A stretch of DNA of 64,000 nucleotides, taken from positions 124,001 to 188,000 of the forward strand of contig JAIETP010000010.1 in NCBI GenBank assembly GCA_019744975.1. Reading direction: 5' to 3'. Shown piece by piece: positions 1 through 64,000 of the stretch (its first letter is position 1; each line of letters starts with the position of its first letter). The position numbers were made by a program, and so were the translations under genes. The stretch comes from Burkholderiales bacterium. GTDB lineage: Bacteria; Pseudomonadota; Gammaproteobacteria; Burkholderiales; SG8-41. Below the pieces are notes generated by a model. It was not told where the DNA came from and made no database searches. It saw only the letters and a list, made by a program, of their open reading frames with translations.

Positions 1-284
1 ATGTAGGCCTGCAACAGCGCGAGTTCCTGCTTTTCCTTGTCGGCCAGATCCTGGCGGCCGCCCTGCTCAAACTGGCTGATCGAATCGCGGCGCTGCTTGA
101 GCATTTTTTCGATAATGCCCAGCACGTCGGCGTCGGTCAGCACCTTGCGTTCATCGACTTCGCGCTGCTTCAGGGCGGACAACAACAGCCGGATGGTGTC
201 GCGGCGCGCAACATCACCGCCGCGCATCGCTGCTTTCAAGTCGTCGTTGATCTGTTCACGCAAAGATTGTTGACGCAAAGTCAT
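1..284 (-). CDS. GatB/YqeY domain protein (3' end outside window)
   Basis: About 94 N-terminal residues are visible and the C terminus runs off the left edge. The reading begins MTLRQQSLREQINDDLKAAM and continues with RDTIRLLLSALKQREVD and a DVLGIIEKMLKQRRDSI stretch, the helical pattern of the YqeY family, which resembles the tail domain of GatB amidotransferase. Full members are about 150 residues. It lies directly downstream of rpsU on the same strand, the usual proteobacterial order, so the two are probably co-transcribed with partial termination at the hairpin between them. The exact cellular role of stand-alone YqeY is not settled; tRNA-linked amidation is inferred from GatB homology. 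Confidence 0.85.
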   Translation of the reverse strand, partial: MTLRQQSLREQINDDLKAAMRGGDVARRDTIRLLLSALKQREVDERKVLTDADVLGIIEKMLKQRRDSISQFEQGGRQDLADKEKQELALLQAY

Positions 285-307
285 GGGGCTGGACTCCAGA
301 AATGACA

Positions 308-339
308 AAAGGGTGCGAGGCTGTAGCCCTGCACCCTTT
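308..339 (-). terminator. Hairpin terminator/attenuator after rpsU
   Basis: On the minus strand a 9-bp stem (AAAGGGTGC paired with GCACCCTTT) with an inner GGCT/AGCC stem is followed by TTTTGTCATTT. It sits between rpsU and the YqeY-like gene, so it may terminate most rpsU transcripts and let a fraction continue. Confidence 0.65.
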
Positions 340-366
340 GACGGCCTGAACGGCGCGCCGGACTTC

Positions 367-579
367 TTAGTAGAGCTTCGGCGGCAGCAGTTGCGAACGC
401 AGGCGTTTGTGCGTGCGCTTCACTGCGGCGGCCAGCTTGCGCTTGCGCTCGGAAGTCGGTTTTTCGTAGAACTCGCGGGCACGCAGCTCGGTCAGCAGCC
501 CGGTTTTTTCCACGGTGCGTTTGAAACGGCGCAGGGCCACTTCAAACGGTTCATTTTCTTTTACGCGTACTGTCGTCAT
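367..579 (-). CDS. rpsU: 30S ribosomal protein S21
   Basis: A 70-residue basic protein starting [20 protein letters not shown] and containing [18 protein letters not shown] and a Lys/Arg-rich tail ([19 protein letters not shown]). This is the full length and the diagnostic sequence of bacterial S21, which binds the small subunit near the anti-Shine-Dalgarno region and helps initiation. The gene is divergent from tsaD, and the roughly 120-bp space between them should hold both promoters. In many proteobacteria rpsU heads the rpsU-dnaG-rpoD operon; here the next gene is a GatB/YqeY protein, as is common in betaproteobacteria. Confidence 0.97.
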
Positions 580-702
580 GAAACCCTCATGGTCCTGCCG
601 GATTTTGGCAGGTCGAAATCGGAAAGGCGCGTATTATAACCAGATCCGGCCCGGAATTACAGGGCCCCAAACACCCTCCGCTGCCCCACCCGCCTGAACC
701 CC

Positions 703-1731
703 GTGCTTGTACTAGGCATTGAAACCTCCTGCGACGAAACCGGCATCGCCCTGTATGACACCGGGCGGGGCCTGCTCGCCCATGCCCTGCACTCCCAGGT
801 GGCGCTGCACGCCGACTACGGCGGGGTGGTGCCGGAACTGGCCTCCCGCGACCACATCCGCCGGGTATTGCCGCTGACCCGGGAGGTGTTGCGCGGGGCC
901 GGCGCCACCCTGGCCGAGGTCAATGCCGTGGCTTACACCGCAGGTCCCGGGCTGGCCGGCGCGCTGCTGGTCGGTGCCGGAGTCGGCACCAGCCTCGCCT
1001 ATGCCCTGGGTATTCCCGCGATCGGCATCCACCATCTCGAAGGCCACCTGCTGTCACCACTGCTGGCCGATCCGGCGCCGCAGTTCCCGTTTGTCGCCCT
1101 GCTGGTGTCCGGCGGCCATACCCAATTGATGCGGGTGGGCGGTGTTGGAGACTACACGCTGCTCGGCGAAACCCTGGATGACGCCGCCGGCGAGGCGTTC
1201 GACAAATCGGCAAAACTGCTGGACCTGGGTTACCCCGGCGGCCCGGCCATTGCCGCACTCGCCGCATCCGGCCATGCCGGCAAATACCCGCTGCCGCGAC
1301 CAATGTTACGCAGCGACAACCTTGATTTCAGTTTCAGCGGCCTCAAAACAGCCGTGCTCACCGCCGTTCGCGATCTGCCGCCGGGGACACAGGCACGCGC
1401 CGATCTTGCCGCCGAACTGCAGGCGGCCATCGTGGACGTGCTGGTCGGCAAAACCATCGCGGCAATGGAACAAACCGGACTGACACGACTGGTGGTAGCC
1501 GGCGGCGTCGGCGCCAACCGCCTGCTGCGCATGCAACTGGATGCGGCTGCGCAGCGCTGCGGCTGCACGGTGTTTTACCCGCCGTTCGAATTCTGCACCG
1601 ACAACGGCGCAATGATCGCCTTTGCCGGCGCGCTGCGTCTGCAGCAGGATAAGAAGGAAAACCCGCGTGGAAACGGCGCCGGGTTTACCGTGCGCCCGCG
1701 CTGGGATCTGGCGAGTCTCGTCGCAGGCTAA
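703..1731 (+). CDS. tsaD: tRNA N6-adenosine threonylcarbamoyltransferase TsaD
   Basis: This 342-residue protein transfers the threonylcarbamoyl group to A37 of ANN-decoding tRNAs (t6A), working with TsaB and TsaE. It begins [18 protein letters not shown] and carries the metal-binding HLEGH motif near residue 110, the [10 protein letters not shown] segment, and [10 protein letters not shown] and CTDNGAMIA near the C terminus. These are the ASKHA-fold landmarks of the Kae1/TsaD family, and the length is normal. The start is GTG, chosen because the conserved N-terminal strand begins immediately after it; no clear Shine-Dalgarno precedes it. Its stop overlaps the stop of convergent plsY by a few bases. 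Confidence 0.97.
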
Positions 1732-2333
1732 CTGCCGGCCTTGGCGCCGATCTTGCTTTCCTTGCCATCCAGCAAGTTATGAATATTCGAGCGATGGCGC
1801 CAGATCAGCAATGCTGCGATCACCACGACCGCAAAGAAAAACGGATGTGATGCATTAAACAGGATCAGCGTGAAAAACACGGCGAACAGCGCGGAGATCA
1901 GTGCGGCGAGCGAAGAGTACCGGAAAAACACCGCGATGGTGATCCAGGTGGCCAATACGCCCAGCCCAAGATAAAAGCTCAACGCGAGCAACACGCCCAG
2001 CGCCGTAGCCACCCCTTTGCCGCCTTTGAACCCATGGAACACCGGGTACATGTGGCCGAGGATGACTGCCACCGCCGCGAGGGCCATTGCCATTGCAGCG
2101 CCGTCGGCCATCCACTGACCCGCGACAAACACCGCGAGCCAGCCTTTGCCGCAGTCCCCGAGCAAGGTCAGCACCGCCGCCGATTTGCGCCCGCTGCGCA
2201 GCACATTGGTCGCGCCCGGATTGCCCGAGCCGTATTCACGCGGGTCGGGCAGCCGGAATGCGTGACTGACGACCACCGCAAACGAAACCGAACCAAGCAG
2301 ATAGGCCGTGATTACTGCGATTAGTAACGCCAA
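1728..2333 (-). CDS. plsY: Glycerol-3-phosphate acyltransferase PlsY
   Basis: A 201-residue integral membrane enzyme that acylates glycerol-3-phosphate at position 1 using acyl-phosphate, the first step of phospholipid synthesis. The sequence shows the family landmarks [12 protein letters not shown] near residue 36, [21 protein letters not shown] near residue 92, and a C-terminal [19 protein letters not shown] cytoplasmic motif, separated by five hydrophobic segments. Length and motifs match PlsY (YgiH). It is convergent with tsaD, overlapping at the stop codons, and divergent from folB. The neighbouring tsaD/plsY/folB order is a familiar proteobacterial arrangement. Confidence 0.96.
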
Positions 2334-2464
2334 ATGATTTCCCCTAGAATGGCGCGGTCATTTTAGCCCAGGCGCATCCGCCTTTTCGGACACTGCCTCT
2401 TGCACCGCTTTTTACCCTGCTTTTTACCCCGCTTCTTACACCGCCTATTACACACCTGCCGCAC

Positions 2465-2827
2465 ATGGACACCATATTCATCAGCGAACTGCGCATCGAA
2501 ACCCGCATCGGCATCTACGCGCAGGAACTGCAGGTGCCGCAAACCGTGCAGCTGGATCTCGAAATCGGCCTGCGCGGCAAACATGCCGCCGACAGCGACC
2601 GCATTGAAGACACCATCGATTACGCAAAAGTCGTCTCCGCCATCAGAAAACTTTTTGCGGAACAGCATTTTTCGCTGCTGGAACATGCCGCGGAATCCAT
2701 CGCCACCATGGTGATCCGGGATTTCAAGGCGCCCTGGCTGCGCGTCAGCATCGCCAAACTCACCCCGCTCGCCGGTGTAAAAAAGCTGGGCATCAGCATT
2801 GAGCGCGGAACAAAACAAGGCGTTTAA
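2465..2827 (+). CDS. folB: Dihydroneopterin aldolase FolB
   Basis: A 120-residue enzyme of the tunnelling fold that converts 7,8-dihydroneopterin to 6-hydroxymethyl-dihydropterin and glycolaldehyde in folate synthesis. It starts MDTIFISELRIETRIGIYAQ, followed by PQTVQLDLEIG, then DTIDYAKVVSAI and a LLEHAAESIATMV segment with the active-site glutamate region. This is normal length and order for the family. It is divergent from plsY. Directly after its stop a 19-bp arm of an inverted repeat begins, shared with the intergenic space before xerD. Confidence 0.95.
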   Translation: MDTIFISELRIETRIGIYAQELQVPQTVQLDLEIGLRGKHAADSDRIEDTIDYAKVVSAIRKLFAEQHFSLLEHAAESIATMVIRDFKAPWLRVSIAKLTPLAGVKKLGISIERGTKQGV

Positions 2828-2958
2828 CCGCCAAGACGCCAAGAGCGCCAAGAAATTCAAAATCAAAACCTCATTTCGGCTGTTCGGGCCAACTGTGAAC
2901 CGGATCGCTGGTAGTTACCGGGTTTGTTTGGTTCGGTTCTCTTGGCGTCTTGACGGTT
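2826..2958. repeat. 133-bp element with 19-bp inverted ends (MITE- or terminator-like)
   Basis: The left arm 2826-2844 reads AACCGCCAAGACGCCAAGA and the right arm 2940-2958 is its inverted copy with one mismatch. The left arm runs into a further GCGCCAAG unit, giving a short tandem CGCCAAG pattern. The element lies between convergent folB and xerD and starts within the folB stop codon. It could be a miniature transposable element or a long-range bidirectional terminator; no transposase or clear target duplication is visible. Confidence 0.5.
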
Positions 2959-2983
2959 CATGGGTCTCGGTGGCAGGCGGGAC

Positions 2984-3883
2984 TCAGCCGCGCGGATGAT
3001 GCTTCGCATGCAGCTGCTTCATCCGTTCCTGCGCAACATGGGTGTAAATCTGCGTCGTTGAAATGTCCGCGTGACCGAGCAGCAGCTGCACCACGCGCAA
3101 ATCGGCGCCGTGGTTGAGCAGATGCGTGGCAAAGGCATGGCGCAGCGTGTGCGGCGAAATCGGCTTGTGCAGCCCCGCCTGCAGTGCATACCGTTTCAGC
3201 AGATGCCAGAAGGCCTGACGCGTCATCACTGCTGCACGCGTGGTGACGAACAGCGCGTCGCTGGTTTTTTTTCCGAGCAGAGCCGGTCGCGCCTCTTTCA
3301 GGTAACGCTCGATCCACGACAGCGCCTCCTCGCCCAGCGGCACCAGCCGTTCCTTGGAGCCCTTGCCCATTACACGCACCACACCCATGTCGCGGCTGAC
3401 CTGGGGCACTTTCAGCGTCACCAGTTCGGATACACGCAGGCCACTGGCGTACAGTACTTCCAGCATCGCGCGGTCGCGCAGGCCCAGCGGCTGATCCAGT
3501 GCGGGTGCTGCGAGCAGGCCTTCAACATCCGTCTCGGTCAGCGTTTTCGGCAATGGCCGCGGCAGCTTCGGCGTATCGATGCGCAAGGTCGGATCCGTTT
3601 TGATCGTGTTCTGGCGCAAAGCGTGGCGATAAAAGCGTTTTAAGGTCGACAGCAGCCGCGCCGCGGTGGAGGCGCGCGCCTTGCTGCGGAACTTGTGCGC
3701 AAGATAATCCTGGATCAGGGCCTGGTCGACCGCCAGCAGATCAGTGCCGCTCTGTTTTTCCAGCCAGCCGGCAAACTGCTGCAGGTCACGGCGGTAACTG
3801 TCGAGCGTATTGCGCGCGAGCCCGTCTTCCAGCCACAAGGCATCGCAGAACGCATCAATGATCTGCTTCGAGGATTCCTTCAT
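2984..3883 (-). CDS. xerD: Site-specific tyrosine recombinase XerD
   Basis: A 299-residue tyrosine recombinase that, with XerC, resolves chromosome dimers at dif under FtsK control. The N-terminal SAM-like core-binding domain (IIDAFCDALWLEDGLARNTL) precedes a catalytic domain with all expected residues: Arg in ASGLRVSELVTLK, Lys in GKGSKERLVPLG, HxxR in HTLRHAFATHLL, His in LGHADISTTQIY and the nucleophile Tyr in QIYTHV. Length and motifs match XerD. Its first 29 bases overlap the end of the upstream methyltransferase gene, so it is probably the last gene of a TRAP permease - ogt - xerD transcription unit. Confidence 0.93.
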   Translation of the reverse strand: MKESSKQIIDAFCDALWLEDGLARNTLDSYRRDLQQFAGWLEKQSGTDLLAVDQALIQDYLAHKFRSKARASTAARLLSTLKRFYRHALRQNTIKTDPTLRIDTPKLPRPLPKTLTETDVEGLLAAPALDQPLGLRDRAMLEVLYASGLRVSELVTLKVPQVSRDMGVVRVMGKGSKERLVPLGEEALSWIERYLKEARPALLGKKTSDALFVTTRAAVMTRQAFWHLLKRYALQAGLHKPISPHTLRHAFATHLLNHGADLRVVQLLLGHADISTTQIYTHVAQERMKQLHAKHHPRG

Positions 3884-4394
3884 GCTGCAGCAACCAGCGT
3901 TTGACGCTCAATGGAAACGGAGCCTTGCCGCCCATGAATCCGCCGAGGCCCCCGCCGGCCGCCAGCACACGATGGCAGGGCACGATCAACGGTATCGGGT
4001 TGGCGCCGCAGGCGCCGCCCACGGCGCGCGGACCGCTGCGCAGACACTGCGCCATTTCTCCATAAGTTATTGTTTTTATTGAACAATTTGTATTGTGGCG
4101 TTTTTCATGTGGTTTCTCACGCAGTTTTTCTATCTCGTGCCACACCCGGCACTGGAACGGTGTGCCCTCCAAGCGGTAGGGTACCGTGAAAAGATAATCG
4201 GGATCCGCCAGATAACGTTCGATTTCGCGGCAGGTGCGTTCCGCCACGCGATCCCGCGGCGCGGACTGCGCCGTGTTGCGCGGCAGATAACGCACACTGG
4301 TCAATGCCTTGCCGTCGCTGACGATGCCCAGTACCGCGAACGGCGTGGCATAACGGGTCTCCGTTTGCCCCGCCGCCGGTCCCCGACCTGTCAT
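3855..4394 (-). CDS. Methylated-DNA-[protein]-cysteine S-methyltransferase with an internal insertion
   Basis: A 179-residue suicide repair protein of the Ogt/MGMT family that moves methyl groups from O6-alkylguanine to its own cysteine. The active-site IPLIVPCHRVLAAGG (PCHR cysteine) and the helix-turn-helix segment GPRAVGGACGANP with its arginine finger are intact. Between VWHEIEKLRE and the conserved TYGEMAQ, relatives have about 12 residues; here there are about 24, reading KPHEKRHNTNCSIKTI, encoded by AT-rich DNA carrying a copy of the dispersed repeat of this window. The ATG overlaps the TGA of the upstream TRAP permease gene (ATGA), suggesting coupled translation. Whether the protein still works with the insertion is unknown. 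Confidence 0.88.
   Translation of the reverse strand: MTGRGPAAGQTETRYATPFAVLGIVSDGKALTSVRYLPRNTAQSAPRDRVAERTCREIERYLADPDYLFTVPYRLEGTPFQCRVWHEIEKLREKPHEKRHNTNCSIKTITYGEMAQCLRSGPRAVGGACGANPIPLIVPCHRVLAAGGGLGGFMGGKAPFPLSVKRWLLQHEGILEADH
4062..4090 (+). repeat. Dispersed AT-rich repeat, copy 1 (inside the ogt-like gene)
   Basis: ATAAGTTATTGTTTTTATTG followed by AACAATTTG matches the first 21 bases of the repeat consensus (core TAAGTATTTGTTTTTATTG) at about 19 positions. It is antisense to the host gene and encodes part of the extra loop of the methyltransferase. It is the only copy in the window inside a coding region. Confidence 0.6.
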
Positions 4395-6499
4395 GCCATC
4401 ACGGCTTTCGCCGGCCACAGTTTCTGCATCACGACCACCGCGATGGCCAACCCGAGCCCGATCACATCAAACATCGCAGACGGATAGACCAGCATCAGGC
4501 CCGCGATGACCAGCATCCAGCGCTCCAGGCTGTTGGTCTTGCGGATCAGCCAGCCCTGCAATCCGCCAGCGAGAGCGGCAATGCCAACCGCGGCAGTACC
4601 CGCCACCAAGGCGATCGAAACCCAGTCGGCCTTCGCCAGGTTCTTGAAGGAGCCGTCCAGCAGCAAACCGGTGCCCGATGGGTCAAGCACAAACATGAAG
4701 GGCAGCAGGAACGCCGGTGCGCAGTATTTCCAACTCTGCAGCGTCGTGCGGTAGGGGCCGCCACCGGTAATCGCCGCCGCCGCAAACGGCGACAGCGCGG
4801 TGGGCGGCGACACCTCCGACAGCACCGCGTAATAGAAAATGAACATGTGCGCGGCAAAATCCGGGACACCGAGCTTGATCATCGCCGGTGCGGTGATCAC
4901 CGCACAGATGATGTACGACGCGGTCACCGGCACGGCCAGCCCGACGACCCACACGATCAACGAGGTATAAAACGCGGTCAGCAGCAGCTTCATGTCATGC
5001 AACAGTTCCGGTGTGTTGGCGGCGCCGAAAAAAGTCAGGAACCCGACCAGGGCGTGCGCACCGGAGTTGGCATAATCGAGCACGATTGAGCTGAACTTGA
5101 GTCCGAGGCCGGTCAAGGTCACCACACCGACGATGATGCCAGCTGACGCACAGGTCATCGCGACATTGAGCACGCCGACCGATCCACCTTCCAGCGCCTT
5201 GATAAAACCTGACTCCCAGAATCCCCGGATCCACGCCATGCGCCCGCGGAACCAGTCGTAGGGAATCATCGCCGAATCGCTGCGAATGAAAGACAACACC
5301 GCCGTCACGAGAGTGGCGTAGAACACGGACAAAACCGGTGAATACCCCGTCAACAGGAAAACAACGATCGAGACCAGCGATACGAAGTGGTACCAATAAC
5401 GCTTGGCCAGACCCCAGGCACGCTGGTGTTTCTCCAGCGCAACCGTGCGCATGCTGAATTTCCGCGCATCGATCTCGACCATGATGAAAATGCCGAGATA
5501 AAACATGATGGTCGGGATGGTGGCCATCAGGATCACGTCGAGGTACGAAATCCTCAGGAACTCTGCAATCAGGAACGCCGCCGCGCCCAGTACCGGCGGC
5601 GACAGGATTGCTCCCAGCCCGCCGGCGGCGAGCAACCCGCCGGCTGCTTCCTTGTCATAACCCGCCTTGGCCAGCAAGGGATAGGCCACGGCACCGATGG
5701 TCACCGTGGTTGCCACGCCAGAGCCCGATGGGCCACCGAGCAGGAAAGAGGACATCACCACCGCGCGGCCCGCGCTGGACGGTTTGCCGCCCATCGCCGC
5801 AAACGAAAAATCGAGGAAAAATTTGCCTGCGCCGGAATACTGCAGGAATGCGCCGAAAATGGTGAACAGAATGATCAGCGTCGAAGAGACGTCCACGGCA
5901 ACGCCAAAAATTCCCTCCAGCGTCATGTACAACGCGCCGGTAAGCCGTGAAATTTCGTAACCTTTGTGTGTCCATGGCTCGGGCAAATAGGGCCCGAACA
6001 GTGCATAAGCCAGAAACAGCGAAACAATAAACGGCAGTATCCAGGTCGAACTTCTCCTGTTGGCTTCGAGTATCAGCACAATCAGCGCAACACCAACAAC
6101 CTGGTCCAGCGTTGTCGGCACGGTCGCGCGGTCGCCGAGCAGATCCCCCCAGTAGAGGATATAGCCGATGATCGCCAGCGAAACGGCCGCGAAAATGACA
6201 TCCCACCACATAAGGCGATGACGGAAACGCCTTGAAATCGGGAACAGCAGGAATACCAATGTCAGCGCAAACGCGACATGGATGGGCCGCAACCTGAATG
6301 CCGGCACAATCTCCACCGCGGCATAGAGGTGAAACAGCGACATGATCACGGCGGCCAGCGTCAGCATAACCGCCAGCACACCGGTATAACGGTTGTGGGC
6401 GCCTTCTTCTTCCTCGATCAGCTCCTCGACGCGTTTGCGCGCCTCCTCGCTGAGCAAGGCCTCTTCCCGCGATGACTCGGGAATGGAATTTTCAGCCAT
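4391..6499 (-). CDS. TRAP transporter permease, fused 4TM/12TM type (TAXI-associated)
   Basis: A large polytopic protein of about 702 residues joining a small DctQ-like 4-helix part (after a charged, cytoplasmic, Glu/Arg-rich N terminus) to a DctM-like 12-helix part. Typical DctM segments include GGPSGSGVATTVTIGAVAYP, AGGLGAILSPPVLGAAAFL and EVSPPTALSPFAAAAITGG. This fusion architecture is the one used by TRAP transporters with TAXI-type binding proteins, which import small acids using a sodium gradient; the TAXI gene is immediately upstream. Two ATGs are adjacent; the second is chosen because GGAGG lies five bases before it. It is translationally coupled to the downstream ogt-like gene. Substrate cannot be read from sequence. 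Confidence 0.93.
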   Translation of the reverse strand: MAENSIPESSREEALLSEEARKRVEELIEEEEGAHNRYTGVLAVMLTLAAVIMSLFHLYAAVEIVPAFRLRPIHVAFALTLVFLLFPISRRFRHRLMWWDVIFAAVSLAIIGYILYWGDLLGDRATVPTTLDQVVGVALIVLILEANRRSSTWILPFIVSLFLAYALFGPYLPEPWTHKGYEISRLTGALYMTLEGIFGVAVDVSSTLIILFTIFGAFLQYSGAGKFFLDFSFAAMGGKPSSAGRAVVMSSFLLGGPSGSGVATTVTIGAVAYPLLAKAGYDKEAAGGLLAAGGLGAILSPPVLGAAAFLIAEFLRISYLDVILMATIPTIMFYLGIFIMVEIDARKFSMRTVALEKHQRAWGLAKRYWYHFVSLVSIVVFLLTGYSPVLSVFYATLVTAVLSFIRSDSAMIPYDWFRGRMAWIRGFWESGFIKALEGGSVGVLNVAMTCASAGIIVGVVTLTGLGLKFSSIVLDYANSGAHALVGFLTFFGAANTPELLHDMKLLLTAFYTSLIVWVVGLAVPVTASYIICAVITAPAMIKLGVPDFAAHMFIFYYAVLSEVSPPTALSPFAAAAITGGGPYRTTLQSWKYCAPAFLLPFMFVLDPSGTGLLLDGSFKNLAKADWVSIALVAGTAAVGIAALAGGLQGWLIRKTNSLERWMLVIAGLMLVYPSAMFDVIGLGLAIAVVVMQKLWPAKAVMA

Positions 6500-6598
6500 C
6501 ATTTCCTCCGGTCAGGGATTTTTTATGTTTTGTCACGCCGTCCCGGACATGCGCCCGGAATACGCCATCATTCAGATAATGCAAGTCCAGAAACGAAA

Positions 6599-6624
6599 AG
6601 CCCCGTCCGGAACCGGACGGGGCT
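6599..6624 (-). terminator. Intrinsic terminator between TAXI gene and TRAP permease
   Basis: A perfect 12-bp stem (AGCCCCGTCCGG / CCGGACGGGGCT) with a two-base loop, followed on the minus strand by TTTTCGTTTC. It would end most binding-protein transcripts and so favour the binding protein over the permease, a common transporter design. Confidence 0.85.
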
Positions 6625-6641
6625 GAGCTGCAGGGCAAAAA

Positions 6642-7604
6642 TCAGAACTTCAGCCCTTTTTCCTTGAAGTACTTCACCGCACCCGGATGCCAGGGTACCG
6701 GCGAGGCTTCAGGCTTTTGTCTCTCCATCGTGATATCGGCGGCGATTTTATGCACGGCAATCAGGTCGGGCCGCTTTTCGAAAATCGTCTTGACGATGTT
6801 GTAAACCGTCTGTTCGCTCATATTGGCATTGGCCACGAGCAGATTGGCCACGGCAGTCGCCTGGTTATCTGTGGTCATGCCCGGATAAGTCGCTTTTGGA
6901 ATGACGTCGGCAATGTACAGGGGCCCGTTTTTCTTGGTCATCGCCGGCAGCAGATTCGCGTGATCAAGGAACTTGATCTTGACGCCAGGCGTTGCTGCGA
7001 GATCGGTCACAGCGGAAGTGGGCAGCCCGACCACGAAGAAAAACGCGTCGATTTTCTTGTCTTTCATCGCGTTGGCCGACTCCGAAGCACCCAGACGCTC
7101 GATCTTCATGTCCTTTTGCGGATCAAGTCCCGCCGCTTCCAGTACGCGGAATGCGAACACTTCCGTCGCGCTGCCCGGTGAACCGGTGGAGACACGTTTG
7201 CCCTTGAGATCATTGATGTTGTTGATCCCCGTGCCTTCGATCGTCACCGCATGCATGATGTTGGTGTAGAGCATCATCATCGCGCGCACCGGGATTTTGG
7301 TGCCCTTGAACTTGCCCTCACCGTTGTAGGCATCGATGACTGCATCGGCCTGGGACAGGGCAATGTAGGGTTTGCCGGTCCCGATCAGGCGCATGTTATC
7401 GACCGAACCGCCGGTCACCTCGGCGGTAGCCGTCATGCCGGGAATGGACTTGGAAAACACATTCGCCATGCCGCCGCCCAGCGGGTAATACACGCCGCCG
7501 GTGCCGCCGGTGGCGATCGACAGGTTGATTTTTTCCTGGGCTGCTGCCGGCAGCGCAAACAGCGCGCAAGCGGCCAGTGCCAGAACCTTGATTAATTGAT
7601 GCAT
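6642..7604 (-). CDS. TAXI family TRAP transporter solute-binding protein
   Basis: A 320-residue exported binding protein. The signal peptide is MHQLIKVLALAACALFALPAAAQ. The mature protein starts KINLSIATGGTGGVYYPLGG, the hallmark of TAXI proteins (TRAP-associated extracytoplasmic immunogenic), and continues with GKRVSTGSPGSATEVFAFRVL and a HPGAVKYFKEKGLKF C terminus. It captures a substrate in the periplasm for the fused permease encoded downstream. The gene is separated from the permease by a strong terminator. Substrates of TAXI proteins are poorly known (glutamate and other small acids are proposed in some cases), so none is assigned. Confidence 0.94.
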   Translation of the reverse strand: MHQLIKVLALAACALFALPAAAQEKINLSIATGGTGGVYYPLGGGMANVFSKSIPGMTATAEVTGGSVDNMRLIGTGKPYIALSQADAVIDAYNGEGKFKGTKIPVRAMMMLYTNIMHAVTIEGTGINNINDLKGKRVSTGSPGSATEVFAFRVLEAAGLDPQKDMKIERLGASESANAMKDKKIDAFFFVVGLPTSAVTDLAATPGVKIKFLDHANLLPAMTKKNGPLYIADVIPKATYPGMTTDNQATAVANLLVANANMSEQTVYNIVKTIFEKRPDLIAVHKIAADITMERQKPEASPVPWHPGAVKYFKEKGLKF

Positions 7605-7711
7605 GATTTTTCCTCCAACGGGTTGATTTTTAGCCCACGGTTTTCAGATTGTGGTCTGTCGAGTTTAGGAACATTCCCCGCAATGGTCAACCATGCGCCG
7701 CAACGGTACTT

Positions 7712-8131
7712 TTATTTGGCGAATACCTGGGACAGGTTCTGAAATGACTTGAACTCCAGTGCATTGCCGCAGGGGTCCAGGAAAAACATCGTTGCCTGCT
7801 CCCCGACCTGCCCCTTGAAGCGGATATGCGGTTCAATGATGAATTTGGTGCCGGCCTTGACCAGCTTGTCGGCCAGCGCCTGCCATTCGGTCATCGACAG
7901 GATCGCACCGAAATGGCGCACCGGTACGTCGTCGCCGTCCACCGCACTGGTGCTGCGATGGCCGACTTCGCCCGGCGCCAGATGCGCGACGATCTGGTGG
8001 CCGTAAAAATTGAAATCGACCCATTCCGGTGAAGAACGGCCCTCAGGGCAGCCCAGCAGCTCGCCATAAAATGCGCGTGCCTTGGTCAGGTCATCAACGG
8101 GAAACGCAAGGTGGAAAAGCGGCTGTGCCAT
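7712..8131 (-). CDS. VOC (glyoxalase/dioxygenase fold) family protein
   Basis: A 139-residue single-gene vicinal oxygen chelate protein. It begins [20 protein letters not shown] and contains [20 protein letters not shown] and [12 protein letters not shown], the beta-alpha-beta-beta-beta modules of the fold; His in [10 protein letters not shown], His in GHQIVAHL and Glu in ALEFKSF are candidate metal ligands. The ATG is preferred to a TTG two codons earlier. VOC proteins include lyases, isomerases, dioxygenases and resistance proteins, and the reaction cannot be assigned. It is divergent from an aldo/keto reductase and may share a promoter region with it. Confidence 0.85.
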
Positions 8132-8197
8132 GATCAAGGGTCATCCGGAAAATAAAAACGCGTATTCTACGGTTTTTTATACTCCGCCATCGCACTC

Positions 8198-9034
8198 ATG
8201 CCCTCCGCAACCATGCCCGTCCTCAGCACCCACGGCTGCGCCATGCCGCAGATCGGCTTCGGCACCTCGCAACTCGGTGACTGCGGCGACCTGGTCGCCG
8301 CCGCGCTCAAGCTCGGCTACCGCCATATCGACACTGCCTGGAAATACGGCTCGGAAAAAGGCGTCGGTGCCGGCATCCGCGCCTCCGGCGTGCCGCGCGG
8401 TGAGATTTTCCTGGTCACCAAGGTGTCGCACGAAAACCTGCGTGCGGATGATTTCGCACGTTCGGTGGACGAGAGCCTGAGAAACCTGCAGGTGGATTAT
8501 GTCGACATGCTGCATGTGCACTGGCCGACCATCGACAAAATCCCGCTGGCCGAAACCATGGCGGCCCTCGCCAAAACCAAACGGCAGGGGCTCACGCGCC
8601 ATATCGGCGTCGCCAACTTCAACATCGCGCTGATGGAAGAAGCCCGGCATGCCTGCCCGGAACCGCTGGCCACGCTCCAGGCCGAATACCACCCCTACCT
8701 CGACCAGCGCAGGGTCCTCGACTACTGCCGGCAAAACGGGATCATCTTCACCGCCTACTGCCCGCTGGCCCGCGGTCGCGTATTCAAGGATCCGGTGCTG
8801 GCCGGAATCGCGGAGAAAAAAAACAAAACCGTCGCCCAGGTCGTATTGCGCTGGCTCGTCCAACAGGGCAACATTGCGCCCATCCCGCGCTCTTCAAACC
8901 CGGAGCGCATCGCGCAGAACCTCGACGTGTTCAACTTCACGCTGGACGCTGACGAGATGAAACGCATCCATGCACTGGCACGGCCCGATGGCCGTATTGC
9001 CAATCCGGCAGGCCGCGCTCCGGCGTGGGACTGA
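8198..9034 (+). CDS. Aldo/keto reductase family oxidoreductase
   Basis: A 278-residue (beta/alpha)8-barrel NADPH-dependent reductase. The catalytic tetrad is visible: Asp and Tyr in YRHIDTAWKYGSE, Lys in VTKVSHENL and His in LHVHWPTID. The C-terminal cofactor-binding IPRSSNPERIAQNLDVFNF motif is present. Length and layout resemble DkgA/DkgB-type members that reduce 2,5-diketo-gluconate or small aldehydes such as methylglyoxal; the actual substrate is unknown. It is followed within 70 bases by a Bug binding protein gene on the same strand, with its own good ribosome binding site. Confidence 0.92.
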   Translation: MPSATMPVLSTHGCAMPQIGFGTSQLGDCGDLVAAALKLGYRHIDTAWKYGSEKGVGAGIRASGVPRGEIFLVTKVSHENLRADDFARSVDESLRNLQVDYVDMLHVHWPTIDKIPLAETMAALAKTKRQGLTRHIGVANFNIALMEEARHACPEPLATLQAEYHPYLDQRRVLDYCRQNGIIFTAYCPLARGRVFKDPVLAGIAEKKNKTVAQVVLRWLVQQGNIAPIPRSSNPERIAQNLDVFNFTLDADEMKRIHALARPDGRIANPAGRAPAWD

Positions 9035-9100
9035 AGTTCGTGCGTGAAACTGAAGTTCGTATTTGTATTACATCAAGCAGCCAATAAACGGAGGAAATTC

Positions 9101-10078
9101 ATGAAAACATCTGCACTCGCAACCTCAGCCGCGATTGCCGCCCTGTCGCTGATCGTGTCGCACAACACATACGCCCAGGGCGCGTTCCCGTCGAAAAACC
9201 TGGTGATGGTCGTACCCTACACCTCCGGCGGTTCGGCAGACGCCATGAGCCGCGCCATCGCGCAACGCCTCGGCGCCGCCTGGAACCGCACGGTGGTCGT
9301 TGACAATCGCCCCGGTGCCAGCGGCATGATCGGCACCGAAATGGTGACCAAGGCTGATCCCGATGGCCACACGCTGCTCGGCCACACCTCATCCTACCCG
9401 GCCACCGCCGCCGTACGCGCCAAGCTGCCTTTCGATCCGGCGCGCGGCATCATCGCTGTCGGCATGACCGCACGCGCGCCGATGCTGTTCGCGCTGCACC
9501 CGTCGGTGCCGGCGAAAAACGTCAAGGAACTGATCGCCATCGCCAAGAAAAACCCCGGCAAGTTCAACTACGGCTCATCAGGCACCGGTGGCAACAACCA
9601 CTTTTCCGGCGCGCTGTTTGCATCCGCCGCCGGCATCAAGATGCAGCACGTGCCCTACAAGGGCATCTCGCTCGCCGTCACCGCGATCGCCTCCGGCGAA
9701 GTCGAGATTGTCATCGCCAGTTCCTCGGCACTGCTGCCGCAGCGCGACTCGGGACGAATCCGCATCCTCGGTGTCACCAGCCTGGAAAAGTCACCGCTGT
9801 TCCCGGATCTGCCGACCATCGCTTCGCAGGGTGTGCCGGGCTACGAATACCAGCTGTGGTGGGGAACATTCGCACCAGCCGGCATGGCGCCGGACCGGAT
9901 CAAGTTCATCCACAACGAAATCAACAAAATCGTCAACAGCGCCGACATGAAGAAATTCCTCGACACCCAGGGTGCCGAGGCCTGGCCGCTGCCGCTGGCG
10001 CAGCTGTCGGACCTGCTGCCGTCGGAGATTGCACGTTACAAAAAAGCCGCCCAGCTCGCCGGCATCGAACCGCAATAA
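9101..10078 (+). CDS. Bug/TctC family periplasmic substrate-binding protein (1)
   Basis: A 325-residue exported binding protein of the tripartite tricarboxylate transporter receptor family. The start is chosen at the ATG after GGAGGAAATTC because a good signal peptide, MKTSALATSAAIAALSLIVS up to YAQG, follows. The mature part shows VMVVPYTSGGSADAMSRAI, NRPGASGMIGTEMV, DGHTLLGHTSSY, NYGSSGTGGNNHFSGALF and VPYKGISLAVTAIASGEV, the Bug fold signatures around the ligand carboxylate pocket. No TctA/TctB membrane genes lie nearby, as for all Bug genes in this window. The upstream aldo/keto reductase may be co-transcribed. Confidence 0.95.
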   Translation: MKTSALATSAAIAALSLIVSHNTYAQGAFPSKNLVMVVPYTSGGSADAMSRAIAQRLGAAWNRTVVVDNRPGASGMIGTEMVTKADPDGHTLLGHTSSYPATAAVRAKLPFDPARGIIAVGMTARAPMLFALHPSVPAKNVKELIAIAKKNPGKFNYGSSGTGGNNHFSGALFASAAGIKMQHVPYKGISLAVTAIASGEVEIVIASSSALLPQRDSGRIRILGVTSLEKSPLFPDLPTIASQGVPGYEYQLWWGTFAPAGMAPDRIKFIHNEINKIVNSADMKKFLDTQGAEAWPLPLAQLSDLLPSEIARYKKAAQLAGIEPQ

Positions 10079-10105
10079 ACCGCGCTTCGGATCTTCGCAA
10101 AAACC

Positions 10106-10133
10106 AGCGCCGGCCTGTGCCGACGCTTTTTTT
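10106..10133 (+). terminator. Intrinsic terminator after Bug gene 1
   Basis: AGCG-C-CGGC, loop CTGT, GCCG-A-CGCT forms an 8-bp stem with one mismatch followed by seven T residues. Confidence 0.8.
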
Positions 10134-10137
10134 CGTA

Positions 10138-10998
10138 TCAGGCTGTCAGGCGTCCCGACTGATAATCACGGATCGCCTGTTCGATTTCCTCGCGCGTGTT
10201 CATCACGAACGGCCCGTACTGCACCACCGGTTCAAGCAAGGGTTTGCCGGCCAGCAGGATGAATCGTGCCCCCTCTTCCGCGGCGGTGATGGTTACGGCA
10301 TCCCCTTCCGCCAGCACACCGGCACTGTGCCGCGGCAGCTTGCGCGCATCACCCGCCGCGCCGACCGCGACATCGCCTTCGTAGACGTAGAGAAACGCGT
10401 TATGGCCGGCGGGCAGCGCCTGCGCGAATGTTTCGCCCGCTTGCAATGACACGTCAAAATACAGCGGCTCGGTACTGAGACCCTGCATCGGTCCCGGCGT
10501 CGGCCGGCCATTGACGGTTATGGTACCGGCGATCACCTTCACGCTGCCGCCGCCCGGCAAAGCGACCACCGGGATCGACGCCGCGGGAATGTCGCGATAA
10601 CCGGCGGGTTTCATTTTTTCTTTCGCCGGCAGGTTGAGCCACAACTGGAAGCCGCGCATGCGGCCCTGCAACTGCTGCGGCATTTCGGAATGGATGATCC
10701 CGCGCCCCGCGGTCATCCACTGCACGTCGCCGCTTCTCAGGTCGCCACGGTTGCCCATGTGATCTTCATGCAACATGTGGCCGTCGAGCATATAGGTCAC
10801 GGTCTCGAAGCCGCGATGCGGGTGATTGGGAAATCCGGCGAGATAGTCGTCGGCATTTTCCGAGGAAAATTCATCAAGCATCAGAAACGGATCCAGTCGC
10901 GCCTGCTGCGACTGGCCGAGACTGCGGCGCAGCCTCACGCCGGCGCCGTCGGAAGTCGGCATCGCCGGGATTACTTGATGCAGTTTGCGCATGACCAT
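10138..10998 (-). CDS. Pirin family protein (bicupin)
   Basis: A protein of about 286 residues with two cupin halves. The N-terminal pirin landmarks DPFLMLDEFSSENADDYLAGF, FPNHPHRGFETVTYMLDGHM and HEDHMGNRGDLRSGDVQWMT supply the metal-binding His/His/His/Glu set, and GRGIIHSEMPQ follows. The C-terminal cupin (ALPAGHNAFLYVYEGDVAVG) is the degenerate half. Bacterial pirins include quercetinase-like enzymes and proteins of unknown role. Three in-frame ATGs lie together; the one eight bases after GGAG is preferred. It is convergent with Bug gene 1 and apparently monocistronic. Confidence 0.93.
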   Translation of the reverse strand: MVMRKLHQVIPAMPTSDGAGVRLRRSLGQSQQARLDPFLMLDEFSSENADDYLAGFPNHPHRGFETVTYMLDGHMLHEDHMGNRGDLRSGDVQWMTAGRGIIHSEMPQQLQGRMRGFQLWLNLPAKEKMKPAGYRDIPAASIPVVALPGGGSVKVIAGTITVNGRPTPGPMQGLSTEPLYFDVSLQAGETFAQALPAGHNAFLYVYEGDVAVGAAGDARKLPRHSAGVLAEGDAVTITAAEEGARFILLAGKPLLEPVVQYGPFVMNTREEIEQAIRDYQSGRLTA

Positions 10999-11065
10999 GA
11001 TCATTACTCCGGGACGGGTGGGTAATTATTACATCGGATGGACGCGAATTCCCGGGCCGGAATAA

Positions 11066-11094
11066 AAACGCGGACCGCAATGCGGTCCGCGTTT
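11066..11094 (-). terminator. Intrinsic terminator after the RcnB-like gene
   Basis: An almost perfect palindrome (AAACGCGGACCGC with inverted copy GCGGTCCGCGTTT) followed on the minus strand by TTTTTATT. Confidence 0.85.
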
Positions 11095-11112
11095 GCCTGG
11101 AGCAGCGGCGGC

Positions 11113-11643
11113 TTACATCCGCCCGAGATCGGTAATCGCATCCACCACCATCGAGGTACCAATGGCTATCAGCAGGATGTCCGAAGCGACACGGACATAC
11201 TTGTGCCCGGATGGCGGCGGACCCAGACGTACCACCAGTTGCTGCGGCACGTCGTAATACACGACGTCACGCGGCAGCGGCCGGCCCTTTTTCCACTTTT
11301 TCGCCTGCCCCGGCGGCATGCAGCCGTTGTTTTTCTTGGCAAGACCCGGCGGGCAACGACCGCTGCGATACTCCTGCGCGAAATAGTCGCGGGCGATCAC
11401 TTGCTGGCGATCGCCGAAATGTTTCCGGCTGCCCTGCGCACGATCATCACGATCGTCGTGCTTGCCACCCTTGTTGTGATCGTCCCGATCACGATGCTTC
11501 CCGCCGCGATTGTCGCGATCATGATGGGACTTTCCTTTACCGGCATTGTCCGGTTTGTCGGCAAAAACCGGCGTTGCAGCCAAAGTCCCTGCAACGACCA
11601 GCGCCATGAACCGGTTGATCGACATGGATTTATTGATTTTCAT
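11113..11643 (-). CDS. RcnB/CigR-like exported protein with His/Asp/Lys-rich linker
   Basis: A 176-residue exported protein. After the signal peptide (KSMSINRFMALVVAGTLAAT up to VFAD) comes a low-complexity stretch of His, Asp, Arg, Lys and Gly repeats (HHDRDNRGGKHRDRDDHNKG), then a conserved C-terminal part: PPGLAKKNNGCMPPGQAKKW, GRPLPRDVVYYDVP, LGPPPSGHKYVRVASDILLI. That C-terminal pattern is the RcnB domain also found in CigR. RcnB is a periplasmic protein linked to nickel/cobalt homeostasis; metal binding by the His-rich linker here is an inference. ATG chosen after AGGAG. Stands alone with its own terminator. Confidence 0.85.
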   Translation of the reverse strand: MKINKSMSINRFMALVVAGTLAATPVFADKPDNAGKGKSHHDRDNRGGKHRDRDDHNKGGKHDDRDDRAQGSRKHFGDRQQVIARDYFAQEYRSGRCPPGLAKKNNGCMPPGQAKKWKKGRPLPRDVVYYDVPQQLVVRLGPPPSGHKYVRVASDILLIAIGTSMVVDAITDLGRM

Positions 11644-11877
11644 CTCTGCTCCTCTTTTTTTGTTGATCCATACGCAATAATTATGCAGCCCGGTTATCGC
11701 GGGCCGCGGCAAAACCTGCACTTTGGAGCGTAACCCGGAAAAAACAGTACCGACTGTGCGCCAGCATACGCTGACAGGCTCATAACGCGCGGAAACGTGA
11801 TAACGGTCACGCCCGGGATGTAACAGAATGTAAATAGCCCCCGTCAACCCGACCGGACTGCCGCCACCGGCGCCGCA

Positions 11878-12666
11878 TCAGCGCCCCTTGAACACCGGCT
11901 TGCGTTTTTCCATGAACGCACGACGGCCCTCGATGAAATCCTCGCTGGCACCGCAGTCATTGACGAGTTTTTCACAAAGCGCAACATCGCGCCTGGCCGG
12001 ATCTTTCATCAGTTCATCGACCACGCGTTTTGCGGTCAGTATCGACAGCGGCGCGTTTTCCGCAATGCCATCCGCCATTTCACGCACGGCGGCATCCAGT
12101 GCCTGCGCCGGAAACATCTGGTTGACGATACCCATACGCAGTGCTTCGTCGGCCTTGTAGCGGCGCGCGGTGTAGATGAATTCCTTGGCAGCCGAGGGGC
12201 CGACCAGCTCCACCAGCCGACTCAGACCTTCGATGCCGTAACCGATACCGAGCCGCGCCGCTGGTATGCCGAACTGGGCGTCGTCGGAGCAGACGCGCAT
12301 GTCGCAGCTCAGTGCCAGCGACATGCCGCCGCCGATGCAGTAACTGCGGATCTTGGCGATGGTCGGTTTGCCGATTTCGCGCAGGATGCGGCGCATGCCA
12401 GACGAGGTCCTGGTGTATTTTTCCTGCGCGTCGGCGTTCGCGCGTTCGTCCTCGAATTTGGAAATGTCGGCGCCGGACACAAATGATTTGTCGCCTGCCC
12501 CGGTCAGCACAATGACCCTGACGCTGTCGTCGTTGGCAAATTCCGTGAGTACTTCACCGGCCCGCTGCCACATCTCCAGCGACACCGCGTTGCGGCGCTC
12601 CGGATTGTTGAAAATCAGGAAGCCGATCGGGCCCTCCCTGTTGACCAGTATTTTGTCTGTAGTCAT
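11878..12666 (-). CDS. Enoyl-CoA hydratase/isomerase (crotonase) family protein
   Basis: A 262-residue crotonase-fold enzyme. The CoA- and oxyanion-hole segments are SFVSGADISKFEDE (residue ~65) and YCIGGGMSLALSCDMRV (residue ~105), followed by FGIPAARLGIGYGIEGLSRL, where the catalytic acid region lies, and a C-terminal SEDFIEGRRAFMEKRKPVF typical of the family. Members hydrate or isomerise enoyl-CoA thioesters in fatty-acid or aromatic breakdown. The ATG of MTTDKILVNREGP is preferred over an upstream in-frame ATG because conserved sequence starts there. No other beta-oxidation gene is adjacent. Confidence 0.93.
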   Translation of the reverse strand: MTTDKILVNREGPIGFLIFNNPERRNAVSLEMWQRAGEVLTEFANDDSVRVIVLTGAGDKSFVSGADISKFEDERANADAQEKYTRTSSGMRRILREIGKPTIAKIRSYCIGGGMSLALSCDMRVCSDDAQFGIPAARLGIGYGIEGLSRLVELVGPSAAKEFIYTARRYKADEALRMGIVNQMFPAQALDAAVREMADGIAENAPLSILTAKRVVDELMKDPARRDVALCEKLVNDCGASEDFIEGRRAFMEKRKPVFKGR

Positions 12667-12768
12667 TTGAGTGTTCCCGGAAGAATGCATCTAATCCTGA
12701 TGGTTGAGTCTGATAGTTGAACATGACGGCCGGTCCCTGCGCCAGCCACCGACCACAATACGTTCTGC

Positions 12769-13770
12769 CTAGGCCGCCCTGAACACTTCCGGATTCAAAA
12801 AATTACGCTGGTCATAGACCTCCCCGCGCAGGTAACTGACGATGTTGCTGGCGGCGATCGTGCCCATGCGCACCATCGCATCGGTGGTCGCCGCAGCGAC
12901 GTGCGGTGTCACCAGCACGCTGGGCAGCATGAACAGCGGGTTCGCCGCATCGGGGGGTTCCGTCGCAAACGTATCCAGCCCGGCGCCTGCAAGTTTGCCG
13001 TTTTTCAAGGCCTCCACCAGCGCCGCCTCGTCGATCACCGGCCCGCGCGCGGTGTTGACCAGCAGCGCACCCGGTTTCATGCGCGCGATCTGCGCGGCGC
13101 CGATCATGCCGCGGGTTTTGGCGGTCAGCGGACAATGCAGACTGAGAATATCGACGTGCTCCAGCAACCGGTTGAGATCCGGCTCAAGGCTCATGCCCGC
13201 CGGCAGCGTGATGCCGGACCGCGTGTGTATCACCACCTGCGCGCCGCAAGCCTGCACCAGACGCGCGGTGCGCTCACCGATCTGGCCGTAACCGAGGATG
13301 CCGACGGTGAGAGTGTGAAATTCGCGGGTAAAGTGTTTCAGGTCGCGCCATGCCCCGCGCCGCGTCTCACGGTCAAACCGCGGTATCTCGCGGGCAAGAC
13401 ACAGCATCATCGTCAGCGCATGTTCGGCCACCGCGTCGGCATTGGCGCCGCCGGCCACCATCACCGCAATGCCGTGTTTTGTGGCCCCTGCGAGGTCCAC
13501 GGAATCGACGCCGGCGCCGTGTTTGGCGACAATTTTCAGGCCGCGTGCCGCGGCAAACACCCGCTCCGTCAACGGTGGCGAGCCGCGCAGCAACACGGCC
13601 GCAACCGTACCCCTGGACAAAGCCGCCACCAATGCATCTTCATCGATCACGCCGGGCATGAATTCAATATCGGCGCCGCCTTCCCGCAACAGTTGCTGCG
13701 CCAGATCAGAGACTGTCCCCGCGGTAACCAGCACGACCGGTTTGCTCAAAGCCCGCTCCTTTTCTCGCAT
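12769..13770 (-). CDS. D-2-hydroxyacid dehydrogenase (phosphoglycerate dehydrogenase-like)
   Basis: A protein of 326-333 residues with the two-domain D-isomer-specific 2-hydroxyacid dehydrogenase fold. Seen are VAKHGAGVDSVDLAGATKHG, AEHALTMMLCLAREI, the Rossmann GILGYGQIGERTARLVQA, DILSLHCPLTAKTRGMIG, VNTARGPVIDEAALVEAL (catalytic Arg), a Glu in DTFATEPPD and His in VLVTPHVAAATTDAM. The substrate is not predictable (phosphoglycerate, hydroxypyruvate or glyoxylate-type acids). The coordinates use the ATG of MREKERAL; a TTG seven codons later (13749) has a better-spaced AGGAG and may be the real start. Confidence 0.9.
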   Translation of the reverse strand: MREKERALSKPVVLVTAGTVSDLAQQLLREGGADIEFMPGVIDEDALVAALSRGTVAAVLLRGSPPLTERVFAAARGLKIVAKHGAGVDSVDLAGATKHGIAVMVAGGANADAVAEHALTMMLCLAREIPRFDRETRRGAWRDLKHFTREFHTLTVGILGYGQIGERTARLVQACGAQVVIHTRSGITLPAGMSLEPDLNRLLEHVDILSLHCPLTAKTRGMIGAAQIARMKPGALLVNTARGPVIDEAALVEALKNGKLAGAGLDTFATEPPDAANPLFMLPSVLVTPHVAAATTDAMVRMGTIAASNIVSYLRGEVYDQRNFLNPEVFRAA

Positions 13771-13968
13771 CGTGAACCCGTTTTGGAGGGGGCAGATTAC
13801 CCGATTCCGGCGCGACACGGCTTTCCGGAAAACTTATTCCCTGCATTGCCGCCGCCGGCACTAAAATGAACCCGTCGGAGAGATACCCAAATCAAGGTAC
13901 CCAAACGAGGCGCGGCCAAAATATCCGCGCCCCCGGCATCCATGTTCTAAAACATCGGAGGAGAAATC

Positions 13969-14991
13969 ATGCATCGCCATATTTCTGCAATCGGTATTTC
14001 TGTAATCAATATTTCCGCAATTAATATTTTCGCAATCGGTATTTCTGTAATACAGGGCCTGCTCGTACTCGCGCCGGCCGGCCAGGCAATGGCCCAGCAA
14101 TACCCCAGCCGGCCGATCCGCCTGATCGTACCTTTCCCTGCCGGCGGCAACGTCGACGTGTTTTCGCGCATGTTGTTCCGTCAGGTCGAGACTGAAATCG
14201 GCACCAACTTTGTCATCGATAACCGCGGCGGCGCCAACAGCATCATCGGCTCCGACGTGCTCAAAAACGCCACACCCGACGGCTATACCGTCATGAACAC
14301 TTCCTTCGGTTTCGCGGTTAATCCGGCCATCGTCAAAAAAATGCCGTTTGACGTGCTCCGCGATTTCACACCGATCACCAATGTCGCCACCGGCCTCGGT
14401 TACCTGTTGGTGGTGAATCCGAAGGTCCCCGTCAAAAACGTTTCCGAGATGATCGCGCTCGCCAAAAAAGAACAGCTGCGCTACAGCACCGCCGGCGTCG
14501 GCAACGGCCAGCATCTGGCCGGCGCGCTGCTCGCGAACATGACCAGGACCAATATGCTGCACGTACCGTACAAGGGCGGCGGGCCGGCTGTCGCCGCCTG
14601 CATCAGCGGTGAAGTGCAGGTGCATTTCCCCGCAGGTTCGGTCGGTGTGCCGCACCACAAAGCCGGTCGCGTCCGCGCAATCGCATTTACCGGTGCAAAA
14701 CGCCTGTCCTCGCTGCCGGAGATTCCGACGGTCGGCGAAACCGTGAATGGTTATGTTTCGGACGCCGGCTGGCACGGCATGTTCGGCCCGGCCAAACTGC
14801 CGGCACCGATCACAAAAAAACTGCAGCAGTCCGTCCATAAAGCGCTTCAGGATCCGAAGGTTCGGGCCAACTTTGTCGACAACGGTTACGAGCCCAATGG
14901 CGACCCGCCGGAGGTCTGGGCCAAACTGTTCCGCAACGACGTCAAGCGTTTCGCCGAAATCGCCAAGTCTGCGGGCATCGAGCCGCAATAA
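13969..14991 (+). CDS. Bug/TctC family periplasmic substrate-binding protein (2), repeat-expanded signal peptide
   Basis: A 340-residue exported binding protein starting after GGAGGAG. The mature part is standard Bug: YPSRPIRLIVPFPAGGNVDV, DNRGGANSIIGSDVL, DGYTVMNTSFGFAVN, YSTAGVGNGQHLAGALLANM and HVPYKGGGPAVAACISGEV. The N terminus is odd: after MHRHIS the hydrophobic core is built from five-residue repeats AIGIS-VINIS-AINIF-AIGIS, encoded by 15-bp tandem units, before VIQGLLVLAPAGQAMAQ. Export is still expected because the segment is hydrophobic, but the repeat lengthens the signal peptide to about 43 residues. No transporter membrane genes are adjacent. Confidence 0.94.
   Translation: MHRHISAIGISVINISAINIFAIGISVIQGLLVLAPAGQAMAQQYPSRPIRLIVPFPAGGNVDVFSRMLFRQVETEIGTNFVIDNRGGANSIIGSDVLKNATPDGYTVMNTSFGFAVNPAIVKKMPFDVLRDFTPITNVATGLGYLLVVNPKVPVKNVSEMIALAKKEQLRYSTAGVGNGQHLAGALLANMTRTNMLHVPYKGGGPAVAACISGEVQVHFPAGSVGVPHHKAGRVRAIAFTGAKRLSSLPEIPTVGETVNGYVSDAGWHGMFGPAKLPAPITKKLQQSVHKALQDPKVRANFVDNGYEPNGDPPEVWAKLFRNDVKRFAEIAKSAGIEPQ
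13972..14046 (+). repeat. 15-bp tandem repeat in the Bug (2) signal peptide
   Basis: Five units of 15 bases: CATCGCCATATTTCT, GCAATCGGTATTTCT, GTAATCAATATTTCC, GCAATTAATATTTTC, GCAATCGGTATTTCT. Units 2 and 5 are identical, suggesting recent duplication. Because 15 is a multiple of three, copy-number changes keep the frame. Confidence 0.85.
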
Positions 14992-15146
14992 TCCGCGCCA
15001 CCCCGGCGTCACGCACAGGCGACTGTCGGGGTGGCTGGCATCCATGACCATCAGCGGCCGGGGTCATCGTCCCCGCAGCGCCGGCAATCAGACTAGAATC
15101 ATCCCGCAACACCGCAGCCATGGCTGCGCTCACCACGGGAGTCCTC

Positions 15147-15671
15147 ATGCGCCTGACCGCAACACGCTTCACAGTCTTCATTGCCGCATTCGTGCTCGGT
15201 GCCGCTGCGCGCCCGGCCGCCGCCGAAACGCTGGCACCGCTGGCGCCGCCGACCCCGATGCCGTCCTTCATGATCCCCGCCCTCAACGGCGGCAGCGGCA
15301 GTGACGCCGATCTGCGCAACAAGGTCACCATCATCCGTTTCTGGGCCTCCTGGTGAAGTAGCTGCGTCCGCGAAATGCCCTCCGTGCAGAGGGCACATGA
15401 CGAACTGAAAAAAGACGGCGTCCAGGTCATCACCATATCCATCGACGGCACCGGCGCGGCTGCGGTCAAACCGGTATTTGCCAAGGGCGGCTACACCCTG
15501 CCCGCTCTGCTCGACCAGAACATGGATGTGGCGCGCGGTTTTGGCGTGCGCGGCGTACCGTCCACCGTGATCGTCGACAAAAAAGGCTTGATCAATGCGC
15601 GCGGCCTGGGTCACGTCGACTTTGACGGTCAGGTGCTGCGCAACTACGCGCGAAAACTCGCAAAACAATGA
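15147..15671 (+). CDS. Exported TlpA-like thioredoxin, predicted selenoprotein (UGA = Sec70)
   Basis: A 174-residue reading frame interrupted only by TGA at 15354-15356. Before it: a signal peptide (MRLTATRFTVFIAAFVLGAA to PAAAE), then PSFMIPALNGGSGSDADLRN and TIIRFWASW. After it in the same frame: SSCVREMPSVQRAHDEL, the GVPSTVIVDKKGLI cis-proline loop (residues ~136-140) and a normal C terminus. In TlpA/ResA proteins WASW is followed by CxxC, so the TGA stands exactly at the first catalytic cysteine, giving U-S-S-C. A hairpin of bacterial SECIS type follows. The natural reading is selenocysteine; a nonsense mutation is less likely because the next gene shows the same. ATG follows GGGAG. It lies 26 bases upstream of the peroxiredoxin gene, which it may reduce. 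Confidence 0.85.
15354..15395 (+). promoter_or_regulatory. Predicted Sec UGA codon with candidate bacterial SECIS hairpin (TlpA-like gene)
   Basis: TGA at 15354-15356 is followed by a 7-bp stem, TGCCCTC (15376-15382) with GAGGGCA (15389-15395), and a six-base loop CGTGCA. The loop starts 26 bases after the TGA and has G among its first two bases; both fit the published rules for bacterial SECIS elements (loop 16-37 bases away, a G at the first or second loop position). Folding was done by eye. Confidence 0.6.
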
Positions 15672-15697
15672 TTTTTTCATCACCAAAGGAGATGCCT

Positions 15698-16273
15698 ATG
15701 TCCCGGATGTCGTTATTACAACGCTGGATTGTGGCGGGTTTGCTGGGCGGGGCCGCGCTGTTCGCCGGCACTGCACAGGCACAGGCATTGAAGATCGGTG
15801 ACAAGGCGCCCGCTTTTTCCGTGATTTCCACCACCGGCAAACCGGTGGCGCTCGCGGACTACCTCGGCAAAAAAAATGTGGTGCTGTTTTTCTATATTGG
15901 CGCTTTCACCGATACCTGAACGACCGAAGTCGTGGCCTTCCAGCTTGATCTTCCCAAGTTCGAGGCCGCCAATGCCCAGGTCCTGGGCATCAGTGTCGAT
16001 TTCAACGCCGCCAACACCGTGTTCGCCGAAAAACTCGGATTGACGTTTCCGCTGCTGAGCGATACGCGCCGGGTGATGACCCGGGATTACGGTGTGCTCA
16101 ATGACGACCCGGCACTCGCCAAAGACGCCAAACGCATCGCCGGTTACCTGCGCGCGAAACGCTCCTGGTTCATCATCGACCGCGAAGGCATCGTGCGTTA
16201 CGCCAATGTCGGCGATCCGCGCGGCATCATGCCCAACGACGAGCTGCTGGAAGTACTGGCAAAAATGCGTTGA
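15698..16273 (+). CDS. Exported AhpC/TSA-type peroxiredoxin, predicted selenoprotein (UGA = Sec74)
   Basis: A 191-residue frame interrupted only by TGA at 15917-15919. A signal peptide (MSRMSLLQRWIVAGLLGGAA to AQAQ) precedes LKIGDKAPAFSVISTTGKPV and VVLFFYIGAFTDT; the same frame continues TTEVVAFQLDLPKFEAANAQ, VLGISVDFNAAN, FAEKLGLTFPLLSDTRRVM and RSWFIIDREGIVRYANVGD. In peroxiredoxins this site is FTxxC(T)TE, so the TGA replaces the peroxidatic cysteine. The rest of the protein has no cysteine at all, so only Sec makes a redox enzyme of it: a 1-Sec peroxiredoxin, presumably periplasmic. The second of three nearby ATGs is chosen from its spacing to AAGGAG. Co-transcribed with the TlpA-like gene and followed by a terminator. 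Confidence 0.85.
15917..15967 (+). promoter_or_regulatory. Predicted Sec UGA codon with weaker SECIS candidate (peroxiredoxin gene)
   Basis: TGA at 15917-15919 is followed by an outer stem GGCCT (15934-15938) / AGGCC (15963-15967) and inner stem AGCTTG (15942-15947) / CAAGTT (15955-15960) with loop ATCTTCC about 28 bases after the TGA. Position fits, but the loop has no G in its first two bases unless the closing G-C pair opens. A 5-bp hairpin ACGAC-CGAA-GTCGT directly after the TGA is an alternative. Confidence 0.4.
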
Positions 16274-16280
16274 CCGCGGC

Positions 16281-16316
16281 GGTGCGGCCCGCAAAGGGCC
16301 GCACCCTCCGCTTTTT
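16281..16316 (+). terminator. Intrinsic terminator after the selenoprotein pair
   Basis: GGTGCGGCCC, loop GCAAA, GGGCCGCACC, then CTCCGCTTTTT. A strong 10-bp GC stem that closes the two-gene unit. Confidence 0.8.
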
Positions 16317-16324
16317 CGTGCCGC

Positions 16325-17290
16325 TTAATCCAGTTTCAGGTTCAGCTTTTTCAGGATCTTTTCGTTGCGTTGCATCTCGTTGCGGATGTAGGCATCGTAA
16401 TCGGCGGGCGTCATCGTGCCCTCCGAAAAACCCTGTTTTGCCAGGATAGCGCCCGCCTCCGGCGACTTCAGCGCCTTGCCGACTTCCGCCGACAGGCGTT
16501 CAACAATGGGCCGCGGTGTGCCGGCGCGTATCATGATGCCGAACCAGTTCAGCGATTCAAAACCCGGCCAGCCGGATTCGGCAATGGTCGGGATCTGCGG
16601 CAGATTCGATGCGCGTTGCGCCGACGTCACTGCAATACCACGCAGGCGGCCCGAAGGAATGTACTGGGAGCAATCGAGTACATTGCCGACCAGCAACGTG
16701 ATGTGGCCACCGAGGATCGCCGTCGTCGCCGGTGCGCCGCCGCCAAAGGGCACATTGACGATGTTGATGCTGGCAATATCCTTGAACAACTCGCCGGCGA
16801 TACGCCCGCCGCCGATGATGCTCGACACCCCCCAGGTCAACTCGCCGGGCCGTGCCTTGGCCAGCGCCACCAGCTCCTTCATGTTTTTCGCCGGCAGCGA
16901 CGGATGCGCGCAGAAAATCAGCGGGTTGTAGACCATCCGCGTCACACCGCTGAAATCGCGCAGCGTGTCGTACGGCAGTTTGTTGTACGCAAACGGGTTC
17001 ACCGTGAAACTCGTCGCCATCACCAGCATCGTGTAGCCGTCGGCCGGCGCACGCGCCACGATTTCCGTGGCAATCACCGTGTTGGCGCCCGGCCTGTTTT
17101 CGATCACCAGATTCTGGCCCAGCGCCTTGGACACCGGCGGCGCAATCAGCCGCGCCATCGTGTCGGCGGCGCCGCCCGGCGGAAACGGCACCACGACACG
17201 GATCGATTTTGCTGGATATTCCTGTGCAACGACCTGCAGCGAAACCAGTGCAGCAACGGCTAACAGCAGCTTCGGCAAAACATGCGTCAT
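16325..17290 (-). CDS. Bug/TctC family periplasmic substrate-binding protein (3)
   Basis: A 321-residue exported binding protein. The ATG of MTHVLPKLLLAVAALVSLQV (signal peptide ending VVAQ) is chosen because GGGAGAG lies upstream; the frame is open for 27 more codons without a signal sequence. The mature part begins EYPAKSIRVVVPFPPGGAAD and has NRPGANTVIATEIVARAPAD, GYTMLVMATSFTVNPFAYNK, TWGVSSIIGGGRIAGELFKD and NVPFGGGAPATTAILGGHI. Convergent with the selenoprotein pair. A copy of the dispersed AT-rich repeat lies about 110 bases upstream of the start, in the orientation of the gene. Confidence 0.94.
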   Translation of the reverse strand: MTHVLPKLLLAVAALVSLQVVAQEYPAKSIRVVVPFPPGGAADTMARLIAPPVSKALGQNLVIENRPGANTVIATEIVARAPADGYTMLVMATSFTVNPFAYNKLPYDTLRDFSGVTRMVYNPLIFCAHPSLPAKNMKELVALAKARPGELTWGVSSIIGGGRIAGELFKDIASINIVNVPFGGGAPATTAILGGHITLLVGNVLDCSQYIPSGRLRGIAVTSAQRASNLPQIPTIAESGWPGFESLNWFGIMIRAGTPRPIVERLSAEVGKALKSPEAGAILAKQGFSEGTMTPADYDAYIRNEMQRNEKILKKLNLKLD

Positions 17291-17397
17291 GGCGCTCTCT
17301 CCCAGGTGGCAACGGATCGGTGTCCGGATTGTTATGCGCCTGACAATACGCGCCACCATGCGTCCCGGCAAAACAAGTCATCCGTACCGCATAATAG

Positions 17398-17430
17398 ACA
17401 ATAATAATGTTTAAAAACAAATACTTACAT
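17398..17430 (-). repeat. Dispersed AT-rich repeat, copy 2
   Basis: On the minus strand, ATGTAAGTATTTGTTTTT then AAACATTATTATTG; the first 18 bases match the repeat core. It lies upstream of Bug gene 3 and after the end of the DUF3095 gene, in the same orientation as both. Confidence 0.6.
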
Positions 17431-17458
17431 AAAATCCCGGGCGTGGTGTCCGCAGCGC

Positions 17459-18652
17459 TCAGAGCCCGGTGCGATTGATGTACTGATTGGCGCGCTCCTT
17501 GAACGCCTTGGCCGCCAAAAACAGCCCACCGTCAGCGCCATCGATGAAATGCAAATGGCGCCCTGAATAGTCGAACACCAGGCAGGTCATGTGCGCGCGG
17601 TCCGTGACGTGTAGACCGTACAACAACTGGCGGCGCTTGAACTGTTGCTGCAACCACGCATCCAGCGCCAGGCGCTGCACCTCGTTGCCGGCGAGAATCT
17701 GGCGATAAATGTCGGAGAATTTGCGCACGTCGGAGTTGCGCGCCAGCGTCGCCTTGTACTGGCTCCAGTCGGTTTCCTCCGTATGCGTGCCGAAATACAT
17801 CAACGCTCTTCCGAGCAGCACGATCGCACGCGTTTTCATCAGCCGCCGCCAGCGATCAAATCCCCCCGCCTTGCCGGTGCGCACGCCCAGTTCATCGGCG
17901 AGCAGATCCGACTTCAGCGTCATCGCCAGCGCCGGTACCGACACCGGATGACAGGCATCTTCGTCACCGTAAATTTCGCGCACCTTGCGGATCACCTCGC
18001 GGTAGACCGTCGCCGCGCGCTCGGGTTCGTAGTGCAGCGCCAGCACCATCAGACTCACCGTTTCGCCGTGGCGGCTGGGGATGTCCTCCCAGCGGCACTC
18101 GAAACCGTCGAAGCTGCCGCGTGGCTCCACGCTGCCCGGCGCGATGGCATATTGCGCCTCGGTGGTCGCGTCCTTGATGAAGGCATCAGCACAGGAAATG
18201 CCGCCGCCGGAAAACACCGCCTGCGTGTAGTTTTCAGAAACGCGATAACGCGCCACCTGCACTGAAAATCCCGCGGCACGAATCGCCGTCACCGGCACCG
18301 TGGCGATGCGAAGGTCGAGGCCGAAGGCGTCTCGCGCAACTTGCTGCGTCTTCGCCAGCGCTGCGCGGGTCACCTCCAGCAACTGCTGCGGCACACACAC
18401 CAGACTGCCGTCGCCCTCGAAACTGAACGGCAGCTCGATGTCACCCGCGGCATTGATGATCGCAGTAATCGCCGCCGCCCCGATCGAATTGACGTTGCGG
18501 TATTTGCCGTCGGCGACGGCAGCGGTGGAATTGCGCACATCGCACAGCGCGACATGCCAGTCGTCGGGCAATGCCGCATAACTCTCCGCTTGCGTGATCG
18601 CCTCGAAATCGGTGATCACCGGCAAGGTTGCGTAAAAGCGTTCGCTGCTCAC
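17459..18652 (-). CDS. DUF3095 family protein (degenerate class III cyclase-like)
   Basis: A 397-residue protein matching DUF3095: it starts MSSERFYATLPVITDFEAIT, then WHVALCDVRNSTAAVADGKY, AIINAAGDIELPFSFEGDGS, LVCVPQQLLEVTRAALAKTQ and VARYRVSENYTQAVFSGGGI. The Asp of CDVRNST and the FEGDGS turn recall the metal-binding site of class III nucleotide cyclases, so it may bind or make a cyclic nucleotide; this is inference from motif likeness. The C-terminal half (LLQQQFKRRQLLYGLHVTD) is a family-specific extension. It lies 27 bases after a YciI-like gene on the same strand, probably one operon. Confidence 0.88.
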   Translation of the reverse strand: MSSERFYATLPVITDFEAITQAESYAALPDDWHVALCDVRNSTAAVADGKYRNVNSIGAAAITAIINAAGDIELPFSFEGDGSLVCVPQQLLEVTRAALAKTQQVARDAFGLDLRIATVPVTAIRAAGFSVQVARYRVSENYTQAVFSGGGISCADAFIKDATTEAQYAIAPGSVEPRGSFDGFECRWEDIPSRHGETVSLMVLALHYEPERAATVYREVIRKVREIYGDEDACHPVSVPALAMTLKSDLLADELGVRTGKAGGFDRWRRLMKTRAIVLLGRALMYFGTHTEETDWSQYKATLARNSDVRKFSDIYRQILAGNEVQRLALDAWLQQQFKRRQLLYGLHVTDRAHMTCLVFDYSGRHLHFIDGADGGLFLAAKAFKERANQYINRTGL

Positions 18653-18679
18653 CTCATGGCATCCCTGCCGCGACGGTAC

Positions 18680-18982
18680 TCAGGCACCTTCCGCCGCACC
18701 GGGATTCCATTGCCCCTTGCGCATGCGGGTGATGGCAATGCTTGCAAACACACCCTTTTGCGTGAACGGATCACCATCGGAGAATTTTTTTGCCTCGGCG
18801 CGGCTGTTGACGTTAACGATGAACAGGCTGCCAATGGCCGCCGTACCCTCGTCGTTCTGCGTGGCGCCGGCCAAGACCAGGATGCCCTTCTGGCTGCCGA
18901 GGTAATCGCGATGCGGTTGCAGCACGGAATCGCGGATCGCGGCGGTGTTCGGTTTGTCGACGCAGACGATGGCCCAAAGCAT
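18680..18982 (-). CDS. YciI family protein
   Basis: A 100-residue protein beginning MLWAIVCVDKPNTAAIRDSV, with QPHRDYLGSQKGILVLAGAT, GSLFIVNVNSRAEAKKFSDG and DPFTQKGVFASIAITRMRKG. The HRDYL histidine and the SDGDPF aspartates are the conserved pocket of the YciI/YCII ferredoxin-like fold, which in some members is a dechlorinating or muconolactone-isomerase-like enzyme. An upstream open stretch is ignored because family similarity starts at this ATG. Predicted to be co-transcribed with the DUF3095 gene and divergent from an alpha/beta hydrolase gene. Confidence 0.88.
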   Translation of the reverse strand: MLWAIVCVDKPNTAAIRDSVLQPHRDYLGSQKGILVLAGATQNDEGTAAIGSLFIVNVNSRAEAKKFSDGDPFTQKGVFASIAITRMRKGQWNPGAAEGA

Positions 18983-19097
18983 GGTGATTCTCCGTATTTT
19001 AATGTGGACTCCTGCAGACACATGGCGTGTGCCGCGGAACGTGCAGGAAGGCTTATCATATTGCACTTCGTGACCGGCACCAATTGGAGGAACTGCA

Positions 19098-19961
19098 ATG
19101 ACGCTCGCCTATAACCCCGACAACCTGTTCGCCGTCAAAGTCTGGGAAGTGGAATTCCGCAAGACTGACCAGCGTACGCTGATCGCACGCATCTACCAGC
19201 CGCAGGGCACGGGGCCGTTCCCGGTGCTGCTCGACCTGCATGGCGGCGCATGGAGCCGCAAGGACCGTTATGCCAACGAACCGATGGCGCGCGCCATCGC
19301 GGCAGCCGGCATGCTGGTGGTGTCGCCCGACCTGCGTCTCTCCCACGAAGCACCCTATCCGGCCTCTGTGCAGGATGCGAATTACGCCATCCGCTGGTTG
19401 AAGCACAAATCGAAGGAATGGAACGCCGACCCGGCCACCCTCGGCGTGCTCGGCAGCTCCAGCGGCGGCCACATCGCCCAGCTGCTCGGGATGCGTCAGC
19501 ACGACGCACGTTACGCCGCAATTCCGCTGCCGGAAGCACCGCACATCGACGCCACCTTCTCCTACATTGCCACGCGTTCGCCGATCAGCAACCCGGTAAC
19601 CCGCCGCGCGCAGGCTGAGAAAAAGGGCAACAAGGAGATGATGAAAAAGTCCGACACCTACTTCAGCGTCCCGGACAGCATCCATGACGGCAATCCGCAG
19701 GAAATCCTTGATCGCCGCGAAAAAGTCACCCTGCTGCCGATGCTGATCATGCAGGGCGGCCATGACGACAACGTGATCCCGCCGATCCAGGAAAAATTCG
19801 CCGCGACCTATCGTGCTGCCGGCGGCGAATGCCAGCTGGAGATTTTCGAAGGCTGCGAACACGAGTGGACCGCGGTGCCGGGCCCGGATGCCGACCGTTC
19901 GCACGCAATGGTCAAGGCCTTCATCGCCAAACAGCTGCGTGCACTGCAAAAGGCTGCTTAA
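19098..19961 (+). CDS. Alpha/beta hydrolase (carboxylesterase-like)
   Basis: A 287-residue hydrolase. The oxyanion-hole motif is DLHGGAWSRKDR near residue 50, close to the HGGG of hormone-sensitive-lipase-type esterases. The nucleophile elbow is GSSSGGHIA near residue 118, the acid lies in MQGGHDDNVIPP and the histidine in FEGCEHEWTAV. It lacks a signal peptide and is probably cytoplasmic. It follows a GGAGG site. The substrate is unknown; short-chain esters or lactones are likely for the family. A strong terminator closes the gene. Confidence 0.9.
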   Translation: MTLAYNPDNLFAVKVWEVEFRKTDQRTLIARIYQPQGTGPFPVLLDLHGGAWSRKDRYANEPMARAIAAAGMLVVSPDLRLSHEAPYPASVQDANYAIRWLKHKSKEWNADPATLGVLGSSSGGHIAQLLGMRQHDARYAAIPLPEAPHIDATFSYIATRSPISNPVTRRAQAEKKGNKEMMKKSDTYFSVPDSIHDGNPQEILDRREKVTLLPMLIMQGGHDDNVIPPIQEKFAATYRAAGGECQLEIFEGCEHEWTAVPGPDADRSHAMVKAFIAKQLRALQKAA

Positions 19962-19980
19962 ACCATCTGCCGCAGTACAC

Positions 19981-20008
19981 AAAAAACCCCGCAAAAGCGG
20001 GGTTTTTT
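19981..20008. terminator. Bidirectional intrinsic terminator
   Basis: AAAAAACCCCGC, loop AAAA, GCGGGGTTTTTT lies between the convergent hydrolase and Bug (4) genes; it has A and T tracts on both sides and can act in both directions. Confidence 0.9.
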
Positions 20009-20095
20009 GTTGCACGTCATGCGGATTATTGAAAATTGCATAAATAATGACAAAAACATGCCTCTGGCGAGGCTGTCATGTTTTTGGAAAAATCA

Positions 20096-21085
20096 TTAAT
20101 CCATGCTGATGTTCAGCGGCCTCGCCACCTTGATCCATTTCGCGATGTCGGTGTCGATCAGTTTGCCGAATTCGGCGCTTGAAACCTCCACTGCCTCGAC
20201 ACCGACACCAAGCAGCCGCTCCTTGATGTCCGGCTGGCGCAGCGCAAGCTGGATCACGCCATGCAACCGCTCGATCGCCGCTTTCGGCGTGCCTTTCGGT
20301 GCCACCAGCCCGTACCAGCCGCTGACCGCATAACCGGGCAGACCTGCTTCAGCGATGGGCGGCACGTTGGGCAATGCCGGTGTACGTTTCGGCGTGGTCA
20401 CGCCCAGCGCCTTGATCTTGCCCGACTGCAGATGCGGCCGCGCCACGGCGACCGTCGAAAAAAATACCTGGACGCGGCCCGCCAGCAGATCCGCCATCGC
20501 CGGATTACCGCCCTTGTACGGCACATGCAGCATCTTGATGCCGGCAAGGGAGTTAAACAGTTCCGCAGCGAGGTGCGTCAGGTTGCCGGTGCTCGACGAA
20601 GCATAGGCGACCTGCCCCGGTTTGGCCTTCGCCAGCGCAATCAGCTCGGCGTTCGACGACACCCCGGCGCCCGGATGCGCGACAAACACATACGCGCCAT
20701 CGCCGAACTGGGCCACCGGCACAAAATCGCGTGCGGTGTCGTAGGGCAGTTTTTTGTACAGCGCCGGATTGACGGCATGGCCCGCGGCCACCACCAGCAG
20801 CGTGTAACCGTTGGGCGCCGAGGTGGCGACGATTTCGGAGCCGATCAGCGTATTGCCGCCGCCGCGGTTGTCGACGATCACGTTCTGCCCCAGCTGCTGG
20901 GTCAGTGACGGCGCCAGCAGGCGCGCGATGATGTCATTGGCGCCGCCCGGCGGGTAGGGCACGACCATGCGCACCGGGCGCGTCGGGAAGGACTGGGCAG
21001 CCGCGGGCACCACGGTTGCGGTTGTTATGACAGTGACAGCCACCGCCAGCACAAGGCCGGCGCAAGTACGCATCAGGTTCGGCAT
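20096..21085 (-). CDS. Bug/TctC family periplasmic substrate-binding protein (4)
   Basis: A 329-residue exported binding protein. The ATG follows GAGAGGAAAAAC and opens a long signal peptide, MPNLMRTCAGLVLAVAVTVI to PAAAQ. Family motifs: FPTRPVRMVVPYPPGGANDI, DNRGGGNTLIGSEIVATSAP, NGYTLLVVAAGHAVNPALYK, AYASSSTGNLTHLAAELFNS and HVPYKGGNPAMADLLAGRVQ. The frame is open upstream, but that part has no signal-like sequence. It faces the convergent hydrolase gene and is divergent from a thiamine-diphosphate enzyme; the latter could act on what this protein delivers, which is speculation from position. Confidence 0.95.
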   Translation of the reverse strand: MPNLMRTCAGLVLAVAVTVITTATVVPAAAQSFPTRPVRMVVPYPPGGANDIIARLLAPSLTQQLGQNVIVDNRGGGNTLIGSEIVATSAPNGYTLLVVAAGHAVNPALYKKLPYDTARDFVPVAQFGDGAYVFVAHPGAGVSSNAELIALAKAKPGQVAYASSSTGNLTHLAAELFNSLAGIKMLHVPYKGGNPAMADLLAGRVQVFFSTVAVARPHLQSGKIKALGVTTPKRTPALPNVPPIAEAGLPGYAVSGWYGLVAPKGTPKAAIERLHGVIQLALRQPDIKERLLGVGVEAVEVSSAEFGKLIDTDIAKWIKVARPLNISMD

Positions 21086-21320
21086 GTTTTTCCTCTCGAA
21101 TGCTGCATTGTATTTTCCGCTGCAGACATTGGAGCATCGTGTACCGCGAAAAACAATGTTCATGACACAAAAAACCGTCTCGGTTGCATGTTATGGAATC
21201 CGCGCCTGAATGTTTCCTATTGTGGACGACTGCAAATCTTGCAGGGCGGTTTGCCGTCTCTTTGCGGATTTGGGCTAACATCGCGACTCCGTTCCAATGC
21301 CGCAAAAAAGGACTCGCCCC

Positions 21321-22997
21321 ATGGACGCCACCGAACGCAAATCCGTCAAAACCGTCACCGGCGCCCGTGCCCTGGTTGACGGCCTCCTGCGCGAAGGCAT
21401 CGACCACGTCTTCGGCATCCCCGGCACGCAGAACCTCGCCATCCTCGACGAACTGCGCGCGACACCGCAGATCCGCTTCATCCTGACCCGCCACGAGCAG
21501 GGCGCCGCGTTCATGTCCTACGGTTTTGCCCGCGCCGCCAACAAGCCGTCGGTAGTCACCGTCACCGAAGGCCCGGGCATCACCAACATGGTCACCGGCA
21601 TCGGCGCCGCATTCAAGGGCAACGTGCCGGTGATCAGCATCACCGGCGTGCAGGAAAGCATCATGCGCGAACGCGACGCCACCCAGGACATGGACCAGAT
21701 CCCGTTCATGCGACCGATCACCAAGTGGGCTTACAGCATCCCTTACGTCGACAAGGTGCAGGAAGCCGTGCGCAAGGCCTTTCGCGTCGCGCTGACCGAA
21801 CCGCAGGGGCCCACGCACATCGAATCCGCCAGCGAGGTGCTGCTGCAGCAGGTCGCGCCGGAGACGCCGGCGCCCGCGGCCTACCGCCACACCGTACCCG
21901 CGGTCTGCGACCCGGCGCAGATCGACGCCGCGTGGGTATTGATACAAAACGCCGAACGCCCGCTGTTCGTGATCGGCCGCGGCGTGATGAAAGAGCGCGC
22001 CGTAGCAATGATGCAGAAACTCACCGAGGCCACCGGCATTCCCGCCGCCGCGCTGCAATACTCACCCGATGCTTTCCCGTCGGCGCATCCGATGGCGCTG
22101 GGCCCACTCGGCCGTAACGGCTACGCCAGCGCCAACCGCGCCGCACCCCAGGCCGACGTGATCATCGCCATCGGCGCGCACTTCGATGTGTTCTCGACGC
22201 TGTACAAGTACGGTATTTTCAGTGAAAGCGCGAAAATCATTCACCAGACCTCCGCCGCCGGCCAGATCGGCATCGTGTTCCCGGTGACACTGGGCATCGC
22301 CGGCTCCGCGACCAGTTTCATCAACGGCCTCGCCGCCCGCGCCGCGAAGGGCGGGGCACGCAAGGCCTGGATCGACGTCGCAAAACTGCGCGCCGAAGGT
22401 GAAGCCGAACTGCAAAAAATCCTCAAACCCGACGCCGTACCGATCCAGCCGCAGTTCGTCGCCCACACCATCCGCAAGGCGCTGCCCGAAAACGGCATCC
22501 TCGTCGTCGATGCCGGCAACGGCGGCAAACACGTGCGCAGCTATTTCAAGAGTTACGAACCCGACACCTTTCTCTGCATGGACGACTGGGCCGCCGTCGG
22601 CGGGGCACTGCCGATCGCGATGGGCGTCAAACTCGCCCGTCCCGACCGTCCCGTGCTGTGCACCGGCGGCGACATGGGCGCGATGTGCAACATCGGCGAA
22701 CTCGAAACCGCGGTGCGCGAAAACATCGCCGTGGTCTATGTCGTGTTCAACGACCAGGGTCTGGGCAATGAACGCGCCTTCCAGAACGAACACTTCGGCG
22801 GGCGTTATTTCGCCGTCGACTACAAAAACCCGGATTTCGGCGCGCTGGCCAGAGTGTTCGGTGCGCATGGCGAACAGGTCACCCGCCCGGGCGACCTTGA
22901 AGGCGCGATCAACCGCGCGTTTGCCAGCGGCAAACCGGCGGTGATCGACGTGATGATCGACCAGAACATGCTGGCGCCGGTGGTGCACAGGGCTTAA
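21321..22997 (+). CDS. Thiamine diphosphate-dependent enzyme (acetolactate synthase-like)
   Basis: A 558-residue member of the acetolactate synthase/benzoylformate decarboxylase superfamily. The three domains are visible: the Pyr domain with IDHVFGIPGTQNLAILDEL and the cofactor-activating Glu in LTRHEQGAAFMSYGFARA; the central FAD/NAD-like domain (PLFVIGRGVMKERAVAMMQK); and the PP domain with the ThDP/Mg motif GGDMGAMCNIGELETAVREN running to YVVFNDQGLGN. Substrate-specific residues are not typical of biosynthetic IlvB, so a catabolic 2-oxoacid decarboxylase or carboligase is plausible. ATG preferred at MDATERKS after AAGGA, eight codons into the open frame. Confidence 0.9.
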   Translation: MDATERKSVKTVTGARALVDGLLREGIDHVFGIPGTQNLAILDELRATPQIRFILTRHEQGAAFMSYGFARAANKPSVVTVTEGPGITNMVTGIGAAFKGNVPVISITGVQESIMRERDATQDMDQIPFMRPITKWAYSIPYVDKVQEAVRKAFRVALTEPQGPTHIESASEVLLQQVAPETPAPAAYRHTVPAVCDPAQIDAAWVLIQNAERPLFVIGRGVMKERAVAMMQKLTEATGIPAAALQYSPDAFPSAHPMALGPLGRNGYASANRAAPQADVIIAIGAHFDVFSTLYKYGIFSESAKIIHQTSAAGQIGIVFPVTLGIAGSATSFINGLAARAAKGGARKAWIDVAKLRAEGEAELQKILKPDAVPIQPQFVAHTIRKALPENGILVVDAGNGGKHVRSYFKSYEPDTFLCMDDWAAVGGALPIAMGVKLARPDRPVLCTGGDMGAMCNIGELETAVRENIAVVYVVFNDQGLGNERAFQNEHFGGRYFAVDYKNPDFGALARVFGAHGEQVTRPGDLEGAINRAFASGKPAVIDVMIDQNMLAPVVHRA

Positions 22998-23018
22998 CAG
23001 CGGTAATTGAGTAATTAT

Positions 23019-23084
23019 GTGATTAAGTGATTGAAGCGCGGACTCTGAATAGAGTCCGCAACCAATCACCAATCACTTAATCAC
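23019..23084. repeat. Nested inverted repeat between convergent genes (terminator-like)
   Basis: The outer arms GTGATTAAGTGATTG (23019-23033) and CAATCACTTAATCAC (23070-23084) are perfect inverted copies, enclosing a 9-bp hairpin GCGGACTCT / AGAGTCCGC with loop GAAT. The right arm overlaps the last codons of the ABC binding protein gene. It may form a cruciform or a bidirectional terminator. Confidence 0.6.
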
Positions 23085-24027
23085 CGTTCTTGAACGCCTT
23101 GTCGTGCAGCGTCAGATCCACATACGGCAGCGGATCGGTCAAAGTTTTCTGCGGCACGCCGAAGCGCGTACGCAATGCCAGCACCGTGCGGATCCCATCG
23201 AGGTCGAGCGCAAGGTCGCGCCAGAATCCACCTTTGTCATCAAGCAGGATGTCGAGCGACAGCCGCGCCAGTTCCGCTGTCACGGAAGCATCGTTAGCCA
23301 TCAGCAGATCGGCGGCAGCGGCGCGGTTGTTGCGGTCATACAGCCAGTCCATGGCATCACGATAACCGCGCATGAAACCGATCACCGCAGCCTGATTGTT
23401 TTTGATCCACGCCCTTTGCGCAAAACCGGTGCGGCCCTGGTAACGCCCGAGCAGTTCACGCGCGGTGCCCAGCCTGGTGAATCCCTGGTCGGCGGCAATC
23501 TTGTCCAGCGGCGTGGCGAGCAGGCCCGCCGCGTAATTACCATCGAGCATGGCTTTCAAGCGCATCGGCCCGCCGCCGGTGCGCTCATAAGTCACATCGG
23601 CATCGGTCATGCCGGCACGCGCGATCATCTCGCGCAGGATGAAGGCATAACCGGTGGTCAAGGCATCCACCGCGATCTTTTTTCCGCGCAGATCCGCCAC
23701 TGACTTGATGTCCGGACTCGCCATCAGGCTCTGGAAACTGTCGTCCACGCCCATGAAGGCCACCAGATCGCAGCTTCCCGTGTATTCCGCTTCGCCCTGC
23801 CCCTCCTGATAAGCCACAAGGTTATCCATGGCGGTCACGGTGAGGTCGAATTTTCCCTCGATCAGGTTTTTCATCAGGAACACCGAATTCGGTGTATGCG
23901 TGATGTTCACTTCGATGCCGTGCTTTGCGAAGAATCCCTGGCCCTGCGCCACCCACGCTGGCAAGGAGTAGCCGCCGCCGAAGGTGATCATATTGACGGT
24001 CTGCAGCGGTTTTTCTCCGGCGGGCAT
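23077..24027 (-). CDS. ABC transporter substrate-binding protein, NMT1/THI5-like, without visible signal peptide
   Basis: A 316-residue protein of the NitT/TauT/SsuA/NMT1 binding-protein fold: MITFGGGYSLPAWVAQGQGF, FFAKHGIEVNITHTPNSVFL, GKFDLTVTAMDNLVAYQEGQ, LRGKKIAVDALTTGYAFILR and a QAAVIGFMRGYRDAMDWLYD helix. Members normally carry an export signal and feed aliphatic sulfonates, nitrate or thiamine precursors to an ABC transporter. Here the first residues (MPAGEKPLQTVN) run straight into the first strand and no membrane or ATPase genes are nearby. It may be a cytoplasmic ligand-binding protein or enzyme; an unrecognised upstream start is not excluded. Convergent with the ThDP enzyme gene. 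Confidence 0.8.
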   Translation of the reverse strand: MPAGEKPLQTVNMITFGGGYSLPAWVAQGQGFFAKHGIEVNITHTPNSVFLMKNLIEGKFDLTVTAMDNLVAYQEGQGEAEYTGSCDLVAFMGVDDSFQSLMASPDIKSVADLRGKKIAVDALTTGYAFILREMIARAGMTDADVTYERTGGGPMRLKAMLDGNYAAGLLATPLDKIAADQGFTRLGTARELLGRYQGRTGFAQRAWIKNNQAAVIGFMRGYRDAMDWLYDRNNRAAAADLLMANDASVTAELARLSLDILLDDKGGFWRDLALDLDGIRTVLALRTRFGVPQKTLTDPLPYVDLTLHDKAFKNGD

Positions 24028-24126
24028 CGGTTGGGCTCATTGAAAATGAATGACCGCAACAATACACGACGCACAGCGGCATGAGTAGAATGCCCGTTCG
24101 CCCTTCACCGCGAGCATACCCACATC

Positions 24127-25347
24127 ATGAACGCCCCTGTGACCCGCCGCTGGACCGAACAGCGCTGGCTGATTGACAACGTCATCCGCTCGGTCGGCAT
24201 CGACTGGGACCAGCCACGCAGCATCAACTACAACGCGCCCTGCGGGCCGGAAGCCAACGCCGACTTTGCCGGCATCCGTGAACGCGTCAAGAAATACGCC
24301 GACATCTCGCCCGCCTTCGAAACCGCGGCGCGCCGCCGCGAGGCCAAGGCAAAGACTGCGGAAGCGGCGGAACAATGGGTCACCGCGCGCCAGAATTATT
24401 TCATCGCCGCCGTGCAATATGCCGCGGCGCAGTGGCCATACGACGAGAACAACGATAAAAATCTCGCGCTCAATCAGCGTAAGCGCGATTGTTATCTGAA
24501 ATACACCCAATACGCCGACCGCAAGGTCGAGGCGGCGTGGATCCCGTTCCAGGGCAAGGCGTTGCCCGGCTGGTGGCACCTGCCGCCGGGCTACAGCGGC
24601 GGGCGCATCCCGGCCGTGGTGTCGATACCGGGCATGGATGGTTTCAAGGAAGCGAGCGTTGCGATGTACGGTGACCGCTGGCTGTCGCGCGGCATCGCAG
24701 TGCTCAGCGTTGAAGGTCCGGGGCAATACGAAAGCGCGGTGCTGGGCATCCCCGTCAGCATGCCGAACTGGATGGCCGCGGGCCGCGCGATCATGGACTG
24801 GATGGTGGCGCGGCCGGAAGTCGATCCACAACGCATCGGCGTCGTCGGCCAGAGTTTCGGTTCATTCTTCGCGACCATTTCCTGCGCCAGCGAACCGCGT
24901 TACCGCGCCTGTGCGGTGACCGCCAGCTGCCTCGAACCCGGCTGCCACACCATATTCGAGGAAGCCTCGCCCACCTTCAAGCAGCGCTTCATGTACATGT
25001 CCGGCTACACCAACGAAGCCGCGTTCGATGAATTCCGCAAAACACTGACCTGGGAAGGTCACGCCGACAATATCCGCGTGCCGTATTTGTGTGTGGCCGG
25101 TGAATCCGATGAACTGTCACCGCTGGTGCACGCCGAAAAACTGCTGACGACGCTGCAATGCCCGAAACAGCTGGTGGTGTATCAGGACAGCCGTCACTCG
25201 GTGGGCAATGTGCCCGCCGCCAGCCTCGGACCTATGCCTGCAGTGCTGGTGGCGGATTGGATGCATGCCCGTCTTGCCGGAAAGCCATTCGTCAGTGAAC
25301 GCTGGTTTGTCGAAGCCAGCGGGCGTGTGGCCGTTACAACTTACTGA
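24127..25347 (+). CDS. Alpha/beta hydrolase of the FrsA/2,6-dihydropseudooxynicotine hydrolase-like type
   Basis: A 406-residue hydrolase with an all-helical N-terminal cap (about 150 residues, NYFIAAVQYAAAQWPYDENN) and an alpha/beta core. The nucleophile elbow is VVGQSFGSFFATISCASEP, the acid lies in CVAGESDELSPLVHA and the histidine in YQDSRHSVGNVP. This layout matches C-C bond hydrolases such as 2,6-dihydropseudooxynicotine hydrolase and the FrsA-like esterases. No signal peptide is seen. It is divergent from the signal-less binding protein and convergent, with an eight-base gap, with Bug gene 5; a role in catabolism of a ring-containing compound is inferred. Confidence 0.87.
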   Translation: MNAPVTRRWTEQRWLIDNVIRSVGIDWDQPRSINYNAPCGPEANADFAGIRERVKKYADISPAFETAARRREAKAKTAEAAEQWVTARQNYFIAAVQYAAAQWPYDENNDKNLALNQRKRDCYLKYTQYADRKVEAAWIPFQGKALPGWWHLPPGYSGGRIPAVVSIPGMDGFKEASVAMYGDRWLSRGIAVLSVEGPGQYESAVLGIPVSMPNWMAAGRAIMDWMVARPEVDPQRIGVVGQSFGSFFATISCASEPRYRACAVTASCLEPGCHTIFEEASPTFKQRFMYMSGYTNEAAFDEFRKTLTWEGHADNIRVPYLCVAGESDELSPLVHAEKLLTTLQCPKQLVVYQDSRHSVGNVPAASLGPMPAVLVADWMHARLAGKPFVSERWFVEASGRVAVTTY

Positions 25348-25355
25348 CTGAAGCC

Positions 25356-26339
25356 TTACTCCGGCTTGAGGCCGGCGGCCTGCACCACTTTGGCCCACTT
25401 GCTGATGTCGGAGCGCACAACCGCCGAAAATTCCTCCGGCGTATTACCCACCGGGTCGGCGCCGCTGGCCAGAAAACGTTCGCGCACACCGGGATCCTGC
25501 AGCGCGAACACCACTCCCTTGTGCAGTTTGGCGACGATGTCTTTCGGCGTAGCCGCCGGTGCCATCAAGCCGTACCACTGTACGGCGTCATAACCGGGAA
25601 CACCCTGTTCGGCGATGGTGGGAATGTTCGGAGCAATCTTGGCGCGGGCGGCGCTGGTTACGCCATAAGCATGAACGCGACCGGCTTTGAGCTGCTGCGT
25701 GCCGACGATCATGTTGGTGACCATGAACGGCACATAACCGGCCATCAGATCAGAAATCGCCGTGTTCGCGCTCTTGTACGGCACGTGCACCATCTTCAGC
25801 CCGGCCATGCTCAGGAACATTTCCATGCACAGGTGCAGATTGGAACCGGTGCCCGCCGATCCGAACTCCAGCTTGCCGGGACGGGATTTTGAAAACGCGA
25901 TCAGTTCCTTGACGGTTTTCGGCTGCAGCGAAGGATGTCCCACCAGCATGTTGGGCAGAACCACGAACTGGCTGACCGGCGCGAAATCGCGCAGTGGATC
26001 GAAGGGCAGATTTTTCTGCATCGAGGGCTGAATGGTCATGCTGCTGATCGCCGTAAGCAGCGTGTAACCGTCGGGCGCGGCACGCGCAACCGCTTCGCTG
26101 CCGACGATGGAACCGGCCCCCGGACGGTTTTCGGCGATCACCCGCTGGCCGAGAAATTCATCCATTTTGGGTATGACCATACGCGTCGTCGAATCGGTAC
26201 CCCCGCCGGCGCCCGAAGGGATGATGATCCTGACCGGTCGCACCGGATAATTCTGCTGCGCCGCAACGCCCAGCACCACACCGAACAAGGCGATACCCAA
26301 CAAACCGCAGACGCTGCGAACATGGTTGCTGCCTGACAT
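25356..26339 (-). CDS. Bug/TctC family periplasmic substrate-binding protein (5)
   Basis: A 327-residue exported binding protein with signal peptide HVRSVCGLLGIALFGVVLGV ending VAAQ. The mature part reads NYPVRPVRIIIPSGAGGGTD, ENRPGAGSIVGSEAVARAAP, DGYTLLTAISSMTIQPSMQK, EFGSAGTGSNLHLCMEMFLS and HVPYKSANTAISDLMAGYVP. The pocket glycines (IPSGAGGGTD) fit a carboxylate-binding Bug protein. The ATG is preceded by GGGGAGG. It sits convergent with the C-C hydrolase gene and divergent from a metallo-beta-lactamase-fold gene. Confidence 0.95.
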   Translation of the reverse strand: MSGSNHVRSVCGLLGIALFGVVLGVAAQQNYPVRPVRIIIPSGAGGGTDSTTRMVIPKMDEFLGQRVIAENRPGAGSIVGSEAVARAAPDGYTLLTAISSMTIQPSMQKNLPFDPLRDFAPVSQFVVLPNMLVGHPSLQPKTVKELIAFSKSRPGKLEFGSAGTGSNLHLCMEMFLSMAGLKMVHVPYKSANTAISDLMAGYVPFMVTNMIVGTQQLKAGRVHAYGVTSAARAKIAPNIPTIAEQGVPGYDAVQWYGLMAPAATPKDIVAKLHKGVVFALQDPGVRERFLASGADPVGNTPEEFSAVVRSDISKWAKVVQAAGLKPE

Positions 26340-26597
26340 GCCGGCCTCCCCTTTGGCATCCGGTCATTGGCCGGATGATTATTGAATCGCTGGATGATTC
26401 TCACCGCGCACCCGGCACTTGTAAAGCCGCGCATTTACCTGAAACATGAGCTGAAACGCCACCTGAAACACCGGTCACCCGCCGGCTATTCCTGCGAATC
26501 GACAAAATTTCGCCGGTATTACCGGCATCCCGAACGGGCATAATGACCTCAGACGCAGCAGGGGGAGGCCCGGCTGCCGACATTCCGGAGATCGACC

Positions 26598-27497
26598 ATG
26601 CTGCGCATCCTGCTTGCCGCCTTCACCCTGGGTTTTGCCACCAATGCCGTCACCCAGGACAAACCCGCTGCCGCACCCGCCGAAAAACCGCCGCTGTTCG
26701 CCACCACCAAGGTTGACGGCACCGACAACGTCTATGTGTTCCGCTACGGCAACCACCAGGCGATGTTTGTCGTCACCACCGACGGCGTGATCGCCACCGA
26801 CCCCATCGGTTACGGCCGGCCGCAGGCGGTGGCCACCTACATCAACGAAATCAAAAAAGTCACCGACAAACCGATCAAATACCTGATCTACAGCCACCAC
26901 CACTACGACCACATCGCCGGCGGCCAGCCGTTCAAGGACGCGGGCGCCAGAATCATCGCCCACAAACGCGCCAAGGAACGCCTCGAAGCGGTCAAGGATC
27001 CGCACACCCCGCTGCCCGATGAAGTGATGGAGCAGAAAAAAGTCATCACGCTGGGCGGCACCACGCTGGAACTGACTTATCACGGGCTCAACCACTCCGA
27101 CAGCACCATCGTGATGCGTCTGCCGAAGGAAAAAATCCTGTTCGTGGTCGACGTGCTGCCGGTGGGCTCGGTGCCGGGGCGCGGCATGATCGACTTCCAT
27201 CCGCTGGAAGTCGAAAAATCCATCGAATCGATCATCGCCATGGACTGGGAACGCATGATTCCCGGTCACCCCGGCCAGCCCGGCGGCCGCCTCGGCACCA
27301 AGGACGACGCGCGCGCGCAGTTACAGTTCCTGCGCGACGCCTCCGAAGCGGTCAAGATCGCCGCGCGCGAAGGCAAATGCTGGGAACCCGCGGAGAAGGA
27401 AGTCACGCTGCCCAAATACGAATCCTGGCCCGGCTATAAAAACAACCTGCAATTCGTGCTGCGCCGTTACTGTGGCCTGTGGGGCCGCGGCACCTGA
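26598..27497 (+). CDS. Exported metallo-beta-lactamase-fold hydrolase
   Basis: A 299-residue MBL-fold protein. The N terminus (MLRILLAAFTLGFATNAVTQ) is a likely signal peptide, so it probably acts in the periplasm. The metal site HHHYDHIAGGQPF (HxHxDH) is near residue 98, with further ligands in YHGLNHSDSTIV and VVDVLPV, and a final His in IPGHPGQPGG. The C-terminal WPGYKNNLQFVLRRYCGLWG is a family-specific tail. Such exported MBL proteins include esterases, lactonases and quinoprotein-relay-like enzymes; the substrate is not assigned. It is followed by a bidirectional terminator. Confidence 0.9.
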   Translation: MLRILLAAFTLGFATNAVTQDKPAAAPAEKPPLFATTKVDGTDNVYVFRYGNHQAMFVVTTDGVIATDPIGYGRPQAVATYINEIKKVTDKPIKYLIYSHHHYDHIAGGQPFKDAGARIIAHKRAKERLEAVKDPHTPLPDEVMEQKKVITLGGTTLELTYHGLNHSDSTIVMRLPKEKILFVVDVLPVGSVPGRGMIDFHPLEVEKSIESIIAMDWERMIPGHPGQPGGRLGTKDDARAQLQFLRDASEAVKIAAREGKCWEPAEKEVTLPKYESWPGYKNNLQFVLRRYCGLWGRGT

Positions 27498-27512
27498 GTC
27501 CGGCCCGCGCAT

Positions 27513-27540
27513 AAAAAACCCCGCCATGGCGGGGTTTTTT
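27513..27540. terminator. Bidirectional intrinsic terminator
   Basis: AAAAAACCCCGCC / GGCGGGGTTTTTT around a central AT pair, located between the convergent MBL-fold and dienelactone hydrolase genes. Confidence 0.9.
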
Positions 27541-27556
27541 ATTCAACACGGCAGGT

Positions 27557-28444
27557 TCAGCTCCGCAGTTGCTGATTGAAAAACTCCAGCGTACGCTGCC
27601 ATGACAGCTTCGCCGCGGCTTCGTCGTAACGCGGCGTCGTGTCGTTGTGGAAACCGTGCAGCGTGTTGGGATAGATGTGCGCCGTGTAACGCACCTTGTT
27701 CGCCTTCAGCGCTTCCTCGTAGGCCGGCCAGCCTTTGCTGACGTTTTCGTCGTCGCTGGCGTAATGGATCAGCAGCGACGCCTTGATTTTCGGCACCTCC
27801 GCTGCCGGCGCCTGGCGGCCGTAATACGGCACCGAAGCGACCAGATCCGGCATACGCGTCGCCAGCAGGTTGCAGATCAAGCCGCCGAAACAGAAACCGA
27901 CCGCGCCGAGTTTGCCGGCCTCGGGACGCTGCTTGAGAAACTGCGCGCCCTGGTAGAGATCTTCTTCGCGTTTTTTGGCGTCCTGTGCTGCAAACAGTTT
28001 GCGCGCCGCATCTTCGTCGCCGGGATAACCGCCGACCGGCGCCAGCGCATCCGGCCCGAAAGCGACAAAATTCGCCGTCGCCAGCCGCCGCACCACATCC
28101 TCGATGTACGGATTCAGGCCGCGGTTCTCGTGGATCACCAGCACCGCCGGCAGCTTGCCCTTGATGCTGGCGGGTGCTGCGTAATAACCGCGCATCCTGC
28201 CCGATCCGTTCGGCGAATCGTATTCCAGGTACTGGGTGCGGATGCGCGGATCGTCCTTCGCCACCTGCTGCGCCAGGGCGAAATTCGGCTTCAGGCTCTC
28301 CAGCATCGCCGCCGCGGTGAAGGCACCGACCGCATACTTGGCGGCGCGGTCGAGGAATTCGCGGCGGTTCAGCGCGCCGTGTACATAGCCGTCAAACAGC
28401 TTCATGACTTCCGGCGGATAATCACTTGCTTTTTTGCGTTCCAT
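27557..28444 (-). CDS. Dienelactone hydrolase family protein with twin-arginine-like leader
   Basis: A 295-residue protein. The N terminus contains NRREFLDRAAKYAVGAFTAA followed by a hydrophobic run to FALAQ, a Tat-type signal set about 28 residues into the protein; export of the folded enzyme is inferred. The hydrolase core has the nucleophile in GAVGFCFGGLICNL (Cys, as in true dienelactone hydrolases), Asp in HYASDDENVSKGW and His in NTLHGFHNDTTP. Members open ring-cleavage lactones on the way to maleylacetate. ATG chosen after AGGAGG. Only 33 bases separate it from the upstream amidohydrolase gene, so they are probably one operon. Confidence 0.9.
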   Translation of the reverse strand: MERKKASDYPPEVMKLFDGYVHGALNRREFLDRAAKYAVGAFTAAAMLESLKPNFALAQQVAKDDPRIRTQYLEYDSPNGSGRMRGYYAAPASIKGKLPAVLVIHENRGLNPYIEDVVRRLATANFVAFGPDALAPVGGYPGDEDAARKLFAAQDAKKREEDLYQGAQFLKQRPEAGKLGAVGFCFGGLICNLLATRMPDLVASVPYYGRQAPAAEVPKIKASLLIHYASDDENVSKGWPAYEEALKANKVRYTAHIYPNTLHGFHNDTTPRYDEAAAKLSWQRTLEFFNQQLRS

Positions 28445-28477
28445 GGCCAAGCCTCCTGTGATTGCGGTTTGTTCAAC

Positions 28478-29560
28478 TTACAGCGGAATGCCCAGCAGCT
28501 TCGCCGCCGTTTCACTCAACATCGCCCGTTTCTCTGCGTCGCTGAATCCCGGCGCGTTGAGAATGTGGTTGACCGAATCCGCCTGCCACGGAATCGGGTG
28601 GTCGGTGCCGATCACCAGCTGACTGGCGCCGACTTCCGCCGCCAGATGGCGCAGCGCTTCATCGGTAAACACCAACGTGTCGAAATACATCTGGCGCAGG
28701 TACTCGGTCGGTTTTTTCTTCAGCCTCACCCCCGTATCCATCTCCGGCGCCACGCGCAGGCTCTGGTCCGAACGCGGCGCGTACGACGGCAGGTAACCGC
28801 CGCCGTGCGCGGAACAGATTTTCAGGCCGGGGAAACGGTCCAGCGTACCTTCAAAGATCAGGTGCGACAGCGCAATCGTGGTGTCCAGCGGATTGCCGAT
28901 GGTATTCGACAGCCAGCCGTTGCCCCTGAACCGCGGCTCGAGCTGCGGCGTGCTTTGCGGATGAATGAAAATCAGCACGCCGAGTTCCTCGGCCTTGGCC
29001 CAGAACGGATGGAATTTCGGATCGGAAAACTCCGCGCCCGCGACGCTGGCGCCGACCGCCGCGCCGCGCAGGCCGAGTTTTTTGACGCCGTGCACCAGCT
29101 GCTCCACGGCCAGGTCGGGAAACTGCAGCGCCACCGATGCGAACGCGACAAAACGGTCGGGATGGTTGTCGCAATGTTCGGCGAGTTTGTCGTTCTGGAT
29201 ACGGATCACTTCCGCCACCACATCGCGCCCGGCGCGATACCAGGTCGGATTGATGCTGAGCGCCTCGATGTCGATGCCCTGCTCGTCCATCTCGGCGATG
29301 CGCCGCGAACCGACGTCGCCTATGCCGGGGCCGCGCTGGTCTGCCACCTTCATGCCGAGCAGCGCCAGCGCCTCGGCCACCACGCAATGCGCGTGCACGT
29401 CGATGGTTTTGACCCGTTTGCCGTTTACCAGCACCTGCCTGCGCCGCCCGCCCGCCGGTCCCTGCGCGGCGTTGCCCATGTTGCAGCCGGTGAAAATCAA
29501 GCCATCATCGTTGATTTCGTCATGATAAGTGCGGCAGTGATCGGTGTTGCGTATTGCCAT
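28478..29560 (-). CDS. Amidohydrolase (ACMSD-like decarboxylase/hydrolase family)
   Basis: A 360-residue metal-dependent barrel enzyme of the amidohydrolase_2 family. Metal ligands appear as HxH in IDVHAHCVVAEAL, His in LIFIHPQSTPQLEPRF, His in LKICSAHGGGYLPSYAPR and Asp in VIGTDHPIPWQ. This family includes 2-amino-3-carboxymuconate semialdehyde decarboxylase, gamma-resorcylate decarboxylase and related non-oxidative aromatic acid decarboxylases. Operon position directly before a dienelactone hydrolase supports a role in aromatic breakdown. The N terminus (YHDEINDDGLIFTGCNMGN) precedes the first strand; ATG chosen after GGGAGAG. Confidence 0.9.
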   Translation of the reverse strand: MAIRNTDHCRTYHDEINDDGLIFTGCNMGNAAQGPAGGRRRQVLVNGKRVKTIDVHAHCVVAEALALLGMKVADQRGPGIGDVGSRRIAEMDEQGIDIEALSINPTWYRAGRDVVAEVIRIQNDKLAEHCDNHPDRFVAFASVALQFPDLAVEQLVHGVKKLGLRGAAVGASVAGAEFSDPKFHPFWAKAEELGVLIFIHPQSTPQLEPRFRGNGWLSNTIGNPLDTTIALSHLIFEGTLDRFPGLKICSAHGGGYLPSYAPRSDQSLRVAPEMDTGVRLKKKPTEYLRQMYFDTLVFTDEALRHLAAEVGASQLVIGTDHPIPWQADSVNHILNAPGFSDAEKRAMLSETAAKLLGIPL

Positions 29561-29697
29561 GGACTCTCCCGGGATTGTCGGCGGATCGTGGTCCGCCCGT
29601 GGCACGCAGAATACCAGTGCCCCCATGCCCACACCATGATCTTTAAGCGGGCATGGTCCGGCGCTGCTTTACAATCGCCGCAACAGGGGGAGCAGAC

Positions 29698-30375
29698 ATG
29701 GACCGCGGCATCTGGGCGATCTGGTACGACATCGCCGACAACAGCAGGACGGAATACCTCGACTGGTTCCATCACGTCCATATTCCCGAAAAACTGTCAC
29801 GTCCCGGTTACCGCTGGGCCGCGCATTACGCCCTCGGCCACGGCGGGCGCGGCCGGGGTTATCTCGCCCTGTTCGGCGGCGACACCACGCAGACCTTCCT
29901 CCATCCCAGTCCCGGCCAACTCGCGACACGGCAAAGCGCCGAGACCAAAAAATTCATCACCATGCGCATCAAGGCCGCCGCCGGCATTCTCGCCGAAGAA
30001 GCACGGGTCGATGGTCCCGATGCCGGCAAACGCAGCCCCGGCCCGACCGCGGCGCCGGTGGTGCAGATCGGCCATTACAACGCGCCCTCGCCCGCGGTCG
30101 AAGACGATCTCGGCGGCTGGTATGCGCAGCAACGGTTTCCGCTGCTGGCGACATTGCCCGGCTGCGTCGGCGCGCGCAAAATGCTGGCGACCGTCGGCAG
30201 TTACAAACATGCGATCCTGCATGAATTCAGCAGCCTCGAATTGCGCGAGCAGCATTTCGCGCCGCACGAAGCCGAACGTGATGACCCGACTACCTGGATG
30301 GGCCGCGTGGTGCCGCAACTCCAGCACGCGCCGTATTCGCCGGCCGTGGGTTGCCGCATCTGGCCCGTCGTGTAG
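29698..30375 (+). CDS. Conserved protein with two ferredoxin-like (EthD/DUF4286-type) repeats
   Basis: A 225-residue cytoplasmic protein. It starts MDRGIWAIWYDIADNSRTEY and has LDWFHHVHIPEKLSRPGYRW, then later QIGHYNAPSPAVEDDLGGWY followed by AQQRFPLLATLPGCVGARKM. The two halves look alike (a short strand, then W-Y/F near a helix, then P-G), as in tandem dimeric alpha-beta-barrel (EthD-like) proteins. No catalytic role can be assigned. ATG follows GGGGGAG. It is divergent from the amidohydrolase/dienelactone hydrolase operon and may be an accessory protein to it. Confidence 0.75.
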   Translation: MDRGIWAIWYDIADNSRTEYLDWFHHVHIPEKLSRPGYRWAAHYALGHGGRGRGYLALFGGDTTQTFLHPSPGQLATRQSAETKKFITMRIKAAAGILAEEARVDGPDAGKRSPGPTAAPVVQIGHYNAPSPAVEDDLGGWYAQQRFPLLATLPGCVGARKMLATVGSYKHAILHEFSSLELREQHFAPHEAERDDPTTWMGRVVPQLQHAPYSPAVGCRIWPVV

Positions 30376-30423
30376 TATTCGCATGTCATACGGCAGTCCG
30401 TCACCTTTCCGCGACGTTGCTTT

Positions 30424-30453
30424 ATAAGTTGTTGTTTTTATTTATTATTTTAT
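30424..30453 (+). repeat. Dispersed AT-rich repeat, copy 3
   Basis: ATAAGTTGTTGTTTTTATTT followed by ATTATTTTAT. It is flanked by an inverted pair GCTTTATAA (30419-30427) and TTATAAAGC (30450-30458) and ends ten bases before the next start codon, on the coding strand of that gene. Confidence 0.65.
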
Positions 30454-30468
30454 AAAGCAGCTCTCCGC

Positions 30469-31431
30469 ATGGAATACACCACCCTCGGCCGCACCGGACT
30501 GAAAGTCAGTGTTGCCGGCCTCGGCTGCGGCGGCAACAGCAAACTCGGGCTCGGCACCGGTCACGACAAGGCGCATGCGGTGGGCATCGTGCAGCGCGCC
30601 CTCGATCTCGGCGTCAACCTCATCGACACCGCGCAGTACTACGGCACCGAAGCCGCGGTCGGCGCGGCGATCCACGGACGCGCGCGCGATTCCATCGTCA
30701 TCTCCACCAAACACAAGGTGTCATTGATCGACGGCACGGTGTTCAGCGTCGCCGAAATCCTAGCCGGACTCGATCGCTCGCTGCGCGCGCTGGGGACAGA
30801 CCATGTCGACGTGTTCTGCCTGCACACCGTGCTGCCGCAGGAATACGAGCGCGTGCTGACCGAGGTCGTGCCGCCGCTGCTGCGCGAAAAAGAAAAAGGT
30901 AAATTCCGTTTTCTCGGCATCACCGAATTCGCCGGACGCGATCCGCGGCATGACATGCTCGCCCGCGCACTCGAAGACGATTGCTGGGACGTGATGATGG
31001 TCGCCTTCCACATGCTCAACCAGAACGCGCGGCAGCGCGTATTTCCGGCGACGCAGCAGAAAAACATCGGCACCCTGCTGATGTTTGCGGTGCGCGCGAT
31101 TTTCAGCGTGGCGGGCCGCCTGCAGGACGACATCACCGAACTCGCCGCGGCGGGCAGGGTGCCGAAATGGCTCGCGGAAAAGAAAAACCCGCTGGATTTC
31201 CTGCTCCACGACCAGGGCGCACGCAACATCATCGAAGCCGCCTATCGTTACGCGCGGCACGAACCCGGCGCCAACGTCGTGTTGTTCGGCACCGGCAATC
31301 CCGATCACATCGAGCCGAATATCAAGGCCATCCTGCAGCCACCGCTGCCCGCTGCTGACCGGCAAAAAATCGCCGAACTGTTCGGGGCGCTGGAGGGTGT
31401 GGGGCTCGACGAGATTATTGCCAAGCGCTGA
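30469..31431 (+). CDS. Aldo/keto reductase family protein
   Basis: A 320-residue aldo/keto reductase. It opens MEYTTLGRTGLKVSVAGLGC, then NLIDTAQYYGTEAAVGAAIH (Asp, Tyr), ISTKHKVSLIDGT (Lys) and DVFCLHTVLPQEYERVL (His), the full catalytic tetrad. The C-terminal third (DPRHDMLARALEDDCWDVMM and ANVVLFGTGNPDHIEPNIKA) is closer to the AKR groups that include L-galactose dehydrogenase-like proteins than to the DkgA type seen at 8.2 kb. The start lies directly behind a copy of the AT-rich repeat and has only a weak Shine-Dalgarno (CAGCTCTCCGC region), so expression may depend on that upstream element. Confidence 0.92.
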   Translation: MEYTTLGRTGLKVSVAGLGCGGNSKLGLGTGHDKAHAVGIVQRALDLGVNLIDTAQYYGTEAAVGAAIHGRARDSIVISTKHKVSLIDGTVFSVAEILAGLDRSLRALGTDHVDVFCLHTVLPQEYERVLTEVVPPLLREKEKGKFRFLGITEFAGRDPRHDMLARALEDDCWDVMMVAFHMLNQNARQRVFPATQQKNIGTLLMFAVRAIFSVAGRLQDDITELAAAGRVPKWLAEKKNPLDFLLHDQGARNIIEAAYRYARHEPGANVVLFGTGNPDHIEPNIKAILQPPLPAADRQKIAELFGALEGVGLDEIIAKR

Positions 31432-31503
31432 CGCGCACTGGAAACAGCGTCTGCGCAGGCTCCCCGTGCTCAGCGGAGCTTCATCAATACACCGAGTTGA
31501 TGC

Positions 31504-31836
31504 TTATTTCGCCGGCGCGGAATGGGCTTCGCCGCTTTGGGGCTGGTTCGGCTTCGGACCCACATCCCGCGGAAGTTCTTTGGTGGTCTTCGGCATGTTT
31601 TCGTCGCGGGTTTTTCCGGCATCCCTTCCTCCCGCGTCACCGTAACGCTGGGCGATACGGTCCTGCACACGTTCCAGCAGGGCTTTTTCTTTTTCGAGTT
31701 GTATTTTTTCCTGGGCTTTTTTTGCCTCGGCCGCGGCCTGCGCTTCGGGTGTGGGCGGCGGCAACCTGGCAATCGCGGCACTGCTGGCCAGCATCACGCC
31801 CGCCAGCAGAGAATAAAGGGGAATGGATTTGCGCAT
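31504..31836 (-). CDS. Small exported protein with charged coiled-coil-like helix
   Basis: A 110-residue protein of unknown function. The signal peptide is MRKSIPLYSLLAGVMLASSA to AIA. The mature protein is an Ala/Glu/Lys-rich helix (EAQAAAEAKKAQEKIQLEKE) followed by a polar, Pro-rich tail with TRDENMPKTTKELPRDVGP. Similar small periplasmic proteins are common in betaproteobacteria and are not characterised. It is convergent with the aldo/keto reductase gene and has no obvious operon partner. Confidence 0.75.
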   Translation of the reverse strand: MRKSIPLYSLLAGVMLASSAAIARLPPPTPEAQAAAEAKKAQEKIQLEKEKALLERVQDRIAQRYGDAGGRDAGKTRDENMPKTTKELPRDVGPKPNQPQSGEAHSAPAK

Positions 31837-31980
31837 GGTGTGTTCTCCTCGTTGAATTACGGGATGTGTTCAGATGGGACTCCCGTTCTTTGCTCGAAGT
31901 TCCGAACAACAAGCGCACAATCACTGCTGATCGCTGCTAATTACTGCAAACACCAGGCCAGATTCAAACCACGTTGCGGC

Positions 31981-32622
31981 TTACCACACCCGCGGCAGCA
32001 TCAAACCAAAGGCGCCAATCAGCGCCAGCGCAAACACCACGATGCCACCGCCTGCCACGCGCGAGTGTGCCGCCACCCAGGCATCCAGCCCCAGATTCAG
32101 GCTGTCGGCACCCTTGGTGATCTGGCGTTCCGAATACCAGCGGCTGCCGCGTGCCTCGATTTTCACCACGGTGGCCGGGGAAAACGCGAGCAGGAGGCCG
32201 ACCACGATCCCGGCCAGATTGCCGACCACCAGCACCCAGCGTGCGCTGTCAACGACCCACAACGCGAAGTCCGGGCGCAAAAACTCCAGCCCGAACACTT
32301 TGATGACGCCGCGAATGTCGAACTGGGTGAGCAGGCCGTACACCGCATACAAACCGCCGGCGACAAAAACCGCAGCAAACCAGTAACGGTATTTCTGCAC
32401 CGCCTGCCGCGTGTCGCGGGGAATTTCCAGCGGTTTGGATGCACTGCGCATCGACACCCAGCGGTTCATGCGCCCGAAAAATTGCAATGTCGCGGCACTG
32501 TTGGCGAGCAGGCTGATACCGATGGCCAGCAGCGTGATGCCGGCGATGATAAAAAACACCACAGTCGACTGCGCCAGCCACAGCCGTACCGCCTGACTGC
32601 CCATCACGTTCAGAATATCCAT
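31981..32622 (-). CDS. Conserved inner-membrane protein of unknown function
   Basis: A 213-residue protein with about four membrane segments: VVFFIIAGITLLAIGISLLA near residue 22, YWFAAVFVAGGLYAVYGLLT near residue 84, WVLVVGNLAGIVVGLLLAFS near residue 132 and VAGGGIVVFALALIGAFGLM at the C terminus. Between the first two lies a conserved-looking NRWVSMRSASKPLEIPRDTR loop. No enzymatic motif is seen. The ATG is preceded by GGGGAGGAG. Isolated, with about 380 bases of non-coding DNA upstream. Confidence 0.75.
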   Translation of the reverse strand: MDILNVMGSQAVRLWLAQSTVVFFIIAGITLLAIGISLLANSAATLQFFGRMNRWVSMRSASKPLEIPRDTRQAVQKYRYWFAAVFVAGGLYAVYGLLTQFDIRGVIKVFGLEFLRPDFALWVVDSARWVLVVGNLAGIVVGLLLAFSPATVVKIEARGSRWYSERQITKGADSLNLGLDAWVAAHSRVAGGGIVVFALALIGAFGLMLPRVW

Positions 32623-32816
32623 CGGCTCCTCCCCTGCTGTTATGTCGCGCCACGGCCCGCGCAAGTGGCACCATCTTACGGCATACACCCTTCGCTATCG
32701 CACATTGCGGAATCACTGCGGGTCCTGAGCGCACAAGCCATGCCATCCCGTGTATTCTCGTTTGCACCTGCGCGTGAGATGCGCAATACATTCCAAGCTG
32801 ACACCGGGTAAGCACT

Positions 32817-32876
32817 CACCAGCCGACCCATCACCAACCGACTCATCATCAACCAACTCATCATCAACCAACCCAC
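32817..32876 (+). repeat. 15-bp intergenic tandem repeat (four units)
   Basis: CACCAGCCGACCCAT, CACCAACCGACTCAT, CATCAACCAACTCAT, CATCAACCAACCCAC: four diverged 15-base units in the gap between the membrane protein gene and the next gene. The rest of this 380-base gap holds only repeat copy 4. An open frame on the minus strand across the units has no features of a real gene. Confidence 0.75.
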
Positions 32877-32903
32877 CAAGCTGAGCGCCCACCCGGATTA
32901 ATC

Positions 32904-32931
32904 ATAAGTATTTGATTTTATTGTATTTTTA
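32904..32931 (+). repeat. Dispersed AT-rich repeat, copy 4
   Basis: ATAAGTATTTGATTTTATTG followed by TATTTTTA; one base of the core differs. It lies about 75 bases upstream of the next start codon, on its coding strand. Confidence 0.7.
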
Positions 32932-33005
32932 AGGATCCGCTTTGCCTGACTCCAGCCGCGACATTCATACCCGCCCGGCAACACACACACGCTGATCACA
33001 GACCG

Positions 33006-33572
33006 ATGGACAGCCTCCGCAATTCCGGATTCGTCAAACGCCACCGACCCAAAATCTTCGCGCTGCTCTGGTTCGTGTTCGGCATCGTGCTGGTGATGAT
33101 GGCAGCACAGTCCGGGAGCATCCCCGGCCGTGATGACCTGGTCCAGGTTTCAGGCACCATCGACAAGTTGGACGAAAGCACCAAAATCCAGCGCGGCCCC
33201 AACCTCTACACCCTGTACCTGCGGCTGCAGGGATCAGGCGTCGAATACGTCATTGACAACGGGCGCCGCGCCGGCTCCGGCGCCTATTTCCGCGCAAGCG
33301 GCGCACTGCGTCGCGGCAGTTCGGTCACGCTGTGGTACGAACGCCATGACAGTCTCGGCAACCGCTTGTGGCAGATCGACCAGCAGGGCCAGCGCCTGCT
33401 GCATTACCGCGAAGTGTTCGACCATGAAACCGACGAGCAGATGAAGATCTACCTGTTCCTGATCGGCTACCTCGTCGCCTCCCTACTCGTGATCCCGCTG
33501 CTGCTGGGTTGGCACGGACGCGTGAAGGCACGTTATGCGGAGCCGCATGAGTCCGCAGAGAAAAAACAATAA
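33006..33572 (+). CDS. Hypothetical membrane protein with two TM helices
   Basis: A 188-residue protein: one membrane helix near the N terminus (IFALLWFVFGIVLVMMAAQS), a soluble, probably periplasmic domain of about 110 residues rich in beta strands (YTLYLRLQGSGVEYVIDNGR, SSVTLWYERHDSLGNRLWQI), and a second helix (IYLFLIGYLVASLLVIPLLL) before a short cytoplasmic tail. The layout resembles DUF3592-type proteins, but I cannot confirm membership. It is followed directly by a broken copy of the start of the lyase gene found 5 kb downstream. Confidence 0.75.
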   Translation: MDSLRNSGFVKRHRPKIFALLWFVFGIVLVMMAAQSGSIPGRDDLVQVSGTIDKLDESTKIQRGPNLYTLYLRLQGSGVEYVIDNGRRAGSGAYFRASGALRRGSSVTLWYERHDSLGNRLWQIDQQGQRLLHYREVFDHETDEQMKIYLFLIGYLVASLLVIPLLLGWHGRVKARYAEPHESAEKKQ

Positions 33573-33578
33573 GCGACC

Positions 33579-33759
33579 CCGGAAACACTCTCGACATCAA
33601 TGCCGGCTTCCGCGGCGGCGGTCGCTCGGTCGAATACCTCGACCAGATCAACAAGGCCTCGATCGTGATGCTCGCCGAGACCGGCATCGTACCGCGCGAT
33701 GTGGCGCAGCGCATTGCCAAGGGCATCACACAGCTCAGTCGAATATCTCGATTACGAAC
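33579..33759 (+). pseudogene. 5' fragment of argininosuccinate-lyase-like gene (partial duplicate of 38.6 kb gene)
   Basis: About 150 bases (33579-33727) match the start of the lyase gene at 38658-38806 with scattered third-position changes, encoding NTLDINAGFRGGGRSVEYLD and SIVMLAETGIVPRDVAQRIA. After a deletion, TATCTCGATTACGAAC (33744-33759) matches a segment found about 60 bases further on in the intact gene. There is no start codon or continued frame. It is a decayed remnant of an ancestral or duplicated copy, cut by the MFS transporter gene arrangement. Confidence 0.85.
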
Positions 33760-33819
33760 AGTGGCTGCACACCGCCGCGGCCACAGTCCGAACGACCGGC
33801 GGCAATGGCCAAAAGACCC

Positions 33820-35418
33820 TCAATTCGATACGGTAATGAAATGTCGCACGACCGGCGGCTGCTCGCCGACGTGAAATGCCCGTGCTTCACCCTGGACATC
33901 GGCATCGGCCTTGGTTACGCGCGCATGCTGCCGCTCATGTTCGGCCCAGCTCTCCACGAGAAAAAATTCGATGAACAGCGCAGGGTCGGCGGTGTCGCGC
34001 GTCAAGGCCCACTGATAAGCGCCATCGCGGCGGCGTTCTCCGGCCATGCGACTCATCACCGCAGCAAATTCGGCAGCGCGCGATTCGTCAATCCGGTATT
34101 CGACGAAAACCATCACCGGACCGGCATCGCCTTCAACAGAAGCATGCACCATCGGCTCGGGCCAGTGCCCCGCTGGGCTGAGGTCCACCGGCACCTGGGA
34201 CAACACTTGTCGATGCACAGCCACCAGCGCCAGAATGGAACCGACTCCGGCCGCCACCAGAGCCGCACCGAGGCCGGCCCATGTCGCAACTGCGCCCCAG
34301 ACCAGGGAGCCCGCGGTCATCGCGCCAAAAAACACCATGCCGTAAATCGACAATCCGCGGCCGCGCACCCAGTCCGGCAGCGCGTTCTGCGCGGCAACAT
34401 TGAGCGACGACAGCACAAAGATCCAGCACACCCCGGCAGCCAGGCATGACACCAGAGCCGCGGCTCGCATCGGCACCAGACCCAGCGTCAGCAGCACGGC
34501 GGCCATGCCCAGTGTGCCGAGCATCACCAAACGATGCGCACCGGCATACCGGTCGATTCGCGGCAGCAGCAGCGCGCCGCCGACCGCACCCAAGCCCACC
34601 GCGCCGACCATCACACCATACAGCGACGCATCGGCCTTCAATCCGGTGCGCACGATCAGCGGAAGCAACGCCCAAAACGCCGAAGCAAACACAAAAAACG
34701 CGACCGCGCGCCACAGCACGATCTTCAGCGCCGGTGCATGCATTGCATAACGCACACCGGCAGCGATAGCCGGCAGAAAATTTTCGGGCAATCGTTTTGC
34801 CGGCACCACGGCCGGTGACCACCACAGGATCGCCGCGAGAATCACCAGTTCCGACAAACCGTTCAGAAGAAACGCCGCACCGGCACCCGAGGCAAGAATG
34901 ATCAGCCCGCCCAGCGTCGGGCCAATGGCGCGCGCGACATTCAAGCCCGCGGAGTTGAGCGCCACTGCCGGTTTCAGTTCGGCGCGCGGCACCAGGCTGG
35001 GCACCACGGACTGCCAAACCGGCGCCATGAATGCCGATGCGGTACCGAGCAGGAAAGTGATCGCCAGCAGGATCCATGCATCGACCCGCCCGGTAAACGC
35101 CAGCATGCCCAATGTCATGGCAAGCACACACTTGATCGCCGTCAGCGATATCAGCAACCGCCGGCGGTCAAAGAGATCGGCCATGGCGCCCGCCGGCAAT
35201 GCAAACAGCGCCATCGCCGCGGTCGTCGAGGCTTGCACCAGCGACACCACGAATGGCGACGGCGACAGCGAAGTCATCAGCCAGGCCGCCGATACATCGT
35301 GCATCCACGTGCCGATATTGGAGATCAGCGTCGCGGTCCACAACAGCGCGAACATCCGGTGCCGGAACGGCGCGAACGGCGAAACAGTCACCGGAACATC
35401 CGTGGCCGCCCGGTTCAT
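33820..35418 (-). CDS. MFS transporter (EntS-like, MFS_3) with C-terminal ferredoxin-like domain
   Basis: A 532-residue protein. The first 400 residues form 12 membrane helices of the major facilitator superfamily, with FAPFRHRMFALLWTATLISN, GTWMHDVSAAWLMTSLSPSP, PAGAMADLFDRRRLLISLTA and ATFRSEQ-type loops of the EntS/DUF894 family of exporters. The last ~100 residues (VMVFVEYRIDESRAAEFAAV, DPALFIEFFLVESWAEHERQ) form a soluble antibiotic-biosynthesis-monooxygenase-like domain often fused to this exporter group. The ATG lies eight bases after the upstream amidohydrolase stop, so it is in that operon; it may export a product or toxic intermediate. Confidence 0.9.
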   Translation of the reverse strand: MNRAATDVPVTVSPFAPFRHRMFALLWTATLISNIGTWMHDVSAAWLMTSLSPSPFVVSLVQASTTAAMALFALPAGAMADLFDRRRLLISLTAIKCVLAMTLGMLAFTGRVDAWILLAITFLLGTASAFMAPVWQSVVPSLVPRAELKPAVALNSAGLNVARAIGPTLGGLIILASGAGAAFLLNGLSELVILAAILWWSPAVVPAKRLPENFLPAIAAGVRYAMHAPALKIVLWRAVAFFVFASAFWALLPLIVRTGLKADASLYGVMVGAVGLGAVGGALLLPRIDRYAGAHRLVMLGTLGMAAVLLTLGLVPMRAAALVSCLAAGVCWIFVLSSLNVAAQNALPDWVRGRGLSIYGMVFFGAMTAGSLVWGAVATWAGLGAALVAAGVGSILALVAVHRQVLSQVPVDLSPAGHWPEPMVHASVEGDAGPVMVFVEYRIDESRAAEFAAVMSRMAGERRRDGAYQWALTRDTADPALFIEFFLVESWAEHERQHARVTKADADVQGEARAFHVGEQPPVVRHFITVSN

Positions 35419-35425
35419 CGCCCGC

Positions 35426-37255
35426 TCAGAACGCAAAACAGCCGCAGGCAAACGCCCCGCCGCCGATATCAAACTCAAATCGCGGCGATTGGCCCGCCGC
35501 CATCGCGTGACTGATTGCGCATGCCTGCGCATGCTTCTGCAGCGGTGTGCTGCGTTGCTGATAACCCCCGTAGTGTTTCACCGGCGACCAGTCGGGCAGT
35601 ATCGGTGGCGCGCCGGGATCAAGGCCGGAAAATTCGGCTGCCGCGTACACCGGTTTGCCGCCTACTGCAGTCAGCACCGACTGCAGATTCCTGATCTCCG
35701 CCTCCGGCATGTCGAAATACGGCGCGGAGAGTACGGCGAAATCCGCAAGCTGCCCCGGCAGCAGCGCACCCTTCCTGCCGTCTTCGCTGGAAAACCACGC
35801 CGAACCCTCGGTCCACAGCCGCAACGCCTCGCGCCGGTCGAGGCGGTTCGATTCGCCATAGAGCACCGTGCCGCCGACCGTGCGCCCGCTGACCAGCCAC
35901 CACAGGCTGACAAAAGGGTTGTAGCTCGCCACGCGCGTGGCATCGGTGCCCGCGCCCACCGGCACGCCGGCCGCGAGCATGCGGCGAATCGGCGGTGATG
36001 CGGCAGCAGCAGCCGCGCCGTAACGATCGCTGAAATATTCGCCCTGGAAGGCCATCCGGTGCTGGATCGCGATGCCGCCTCCCAAGGCGGCAATGCGTTC
36101 GATGCTGCGCTCGCCGATGGTTTCGGCATGGTCGATGATCCAGTGCAGCCCCGTCAGCGGAATCTCTCGATGCACCGACTCGATGACATCGAGCATGCGG
36201 CGGATCGACTCGTCATAGGTGGCGTGGATGCGGAACGGCCAGCGCTGCGCCGCGAGCAAGCGCAGCACCGGGGCCAGTTCGGCCTCCATGCTGCCCGACA
36301 AGTCCGGACGCGGCTCGAGAAAATCCTCGAAGTCCGCCGCGGAGAACACCAGCATCTCGCCGGCGCCGTTGTGGCGGTACATATCATCGCCCTGCCCGGG
36401 TTTCACCTGCTTCACCCAGCCGCTGAAATCCTCCAGTTCCTGTTTTGGGCGTTGCGTGAACAGGTTGTAAGCAATGCGCACCGTGAGCTGGCCGTCCTTG
36501 TGCAGGCGGTCGATCACGGCATAGTCCTGCGGATAATTCTGGAAACCACCGCCGGCATCGATCACGCTGGTGATGCCCAGCCGGTTCAATTCCCGCATGA
36601 AATGGCGCGATGAATTGATCTGTGCTTCCGACGACAACTTCGGGCCGCGGGCCAGTGTGGCATACAGGATGGTGGCGTTCGGCCGCGCGATCAGCATGCC
36701 GTTGGGATTGCCTTGCTTGTCACGCTGAATCTCGCCGCCGGGCGGTTGCGGAGTATCGCGCGTGTAGCCCACGGCCTGCAGCGCGGCGCGGTTGAGCAGT
36801 GCCCGGTCATACAGATGGAGGATGAACACCGGCGTATCTGGTGAGATGGCGTTGAGTTCATCGAGCGTCGGCAACCGCTTCTCGGCAAACTGCATCTCGG
36901 AAAATCCGCCGATCACTCGCACCCATTGTCCGGGCGGCGTGCGCTGCACCTGTTCGCGCAGCATGCGCAGCGCGTCGGCCAGGGACGGCACGCCATCCCA
37001 GCGCAGCTCAAGGTTGTAGTTGAGTCCTCCGCGGATCAGGTGTGTATGTGAATCGATCAGCCCCGGAATCATCGTGCGCCCGCACAGGTCGGTGACCCGC
37101 GTTGACGCATCCTTTAACCGCAGGACATCGGCATCGCTGCCGACAGCCTGCACCTTGCCTGCACGCACCGCCAGCGCCGCGGCAAAACCGCCGCCGGCAG
37201 CAATCCGCCCGTTATGCAGTATCCAGTCGGCACTGTCCTGCACAGCGGTGCTCAT
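35426..37255 (-). CDS. YtcJ-like amidohydrolase
   Basis: A 609-residue metal-dependent hydrolase of the amidohydrolase_3/YtcJ family. It has the N-terminal beta domain (DWILHNGRIAAGGGFAAALA), the first metal motif in IPGLIDSHTHLIRGGLNYNL, a large insert typical of YtcJ, later ligands in LHWIIDHAETIGERSIERIA, and GVPVGAGTDATRVASYNPFV with the catalytic Asp. A PGQLADFAVLSAPYFDMPEA segment returns to the beta domain. ATG preferred over an upstream GTG, with AAGGAG at good spacing. The C terminus (HAMAAGQSPRFEFDIGGGAF) is a Cys-containing tail. Operon: isochorismatase-like, this gene, MFS exporter. Confidence 0.92.
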   Translation of the reverse strand: MSTAVQDSADWILHNGRIAAGGGFAAALAVRAGKVQAVGSDADVLRLKDASTRVTDLCGRTMIPGLIDSHTHLIRGGLNYNLELRWDGVPSLADALRMLREQVQRTPPGQWVRVIGGFSEMQFAEKRLPTLDELNAISPDTPVFILHLYDRALLNRAALQAVGYTRDTPQPPGGEIQRDKQGNPNGMLIARPNATILYATLARGPKLSSEAQINSSRHFMRELNRLGITSVIDAGGGFQNYPQDYAVIDRLHKDGQLTVRIAYNLFTQRPKQELEDFSGWVKQVKPGQGDDMYRHNGAGEMLVFSAADFEDFLEPRPDLSGSMEAELAPVLRLLAAQRWPFRIHATYDESIRRMLDVIESVHREIPLTGLHWIIDHAETIGERSIERIAALGGGIAIQHRMAFQGEYFSDRYGAAAAAASPPIRRMLAAGVPVGAGTDATRVASYNPFVSLWWLVSGRTVGGTVLYGESNRLDRREALRLWTEGSAWFSSEDGRKGALLPGQLADFAVLSAPYFDMPEAEIRNLQSVLTAVGGKPVYAAAEFSGLDPGAPPILPDWSPVKHYGGYQQRSTPLQKHAQACAISHAMAAGQSPRFEFDIGGGAFACGCFAF

Positions 37256-37292
37256 TGCCACTCCTTCAACGTATATCGCATTCGCAGCCAGG

Positions 37293-37973
37293 TTATTTGG
37301 CGGGACGCGGACCGATGCGCTCGCCGTGGCTCACGCGCTCCGGCGCCTTGTGCACCAGCGTGTACGCGTAATCGACGCCCATACCGTAAGCGCCGGAATG
37401 CTCGCGCACCAGCGTAATCGTCGCATCGTAGGTCTCCTTGCGCGCCCAGTCACGCTGCAGCTCCAGCAGCACCTGCTGCCAGGTCACCGGCACCACGCCG
37501 GCCTGCACCATGCGGTCCATCGAATACTTGTGCGCGTCCACCGAAGTGCCGCCGGAGGCATCGGCGACCATGTAGATCTCGTAGCCGCCATCACGCATCG
37601 CATCGAGAGCAAACATCAGGTTGCAGACTTCCGTCCACAGCCCCGACACCACGATCTTCCTGCGCTTGTTGGCGGCCAGCGCATCGCGCACGTTCTGGTC
37701 ATCCCAGGAATTCATCGACGTGCGCTCGAGTATCTTGTGCTGCGGGAATACCGCCAGCAATTCCGGATAGGTGTGCCCTGAAAAACTTTCCGTCTCGACA
37801 GTGGTGATCGTCGTCGGCACGCTGAAGATTTTCGCGGCCTTGGCCAGCGCAACGACATTGTTCTTCAGCGCCTGACGGTCGATTGATTGCACACCGAAGG
37901 CCATCTGCGGCTGTTGGTCGATGAAAATGAACTGGCAGTTTTGCGGGGTCAGCAATTCGGTGTAGTTTGGCAT
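37293..37973 (-). CDS. Isochorismatase-like cysteine hydrolase (YcaC-like)
   Basis: A 226-residue hydrolase. The catalytic triad of the family is visible: Asp in FIFIDQQPQMAFGV, Lys in the AANKRRKIVVSGL region and the nucleophile Cys in SGLWTEVCNLMFALDA, followed by GYEIYMVADASGGTSVDAHK. This matches the YcaC/hydrolase group that cleaves C-N bonds in amides or similar compounds, rather than true isochorismatase. It is first in a three-gene operon and divergent from an HxlR regulator, a common pairing for this family, which suggests the regulator controls it. Confidence 0.92.
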   Translation of the reverse strand: MPNYTELLTPQNCQFIFIDQQPQMAFGVQSIDRQALKNNVVALAKAAKIFSVPTTITTVETESFSGHTYPELLAVFPQHKILERTSMNSWDDQNVRDALAANKRRKIVVSGLWTEVCNLMFALDAMRDGGYEIYMVADASGGTSVDAHKYSMDRMVQAGVVPVTWQQVLLELQRDWARKETYDATITLVREHSGAYGMGVDYAYTLVHKAPERVSHGERIGPRPAK

Positions 37974-38095
37974 GGGGTGATCCTTTATGACGCGCGACGC
38001 GTGTGATTCATTAATTGGGGATGGTGCGCGAACCCGTGATCGGTCACGGCAGGCCCGCAAACAAAATATACGTGCTGCCTCGGCGCCGCGATAGA

Positions 38096-38113
38096 GGTTA
38101 CGCGACAGTAACC
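38096..38113. promoter_or_regulatory. Candidate HxlR operator palindrome
   Basis: GGTTACGCGACAGTAACC is a perfect 6+6 inverted repeat with a six-base spacer in the divergent promoter region between the hydrolase operon and the HxlR-type gene. HxlR proteins bind GTAC/TAC-type dyads of this size. A second dyad, CCGTGA-TCGG-TCACGG, lies at 38034-38049, nearer the hydrolase start. Confidence 0.45.
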
Positions 38114-38227
38114 ACCACAGCGAGCAGGGTTTTGACAAAACGAAGGCGCTGCCGAACAATCCCTTCGCTCGATACAAGGTCACCATTGGAGCTTGCCGCC
38201 GCCAACCACAATGACAATGAGCCTCAG

Positions 38228-38563
38228 ATGACTCCCCGAACACCGCACCGCAACCCGCCGCCCGATGATTGCCCGCTCGACCTGTGTTTGAAATTCCTGG
38301 CGAGCGCCTGGACCACGCGCATCCTCTGGTTCCTCGGCTGTGGACCGCGCCACTTCGGCGCGCTGCGCCGCGACCTGCGCGGCATCTCGGCCAATGTACT
38401 GACGCAGCGCCTGCGCCGCATGGAAGCCCAGGGCCTGATCGCGCGCCGCTCGCTGCCGACCAAACCGCCGCAGGTGGAATACCGGCTGACCCCGCGCGGA
38501 CGCGCATTCCAGCCGGTGCTCAACGCCATGATCCGCGTTGCCCGCAAGGTCGGCCCCGAGTGA
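38228..38563 (+). CDS. HxlR family winged-helix transcriptional regulator
   Basis: A 111-residue DNA-binding protein. The HxlR pattern is clear: CPLDLCLKFLASAWTTRILW, then LGCGPRHFGALRRDLRGISA, NVLTQRLRRMEAQGLIARRS and the wing PPQVEYRLTPRGRAFQPVLN. Members are dimeric regulators, some redox-sensing through the N-terminal Cys (present here in DDCPLDLC). It is divergent from the isochorismatase-like operon and probably regulates it through the palindromes between them. ATG at MTPRTPHRN chosen because conserved sequence begins there; upstream open frame has no homology pattern. Confidence 0.9.
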   Translation: MTPRTPHRNPPPDDCPLDLCLKFLASAWTTRILWFLGCGPRHFGALRRDLRGISANVLTQRLRRMEAQGLIARRSLPTKPPQVEYRLTPRGRAFQPVLNAMIRVARKVGPE

Positions 38564-38597
38564 TGGCTAGAGGCTGCCGCAGTCCCGAGAATTAAGT

Positions 38598-38627
38598 ATA
38601 AGTATTTGTTTTTATTGATATTTTTAT
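38598..38627 (+). repeat. Dispersed AT-rich repeat, copy 5 (best match to consensus)
   Basis: ATAAGTATTTGTTTTTATTG followed by ATATTTTTAT. It ends 15 bases before the ATG of the lyase-like gene, which has no good Shine-Dalgarno (GAAAAAGAAACC), so this element occupies the expected leader. Confidence 0.75.
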
Positions 38628-38642
38628 AACGAAAAAGAAACC

Positions 38643-40097
38643 ATGCCCTCAGATTCCGGTAACACCCTCGACATCAACGCCAGCTTCCGCGGCGGCGGCC
38701 GCTCGGTCGAATTCCTCGACCAGATCAACAAGGCCTCAATCGTGATGCTGGCCGAAACCGGCATCGTGCCGCGCGACGTGGCGCAGCGCATCGCCAAAGG
38801 CATCGCCGAGGTCATCGAAAACGAAAAAAACGGCAAGGCAGGATTCGCGCCGCGCAGTTCCGCCGACTATCTCGATTACGAACCGCGGCTGATCAAGGTG
38901 GCCGGCCAGGAAGCCTCGCGCCTGCACACCGGCCGCAGCCGGCAGGACATCGCCTCCACCATCGCAAGGATGAACCTGCGCGACGGCCTGCTGCAAACCA
39001 TCGCGGCACTGATCGCCGTGCGTGAATCATTGCTCACGAAGGCCGAACAACACATCGACACCATCATCCCCGCCTACACCCACGGCGTGCAGGCGCAGCC
39101 CACCACTTTTGCGCATTACCTGCTGGCCTTTGAATCGGCGCTGGCCCGCGCCACGGAACGGTTACAAGAAACGTATGTGCGGGTCAACAAATGCCCGCTC
39201 GGCGCTGCAGCCTTGGCGACATCCAGTTTCCCGCTGGACAGGAATCGTCTGGCGGAACTGCTGGGCTTCGAAGGCCTCGTCGAAAACGCCTACGACGCCA
39301 ACCACCTCGCGCCGATCGACAGCGCACTCGAAGTCGCCGCAGCCATCAGCAGCGCGGCAATTCAGACGGGGATGTTCGCGCAGGACATCCACGCGCAATA
39401 CGCCGAACCCGTGCCCTGGTTCATGCTCGCCGCGGGTGAACTGACCGGCACCAGCAGCATCATGCCGCAGAAGCGCAACCCGGCCGCCCTCGAACAATTG
39501 CGCGCGCAGTCGAGCATCCTGCTCAGCGAAATGCAGACCATGACCTGGGTATCTCACAACAACCGCCCGGGCATGTTCGACTACCGCATGTACGACCCGG
39601 TGCCGGTCGGTCGCGCGCTGCAGGTGTTCAAACTGTTCAAACAGGTGGTGGATGCGCTGGTGGTCAACAAGGCGCGGGCACTGGAAGAAGTGCATGCCGA
39701 TTATTCAACCACCACCGAAATCGCCGATGCACTGCTGCAGCGGGCCGAAGTGCCCTTCCGCACCGGGCATCATTTTGCGTCGAAGCTGACGGACTTCGGG
39801 CGGGGCAAAGGTTTGAAGCTGCAGGAGATTCCGTTTGCCGAGGTGGCGCGGATTTATGAGGAACAGGCGAAGGCGAAACTGCCGATGACGGAGAAAGATT
39901 TCCGCGATGTGATCAGTGCGGAAACTATGGTGTTTGGCAGGAAGGGATTGGGGGGGCCGCAACCGACCGAAATCCAACGGCATCTCTCCAACGGAAAAAT
40001 AGCTATTAAATTAGAATTGGACACGCAAAAAACTATTGCCACAAAAGCAATAAATTACAACCTCCAGCTTTCGCACATGTTTTTACGATTGCAATAA
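38643..40097 (+). CDS. Argininosuccinate lyase-like protein with replaced C-terminal tail
   Basis: A 484-residue member of the fumarase/argininosuccinate lyase superfamily: RLHTGRSRQDIASTIARMNL, THGVQAQPTTFAHYLLAFES (catalytic region), and the signature GTSSIMPQKRNPAALEQLRA. It resembles the ArgH-like paralogues of Burkholderiales that lie beside Bug genes rather than biosynthetic ArgH, so the reaction is not assigned. Up to QPTEIQRHL the codons are GC-rich; the last ~36 residues (SNGKIAIKLELDTQKTIATK onward) come from AT-rich DNA and look foreign. The native 3' end was apparently lost when the adjoining SIR2/kinase island inserted. A 5' fragment of the same gene occurs near 33.6 kb. Confidence 0.85.
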   Translation: MPSDSGNTLDINASFRGGGRSVEFLDQINKASIVMLAETGIVPRDVAQRIAKGIAEVIENEKNGKAGFAPRSSADYLDYEPRLIKVAGQEASRLHTGRSRQDIASTIARMNLRDGLLQTIAALIAVRESLLTKAEQHIDTIIPAYTHGVQAQPTTFAHYLLAFESALARATERLQETYVRVNKCPLGAAALATSSFPLDRNRLAELLGFEGLVENAYDANHLAPIDSALEVAAAISSAAIQTGMFAQDIHAQYAEPVPWFMLAAGELTGTSSIMPQKRNPAALEQLRAQSSILLSEMQTMTWVSHNNRPGMFDYRMYDPVPVGRALQVFKLFKQVVDALVVNKARALEEVHADYSTTTEIADALLQRAEVPFRTGHHFASKLTDFGRGKGLKLQEIPFAEVARIYEEQAKAKLPMTEKDFRDVISAETMVFGRKGLGGPQPTEIQRHLSNGKIAIKLELDTQKTIATKAINYNLQLSHMFLRLQ

Positions 40098-40152
40098 GTG
40101 CCATGCAATGCGCGTGTATACCCACTAAATCATCTGCCGAAAGGGTTCGGAT

Positions 40153-40725
40153 ATGACATTTAATCAAGATCAACCAGCATACATATCCTTGCGTGATCAA
40201 GTGGGTGAGCGCACCAAAAGACTGCTAGTTTGGGCTGGTGCAGGACTAAGTGCTGGCGCAAAAATGCCAACATGGGCGCAGCTTAAAAATAATTTGATTG
40301 ATGCCGCCAGACTTAAATCCAAAACCTTGGATAGTTCATCGAGAATAAAAGCCGAAAAAACAATAATTACCGTACTAAATGAGAAAAATCCTTGGGTAGG
40401 ATTTAAAGTTTTACGAGACGAATTGCTCGGCCCCACATCTTATCAAGATGAAGTAAAGCGCTCTTTTCAACTAGCAGATAGTGCCCCAGTACCAAATGCT
40501 TACAAAAACATCTGGCGACTTCCCATTCAAGGGGTTTTAAATCTAAATATCGACAGAATTGCCACCCGAGCAATTCAGGAAATAAAACCCTCAACAACCC
40601 CCCATGAGTTTTCGGGCGATCAAGCCGGAAATCTGACCCACGTATTGAATGGTGTACGCCCTTTTATCGCCAACTTGCACGGAACACTTGATAACGTTTC
40701 AACTTGGGTTTTCACGCACGAATAA
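40153..40725 (+). CDS. SIR2-like NADase domain (N-terminal half of an interrupted SIR2-kinase gene)
   Basis: A 190-residue frame. RLLVWAGAGLSAGAKMPTWA is the GAGxS NAD-binding loop, LNLNIDRIATRAIQ the TxxNxD-like element and FIANLHGTLDNVSTWVFTHE holds the catalytic His of SIR2-like domains in defence systems. The frame stops at TAA, but the next codons, still in frame, continue LSKLLKNKGYQNFLRSCIST and HTILMLGLTAED, which complete the SIR2 domain and lead straight into the kinase part. The TAA (GAA-TAA-CTT) therefore breaks one gene of 791 codons. Base composition is AT-rich, unlike the flanks. Defence role (NAD depletion after phage sensing) is inferred from family. Confidence 0.8.
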   Translation: MTFNQDQPAYISLRDQVGERTKRLLVWAGAGLSAGAKMPTWAQLKNNLIDAARLKSKTLDSSSRIKAEKTIITVLNEKNPWVGFKVLRDELLGPTSYQDEVKRSFQLADSAPVPNAYKNIWRLPIQGVLNLNIDRIATRAIQEIKPSTTPHEFSGDQAGNLTHVLNGVRPFIANLHGTLDNVSTWVFTHE

Positions 40726-40797
40726 CTTTCAAAGTTACTAAAAAATAAAGGCTATCAAAATTTTCTGAGGAGCTGCATAAGCACTCACACAATCCTT

Positions 40798-42528
40798 ATG
40801 CTTGGATTGACCGCTGAAGATCGAGCGGTTGGCGGGCATCTTGAATGGCTATCTAAAAACGGCATATCTACCGGACCACATTTTTGGCTCACAGATAGGC
40901 AAGATCAAGATACAGATTCTTGGGCGGAACAATCTGGAATTAGAATTATCAGGTATTCCAACAAAAACAACGATCATGCCGAGGTCGATGAATTCTTTAA
41001 GGCTCTAATCTCTTTCATTCCCAAAGATGAAGTAGATGACTTAAAACCGGTGGTATCTGCCAGCTACTTGTATGAATCACCCACCGACCTCCCCCCACCC
41101 GACGACCTTATTCTCAAAGACACCGAAACAATCCGATTGCTTCTAAATAAAAAAGCGAATCAAATTCTTTCTCCGGGAACAGATGAAAGCTTTGAAAATT
41201 ACGAGGATTTTTGCGCTACCTATGACGAAGCAATTCACCGAGCATGGTACGTATCGACCGCAAATAATAAAAATTATCTTTTAGGCTACAAAATTGAGTC
41301 TTTAATTGCACGTGGCGCCTTCGGGCAAGTCTATAAAGCCACCACAAAAAATGGCACTACCGTTGCAATAAAAGTATTACTAGAAGAAATTAGAAACAAT
41401 GGTGATTTACTTCGCAGCTTTAGACGTGGAATCAGATCAATGCGAATTACAGAGAATCATCAGTTGGATGGGATAGTTCGATATATCGATGCAACGGAAA
41501 TACCTGCCGTCGCAGTCATGGAATGGATTGATGGCCCCAATCTTTATGACGCGATAATGAGTAGGCAAATTTCTGACTGGTCCGATATTCTGAGAATCGG
41601 CCGAGATCTCGCAGGAATAATTAAAGCCGCTCATGCATTACCCGAGCGCGTACTTCATAGGGACTTACGCCCCGAAAATATAATGCTGAAGAACTTTTAT
41701 GTTGACCCGGATAACTGGGGGATAGTTGTATTGGATTTTGATTTATCTTGGCATCGCGGCGCCGTTGAAAGATCAGTAATGCACTCCACTGCGGTTGGCT
41801 ACCTTGCGCCAGAACAAATTCAAAGAATGCCGGGGGTGTCAACCAGGAACTCCTCGGTTGACTCTTTCGGCTTTGGAATGAGCATGTATTTTTCATGCAC
41901 AAGCAAGCCACCCCTCCCGGACCAACACAAGCACGTTGGCTGGATTGATCAGCTATGCACCCAAATAACCAAAGGGCGCCGCTGTGAATCATGGAAATCT
42001 ACGCCGAAGAGAATGGCTCGATTAATTGAATACTGCACACTTGATGAGCAGAGCCGAAGGTGGGACATGAGCCAAATCGAGTCCGAACTAACCGCATTAC
42101 TTGATGCCGTTCAAAATCCGTTAAAAGTAGTGTCCGCCGAACTTGCAACCGAGGAGATAGCCAATCACAGCAATCTTATGGAAGGCTATATGTGGAATCT
42201 AGACGAATCTAGTGCGTCAATTACACTACCATCCGGCACGTCGATTCAGTTGCAAGCCGATGAGATCGGCAAAGCAATTAATTTGAAACTTAGCTGGGGT
42301 CGGACGGGGCTAGAGGAAAGAAAAGGAATAGGAAAAACAATTTCGGCGGCTATGAATAAATCGATAGAGCGTTTACGTAGCGGTGGCTGGATTGTTGTAA
42401 GGCCGGAAATTAAAGTCAGTGAATTCTCCATCGATGCCAAATGTGACATTCAAGATGCATTACCTAAAATTAAAAAGCTTGGATCTACTATTGATTCCGC
42501 ATGCGACCATTTAAGAATTGGTAGTTAG
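40798..42528 (+). CDS. End of SIR2 domain plus Ser/Thr protein kinase domain (C-terminal half of interrupted gene)
   Basis: A 576-residue frame from the first ATG after the TAA. Residues 1-80 finish the SIR2-like domain (HFWLTDRQDQDTD). Residues ~160-430 are a eukaryotic-type kinase: glycine loop IARGAFGQVYKA, VAIKVLL lysine, RVLHRDLRPENIML catalytic loop, VVLDFDLSW in place of DFG, and VGYLAPEQIQ. About 130 more residues follow, including SIQLQADEIGKAINLKLSWG, with no recognised domain. All catalytic residues are present, with Gly of DFG replaced by Asp. The natural product is probably the single fused protein; separate translation from this ATG would lack a strong Shine-Dalgarno. Codon use is AT-rich, pointing to transfer. 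Confidence 0.8.
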   Translation: MLGLTAEDRAVGGHLEWLSKNGISTGPHFWLTDRQDQDTDSWAEQSGIRIIRYSNKNNDHAEVDEFFKALISFIPKDEVDDLKPVVSASYLYESPTDLPPPDDLILKDTETIRLLLNKKANQILSPGTDESFENYEDFCATYDEAIHRAWYVSTANNKNYLLGYKIESLIARGAFGQVYKATTKNGTTVAIKVLLEEIRNNGDLLRSFRRGIRSMRITENHQLDGIVRYIDATEIPAVAVMEWIDGPNLYDAIMSRQISDWSDILRIGRDLAGIIKAAHALPERVLHRDLRPENIMLKNFYVDPDNWGIVVLDFDLSWHRGAVERSVMHSTAVGYLAPEQIQRMPGVSTRNSSVDSFGFGMSMYFSCTSKPPLPDQHKHVGWIDQLCTQITKGRRCESWKSTPKRMARLIEYCTLDEQSRRWDMSQIESELTALLDAVQNPLKVVSAELATEEIANHSNLMEGYMWNLDESSASITLPSGTSIQLQADEIGKAINLKLSWGRTGLEERKGIGKTISAAMNKSIERLRSGGWIVVRPEIKVSEFSIDAKCDIQDALPKIKKLGSTIDSACDHLRIGS

Positions 42529-42584
42529 CGAAGAGTAAATCATGCCGAAGGTACTGGGGTCGATTTTTTCTTTACAAATTGGCA

Positions 42585-42854
42585 CTAGCCCAACTTATTT
42601 AATTGCGACCGCTTTTCCTTGATCAACATCGCCGGCGAAATCCCGAACATCCGCCGGAATGTCCGGCTGAAATGCGCCGAATCGGCAAATCCGGTTTCGT
42701 GGGCCGCCTCGGTCCAGCTGCGGCCCTCCATCATGGCCACCACCGCACGGTTGATGCGCAGCCACAACACATAGCCGCGATAGGTGGTTCCCGTTTCCTG
42801 CACGAACAGGTGGCGCAGCCGGCTTGGTGACAGATGCACGGCGTCCGCCACCAA
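42585..42854 (-). pseudogene. AraC family regulator, C-terminal helix-turn-helix fragment
   Basis: About 89 residues: DAVHLSPSRLRHLFVQETGT, YRGYVLWLRINRAVVAMMEG and HETGFADSAHFSRTFRRMFG, the two HTH motifs of the AraC/XylS DNA-binding domain. The preceding sensor domain (normally 150-200 residues) is absent: sequence upstream is the stop of hflX, and TAG precedes the fragment. The final residues (KEKRSQLNKLG) are in AT-rich DNA of the neighbouring island. Judged a remnant of a regulator lost by deletion at this junction. Confidence 0.8.
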
Positions 42855-42859
42855 CTACT

Positions 42860-44326
42860 TTAACGCCCCCCCATCGCCAGACCGATGCGCTCGCGCAGGC
42901 CATCGATGTCCTTGCGCTCGCCGCGCACGCGGAAGTGCGCCCCCTCCGCGTCGGCCCGCTCCTCCAGCACCTGGCATTGCGCAAACAATTCACCGCGCAG
43001 CTGCTGCGCCGACCAGGGCAGGAACAACTCGGCCTTGACCAGGCGCCGGCTGAAAAACGCAAGGATCGTCTTGTGCAGCTTCGCCACGTCATCACGGTCG
43101 ACGGCGCTCATCACGATGCACTTGGGGTATTGCGCGCGCAAGGCCTTGGTGCGTGCGGCCTGCTCCCTGGCATCGCCGACCTGATCGATCTTGTTGAACA
43201 CGCGCAGGCGCGGCACCTTGCCCGCATCGATTTCCTCGATCACCTTCTCGGTCACATTGATCTGGCGTTCGAACCCGGGGTCGCTGGCGTCGATCACGTG
43301 GAGCAGCAGCGACGCTTCGGCGGCTTCTTCCAGCGTCGACTTGAACGAGGCGACCAGGTCATGCGGCAGGTTCTTGATGAAACCCACCGTGTCGCTCACC
43401 AGCACGCGCGGCACGCCCTCGGGCACCAGCGCACGCACGGTGGTGTCGAGCGTCGCGAACAGTTTGTTGGCAACCAGCACCTCGCTCCCGGTCAGCGCGC
43501 GCATCAGGGTGGACTTGCCGGCGTTGGTGTAGCCGATCAGCGCCACGCGCGCGAGGCCCTGGCTTTCCTGGCGCCGTGCGCGCTGCACCTGGCGTTCGAG
43601 GTCGAGGGCCGTGATCTCCTGCTTCAACTCTGCGATGCGGTCGCGGATCTTGGCGCGGTCCGCCTCCCCCGCGCCTTCACCGGCACCGCGGCCACCGACA
43701 CCGCTGCGCTGCCGCCCCTGCGGTCCGGCCAGCTTGGCCGCTTCGCGCAGCCGGGGCGCCAGGTAACGCAGGCGGGCGATTTCCACCTGCGCCCGTGCCG
43801 CATTGGAACGCGCGTGGCGGTGGAAGATTTCGAGGATGACCATGGTGCGGTCCAGCACGTCACAGCCGATCTCGTTTTCCAGGTTGCGCGCCTGCGAGGG
43901 CGAAATGTCGTGGTCGACCAGGACGAATGCAGCCCGGCGGGTGTCGGACTCGGCCAATGCCTTGGCTGCCTCGCGCGCCGCGACGGCGCCATGGCGTGCA
44001 ACGCGCTTTTCGGACCTCGTTTCCGGCAGCTTGTGCGCGCCCTGTTCCCCATCAGGCGCTTCCCGCGGATCATCAGACGCGGCATCCGGCGCAGCCTCGC
44101 CCTGCACAAAACGGCGCAACTCCTCGCGCTTGCCGGTACCCAGGTAAGCCATTGAGTCGAAACTGGCGCGCCTTTGCGTAAATGTAGCCACCACCTCGAA
44201 GCCCAGTGTTTTGGCCAGTTCACGCAGTTCGTTCAAGGAGGCTGCGAACTCCAGGTCGCTGATCCCTGTCAGCTGAACGGCAGCAACGACAGCGCGCTTC
44301 GGGGTTGAATTGACGGCTTTGGACAT
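42860..44326 (-). CDS. hflX: GTPase HflX
   Basis: A 488-residue ribosome-associated GTPase of the OBG-HflX group that splits stalled 70S ribosomes. The N-terminal domain (GTGKREELRRF, with an Asp/Glu/Pro-rich insert EAAPDAASDDPREAPDGEQG) precedes a glycine-rich linker and the G domain: G1 ALIGYTNAGKSTLMRAL, G2/G3 DTTVRAL and VSDTVGFIKNLPHDLV, G4 VFNKIDQVGDA and G5 VMSAVDRDDVAK. The C-terminal domain ends RERIGLAMGGR. The insert makes it about 50 residues longer than usual. In many proteobacteria hflX lies beside hfq; here it lies next to a deleted AraC gene. Confidence 0.95.
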   Translation of the reverse strand: MSKAVNSTPKRAVVAAVQLTGISDLEFAASLNELRELAKTLGFEVVATFTQRRASFDSMAYLGTGKREELRRFVQGEAAPDAASDDPREAPDGEQGAHKLPETRSEKRVARHGAVAAREAAKALAESDTRRAAFVLVDHDISPSQARNLENEIGCDVLDRTMVILEIFHRHARSNAARAQVEIARLRYLAPRLREAAKLAGPQGRQRSGVGGRGAGEGAGEADRAKIRDRIAELKQEITALDLERQVQRARRQESQGLARVALIGYTNAGKSTLMRALTGSEVLVANKLFATLDTTVRALVPEGVPRVLVSDTVGFIKNLPHDLVASFKSTLEEAAEASLLLHVIDASDPGFERQINVTEKVIEEIDAGKVPRLRVFNKIDQVGDAREQAARTKALRAQYPKCIVMSAVDRDDVAKLHKTILAFFSRRLVKAELFLPWSAQQLRGELFAQCQVLEERADAEGAHFRVRGERKDIDGLRERIGLAMGGR

Positions 44327-44457
44327 GCGGGGGGATTGTTCCTGTGGGGTCGAGCGCGGATTCGAGCGCAGATAGTACGCCCAATGACCAAGCCCGAAAA
44401 AATTAATCGGAGCAGAGTAACTTTCTGATTAGTTTCTCTGACCCGACAATAAACAAT

Positions 44458-44520
44458 AAATGGGGTCAGACTCGATTTTTTTGACACCACATGGGAACAT
44501 CAAGATCGCCCCTTTTAATT
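44458..44520 (+). repeat. Degenerate REP/transposase-end-like sequence
   Basis: ATGGGGTCAGACTCGATTTT is followed by a GATCGCCCCTTTTAATT block. Similar pieces are seen at 42552 (CTGGGGTCGATTTTTTC), 51623 (AATTAAAGGGGCC) and 60452 (CAATTTAAAGGGGCCGGGG). These resemble the GGGGTCAGA-type ends found near REP-associated tyrosine transposases in proteobacteria; no transposase gene is present. The remainder of the ~310-base gap before the dehydrogenase gene holds no recognisable feature. Confidence 0.4.
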
Positions 44521-44636
44521 GAAATTTCTTGCAACGGCATACAGGCGCACAAGTGGCGCGGGAAACCCGGACGGTCGCTGTCAATCCGGCATAATCATAT
44601 CCACGCCCTTCAACGCTGATCAGCGGAGCCCCAGCC

Positions 44637-45656
44637 ATGACCAAGATACGCGCCTGGGCGGCCAAGGCCGCCAAACAGAAACTCGAACGCCACGATTACG
44701 ATCCCGGCCCTCTCGGCAACGAGGAAGTTGAAGTCGCCGTTGAATATTGCGGCATGTGCCATTCCGATCTGTCGATGGTCGACAACGAATGGGGCATGGC
44801 CGCCTACCCTCTGGTGCCAGGTCACGAAGTGGTCGGCCGCATTGTTGCACTGGGCGCAGGCGTCAAGGGACTCGTCAAAGGCCAGCAGGTGGGGGTGGGC
44901 TGGACCAGCAGCAGTTGCATGCACTGTGCGCCCTGCATCGGCGGCGACCAGCATCTGTGCGCCACCGCGCAGCCCACCATCGTCGGCCACCATGGCGGAT
45001 TTGCCGACCGGGTGCGCGCGCACTGGGCGTGGACGATTCCGCTGCCCGCAGGGATGTCGCCGGAAACCGCCGGACCGCTGTTTTGCGGCGGCATCACCGT
45101 GTTCCATCCGATTCTGGAATACGGCATCAAACCCACCAGCCGGGTGGGCATCGTGGGCATCGGCGGCCTCGGCCACATGGCGCTGCGTTTCCTCAAGGCC
45201 TGGGGCTGCGAGGTCACGGCCTTCACTTCCAGCGCGTCGAAGCACGACGAGGCCCGCGCGCTGGGCGCGCATCACGTGGTGTCCAGCCGCGACTCGAAAG
45301 CCATCGCCGCCATTGCCGGCAGCCTCGATCTGGTGATCGTCACCGCCAACGTCGCGCTCGACTGGGACGCTATCATCGGCAGTCTCGGCCCCAAGGGCCG
45401 GTTGCATCTCGTGGGCGCCGTGCTGGAACCGATCCCGGTCCAGGCCTTTGCGCTGATCATGGGGCAGAAGAGCGTGTCGGGCTCGCCGACGGGTTCGCCG
45501 GGCAACATCGCAAAGATGCTGGACTTCTGCGCGCGCCACGGCATCGAGCCGCAGGTGGAACAGTTTCCGATGAGCCGGGTGAACGACGCCCTGGCCCACC
45601 TCAAGGCGGGCAAGGCGCGTTACCGCATCGTGCTGAAGGCGGATTTCGGCGGCTGA
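44637..45656 (+). CDS. Zinc-dependent alcohol dehydrogenase (cinnamyl-alcohol dehydrogenase/YahK-like)
   Basis: A 339-residue medium-chain dehydrogenase. The catalytic zinc site is visible in VEYCGMCHSDLSMVDNEWG and LVPGHEVVGRIVALG; structural zinc is bound by the four cysteines of SCMHCAPCIGGDQHLC. The cofactor fold has VGIVGIGGLGHMALRFLKA, and the segment around TSSASKHDEARALG suggests NADPH preference as in YahK/CAD. It likely interconverts aldehydes and alcohols. No close partner gene; it starts after a long, repeat-containing gap downstream of hflX on the opposite strand. Confidence 0.95.
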   Translation: MTKIRAWAAKAAKQKLERHDYDPGPLGNEEVEVAVEYCGMCHSDLSMVDNEWGMAAYPLVPGHEVVGRIVALGAGVKGLVKGQQVGVGWTSSSCMHCAPCIGGDQHLCATAQPTIVGHHGGFADRVRAHWAWTIPLPAGMSPETAGPLFCGGITVFHPILEYGIKPTSRVGIVGIGGLGHMALRFLKAWGCEVTAFTSSASKHDEARALGAHHVVSSRDSKAIAAIAGSLDLVIVTANVALDWDAIIGSLGPKGRLHLVGAVLEPIPVQAFALIMGQKSVSGSPTGSPGNIAKMLDFCARHGIEPQVEQFPMSRVNDALAHLKAGKARYRIVLKADFGG

Positions 45657-45760
45657 GCCGGAGGACCGGGCGCGATCTGTTTTTGTGAGTCGCGAGATGC
45701 TCGAAATGCCGCAAGCCCGCCGCAGAGGGCTTTGAAGCAGGAGTTGCAGTGCCATCCGAC

Positions 45761-45792
45761 CTTTGAAAGAATGGGCAACATTTCTTTCAAAG
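45761..45792. repeat. 11-bp inverted repeat in an otherwise empty 390-base gap
   Basis: CTTTGAAAGAA (45761-45771) and TTCTTTCAAAG (45782-45792) pair perfectly around loop TGGGCAACAT. The gap 45657-46047 contains two short overlapping minus-strand open frames without a supportable product, so I see no gene in it. Confidence 0.55.
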
Positions 45793-46047
45793 CGTAAATG
45801 GTTTTGAAAGCCCCGGAAATGTTAAATATTTGAATATTAAAGAATTTTTATCCACAAAGACTGGGGCAAAATTTACCTGTGCCGTGCAATCCTGGAGGCC
45901 ATCGAACTTGAATAAGCACGGGCCTGAGGAACATTTTTTCCAAGCGCCGCCTTCATAACCACGCCACTGACTACGGCGCCGCAATCCCCACAGTAGGAAT
46001 GAAGAATTATAGGCGGCAGAGTTCTTAGACTTGGTTGCCCCCCGAAC

Positions 46048-46602
46048 TTAACCACGCACCAGCCTCGCCAATTCCGCCCCCTCCACCAGCTTCACGCCCT
46101 TCTGCTTCGCGAACGCCCGCGCCTGCTCCGTCAATTCTCCCGCCACCGCGTACTGGCATTCCCTGGCTTCACGCTTTTCGCCGGCCACCGCCAATTCCCT
46201 CAGCGGCTCGGTGCCCGTGCGCGCGGCCTTCCAGCGCCGCGCGCACACCAGCGTCAGGTAACCCAGTTTCTCCAGCTCGAAATCCGCCACGCCGTCGACA
46301 CGCCGCACGGTGTAACCCCCGGCCCTGTATCCCCGCTCCAGCGCCTGTGCAAAATCCTCCCAGGACATGTTGCGGATCTTCTCCAGCGTTTTCTCCACCC
46401 GCGCGCCATCGGGCCCGAAGACCTGCTTCCAGGCAACCATCAGCGCGATGACGGTGAAGGGCAGGGTGGCAAACAGTGCATAGCCCCAGGCCATGAAGTT
46501 CTGCACCACCACAAACGTGGCGAGCGCAGCCAGCGCGCTCACCCACCAGCTCTGGCGCAGCAGCGTTGCGAATATCGAGTTCTCGGGTATCTTCCACTTC
46601 AT
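46048..46602 (-). CDS. Membrane-anchored Mrr-like restriction endonuclease fold protein
   Basis: A 184-residue protein. Two N-terminal membrane helices (WWVSALAALATFVVVQNFMA, WGYALFATLPFTVIALMVAW) precede a soluble domain with MSWEDFAQALERGYRAGGYT, VRRVDGVADFELEKLGYLTL and CARRWKAARTGTEPLRELAV. The D-x(n)-hydrophobic strand layout resembles the Mrr_cat nuclease fold, and such TM-plus-Mrr proteins are widespread in betaproteobacteria. The usual D-ExK/QxK signature is weak: the sequence after the Asp of GVADFELEK reads VCARRWK where DLLVQCKRW-type motifs occur, so activity is uncertain. A 10-bp hairpin lies just upstream of its start. Confidence 0.75.
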   Translation of the reverse strand: MKWKIPENSIFATLLRQSWWVSALAALATFVVVQNFMAWGYALFATLPFTVIALMVAWKQVFGPDGARVEKTLEKIRNMSWEDFAQALERGYRAGGYTVRRVDGVADFELEKLGYLTLVCARRWKAARTGTEPLRELAVAGEKREARECQYAVAGELTEQARAFAKQKGVKLVEGAELARLVRG

Positions 46603-46636
46603 GCTTGGCGCCTCGGGTTCATGAATCAGGAAATCA

Positions 46637-46663
46637 GTGTAACTTTTTAAAACAAAGTTACAC
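46637..46663. promoter_or_regulatory. Inverted repeat upstream of the Mrr-like gene
   Basis: GTGTAACTTT (46637-46646) and AAAGTTACAC (46654-46663) form a perfect 10-bp dyad with a seven-base spacer, 35 bases upstream of the Mrr-like start and downstream of the dioxygenase gene. It could be an operator or a weak terminator; there is no T tract. Confidence 0.45.
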
Positions 46664-46730
46664 CGTTCCCATTTATCCCGTGACAATGTCCGCACACCCC
46701 GGGATGCCTCAGACACCTTGAAGTCTGTCC

Positions 46731-47624
46731 TTACGCCCCCGGCACGGTCGCAAGCGCGCTGTCGGGTGACTTGCCGGCAATGGTCGTGCGGTGCAGCCTG
46801 CGTTTGTATTTCCGGTTGTCGAACGGCGTCGCGCGGTGCAGCGTGCAGCGGTTGTCCCAGAGCACGGCATCGCCGTCGCGCCACTGGTGGCTGTAGACGT
46901 ACTGGGGTTGCGTGCAGTACGCCGTCAGCTCTTCGATCAGCCTGGCGCCTTCCTCCGGCGGCATGCCGACGATCTCCTGCGCGTGGGCGCCGACATAAAG
47001 CGCCTTGCGGCCGTTGACCGGATTGGCGCGCACCAGCGGGTGTGTCACCACATGACGCTGCTTGTCTTCTTCCTTGTAGCCTTTGTCCTTGTCCGCGTCG
47101 CGCAGCGTCATGCGGTGCAGTGCTGTCATGCCCTCCAGCGCGGCTTTGCGCTCCGCGGGCAGGTCCGCCCAGGCCGCCCTGGCGCTGGCGAACCCGGTGT
47201 TGCCGCCGACCGGCGGCACGATGCGCGCTGCGAGCAGCGAGGCCAGCGCCGCCACCGGCTTGAAGGAGCTGTCGCTGTGCCAGTCCTCATTGCGCGCCCG
47301 GTGCGCCATCGCCGGATGGTCCGGCGGCAGGAAATTCCCGTCCTTGCCGAGGTTGGTCATGACCGAGATGTGGCCGGGATTCCAGTCGTTGCCGGGGTGC
47401 GCGATCATGGTTTCGAGTTCGCCGAAATGCCGGCTGAACGCGATCTGTGAGTCGTCGTCAAAATGCTGGTCGCGGAACACCAGGATCTGGTACTCGTTGA
47501 ACGCTTCCCAGATCACCCGGAAATCCCCGCGCGACAGCGGCACCGTCAGATCGATGCCGGTCACCTCCGCCACGAACAGGGGATGCAGACGCTTGACGGT
47601 AATGCGTGACCCGATGGAATCCAT
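46731..47624 (-). CDS. TauD/TfdA family 2-oxoglutarate-dependent dioxygenase
   Basis: A 297-residue non-haem iron enzyme. The facial triad is HxD in RNEDWHSDSSFKP and a distal His near LWDNRCTLHRATPFD; the 2-oxoglutarate Arg follows in KYKRRLHRTTI. The N-terminal LFVAEVTGIDLTVPLSRGDF and YQILVFRDQHFDDDSQIAFS are typical of TauD/TfdA (taurine, 2,4-D or other alpha-ketoglutarate oxygenases). The open frame extends far upstream, but that is antisense to the neighbouring enzyme gene; the ATG of MDSIGSRITVKRL, after GGAG, starts the conserved region. Confidence 0.92.
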   Translation of the reverse strand: MDSIGSRITVKRLHPLFVAEVTGIDLTVPLSRGDFRVIWEAFNEYQILVFRDQHFDDDSQIAFSRHFGELETMIAHPGNDWNPGHISVMTNLGKDGNFLPPDHPAMAHRARNEDWHSDSSFKPVAALASLLAARIVPPVGGNTGFASARAAWADLPAERKAALEGMTALHRMTLRDADKDKGYKEEDKQRHVVTHPLVRANPVNGRKALYVGAHAQEIVGMPPEEGARLIEELTAYCTQPQYVYSHQWRDGDAVLWDNRCTLHRATPFDNRKYKRRLHRTTIAGKSPDSALATVPGA

Positions 47625-47789
47625 GGTTTCTCCTGTAACAAAAAAACAAGGCCGGGCTGCCGGCGGGCCCGCGTGGGTGGTTCGAAGTCCGTGTGCGCCA
47701 CCTTGCAGTACCCTGCGCAGGCCATTGTCACACAGCCCGGGGCCCCGGGCCTGCGGGTCAAAAGCGGCCGTGTAAAGTAAGATCAAACC

Positions 47790-48971
47790 ATGCTCGAAAA
47801 CCGTATTCAGAAAATCATGAGCACTGTTGCTCACACGGCCACCGGCCTTGCCGCGCCGATCCGCATCGGCGGGATCAGCACCTTTGTGCTCGAGGCGCCG
47901 ATCGCCAAACCGGTCAGGAATTCCTGGCGCACGCTGACCTCGCGCAGCGCCCTGCTGCTGCGGATCACCGATCATGAGGGCGCCGAGGGCTGGGGCGAGG
48001 TATGGTGCAACTATCCTCCCCGCGGCGCGCAACATCGCGCGGACCTCATCAATCTGGTTGCGGCGCCGGTCATTGCCGGGCGCGAGTTTGCAGGCCCGGA
48101 GTCGGTGTTGCGCACGCTGGAGCAGGCACTGCGCATCCCGTCGATCACCAGCGGCGAATACGGTCCCTTTGCGCAGATCACCGCCGGCATCGACAACGCC
48201 CTGTGGGATCTGCTGGCGAAGCGTGCGGGCAAACCCCTCTGGCAGTACTGCGGCGGTGTCTCCCGGGTCGAGGTCTATGCCAGTGGACTCAGTCCCGACG
48301 ATCCCGGTTCGCTGGCCGCCCAGGCACTGCAAAACGGATTCCGCGCCGTCAAGCTCAAGGTCGGCGCGGACCCGGCCACTGACCTGAAGAATTCCGCGGA
48401 GTTGAGGACCCTGCTCGGCGCATCCGGCAGGCTGATGTACGACGCCAACCAGCGCTGGACGCTCGAACAGGCGAAGGAGGCCATCGCGGCGTTCGCGGAA
48501 TTCGAACCCCTGTGGATGGAGGAGCCGCTCGCCGGCGACGAACCGATCACCGCGTGGCAGGCGCTGGCCGGCAGCAGCGCCCTGCCCTTGGCCGCCGGGG
48601 AGAATGTCCGCGAACGCGCGGTGTTCGATGCCTTCGTCAACAGCGGCGCATTGCGGTTTCTGCAGCCCGACATGGGCAAGTGGGGCGGCGTCTCCGAATG
48701 CCTGCCGCTGGGACGGCGCGCCATCGCGGCGGGCCTGCAATTCTGTCCGCACTGGCTGGGCAGCGCGGTCGGGCTGATGGCCTCGCTGAATCTTCTGGGT
48801 GCGGCCGGCGGCCAAGGCTGGGGCGAGTGGGATGCCAATCCGAATCCCCTGCGTGAACAGCTGATGCCTGCGGCCATCAAGGTGACGGATGGTTTCGTCA
48901 CGCTGAGCGATGCGCCGGGCATCGGGTTTGCGCCCGACATGGCCGTGCTGAAGGATTTCGCTGCGCGATGA
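47790..48971 (+). CDS. Mandelate racemase/muconate lactonizing enzyme family protein
   Basis: A 393-residue enolase-superfamily enzyme. The N-terminal capping domain (IRIGGISTFVLEAPIAKPVR) is followed by the barrel, with KxK in AVKLKVGADPAT, metal ligands Asp in LMYDANQRWT, Glu in WMEEPLAGDEP and Glu in AAGENVRERAV, and a GWGEWDANPNPLREQLM C terminus. The set fits acid-sugar dehydratases or cycloisomerases; substrate unassigned. Start could be the first ATG or the second (MSTVAHTATG, nine codons later). Divergent from the TauD-like gene and followed closely by an aminotransferase on the same strand. Confidence 0.92.
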   Translation: MLENRIQKIMSTVAHTATGLAAPIRIGGISTFVLEAPIAKPVRNSWRTLTSRSALLLRITDHEGAEGWGEVWCNYPPRGAQHRADLINLVAAPVIAGREFAGPESVLRTLEQALRIPSITSGEYGPFAQITAGIDNALWDLLAKRAGKPLWQYCGGVSRVEVYASGLSPDDPGSLAAQALQNGFRAVKLKVGADPATDLKNSAELRTLLGASGRLMYDANQRWTLEQAKEAIAAFAEFEPLWMEEPLAGDEPITAWQALAGSSALPLAAGENVRERAVFDAFVNSGALRFLQPDMGKWGGVSECLPLGRRAIAAGLQFCPHWLGSAVGLMASLNLLGAAGGQGWGEWDANPNPLREQLMPAAIKVTDGFVTLSDAPGIGFAPDMAVLKDFAAR

Positions 48972-49023
48972 CGGCATCATCGTTACCGTATTCCCGTCTG
49001 AATGATCCGGCTCTGGGATATCC

Positions 49024-50232
49024 ATGACCACATCACCGTTTGACTTCACCCCGCTGCTCCCGTCGAACCTGCCCCCCGCAGCGCCCCGCTGGACCGGCCG
49101 CCCCAAATACGATTTCACCGGCGGCAACAATGATCCGGATGCGCTGCCGCTCGACGGCCTGATCGCGGCGGCCGATGCGGTGCTGCGGCGCGAGGGGCGT
49201 ACGCTATCGACCTATGGTCTCAACAGCGGGCCGCAGGGTTACCGCGCGCTGCGCGACTTTCTCGCCGGCAAACTGAAGCGTGATGCCGGCATAGTCTGCT
49301 CCGCCGACGACATCCTGATCACCTCGGGCTCGCTGCAGGCGCTGGACCTGGTCAATCACACACTGCTCGCGCGCGGCGATACCGTACTCATCGAGGAGGA
49401 TTGTTACCAGGGATCTATCAACCGCCTGCTCAAGCTGGGCGTGACGCCGGTGGGTATCCCGCTCGACCGCGACGGCCTGCGCATTGATGCACTGTCGAAC
49501 GCGCTTGCCGGCCTGAAAGCCAAAGGCATACGCCCCAAGTACATCTACACCATCCCGACCGTGCAGAACCCGACCGCCACCATCCTGCCGCTTGAGCGGC
49601 GCGCGGTACTCTTAAAACTCGCCGCGGAATACGGCGTGCCGGTGTTCGAAGACGACTGTTATGCCGACTTGAGCTGGTCGGGCGTACGCCCGCCCGCACT
49701 CTACGCGATGAGCGATCTGGGCAATGTCATTTATATCGGCTCGTTCTCAAAAACCATCGCACCGGCGCTGCGCGTGGGTTACATCGTGGCACCCTGGTCG
49801 ATCATGTCGCGCATGCTGGCGATCAAGACCGATGCCGGCTCCGGCGCACTGGAACAGATGGTGCTGGCGGAATACTGCACCGCGCATTTTGCGAAACACC
49901 TGCCGGTGCTGCGCAAAAGTCTGCGCGCGAAGCTCACGACGCTGATGGAATCACTGCGCGAACATTTCGGCGCGGCGGCGGAATTCGACGATCCGCAGGG
50001 CGGCATCTTTTTGTGGGTGAAGCTGCCGGACAGCGTCGATGCGCTGCAGCTCTACAAATCAGCGCAGGTCGCGGGTGTGGCCATCAATCCCGGACCGGAA
50101 TGGTCGGTGAACAAGACACACGCGAAGAACCGCATGCGACTGTGTTTCGCCAATCTGAGCCACGAAGAAATCAGCCAGGGTGTTGCAACGCTGGCCGAGG
50201 TCTGCCGCCGGGAGTTCGGCGTGCCGGGCTGA
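49024..50232 (+). CDS. PLP-dependent aminotransferase (2-aminoadipate/MocR-type class I fold)
   Basis: A 402-residue fold-type I aminotransferase. Seen: TYGLNSGPQGYRALRDFLAG, ILITSGSLQALDLVNHTLLA, YTIPTVQNPTATILPLERRA, VPVFEDDCYADLSWSGVRPP with the PLP-binding Asp region, and the Schiff-base lysine in YIGSFSKTIAPALRVGYIVA. The C-terminal arginine lies in KNRMRLCFANLS. It resembles LysN/2-aminoadipate transaminases and the aminotransferase half of MocR regulators, without a DNA-binding domain. Only 50 bases separate it from the enolase-superfamily gene, suggesting co-transcription. Confidence 0.93.
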   Translation: MTTSPFDFTPLLPSNLPPAAPRWTGRPKYDFTGGNNDPDALPLDGLIAAADAVLRREGRTLSTYGLNSGPQGYRALRDFLAGKLKRDAGIVCSADDILITSGSLQALDLVNHTLLARGDTVLIEEDCYQGSINRLLKLGVTPVGIPLDRDGLRIDALSNALAGLKAKGIRPKYIYTIPTVQNPTATILPLERRAVLLKLAAEYGVPVFEDDCYADLSWSGVRPPALYAMSDLGNVIYIGSFSKTIAPALRVGYIVAPWSIMSRMLAIKTDAGSGALEQMVLAEYCTAHFAKHLPVLRKSLRAKLTTLMESLREHFGAAAEFDDPQGGIFLWVKLPDSVDALQLYKSAQVAGVAINPGPEWSVNKTHAKNRMRLCFANLSHEEISQGVATLAEVCRREFGVPG

Positions 50233-50266
50233 ATCCATCGGGGTTACAGCCCCCCTTGCAACAGCA

Positions 50267-50539
50267 TCAATACACTTCGTCGTGGTCGCCGACATTGATC
50301 GGCACGATCTCCGACTTGGTGATCACCATTTCCAGGGTGATGCGGTAACTCAGATTGATCGATACGCCATGCAGCCCCGACAATCTGCCCTTCAATGCGT
50401 GCAGCCGCAATGATGGGTGATGCGGATTGGCTTCCAGCAGTTTGAGCGTCTTGGCGTATTGCCCGGCGGCGTCAGGATGGCGCTTGAGGAAGCGCGCGGC
50501 GCGGCGGTTGTACTGTTCGGTAAATACGAGTTGCCACAC
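50267..50539 (-). CDS. Type II toxin, RelE/ParE (plasmid stabilisation) family
   Basis: A 90-residue basic protein: MWQLVFTEQYNRRAARFLKR, then LKLLEANPHHPSLRLHALKG and GVSINLSYRITLEMVITKSE ending VPINVGDHDEVY. This is the compact RelE/ParE beta-sheet toxin fold, in which YRI and the terminal HDEVY are conserved. Such toxins cleave ribosome-bound mRNA or block gyrase. It starts three bases after the stop of the antitoxin gene, the standard antitoxin-first arrangement. Confidence 0.92.
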   Translation of the reverse strand: MWQLVFTEQYNRRAARFLKRHPDAAGQYAKTLKLLEANPHHPSLRLHALKGRLSGLHGVSINLSYRITLEMVITKSEIVPINVGDHDEVY

Positions 50540-50542
50540 AAG

Positions 50543-50803
50543 TCAGGCTGCCAGCTTGGCAAGGCGCTTGATATGTTGTTCGACCGATTCCTTCACAAAA
50601 CGGCCGGCGTCCAGATCCGCCTTGGATTCTGCCAGCGCGGCTTCGAGTTCGCACTCACGCAGGTGCGCATACTGTTCACGGCTCATCACCACGTATTTGG
50701 CCTGGCCGCGCACCGTCAGTGACACTTCGGGCTGGTCTTCAAGCGCGCGCTCGATCGCGCTGACACCCTTGGTTTTCAGGTCGTTGGCTGAAATGGAGTT
50801 CAT
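50543..50803 (-). CDS. Type II antitoxin, Phd/YefM-like
   Basis: An 86-residue antitoxin: MNSISANDLKTKGVSAIERA, then EVSLTVRGQAKYVVMSREQY and a charged C-terminal helix (LRECELEAALAESKADLDAG) that should bind and block the toxin. The N-terminal part is the Phd/YefM DNA-binding fold, so the protein probably represses its own operon. It is the first gene of the pair with the RelE/ParE-like toxin. Confidence 0.9.
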   Translation of the reverse strand: MNSISANDLKTKGVSAIERALEDQPEVSLTVRGQAKYVVMSREQYAHLRECELEAALAESKADLDAGRFVKESVEQHIKRLAKLAA

Positions 50804-50963
50804 GGCGATTCCTTTGTATCCGTAGTTTGCCTGTGCATGATACTGCTTAACGCACTTTAAACAATATTGTTAATAGTGCGATTAATAACCATCAACGCGG
50901 TCTGGGTGATTAATCAGGGCCTTGTCGCGGCGATTACGCCACCGAAGTATACACTCACTATTA

Positions 50964-50993
50964 ATAAAAATATCAATAAAAACAAATAGATAT
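50964..50993 (-). repeat. Dispersed AT-rich repeat, copy 6
   Basis: On the minus strand, ATATCTATTTGTTTTTATTG followed by ATATTTTTAT; its last 25 bases match copy 5 exactly. It lies between the two toxin-antitoxin modules, about 160 bases upstream of the Phd-like gene and in its orientation. Confidence 0.75.
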
Positions 50994-51084
50994 GAATATT
51001 TTTAGTGGGGTTGCCGCTAGATATCTGCTTGCTTCTCCCGCTCCGTTGCCATAACATGATTGCGTAACATGTTACGGAGGCGCC

Positions 51085-51297
51085 ATGGAAGTCAACGAAC
51101 GCATGAAAAATTACCGCGTACGGCAACGCGCTTCAGGGTTGCGGCTGGTGCAACTCTGGGTGCCCGATACGCGTTCGCCGGTTTTCGCCGCGGAGTGCCG
51201 CCGTCAGTCGGCGCTGCTGCGTGGCGACCCGGCGGAAACCGAAGCCCTCGAGTTCATCGGCAAGGTCGCGGCGTGGAAAGACGATGCGGCGCGGTGA
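51085..51297 (+). CDS. MazE-like antitoxin (DUF3018 type)
   Basis: A 70-residue protein reading MEVNERMKNYRVRQRASGLR, LVQLWVPDTRSPVFAAECRR and SALLRGDPAETEALEFIGKV. The RxRQRASGLRxVQxWVPD pattern is the DUF3018/antitoxin MazE family found with PemK/MazF toxins in proteobacteria. The start follows GGAGGCGCC. Its final codons overlap the beginning of the toxin gene, indicating coupled translation. Confidence 0.9.
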   Translation: MEVNERMKNYRVRQRASGLRLVQLWVPDTRSPVFAAECRRQSALLRGDPAETEALEFIGKVAAWKDDAAR

Positions 51298-51607
51298 CTT
51301 CGTTACCGTTGCGGCGCCCGGTGATTACGGCAAACCACGCCCGGCACTGGTCATCCAGTCGGATCTGTTCGACGAGCTGCCCAGCGTGGCCTTGTGTCTG
51401 GTGACCAGCGAATTGCGCAACGCCCCCATCTTCCGCATCACGGTGGACCCGGGGCCGGATAACGGCCTGCAAAACATCTCGCAGATCCAGATCGACAAGA
51501 TCCTGTCAGTGCCGCGCGAGCGGGTGGGCGGCGCGATCGGCCGCCTCGACGATGCAACGATGCTCAAGGTCAACCGCTCGCTTGCGGTGTTTGCCGGTAT
51601 CGCGTAA
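51284..51607 (+). CDS. Type II toxin, PemK/MazF family endoribonuclease
   Basis: A 107-residue toxin. It begins MRRGDFVTVAAPGDYGKPRP (the RGD/KPRPALV strand of MazF), then ALVIQSDLFDELPSVALCLV and TVDPGPDNGLQNISQIQIDK followed by ILSVPRERVGGAIGRLDDAT. These are the MazF/PemK active-site arginine and threonine regions. The ATG overlaps the last 14 bases of the antitoxin gene. It should cleave mRNA at a short sequence when antitoxin is degraded. Confidence 0.93.
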   Translation: MRRGDFVTVAAPGDYGKPRPALVIQSDLFDELPSVALCLVTSELRNAPIFRITVDPGPDNGLQNISQIQIDKILSVPRERVGGAIGRLDDATMLKVNRSLAVFAGIA

Positions 51608-51622
51608 TCCGGGTTCTGAGGC

Positions 51623-51649
51623 AATTAAAGGGGCCAAGCCCCTTTAATT
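51623..51649. terminator. Palindromic hairpin after the MazEF-like pair
   Basis: AATTAAAGGGGC, loop CAA, GCCCCTTTAATT: a perfect 12-bp stem between convergent genes. Its AATTAAAGGGG arm also resembles the REP-like pieces noted near 44.5 and 60.45 kb. Confidence 0.65.
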
Positions 51650-51669
51650 CCCGACTCAGTGGTCCCGAC

Positions 51670-52623
51670 TCACGTCGTCATGTGGATCGGCGCCCCCACC
51701 GCCTTCCAGCCGGAGTGGCCCACCTTCATGTAACTCGCATCAAAGCCGGCCTCGCGCAAGGTGATCGCCGTCCGGCAGCCAACGTGGAAACCGTAGGCGC
51801 AGTACACCACGACCGGCACATCCTTCCGCAGTTCGTTCATCCACTCACCGACCCGTTCCGGGTCGCGCCACGTAACGCCGTCAGCGATGTCCTGCTGGCG
51901 CGAGACGAAGTGTTTCGGCCGGGTATCGATGACCTGCAGCGGCTTGCCGGCCGCGAGCATGTCCCGCACTTCTTCAACACCCATGCCGGGCAGATCACCG
52001 AACTCCGGCTGCACCACCGGCCGCGGCGGCGACACCTTGGCTGCGTCTCCGTAACGATCCTCGACGGCCTGCCAATCCACGTTGCGCAGAAAGGTGTCGA
52101 CATAGGCCTTGGCGTTGGCGCCAAAATCAATGTGGTAGGCATGCTCAAACATGTCGAGCGCGAGGATCGGCACGCCACCGGCCACCGACTGGCTGTGTTC
52201 GGAGGCGTACTGGTTGATCAGGCGCCCGTCGCGGGGCATCCAGGTCAGCACCACCCAGCCGGAGCCGCCGCCGAGCGCATAACCCATGGCGGAAAACTGG
52301 GTACGCCACTGCTGCACCGAGCCGAAATCACGCGTGAGCACTTCCGCCATCGACGGCGTGACCTTGCCCTCGCCGCCCATGCTGGCGAAATAAAGCTCGT
52401 GCAGCAACGTGGAATTCAGCGCAGTCAGTTCGTCGCGCTTCAGCCCGCTGATGACATGGCTCGGCGTTTTGGCGAAATCGAGCGACTCCAGTTGCTCGGT
52501 AATCGCGTTCAGGCGCCGCAGCGCCCCGCCGTAGTTGTTTTCGTAGTGGCTCTCGATGAGCTTCAGCGAAAGCCCGCTCAGCGTCCAGGGACGGCAGTGT
52601 ATTTGTTTCAGTTGGTAACGCAC
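51670..52623 (-). CDS. Fe/Mn superoxide dismutase fused to a rhodanese domain
   Basis: A 317-residue fusion. Residues 1-200 are an Fe/Mn superoxide dismutase: first ligand His in IESHYENNYGGALRRL, second in NSTLLHELYFASMGG, Asp and His in LALDMFEHAYHIDFGANAKA. Residues ~215-317 are a rhodanese: VEEVRDMLAAGKPLQVIDTR, then the active-site loop VVVYCAYGFHVGCRTAITLR with Cys. No signal peptide, so cytoplasmic. The GTG start is chosen for its GGAGG spacing (ATTTACC) over earlier in-frame GTG. Such a fusion would detoxify superoxide and act on sulfur, perhaps using persulfide chemistry; the link is inferred. The unusual architecture is itself notable. Confidence 0.9.
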   Translation of the reverse strand: MRYQLKQIHCRPWTLSGLSLKLIESHYENNYGGALRRLNAITEQLESLDFAKTPSHVISGLKRDELTALNSTLLHELYFASMGGEGKVTPSMAEVLTRDFGSVQQWRTQFSAMGYALGGGSGWVVLTWMPRDGRLINQYASEHSQSVAGGVPILALDMFEHAYHIDFGANAKAYVDTFLRNVDWQAVEDRYGDAAKVSPPRPVVQPEFGDLPGMGVEEVRDMLAAGKPLQVIDTRPKHFVSRQQDIADGVTWRDPERVGEWMNELRKDVPVVVYCAYGFHVGCRTAITLREAGFDASYMKVGHSGWKAVGAPIHMTT

Positions 52624-52864
52624 GGTAAATCCTCCAAGCACAAAGTTGAATTGCGCCGGGGCGGATTACGGGTGTTTGTCTGGGTGCCCGCATCCGTCAC
52701 TCGACGTTTACAGGGTTGGACGGGGCACCGTCTTGGAGGGAGAAATCCCGGGGTCCTGTTGGCCCCCGCGAAAAGCATACGCGGGCAAACAGGACAATTC
52801 AAGCCGGGAAAAATGTAGCAGTGAAACGGGGCCGGCGTAACGAGGGGCGACGCAACTTTTTCAG

Positions 52865-53836
52865 TCACTCCGTCTTGATACCCGCTTTCTCCACGACCTT
52901 CGCATACGCCGCCGTATCGTTGCGGATGAACTCGGCGAGGCCTTCGGGCGTCGTGGGCGCGGGCATGCCGCTATCCTCAGCGAGGCGCTTGATCAGCTTG
53001 GGATCCGTCAGGGCGTTGCGGACCGCCGCGTTGAGCGTCGCGATGATGCCGGCCGGCGTGCCTGCGGGCGCGACCATCGCGTACCACTGCGTGAGTTCGA
53101 ACTTCGGATAACCAGCCTCGCCCATCGTCGGAATATCGGGGTAAACATCGATCCGCTTTGCGGCTGTCACAGCCAGCGCTTTCAGGCGCCCCGTTCGCGT
53201 GAACGGTTGCGTTGTCAGCGGGCTTGCGAAGCCGTAATCGACCTGCCCCGCGACAAGGTCGACGGCAAACAGCGCGGTGCCGCGATAGGGGATGTGCACG
53301 ACGTCGATGCCGGTCGTGACCTTGAACAGTTCTCCGGCGAGGTGTGGCGCGCCGCCTGTTCCCGCCGATGCGAAATTGAGCTTGCCGGGATGTTTTTTTG
53401 CGATGGCGACGAGCGCTTTGACATTGTCTGCCGGAACCGACGGATGGACGACCAGCACCCATGAGACTTTTGCGCCGAGGCTGATGGGCGCGAAATCGCG
53501 TTGCGGATCATAGGGCAGCTTTGTCTTCAGCGCCGGCATGATCGCGAGTCCGGACGAGGTGCCCCACAGCAGCGTGTAACCGTCGGGCGCCGCGCGGGCG
53601 ACGTAGTTGGTGCCGATGACGCCGGCCGCGCCGTCGCGATTGACCACCACAACCTGCTGCTTGAGGTCGAGCGCCATCCGCTGCGCAACGAGGCGGCCGA
53701 AGGCATCCGTCGAAGCCCCCGGCGGAAAGGGAATCACCAGCGTGACCGGCCGTTCCGGATATTTCTGCGCGTGGGCGCCCGTGAACGCGCAGGCCGTGGC
53801 GAGCAGCACGGCAACCTGTTTCAGGCATTTCATCAT
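52865..53836 (-). CDS. Bug/TctC family periplasmic substrate-binding protein (6)
   Basis: A 323-residue exported binding protein with signal peptide MMKCLKQVAVLLATACAFTG to AHAQ. Motifs: KYPERPVTLVIPFPPGASTD, VNRDGAAGVIGTNYVARAAP, DGYTLLWGTSSGLAIMPALK, NFASAGTGGAPHLAGELFKV and HIPYRGTALFAVDLVAGQVD. The pocket differs slightly from the others (GASTD instead of GGxxD), hinting at a different ligand. Two adjacent ATGs are possible; AAGGAG favours the second slightly. Its start is 18 bases after the CocE-like gene stop on the same strand, so a joint operon is likely: an esterase gene followed by a binding protein. Confidence 0.95.
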   Translation of the reverse strand: MMKCLKQVAVLLATACAFTGAHAQKYPERPVTLVIPFPPGASTDAFGRLVAQRMALDLKQQVVVVNRDGAAGVIGTNYVARAAPDGYTLLWGTSSGLAIMPALKTKLPYDPQRDFAPISLGAKVSWVLVVHPSVPADNVKALVAIAKKHPGKLNFASAGTGGAPHLAGELFKVTTGIDVVHIPYRGTALFAVDLVAGQVDYGFASPLTTQPFTRTGRLKALAVTAAKRIDVYPDIPTMGEAGYPKFELTQWYAMVAPAGTPAGIIATLNAAVRNALTDPKLIKRLAEDSGMPAPTTPEGLAEFIRNDTAAYAKVVEKAGIKTE

Positions 53837-53854
53837 GTTCTCCTTTGCTTTCTT

Positions 53855-55879
53855 TCAGTTGCCGTTGCGCGGCACGCGCTCCTCGAAGTCGCGTTCGAAC
53901 ACGCGTTTCTTGCCCTCGTATGCCTCCAGCCGTGCACGGATGACGAAGTCCTTTTTCGTGCACGACACCTGTGTCCGGGTTTCGGTGCGGATGTGCCAGT
54001 CGCCGCGCTCGAATTCCCAGGCCCAGGTCACTTCGGCGGTCGCGGACAGCGGGTCATTGTCAACGACGCTGTAGCGCTCGGTCGAGCGCGCCTCCGCGAT
54101 GAGATCGATTTCGTCGTAGCGGTTGCGTCCGCTGCCGTCCGTCACGTCGACGACGGTTTCGCCCTTGCCGAGATCGGTGTGGATGGTCCGGGTGCGCCCG
54201 CCCGGCGTGAGCGACGTCCGGGGAAAGGCGGGGGCGGATTCCGGCGGCTTGAATTTTGGCGGCGTGTCGTCGCGCCTGGTGCGCGGACGCACCGGCAGCC
54301 ACAACGCGCTTTTGCCGGCGACGAGGGTCAGCGTGACGGGCTCCGGCGACGGCCAGATCAGCGGCCAGTAAGTCGTTGAAACGGCAACACGGATGCGGTG
54401 TCCTTTGGCGAACGAGTACGCGCTGTCGATCAGCGGGAAGCTCAGCTTGTACTCGACGCCTGGCTTGAGCTTTTTGGGTTTGGCGGCGCCATCGCGGTGC
54501 GTGAGGTTGAATACGCCGTAGGTCACGCGCGTGGATGCGCCGTCGGGCGCGACATCGCAGATGCGCACACATATGAAGGCTGTCGGCCGATCCACGGCGA
54601 GTGTGAACTCGGCCTGCGTTGTGCCGAGAATTTCCAGGTCCTGTTTGAGCGGCGGGCTGTCGAAACACAGCGACTGGCCATCGTCCATGCGCTGGTCGCC
54701 GGGAAGTTCGGGGCTGGGACCGTGCTGGAACCAGGGCATCAGTTCGCCGCAGGCCAGGCCCAGGGTCTGGGGCGACTTCCAGCTGAGTTTCGCGGCACGC
54801 CCACCCTTGTCCGAAAGCGCGCCATCGGCGTCGAGGAAAAAACGGCGCGGCTTGATGTTCGGCGAAGGCCATTGATCTTCGGCCACCCAGCGGCCCGGCG
54901 ACTCGGCGTAAAACGCCTTCGCCGGGACAGAGCGCTGCATCCAGGCGATCAGCTTCGGCTCGCGCATGATGCCGGTGTCTTTGCTCCGCATCCAGTGGTC
55001 GTACCAGCGCAGCGCTTCCTGCAGCAGGCCGATGGCCGGCCCCGGCATGCCGAGGTGTCCGTAGCGGTGCCCCCAGGGTCCGATAATGCCTTTCACCGGT
55101 GCCGACAGCTTGTCGAGCGTCTCGCCCACCGCACCAACATAAGCACCGTCGGCCCAGCCGCTCAGCGCATAGAACGGGGCCTTGATGTTGCGGAAATCAA
55201 CGCCGCGTTCGCTCCAGTAGCGGTCGAAGGCCTGGTGTTTCAGCGCGGCGACAATCTGAGGCGTGTCGTGTTCGAGGCGTGCCATCCACATATCGCGCCA
55301 CTGGTCACCGACGAGCAGCGGATCAGGCGGTCGCGATTTGTAGCCAAAGAGCTGGCTCGACCAGCGAATGGATCGCAGCAGTACGCAGCCCCCGCGATAA
55401 ACCTGGCTGTAGCGATAGCGGTCTGGTGCGAAGGACTGTGCGATCACGGCTTTCAGTTGCTTGGGCGCGCGGTTCGCCGTCTGTATGCCCTGGAAGCCGC
55501 CCCAGGAAATGCCGAACATGCCGACCTGGCCGTCGCTCCACGGCTGTTGCGCGATCCACTTCAGCGCGTCCACCGTATCGTCTGCTTCGCCGCCAATCGA
55601 AAACACGCCCTGGATGCCGTCTGAATCGCCGGATCCGCGCATGTCCACGCGCATGGATGCGTAGCCGTGGCCGGCGAAATAGCGATGATGCATGGCGTCG
55701 CGTGGCGCGTAGATGTCGCGTTTGCGGTAGGGAATGATTTCAATGATCGTCGGAACAGGCCTGGTCTGCGCGATGTCCGGCAGCCACAGCTTGGCAGCGA
55801 GCCTCACCCCGTCCGGCATGGGGATCCAGCAGTCTTCAGTCTCGGTGTACTGGTGCGGGAAGCGGGTGATGGTCTTCAA
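53855..55879 (-). CDS. CocE/NonD family hydrolase
   Basis: A 674-residue serine hydrolase of the CocE/X-Pro dipeptidyl-peptidase S15 type. It has an N-terminal alpha/beta core with YRKRDIYAPRDAMHHRYFAG, VDMRGSGDSDGIQG and the nucleophile in VGMFGISWGGFQGIQTANRA, and a beta-rich C-terminal jelly-roll (VTYGVFNLTHRDGAAKPKKL, HRIRVAVSTTYWPLIWPSPE). It probably cleaves esters or amides. The frame is open upstream, but the TTG 54 bases in, with AGGA at good spacing, fits the family start better. Operon with Bug gene 6. Confidence 0.88.
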   Translation of the reverse strand: MKTITRFPHQYTETEDCWIPMPDGVRLAAKLWLPDIAQTRPVPTIIEIIPYRKRDIYAPRDAMHHRYFAGHGYASMRVDMRGSGDSDGIQGVFSIGGEADDTVDALKWIAQQPWSDGQVGMFGISWGGFQGIQTANRAPKQLKAVIAQSFAPDRYRYSQVYRGGCVLLRSIRWSSQLFGYKSRPPDPLLVGDQWRDMWMARLEHDTPQIVAALKHQAFDRYWSERGVDFRNIKAPFYALSGWADGAYVGAVGETLDKLSAPVKGIIGPWGHRYGHLGMPGPAIGLLQEALRWYDHWMRSKDTGIMREPKLIAWMQRSVPAKAFYAESPGRWVAEDQWPSPNIKPRRFFLDADGALSDKGGRAAKLSWKSPQTLGLACGELMPWFQHGPSPELPGDQRMDDGQSLCFDSPPLKQDLEILGTTQAEFTLAVDRPTAFICVRICDVAPDGASTRVTYGVFNLTHRDGAAKPKKLKPGVEYKLSFPLIDSAYSFAKGHRIRVAVSTTYWPLIWPSPEPVTLTLVAGKSALWLPVRPRTRRDDTPPKFKPPESAPAFPRTSLTPGGRTRTIHTDLGKGETVVDVTDGSGRNRYDEIDLIAEARSTERYSVVDNDPLSATAEVTWAWEFERGDWHIRTETRTQVSCTKKDFVIRARLEAYEGKKRVFERDFEERVPRNGN

Positions 55880-56084
55880 TGCGGATTTCCTGGGGTGGGT
55901 GGTGACGCGCCGGATAGCAGGCACACGAAGCAAGGGACATGCGAAGCAAGGAGCAGGCGAAACAGGACTCAGGACATTCTAGAAGCGCGGCCGGACGCGT
56001 CAAGAAGCTGACCGTATGCTGGACAGAACAAGGCGGCCCAAGCCCGAGGCACGAGAATCAAGGCATGGGAAATTTCAGCGCGAG

Positions 56085-56130
56085 GAAAACGCGAAGACCC
56101 GGCGTTGATGTGCCGGGCCTTCGCGTTTTC
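56085..56130 (-). terminator. Long hairpin terminator after Bug gene 7
   Basis: GAAAACGCGAAG-A-CCCGGC and GCCGGG-C-CTTCGCGTTTTC form an 18-bp stem with one internal mismatch and an eight-base loop; the gene on the minus strand ends 31 bases upstream. Confidence 0.75.
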
Positions 56131-56161
56131 ATGAACCGCGCCGCGCGGGTTCTGCTGCGGT

Positions 56162-57139
56162 TTACTGCGGCTTCAATCCCGCCGCCGCCGCCACCTTCTT
56201 CCACTTCGCGATCTCGGACTTGATCTGCGCCGCGTGTTCCGCCGGCGTGTTGCCGACGGGCTGGGCGCCGCGCTCGATCAGCATCTTGCTGTTTTTCGGA
56301 TCGTTCAGCGCCGCGCGCAGCGCTTCACTGAGACGATTGACAATCGGCTGCGGCATGCCCGCGGGGCCGAGGTAGCTGAAGGGGCTGGTAATGACAAAGT
56401 CCTTCACGCCCGATTCGACCATGGTAGGGACGTCGGGGAAGGAGACGAAACGTTTGTCGCCGCACTGCGCGATCATGCGCAGCCGCCCGCTTTGCAGGTG
56501 GCCGGTGATCGCCGGGATGCTGACGAAGGAAAACTGGACATGGCCGGCGACGAGGTCGACGATCGACGGGCCCGCGCCCTTGTAGGGGATGTGCATGGTC
56601 TTGATGCCGGCCGTGGCATCCAGCAGCGCACCCGAAAGGTGGCCGAGCGCACCCTGGCCGGAGCTCGAATAGTTGAGATCGCCCGGCCGCTTTTTGGCGA
56701 GCGCGACGAGTTGTTGCACGTTTTTCACCGGCAGCGAAGGGTGCACGGCGAGCCCGGCCGGGATGTCGACGATGATGCCAAGCGGCGTGAAGTCCTTCTC
56801 CGCATCGAAGGGAATGCTCTTCAGCAGGGAGGGGTTGATCAGGAAACTCGCCGCCGCGATCAGCGTGGTGTAGCCGTCGGGTGCTGCGCGCGCCACCATC
56901 TCCGCGCCGATGTTGCCGCCGGCACCGGGCCGGTAGTCGATGACGAGCTGATGGCCGAGCACCTCGCCCATTTTCGGCGCAAGCAAGCGGAACAACACGT
57001 CGCTGTTGCCGCCGGGTGCGTTGGGATTGATAACGCGCAGGATTTTGTTGGGGAACTGCTGTGCTGCAGCGGGGCCTGCGGCCAAAGCGGGCAGGACGGC
57101 GGCGCACACGAGCGCCGCACGCAATAAGGTCCTCGACAT
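56162..57139 (-). CDS. Bug/TctC family periplasmic substrate-binding protein (7)
   Basis: A 325-residue exported binding protein. The ATG, right after GGAGGAGATC, opens signal peptide MSRTLLRAALVCAAVLPALA to PAAAQ. Motifs: FPNKILRVINPNAPGGNSDV, DYRPGAGGNIGAEMVARAAP, DGYTTLIAAASFLINPSLLK, NYSSSGQGALGHLSGALLDA and HIPYKGAGPSIVDLVAGHVQ. Divergent from Bug gene 8; the 208-base gap between them presumably holds two back-to-back promoters, and the two proteins could be expressed under the same signal. Confidence 0.95.
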   Translation of the reverse strand: MSRTLLRAALVCAAVLPALAAGPAAAQQFPNKILRVINPNAPGGNSDVLFRLLAPKMGEVLGHQLVIDYRPGAGGNIGAEMVARAAPDGYTTLIAAASFLINPSLLKSIPFDAEKDFTPLGIIVDIPAGLAVHPSLPVKNVQQLVALAKKRPGDLNYSSSGQGALGHLSGALLDATAGIKTMHIPYKGAGPSIVDLVAGHVQFSFVSIPAITGHLQSGRLRMIAQCGDKRFVSFPDVPTMVESGVKDFVITSPFSYLGPAGMPQPIVNRLSEALRAALNDPKNSKMLIERGAQPVGNTPAEHAAQIKSEIAKWKKVAAAAGLKPQ

Positions 57140-57347
57140 GATCTCCTCCGATTAATGGTCTTTTATGGATACTGCGGGGACATCATAACGCGAGATGCGC
57201 GCCCGGGTGCGACCCCGGTGCTGCATCCGGGCACCGAGACACCCCGCCTGAAAAAGGTCTACTATTCCTCCAGCACGGCAAACCTTACGGGGCGCAGACC
57301 TCACCATTTTTTGCAGGACCGTGCGCCATATCAATCGAGGAGAACTC

Positions 57348-58322
57348 ATGAACAAAAGAAATCCCGGCAAATGTTGTTTGGCATTGGCTGCACTGGTATT
57401 CGGCACCATCGGCACCGCAACGGCGGCATACCCCGAAAAACCCATCCGCCTGATCGTGCCCTTTGCCACGGGCGGCGGCACCGATCTGCAGGGACGCCTG
57501 ATCGCCGACAAGCTGCGCCAGGGTCTGGGCCAGACCATCATCGTTGAAAACCGCACCGGTGCCGGCGGCCTGATCGGCGCCGAGGCCGTCACCAAGGCCC
57601 CGGCTGACGGCTACACGGTGTTGATGACCACGGCGTCGATTTCGCTGAACGCGGTGCTGCAGAAAAACAGCATGCGTTTTGATCTGCTGAAGGATCTCGA
57701 TCCGGTCACCTGGGTCAGCAACACCGCGCTGGTGCTCGCCGTGCATACCAGCGTCCCGGCAAAATCGGTCCGGGAACTCGTGGCCCTGTCGACCCGGGCG
57801 CCGGAAGGATTGAACATCGGCGCCAATGGCGCGGGCACCACCAGCCATCTGTCGGGCGAGATGTTCAAGCAGTTCACCAAGGCAAAAAGCGTCATCATCC
57901 AGTACAAGGGCGGTGGTCCGTCGGCATTGGGGCTCGCCACCGGCGAAACCGACATGATGTTCAACACGCCGACTTCGCTGCTGATACATCTCAACGCAAA
58001 CCGCCTGCGCGCGCTGGCCGTCACCACCGAAAAACCCACGGCCTGGAACCCGAGCCTGCCGACCATGAACTCCTTCTATCCCGGATTCGTGACCGACCAG
58101 TGGTATGCGGTATTTTTACCGGCAGGCACACCCAAAATCGTCGGGACGACGCTGCATGCACAAATCAAAAAAGCGCTGGGCACCAAAGAAGTCGCCGAGT
58201 TCTACAAGCAACAGGCGCTGGATCCCATCGTCAGCAGCCCCGAGGAACTGACCGCGCTGCTGAAAAGCGAGATCGCGAAATACACCGATGTCGTGCAGAA
58301 AGCCGGCATCAAAACCCAATAA
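57348..58322 (+). CDS. Bug/TctC family periplasmic substrate-binding protein (8)
   Basis: A 324-residue exported binding protein starting after GAGGAG with signal peptide MNKRNPGKCCLALAALVFGT to TATA. Motifs: YPEKPIRLIVPFATGGGTDL, ENRTGAGGLIGAEAVTKAPA, DGYTVLMTTASISLNAVLQK, NIGANGAGTTSHLSGEMFKQ and IQYKGGGPSALGLATGETDM. The GAGTTSHLSGEM segment carries the conserved ligand-contact serine/threonine. Downstream, after a gap containing a repeat copy, lie a metallo-beta-lactamase-fold gene and its membrane partner on the same strand. Confidence 0.95.
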   Translation: MNKRNPGKCCLALAALVFGTIGTATAAYPEKPIRLIVPFATGGGTDLQGRLIADKLRQGLGQTIIVENRTGAGGLIGAEAVTKAPADGYTVLMTTASISLNAVLQKNSMRFDLLKDLDPVTWVSNTALVLAVHTSVPAKSVRELVALSTRAPEGLNIGANGAGTTSHLSGEMFKQFTKAKSVIIQYKGGGPSALGLATGETDMMFNTPTSLLIHLNANRLRALAVTTEKPTAWNPSLPTMNSFYPGFVTDQWYAVFLPAGTPKIVGTTLHAQIKKALGTKEVAEFYKQQALDPIVSSPEELTALLKSEIAKYTDVVQKAGIKTQ

Positions 58323-58338
58323 TGACGATGTAAATATT

Positions 58339-58368
58339 ATAAGTATTTGTTTTTGTTACTATTTTTAT
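58339..58368 (+). repeat. Dispersed AT-rich repeat, copy 7
   Basis: ATAAGTATTTGTTTTTGTTA followed by CTATTTTTAT, in the 221-base gap between Bug gene 8 and the MBL-fold gene, coding-strand orientation. Two changes from copy 5 within the core. Confidence 0.7.
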
Positions 58369-58543
58369 GTGGGACCATGTAATGCTCAGGGGGCCGCGAG
58401 AACAACAACCCGGCCTGCTGATTTTTCGCTGGCGATCCGCGGGAGGAGAGCCACGATGACAACTTCAAGAACATATCTCTGTGTAAATCTGCGCGCAGCA
58501 GGCACTTGATCAACAGGCACTTGCTACAGGGAGGTCCGCCGTC

Positions 58544-59533
58544 ATGAATGCAATGAATCCCTTCAAACCACCGGTGGTGGATGCACTGACCGTGCGCGTG
58601 CTGGTCGACTCGCGCTATGAACGTTTTTTGCCGCGCATGGCGCATCCGCATGTGAAGATCGAACATGTCGGGCGCATTGTCGGCCGGCCCGAGAGCACCT
58701 TTGCCTGCGAATGGGGACTGTCGCTGCACCTGATGTCGGAGAAGGACGGCGCAAAGGCGCAGTACGTGCTCGACTTCGGTTACACGCCGGAGATCATCAA
58801 CCGCAATTTTGAACTGCTCGGCATCGAGCCTTCGAAAATCAACGGCCTGATCCTGAGCCACGGCCACCTCGATCATTTCGGCGGGCTGCAGGGTTTTGTA
58901 AAACAGCACCGCGCGCAGATGCGCGACGACATCGCGCTCTACGTCGGCGGCGAAACGGTGTTCCGCACCAAGTGGGTCAAGGAGGGCGGTGAAACCCTGC
59001 CCTGGTGCACGCTGGACCGCGCGGCACTCGAGGCGCAGAAGGTGATGCCGATGTGCTGCCCAACGCCGCAGGCGCTGGAAGGCCCCTTCACCTCGGGTTA
59101 CATCGAGCGTGATTCCTTCGAGGAAGTCACCGGCGGTTCGCTGGTGATGGATGATCATTTCACCGAGGCCGAACGCGCCGGCAAACTGGTCAAGGACACC
59201 CACCCCGACGAACACGCCACCTGCTACATCGTCAAAGGCAAGGGTCTTGTGGTGATCTCTTCCTGCGGCCATACCGGCATCATCAACACGGTGCGGAGCG
59301 CGATGAAGGCCGCCAACGTCGACAAGGTGCACGCGGTGATGGGCGGTTTCCACCTAGGGCCCGCGCACACCGATTACCTGCAGCACAGCCTGCGCGAACT
59401 CGAAGCACTCAATCCCGACGTGATCGTGCCCATGCACTGCACCGGCGAACGTTTCATCGACCTGCTGCGCCAGAAAATGCCGGACAAGGTGGTCTATTCC
59501 AACGTCGGCAGCCGTTATACCTTCGGTGTATGA
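58544..59533 (+). CDS. MBL-fold metallohydrolase (RFAP synthase/dihydropterin-like group)
   Basis: A 329-residue metallo-beta-lactamase-fold protein without a signal peptide. Early residues DALTVRVLVDSRYERFLPRM are followed by EWGLSLHLMSEKDGAKAQYV, the metal site LILSHGHLDHFGGLQGFVK (HxHxDH), further ligands in VISSCGHTGIINTVRSAMKA and the C-terminal VIVPMHCTGERFIDLLRQKM. SCGHTGIIN and the late His-Cys-T match the MBL group that includes the methanopterin-pathway dihydropterin-ribofuranosyl-aminobenzene phosphate synthase; that activity is not implied here. Its stop overlaps the next start codon (ATGA), so the two genes are translated together. Confidence 0.9.
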   Translation: MNAMNPFKPPVVDALTVRVLVDSRYERFLPRMAHPHVKIEHVGRIVGRPESTFACEWGLSLHLMSEKDGAKAQYVLDFGYTPEIINRNFELLGIEPSKINGLILSHGHLDHFGGLQGFVKQHRAQMRDDIALYVGGETVFRTKWVKEGGETLPWCTLDRAALEAQKVMPMCCPTPQALEGPFTSGYIERDSFEEVTGGSLVMDDHFTEAERAGKLVKDTHPDEHATCYIVKGKGLVVISSCGHTGIINTVRSAMKAANVDKVHAVMGGFHLGPAHTDYLQHSLRELEALNPDVIVPMHCTGERFIDLLRQKMPDKVVYSNVGSRYTFGV

Positions 59534-60429
59534 GCGGACCGCAGGTCTGCACGCCGCGCCAGGCTTCCATCATCCCTTCCGCAACAAGCATCGCGCTGCG
59601 CGTCGCCGCCGGCACGGCGGTGTTCGCGCTGATCGTGGCGCTGGCAGGACGTTTCCCCGCAGCGGCCGGGTTAATGCTGACCTTTCCAGCGCTGAACGGG
59701 CTGGCGTTCATCCTGTCGCGCCACGACACCGTCGGCCAAATCACCGCGACTATGCTCTGGATGCCGCTGATCAACAGCGTGTTGTGCGTCGGCTACCTGG
59801 CGCTGTTCGTGCTGCTCGCCGCGCCCGCGTACGCAACGGCGCTGGCCTGGGTACTGGCGGCAGGCGTGGCAGCGCTGTGGTTCGCGCTGGTGATTCGGCA
59901 GCGGATCCGCGACGGCGTGCCGCCGCCATTGCAGCCGGCCTATGTGCTGGCGGTCGCGCTGGGCGGGGCCGCGCTGACATGCGTGTGGTGGCTCTTCGCC
60001 GCTGCGACCGGGACTGAAGCTGGAGCCGAAACCAGCGAAACTGCCAAGCCGGCGCTGACTTGGATGAAAACCCTGCTTTTCGCGGTCGCGCTTTGGCTGC
60101 TGATTGTTCTGCCGCCGAGTTTCAGCTGGAAGGACGGCGCGAGCGGCATCCTCTCGGGTCTGCCGCTGGTGGCGCTGGCAGGCCTGCTGAGCGTGACGCA
60201 GGACGCGGCGATCGACCTCGAAGTCCGGCGCGCGCTGCTCGCGCAGATGATGTTCGGCGTATGGCTAGCGCCGGCGATGGCGATAACTTTCATATACGGG
60301 GTGTCGCGCCTGCTCGCACGCCGGGGCGCGCACCGCCTGCGCATCGCCGTGGTCGGCGCGGGCTGGGTGCTGTGTCTCGCGGCGATACTGGCGACAGGAA
60401 CATTGCTACAGTGGTTGGCGTCACGCTGA
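59530..60429 (+). CDS. Polytopic membrane protein coupled to the MBL-fold gene
   Basis: A 299-residue membrane protein with about eight or nine helices, e.g. ALRVAAGTAVFALIVALAGR, LCVGYLALFVLLAAPAYATA, AWVLAAGVAALWFALVIRQR, AYVLAVALGGAALTCVWWLF and RIAVVGAGWVLCLAAILATG. A short charged cytoplasmic loop (RRGAHRLR) is visible; no transporter or enzyme signature is recognised. Translational coupling with the MBL-fold enzyme suggests a shared function such as export of, or protection from, its product. It is followed by a terminator. Confidence 0.75.
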   Translation: MSGPQVCTPRQASIIPSATSIALRVAAGTAVFALIVALAGRFPAAAGLMLTFPALNGLAFILSRHDTVGQITATMLWMPLINSVLCVGYLALFVLLAAPAYATALAWVLAAGVAALWFALVIRQRIRDGVPPPLQPAYVLAVALGGAALTCVWWLFAAATGTEAGAETSETAKPALTWMKTLLFAVALWLLIVLPPSFSWKDGASGILSGLPLVALAGLLSVTQDAAIDLEVRRALLAQMMFGVWLAPAMAITFIYGVSRLLARRGAHRLRIAVVGAGWVLCLAAILATGTLLQWLASR

Positions 60430-60460
60430 CTGCGGAAGCCGATAAAAATATCAATTTAAA

Positions 60461-60504
60461 GGGGCCGGGGTCGATATCCCAGCATCGTCCCCGGCTCCGT
60501 TTTT
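60461..60504 (+). terminator. Intrinsic terminator after the membrane protein gene
   Basis: GGGGCCGGGG-TCGAT pairs with ATCG-TCCCCGGCTCC around loop ATCCCAGC, then GTTTTTCGCTTTATT. A partial repeat copy (ATAAAAATATCAAT at 60442-60455, minus orientation) lies just before it. Confidence 0.75.
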
Positions 60505-60554
60505 CGCTTTATTCATCTCCTTTAATTCTGCGCATCCGCCGGGGCCGGACGGGT

Positions 60555-61553
60555 TCAGCGGATGTCGAGCAGCTCCGAGAGATTTTTCCAGAGGATTTTT
60601 TCTTTTTCCTCCTTCGTCACCGATGCGTGGCCCTGCAACCAGGCCACCGGCGAGGGATGCCAGGGCACGAACGGCCAGTCACTGCCCATCACCACGCGAT
60701 CCGCACCGACACGGTCGATGAGGAAACGCAGCGCCGCTTCGTCACCAACCACAGTGTCGTAGTAGAGTTTTTTCTGGTATGCACTCGGCGGTTGCGAGGT
60801 ACTGCGTGTCGACGGCCGGTCCTGCCAGTTGCGGTCCAGCCGTCCCATCGCATAACAAGCCGGTCCGCCGCCGTGGGCGATGCAGATTTTGACATCGGGA
60901 CATTTCTCCAGTACGCCACCCGCAAGCAGCACTGCAGTAACGATCGCATCGTCGAGGATCACGCCGAGACTGTTGTTGAGCCCGTGTCGTTTGATCCGAT
61001 CCGACAGGAAATTGTTACGCGGCTGCGGGTGATAGAACAACACTGCGCCGAGTTGTTCGGCTGCTTTGAAAAACGGCAGGAATCTGGGATCGTCCCACTG
61101 CGCTCCGTTGACGCTGGTGTCGAGTGATGCGCCCTTGAGGCCGAGTTGGGTGACAGCACGTTCGAGTTCGACAATCGCTAGTCCTACGTCCTGCACCGGC
61201 AGTGTGGCAAATCCGGCGAGACGGCCCTTGCCTTCACGCACTTTCGCACCAAGTTCGTCGTTGAAATCACGCGCCAGTGCAAGGCCTTGTGCCGGCTCGA
61301 GGTGATAGCCGACGAATGGTGTGTGGATGGATAGCACCTGCACATCGACTTTTTGTGCGTCCATGTCCTTCAGGCGTTGTTCCAGTGTGTAGCGGATCTT
61401 GGGTGACGAGAATTCGGTGCGCTGACCGCAGGCGACCATGGTGCCGAAGCCCTCGCCCGGCTCGTGCTTGAAACCGTGCCAGTCTTTTTTTTCTTCGATG
61501 GCGCGCCACATGGAATCCGGGACGATGTGGGCATGGATGTCTATGGTTTTCAA
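60555..61553 (-). CDS. Amidohydrolase (ACMSD/gamma-resorcylate decarboxylase-like family)
   Basis: A 332-residue metal-dependent barrel protein. Ligands: HxH in KTIDIHAHIVPDSMWRAIEE, His in LFYHPQPRNNFL, His in VKICIAHGGGPACYAMGRLD and Asp in VVMGSDWPFVPWHPSPVAWL. A TVVGDEAALRFLIDRVGADR segment precedes the last ligand. It shares family with the 28.5-kb enzyme but differs in length and detail, so they are paralogues rather than recent duplicates. Members are non-oxidative decarboxylases or hydrolases of aromatic acids and semialdehydes. Convergent with the membrane protein gene. Confidence 0.9.
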   Translation of the reverse strand: MKTIDIHAHIVPDSMWRAIEEKKDWHGFKHEPGEGFGTMVACGQRTEFSSPKIRYTLEQRLKDMDAQKVDVQVLSIHTPFVGYHLEPAQGLALARDFNDELGAKVREGKGRLAGFATLPVQDVGLAIVELERAVTQLGLKGASLDTSVNGAQWDDPRFLPFFKAAEQLGAVLFYHPQPRNNFLSDRIKRHGLNNSLGVILDDAIVTAVLLAGGVLEKCPDVKICIAHGGGPACYAMGRLDRNWQDRPSTRSTSQPPSAYQKKLYYDTVVGDEAALRFLIDRVGADRVVMGSDWPFVPWHPSPVAWLQGHASVTKEEKEKILWKNLSELLDIR

Positions 61554-61701
61554 GGATGAGCCTCCGCGCTGCGGTTAAACCGGGGTTAGCCGGTGATTAA
61601 GGTGGATTGAAACAATCTATTCGGCAAACTGCGAGAATATCAGCTTGATTCCGGTGTCCAACTCCCCGGAAACCAGATTCCCCCATGGTATTGACGGATT
61701 G

Positions 61702-62556
61702 ATGAACAACCGGATCGACCTGTTCCGCAGCAGACACGATGGTGTGACGGTGCCCAGAATCTGGGTGGCCATCGCGCTGTCGATACTGATGCACGTCGCG
61801 GCCTTGTGGGAACTGCCGCCGATTCCGGTGCAATTGCCGGGGCTCGGCGAAGAACCCGATAAAAAACCCGCCTTGTCGCTCCGGCTGATCCCGCCGGGGC
61901 CGCCCCCGGCGCTGTTGCCGCCGGCGCCCGAGCCGGTGCCGCAACAGCCGCAAGCAAAGGCAGCGCCGCCGAAAGCGGCGCCAAGGCAGGTCCCGCCCGC
62001 ACCCCCGGTCATCACGCGCGAAAAAACCGCACCGGATGCGCCCTCCGTTCCCGCGCCGAAACCCGCCCCTTCGCTGGCCGGCGACATGGCCTCCTACATC
62101 GAAGCCCAGCGCCGCGCGCGGGATATCCCCGCGCCGGCCGCGCCCGCTGCTCCTGAAAGTGAAGAAGCCCGCCGCCAGCGCATCATCGCCGGCAATCTCG
62201 GCTCATCACGCGAACAGGCCTTCGGCTACGACCCGTCGCGGGGCGGCGGCGTGTTTCAGATCCAGAGCATGAGCCTCGATTACGCGGAGTTCGTGTTCCA
62301 TGGCTGGAACAAGGACGTGGGTCGCAATACCAAGCAACTGATCGAAGTGCGCCGCGGCAACAACAGCGACATCCGCCTCGCCGTGGTGCGCAGGATGATT
62401 TCCATCATCCGTGACTACGAGCGGGAAGATTTTGTCTGGCATTCACACCGTCTGGGGCGCAGCATTACACTGTCGGCCCGCGCGCGGGATAACGCCGGAC
62501 TCGAAGAATTCATGATGCGCGAGTTTTTCTTTATCGACAGTCCGTCGCGGCGCTGA
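61702..62556 (+). CDS. TonB-like protein with Pro-rich periplasmic linker
   Basis: A 284-residue protein: a cytoplasmic N terminus, one membrane helix (PRIWVAIALSILMHVAALWE), a long Pro/Ala-rich region (GPPPALLPPAPEPVPQQPQA, AAPRQVPPAPPVITREKTAP) and a globular C-terminal domain (AFGYDPSRGGGVFQIQSMSL, FVFHGWNKDVGRNTKQLIEV, DIRLAVVRRMISIIRDYERE). This is the TonB layout, but the C-terminal YP/YA motif of true TonB is missing, so it may be a TonB-like envelope protein. The ATG of MNNRIDLF is preferred to an upstream TTG. Start and function are less sure than the topology. Confidence 0.75.
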   Translation: MNNRIDLFRSRHDGVTVPRIWVAIALSILMHVAALWELPPIPVQLPGLGEEPDKKPALSLRLIPPGPPPALLPPAPEPVPQQPQAKAAPPKAAPRQVPPAPPVITREKTAPDAPSVPAPKPAPSLAGDMASYIEAQRRARDIPAPAAPAAPESEEARRQRIIAGNLGSSREQAFGYDPSRGGGVFQIQSMSLDYAEFVFHGWNKDVGRNTKQLIEVRRGNNSDIRLAVVRRMISIIRDYEREDFVWHSHRLGRSITLSARARDNAGLEEFMMREFFFIDSPSRR

Positions 62557-62566
62557 CCAGCCAGGC

Positions 62567-63166
62567 TCAGTGCGACAGCAACTGCCCCGCCATCCAGCGC
62601 GCATCGCGCGCGCGTTGCGGCCCGTCATGTTCCGATGCCGTAACCGCACCGTCAAACAGCACCACCAGTGCGCCGGCAGCGGCCGCCGGATTGGGCGCGC
62701 CGGCTGCGCGCGCCCACTCGAGGAACCTGGCGTGCATCCACTGGCGCTGCTTTGCTGCGACGGCACGTGCCGGGTGTTTGGGATCGCTCAACTCCACGAC
62801 GACATGATGCAGCGGACAGCCGCGAAAATCAGGCGATTTTGCCCACTCCACGACCAGGTCAAAAAACCGCAGCGCGCGTTCGGCAGGCGGAATATCGGCG
62901 ACATAAGCCTCGATCCTTGCCCGCGCATCCGTGATGCGGCGTTCGACATGGGCCGCCACCAGATCGTCCTTGCAGCCGAAATGCGAATACAGCGAGGCCT
63001 TGGCCGCACCCGCCTCGGCGAGGACGCGGTCTATGCCCACGGCGCGTACACCCTCACGGTAAAACAGACGGTCGGCAGTATCGAGCAGGCGTTCGCGCAC
63101 GCTGGCCGGCGGGGCGGGTTCAATACGTTGAATATTTTTGGTTTTTTGGCGGCTTTTCGGGGGCAT
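62567..63166 (-). CDS. TetR/AcrR family transcriptional regulator
   Basis: A 199-residue repressor. The N-terminal DNA-binding domain is clear: SVRERLLDTADRLFYREGVR, AVGIDRVLAEAGAAKASLYS and HFGCKDDLVAAHVERRITDA, the three-helix TetR pattern. The C-terminal ligand-binding part has PLHHVVVELSDPKHPARAVA and a RARDARWMAGQLL end. It is divergent from an SDR gene, and two TAGACAG-type dyads lie in the gap, so it probably represses both itself and the SDR gene, with release by an unknown ligand. Confidence 0.93.
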   Translation of the reverse strand: MPPKSRQKTKNIQRIEPAPPASVRERLLDTADRLFYREGVRAVGIDRVLAEAGAAKASLYSHFGCKDDLVAAHVERRITDARARIEAYVADIPPAERALRFFDLVVEWAKSPDFRGCPLHHVVVELSDPKHPARAVAAKQRQWMHARFLEWARAAGAPNPAAAAGALVVLFDGAVTASEHDGPQRARDARWMAGQLLSH

Positions 63167-63199
63167 GGCGGTGTTTTTTCCTGTCAGGCTTGACAATAC

Positions 63200-63213
63200 A
63201 GACAGACCTGTCT
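63200..63213. promoter_or_regulatory. TetR-type operator 1
   Basis: AGACAG-AC-CTGTCT: 6+6 dyad in the divergent promoter region, close to the TetR gene start. Confidence 0.65.
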
Positions 63214-63227
63214 ACAGTCAAGCCACT

Positions 63228-63247
63228 GATAGACAGTTCTGTCTATC
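63228..63247. promoter_or_regulatory. TetR-type operator 2
   Basis: GATAGACAG-TT-CTGTCTATC: 9+9 dyad with the same core as operator 1, 30 bases before the SDR start codon region. Confidence 0.7.
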
Positions 63248-63276
63248 TGCTATCACAGTCAAGGGAGTTCAGGAAC

Positions 63277-64000
63277 ATGAGTTACTCAATCAAAGGCAGG
63301 ATCGCGCTGGTGACCGGCGCCAATCGCGGCATCGGTGAAGCCATTGTCGATGCACTGGTCGCCGCAGGCGCCAAAAAAGTCTACGCCGCGGCACGCAACA
63401 CCAAGGATCTGGCGCCGCTGACCGCGCGGCACGGTTCGCGCATCGTCGCGCTGCGGCTCGACGTCACCGATCCGGCGCAGATTGCAGCCGCCGCCAAGGC
63501 CGCACCCGATGTGCAACTGCTGGTCAATAACGCGGGTTTTGCCGGCCACACCGGCGGCGCCTTCACTGATCCGGAATGGATCACCTCCGGACGCCGCGAA
63601 ATGGAAGTCAATTTCTTCGGCACCTTTGCATTGACCCAGGCCTTTGCGCCGGTGCTGGCCAAAAATGGCGGCGGTGCGGTGGTCAATATCGCATCCATCG
63701 CCTCGCTGGTGAATTTTGCGCTGTTCGCTTCATACAGCGCGTCGAAGGCCGCAGCGCACTCGCTGACACAGGCGACACGCGCGATGCTCAAGGTTCAGGG
63801 CACGCGGGTGTTCGGCGTTTATCCCGGTCCGATCGACACGCGGATGGCCAAGGACGTTCCCTTCGACAAGACTTCGCCTGCTGATGCAGCACGCGCCATC
63901 ATTGCCGGGATTGAAGCCGGCTCCGAGGAAATCTTCCCCGATCCGATGAGCCAGGCCATGGGTGCGGCTTATCTTGCCAGCCCAAAGGAACTGGAACGCC
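63277..64000 (+). CDS. Short-chain dehydrogenase/reductase (3' end outside window)
   Basis: The first 241 residues of an SDR oxidoreductase; the end is beyond the window. TGANRGIGEAIVDALVAAGA is the NAD(P)-binding TGxxxGIG motif, LLVNNAGFAGHTGG the NNAG motif, VVNIASIASLVNFALFASYS supplies the catalytic Ser, and YSASKAAAHSLTQATRAMLK the YxxxK pair. PGPIDTRMAKDVPF follows as usual. The start follows AGGAAC. It is divergent from the TetR-type gene and probably its main target; the substrate is unknown. Confidence 0.93.
   Translation, partial: MSYSIKGRIALVTGANRGIGEAIVDALVAAGAKKVYAAARNTKDLAPLTARHGSRIVALRLDVTDPAQIAAAAKAAPDVQLLVNNAGFAGHTGGAFTDPEWITSGRREMEVNFFGTFALTQAFAPVLAKNGGGAVVNIASIASLVNFALFASYSASKAAAHSLTQATRAMLKVQGTRVFGVYPGPIDTRMAKDVPFDKTSPADAARAIIAGIEAGSEEIFPDPMSQAMGAAYLASPKELER

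Follow-up and report, generated by a model that had tools for sequence, protein, structure and literature searches.

Two adjacent genes in the genome of a Burkholderiales bacterium are best explained as a small operon for two exported selenoproteins, namely a TlpA/ResA-type thioredoxin with a UxxC motif and an AhpE-like 1-Sec peroxiredoxin that would be recharged by it. For operon, selenocysteine (Sec) insertion and electron-transfer scheme taken jointly, we put the probability at about 0.7. Each protein is, as judged by sequence, of a known selenoprotein type, while the pair itself is undescribed in the literature searched.

Two Adjacent Genes With In-Frame TGA Codons

The pair lies in the window, i.e. 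the whole stretch of 64,000 nucleotides that was analysed, and all of its features are on the forward strand. The TlpA-like reading frame (15147-15671) contains one internal TGA at 15354-15356, within FWASW-U-SSC, and the peroxiredoxin frame (15698-16273), which follows after 26 bases in the same direction, contains one at 15917-15919, within AFTDT-U-TTE. The terminal stop of both frames is also TGA. When the internal TGA is read as Sec, both frames are uninterrupted (...FWASWUSSCVREMPS... and ...FFYIGAFTDTUTTEVVAFQLDL...), with Sec at residue 70 of the TlpA-like protein and at residue 74 of the peroxiredoxin, and both products match AhpC-TSA/Redoxin in Pfam. None of the NCBIfam models listed was exceeded at its cut-off by either window protein; for the other aligned family members only E-values were available, without a comparison to the cut-offs. 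The first-pass annotation had described two consecutive exported redox genes 26 bases apart, each with a single in-frame TGA exactly at the catalytic residue and the second free of cysteine. The coordinates, the spacing and both translations bear this out, and the N-terminal hydrophobic, signal-like stretches of both proteins were judged by eye only. Its proposal of a shared terminator holds in part: a strong 10-bp hairpin does lie behind the pair (16281-16305; z -3.3 for 16270-16325), but the T-run (16312-16316) begins 6 bases past the stem and a terminator scan called nothing, so that the hairpin remains a possible terminator. No promoter-like site was called by scan at the pair, a Rfam search of 15100-16400 gave no match, and a comparison with plasmids matched 11 records, every one at less than 60% identity. 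The pair is flanked by genes that look by eye like those of TctC/Bug-type solute-binding proteins (13969-14991 and 16325-17401), a kind that recurs nearby in the window.

Conservation of the In-Frame TGA Codons

In a search of 61 genomes at an E-value of 1e-20, exactly one in-frame TGA was found at the site in 28 of 30 peroxiredoxin and 23 of 25 TlpA matches, and the four matches without TGA are weaker (92 bits or less) and have Cys at the site. Among 399 genomes of the order, with at most eight candidates scored per genome, 18 have a match at 1e-30 among the matches listed. Fifteen of these rows, at 4.4e-67 or better, all carry one TGA, as does a second copy in G264 (5e-33), and three at 5.7e-32 to 5.9e-31 carry none. 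In a control with 31 genomes, 17 of 93 TlpA-family matches have a TGA, and these are the top 17 by score (at least 214.5 bits); the remaining 76, without TGA, all score 98.1 bits or less. At the level of loci, clade I comprises 49 of 73 (L072-L120), mostly from records with Burkholderiales or Betaproteobacteria titles and two from Candidatus Entotheonella. It has U in 49/49 peroxiredoxins and in all 46 TlpA sites covered on the contig, which leaves out L086 (C-terminal piece only) as well as L087 and L111 (no TlpA on the contig, which ends), and no Cys version of TlpA or peroxiredoxin was seen within the clade. The 61-genome and 73-locus sets overlap (e.g. L072 and G005:C34), so that their counts are not additive. 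The same pair occurs in several MAGs (L077, L078, L079, L099, L100 and others) under the record titles Rhizobiaceae, Bordetella parapertussis or Chitinophaga pinensis, which look doubtful.

Behind the TGA, silent differences are 3 to 10 times commoner than amino-acid-changing ones in both genes (five relatives compared per gene; against L072, pN 0.027 and pS 0.27 for TlpA, pN 0.053 and pS 0.361 for the peroxiredoxin). Since this indicates purifying selection behind the TGA, reading appears to continue through the codon. In both genes, furthermore, homologues carry Cys or Sec at the position of the in-frame UGA. The first-pass annotation had named homologues lacking Cys or Sec at these sites, sequencing errors and missing Sec genes as grounds for giving up its reading, and none of these applies: the sites are kept as Sec or Cys in relatives, the TGAs are found again at the corresponding codon in dozens of assemblies, and selA, selB, selC and selD are all present over cut-off. 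Sec insertion at both TGAs is very strongly supported by these comparisons, in the absence of protein or selenium data.

Selenocysteine Machinery of the Genome

The genome from which the window comes has a size of 3.69 Mb and a completeness of 99%, and it encodes SelB (424 bits), SelA (579 bits) and SelD (420 bits), all over the curated cut-offs, as well as a tRNA-Sec (selC; 76 bits, over cut-off) to which ARAGORN assigns the anticodon tca. The selD gene carries a Sec codon of its own (GGUGCK). TGA still means stop in this genome, since both genes of the pair end in it. Formate dehydrogenase is rejected as the reason for the machinery, the genome's only formate dehydrogenase alpha over cut-off having Cys (RLCHASS). 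The genome departs from a reported pattern in which FdhA was the sole selenoprotein of the Alpha-, Beta- and Pseudomonadales genomes known at the time to decode Sec (PMC1794560, as far as the accessible part of that source goes). Across the 61 genomes, tRNA-Sec was found in 27 of 28 with a TGA-bearing peroxiredoxin versus 16 of 33 without one, the sole exception among the former (G008) being 79% complete; the genomes are related, so that these counts are not independent points. A thioredoxin-reductase-like gene (L016:9929-10855, on C3 of the same genome) shares 4 bases with the end of selB and lies upstream of selC at 13199; it scores 224.8 bits to TRX_reduct, below the cut-off of 343.45.

Pairing Across Relatives

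Conserved synteny, which had been proposed as a check, is found, with a TlpA-family gene beside a Sec peroxiredoxin in four architectures. In architecture I (clade I, L072-L120) both genes have Sec and TlpA comes first in 46/46. Architecture II, a CxxC TlpA followed by a Sec peroxiredoxin, occurs in seven loci (L212-L217, L219) of the phylum of L128, which is Methylomirabilota-titled. The order is reversed in architecture III, where in 13 loci of the same phylum a Sec peroxiredoxin is followed by a Sec TlpA, mostly with WUPDC, and at least nine of them show a possible start codon in a 4-base overlap with the stop. It is likewise reversed in architecture IV, in which the TlpA has Cys (seven loci, Betaproteobacteria- and Deltaproteobacteria-titled records). 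In the 61-genome set, a TGA-bearing TlpA was found in 23 genomes, none of which lacks the TGA-bearing peroxiredoxin. A TlpA-family match at 1e-6 was not found in 10 loci (L218, L226, L228-L230, L235-L239) of the 30 of the L128 phylum whose neighbours were examined, the 30 not being all the matches listed, nor in L124 and L127, which are of the architecture IV kind. The Sec peroxiredoxins without a nearby TlpA may use another reductant or a distant TlpA.

In the peroxiredoxin tree, which includes 19 of the 49 clade-I rows, a branch with support 100/97 sets apart the 50 rows of architectures I-IV, four unpaired ones among them. All of these have Sec, and no sampled member shows a change of the peroxiredoxin away from it. 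For the TlpA tree, 19 of the 46 clade-I rows were used, together with 4 of the 10 background rows; the other six of the latter dropped out when matches were chosen by E-value and W[U/C]xxC motif. Here architecture I joins II (98/92) and III joins IV (96/89), a grouping that matches gene order, and the Sec/Cys state changes at least twice. An AU test does not firmly exclude a single Sec clade (p 0.061), and the group for this test was named after the tree was seen. In an earlier tree, L199 formed a very long branch and was probably misaligned. From these phylogenies, the pairing seems to predate the Sec/Cys state that TlpA has today. No third operon gene at a constant place was apparent when ORFs of at least 80 aa were clustered over 60 loci, the clusters being unannotated. 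Leaving aside fragments and shadow frames of the pair itself, the clusters that occur in most loci are two large ones with many copies (513 ORFs in 59 loci and 242 in 51), which, judged by eye, resemble TctC/Bug-type binding-protein genes and shadow frames and were left unresolved. Further arrangements were also seen. On L242 (1539-2551; G427:C292) a peroxiredoxin-like frame with the odd motif ADUAMC lies directly upstream of a TlpA with WUPKC and is a further candidate for a Sec-Sec pair, and on L241 (G427:C134) a CxxC TlpA is flanked by two Sec peroxiredoxins on one short contig. Several L128-phylum genomes have two to four matches to the peroxiredoxin model, mostly with one TGA each.

Candidate SECIS Elements

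The bacterial SECIS (bSECIS) model asks for an apical loop of 3-9 nt with G in its first two positions, an upper stem of 4-16 bp, a distance of 16-37 nt from the UGA and an MFE of at most -7.5, according to the part of the source that was available (PMC13188914). A stem-loop behind the TlpA TGA (15376-15395) meets it, with 7 bp, the loop CGUGCA located 26 nt behind the TGA, and -14.9 kcal/mol for 57 nt. In the alignment, 98.1% of cells in this stem are paired, compared to at most 67.6% in slid controls; three pairs show double changes, none of 500 shuffles reaches the covariation score, and the loop is identical in all 47 sequences. In the window sequence alone, the region is not unusually stable (z -0.91). 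On this comparative evidence, the element is a covarying bacterial-type SECIS. Architecture III has a different stem behind its TlpA TGA, with about 7 pairs and the loop AGUUG or AGUUA.

The candidate stem-loop behind the peroxiredoxin TGA (15934-15967) is stable in the window (z -3.1), fits the bSECIS model in stem, distance and energy (-20.1), and has 90% of cells paired versus at most 63.2% when slid, but its covariation is weak and depends on the register. Its number of double-changed pairs is reached by 202 of 500 shuffles, a slide by +1 gives a covariation score of 0.121 versus 0.122, a slide by +2 gives as many double changes, and RNAalifold favours a shifted register without double changes. 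Furthermore, the loop AUCUUCC satisfies the demand for a G within the first two positions only with the closing G-C pair taken as open. A SECIS at this site is likely but unproven.

The Peroxiredoxin and Its TlpA-Like Neighbour

By sequence, the peroxiredoxin is nearest to BCP/AhpE-type peroxiredoxins, with Bcp4 and AhpE among the best matches. It has an AhpC/TSA domain (Pfam, 2e-33), and the fold is supported by comparing an AlphaFold model (C substituted for U; pLDDT 86) with the PDB, where Sulfolobus Bcp4 and M. tuberculosis AhpE are the closest solved chains. These known enzymes use Cys, and Bcp4 keeps the Pro of the motif in the alignment shown. AhpE and Bcp4 are cytosolic, and the reductant of AhpE is mycothiol/mycoredoxin. 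The window protein has no Cys at all and thus no resolving Cys. Of the 49 clade-I peroxiredoxins, 41 likewise lack Cys from the first aligned residue onward. Seven others contain a single Cys towards the N-terminus, at a distance of 52-57 residues ahead of the Sec, and L088 alone has one behind the Sec (at +4), the remaining 48 having none there. Thr at -3 of the peroxidatic Sec is present in 49/49 members of clade I, all eight of II, all of IV and 11 of 13 of III. By contrast, the Pro at -7 of PxxxTxxC/U, which is present in 9/9 Cys peroxiredoxins found by the same model, is not present in clade I (Ile 41, Val 6, Thr 2; n=49), the position being Ile in 8/8 of II (with L218) and in 13/13 of III and Val in 9/9 of IV (with L124 and L127). 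These motif counts leave out five clade-I rows and the second row of L201 (TlpA cross-matches), one clade-II row (the second peroxiredoxin of L216) and L242 (shifted alignment). Sec peroxiredoxins outside the four architectures are mixed, with Pro in L126, L135, L138, L143, L207 and L243 and none in, for example, L129, L132, L144 and L209. The loss of Pro is no proof of pairing, because it accompanies several Sec lineages. The protein shares the peroxiredoxin fold and, as we infer for its activity, works like a peroxiredoxin, with a motif that has departed at the Pro.

The nearest relatives of the TlpA-like protein by sequence are ResA/TlpA-type thioredoxins, and an AlphaFold model (C substituted for U; pLDDT 88) has 3kcm, ResA and TlpA as closest solved chains. 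The protein has the thioredoxin-like fold, the UxxC motif and, by eye, the export signal that are expected of the TlpA/ResA type, and its Sec takes exactly the place of the first Cys in CxxC. The NCBIfam scores stay below cut-off (ResA 74.6 of 170, TlpA 51.5 of 230 and DsbE 49.9 of 123.15 bits), and by this measure the protein is a family-level relative of ResA/TlpA/DsbE and not an equivalog.

Proposed Mechanism and Alternative Explanations

In the proposed scheme, SelB and Sec-tRNA would insert Sec at one UGA per gene, directed by a stem-loop within the coding sequence, for which support exists at the sequence level with the protein itself unobserved. In the periplasm, the selenol of the peroxiredoxin is inferred to reduce peroxide and thereby become selenenic acid; because the protein has no resolving Cys, it would need an outside reductant. 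The selenol of the UxxC motif could then attack the oxidised peroxiredoxin to give a mixed Prx-Se-Se-TlpA intermediate, which the Cys of the same motif would resolve, freeing the peroxiredoxin. The resulting Se-S bridge of TlpA would be reduced by DsbD, which is encoded elsewhere in the genome (613 bits). The two proteins thus probably act as a couple that reduces peroxide in the periplasm, with the UxxC TlpA recharging the 1-Sec peroxiredoxin, an inference made without protein, selenium or activity data and without a model of the complex; an inter-protein diselenide is possibly the route. The inference is strengthened by the missing resolving Cys and the recurrent pairing, and the 1-Cys enzyme AhpE among the closest solved folds was also counted for the partnership; it is weakened by the relatives without a TlpA nearby. 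A fuller version can be put forward only tentatively, and we would not give it even odds: a periplasmic selenium relay, with a Pro-less 1-Sec peroxiredoxin recharged via Prx-Se-Se-TlpA, Sec-Sec kept by selection, Sec gained or lost at least two times in the TlpA partner, and all 50 sampled peroxiredoxins with Sec.

The strongest competitor leaves Sec insertion intact and separates the two functions, so that both would be genuine periplasmic selenoproteins working in parallel, with a small thiol or some other protein of the Dsb type recharging the peroxiredoxin and the TlpA reducing other targets in haem or copper-centre assembly, as ResA, TlpA and CcmG do. The resemblance of the window TlpA to ResA and TlpA in sequence and fold speaks for this, the known targets of ResA and TlpA, among which PDB titles mention ScoI and cytochrome oxidase subunit II, are not peroxiredoxins, and in the wider set 12 Sec peroxiredoxins lack a TlpA match in their vicinity. 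However, the pairing recurs in four architectures and two gene orders, and no conserved cytochrome or copper gene is apparent beside the pair, as far as the unannotated clusters tell; we consider separate roles unlikely without dismissing them. It is far harder to maintain that the UGA-containing TlpA is mainly a selenium sensor, in which scarce Sec-tRNA would cause a stop in TlpA and polarity or decay would silence the peroxiredoxin, regulation and not catalysis keeping the Sec. The position of TlpA ahead of the peroxiredoxin in 46/46 clade operons, 26 bases upstream in the window, would suit such a role, but the 13 architecture III loci have the reversed order with both genes still Sec, and the Sec falls exactly on the first position of CxxC. 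Finally, nothing beyond the raw in-frame TGAs suggests sequencing errors, pseudogene stops or another amino acid under a changed code. The recurrence of the same codon in dozens of assemblies, the purifying selection behind it, the use of TGA as terminal stop of the same genes and the full Sec machinery lead us to reject these as far as sequence allows, with next to no credence left for them.

Relation to Known Systems and Implications

Sec peroxiredoxins, UxxC Prx-like or Trx-like proteins and other selenoprotein operons are known (PMC13188914, PMC9312934, PMC2398784, PMC1088965, PMC1794560, PMC5029168; these sources and those below were accessible only in part). The TxxU Sec peroxiredoxin, e.g. 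of Eubacterium acidaminophilum (PMC13188914), shares with the window protein the AhpC/TSA domain, Sec at the peroxidatic position and Thr at -3, whereas the window protein is exported (by eye), AhpE-like and without Cys, has Ile, Val or Thr in its clade for the Pro of PxxxTxxU, and is co-operonic with a TlpA-family protein; it is also below cut-off for the PrxU and Prx-SUH models of NCBIfam, as for every model listed. Similarly, UxxC Prx-like/Trx-like oxidoreductases and UGC-TlpA selenoproteins (PMC13188914, PMC2398784, PMC1088965) have the UxxC/UGC redox motif in a thioredoxin-like domain, whereas the window TlpA is below cut-off for WAxxUGC_long and all other NCBIfam models listed and is tied to a Sec peroxiredoxin. 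The SAO and Tso operons (PMC13188914) also encode several selenoproteins each, but of other families and with other proposed roles. The nearest published arrangement, in what could be seen of its source, consists of adjacent selenoprotein redox genes on GOS reads, where Prx is next to Prx-like 2 in one read and next to SelW in ten; in the former, the partner belongs to a distant pfam04592-like UxxC family, and these are single reads. A pair of a TlpA-type UxxC protein and a Sec peroxiredoxin was not found described in the open-access literature searched, as far as its accessible text goes, most subscription papers and supplements being outside the scope.

Every clade-I copy seen is cut by TGA, so that annotation not reading TGA as Sec would miss these genes or call them broken, although no specific record was compared. 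If the preferred reading of a recharged peroxiredoxin is true, the pair would be a physiological two-selenoprotein periplasmic redox couple, with Sec in both the peroxidase and its proposed reductase. The natural variation, with Sec or Cys in TlpA and always Sec in the peroxiredoxin of the pairs seen, would provide a comparative series on what Sec adds at each position, and the same series would allow one to ask whether diselenides between two proteins occur naturally.
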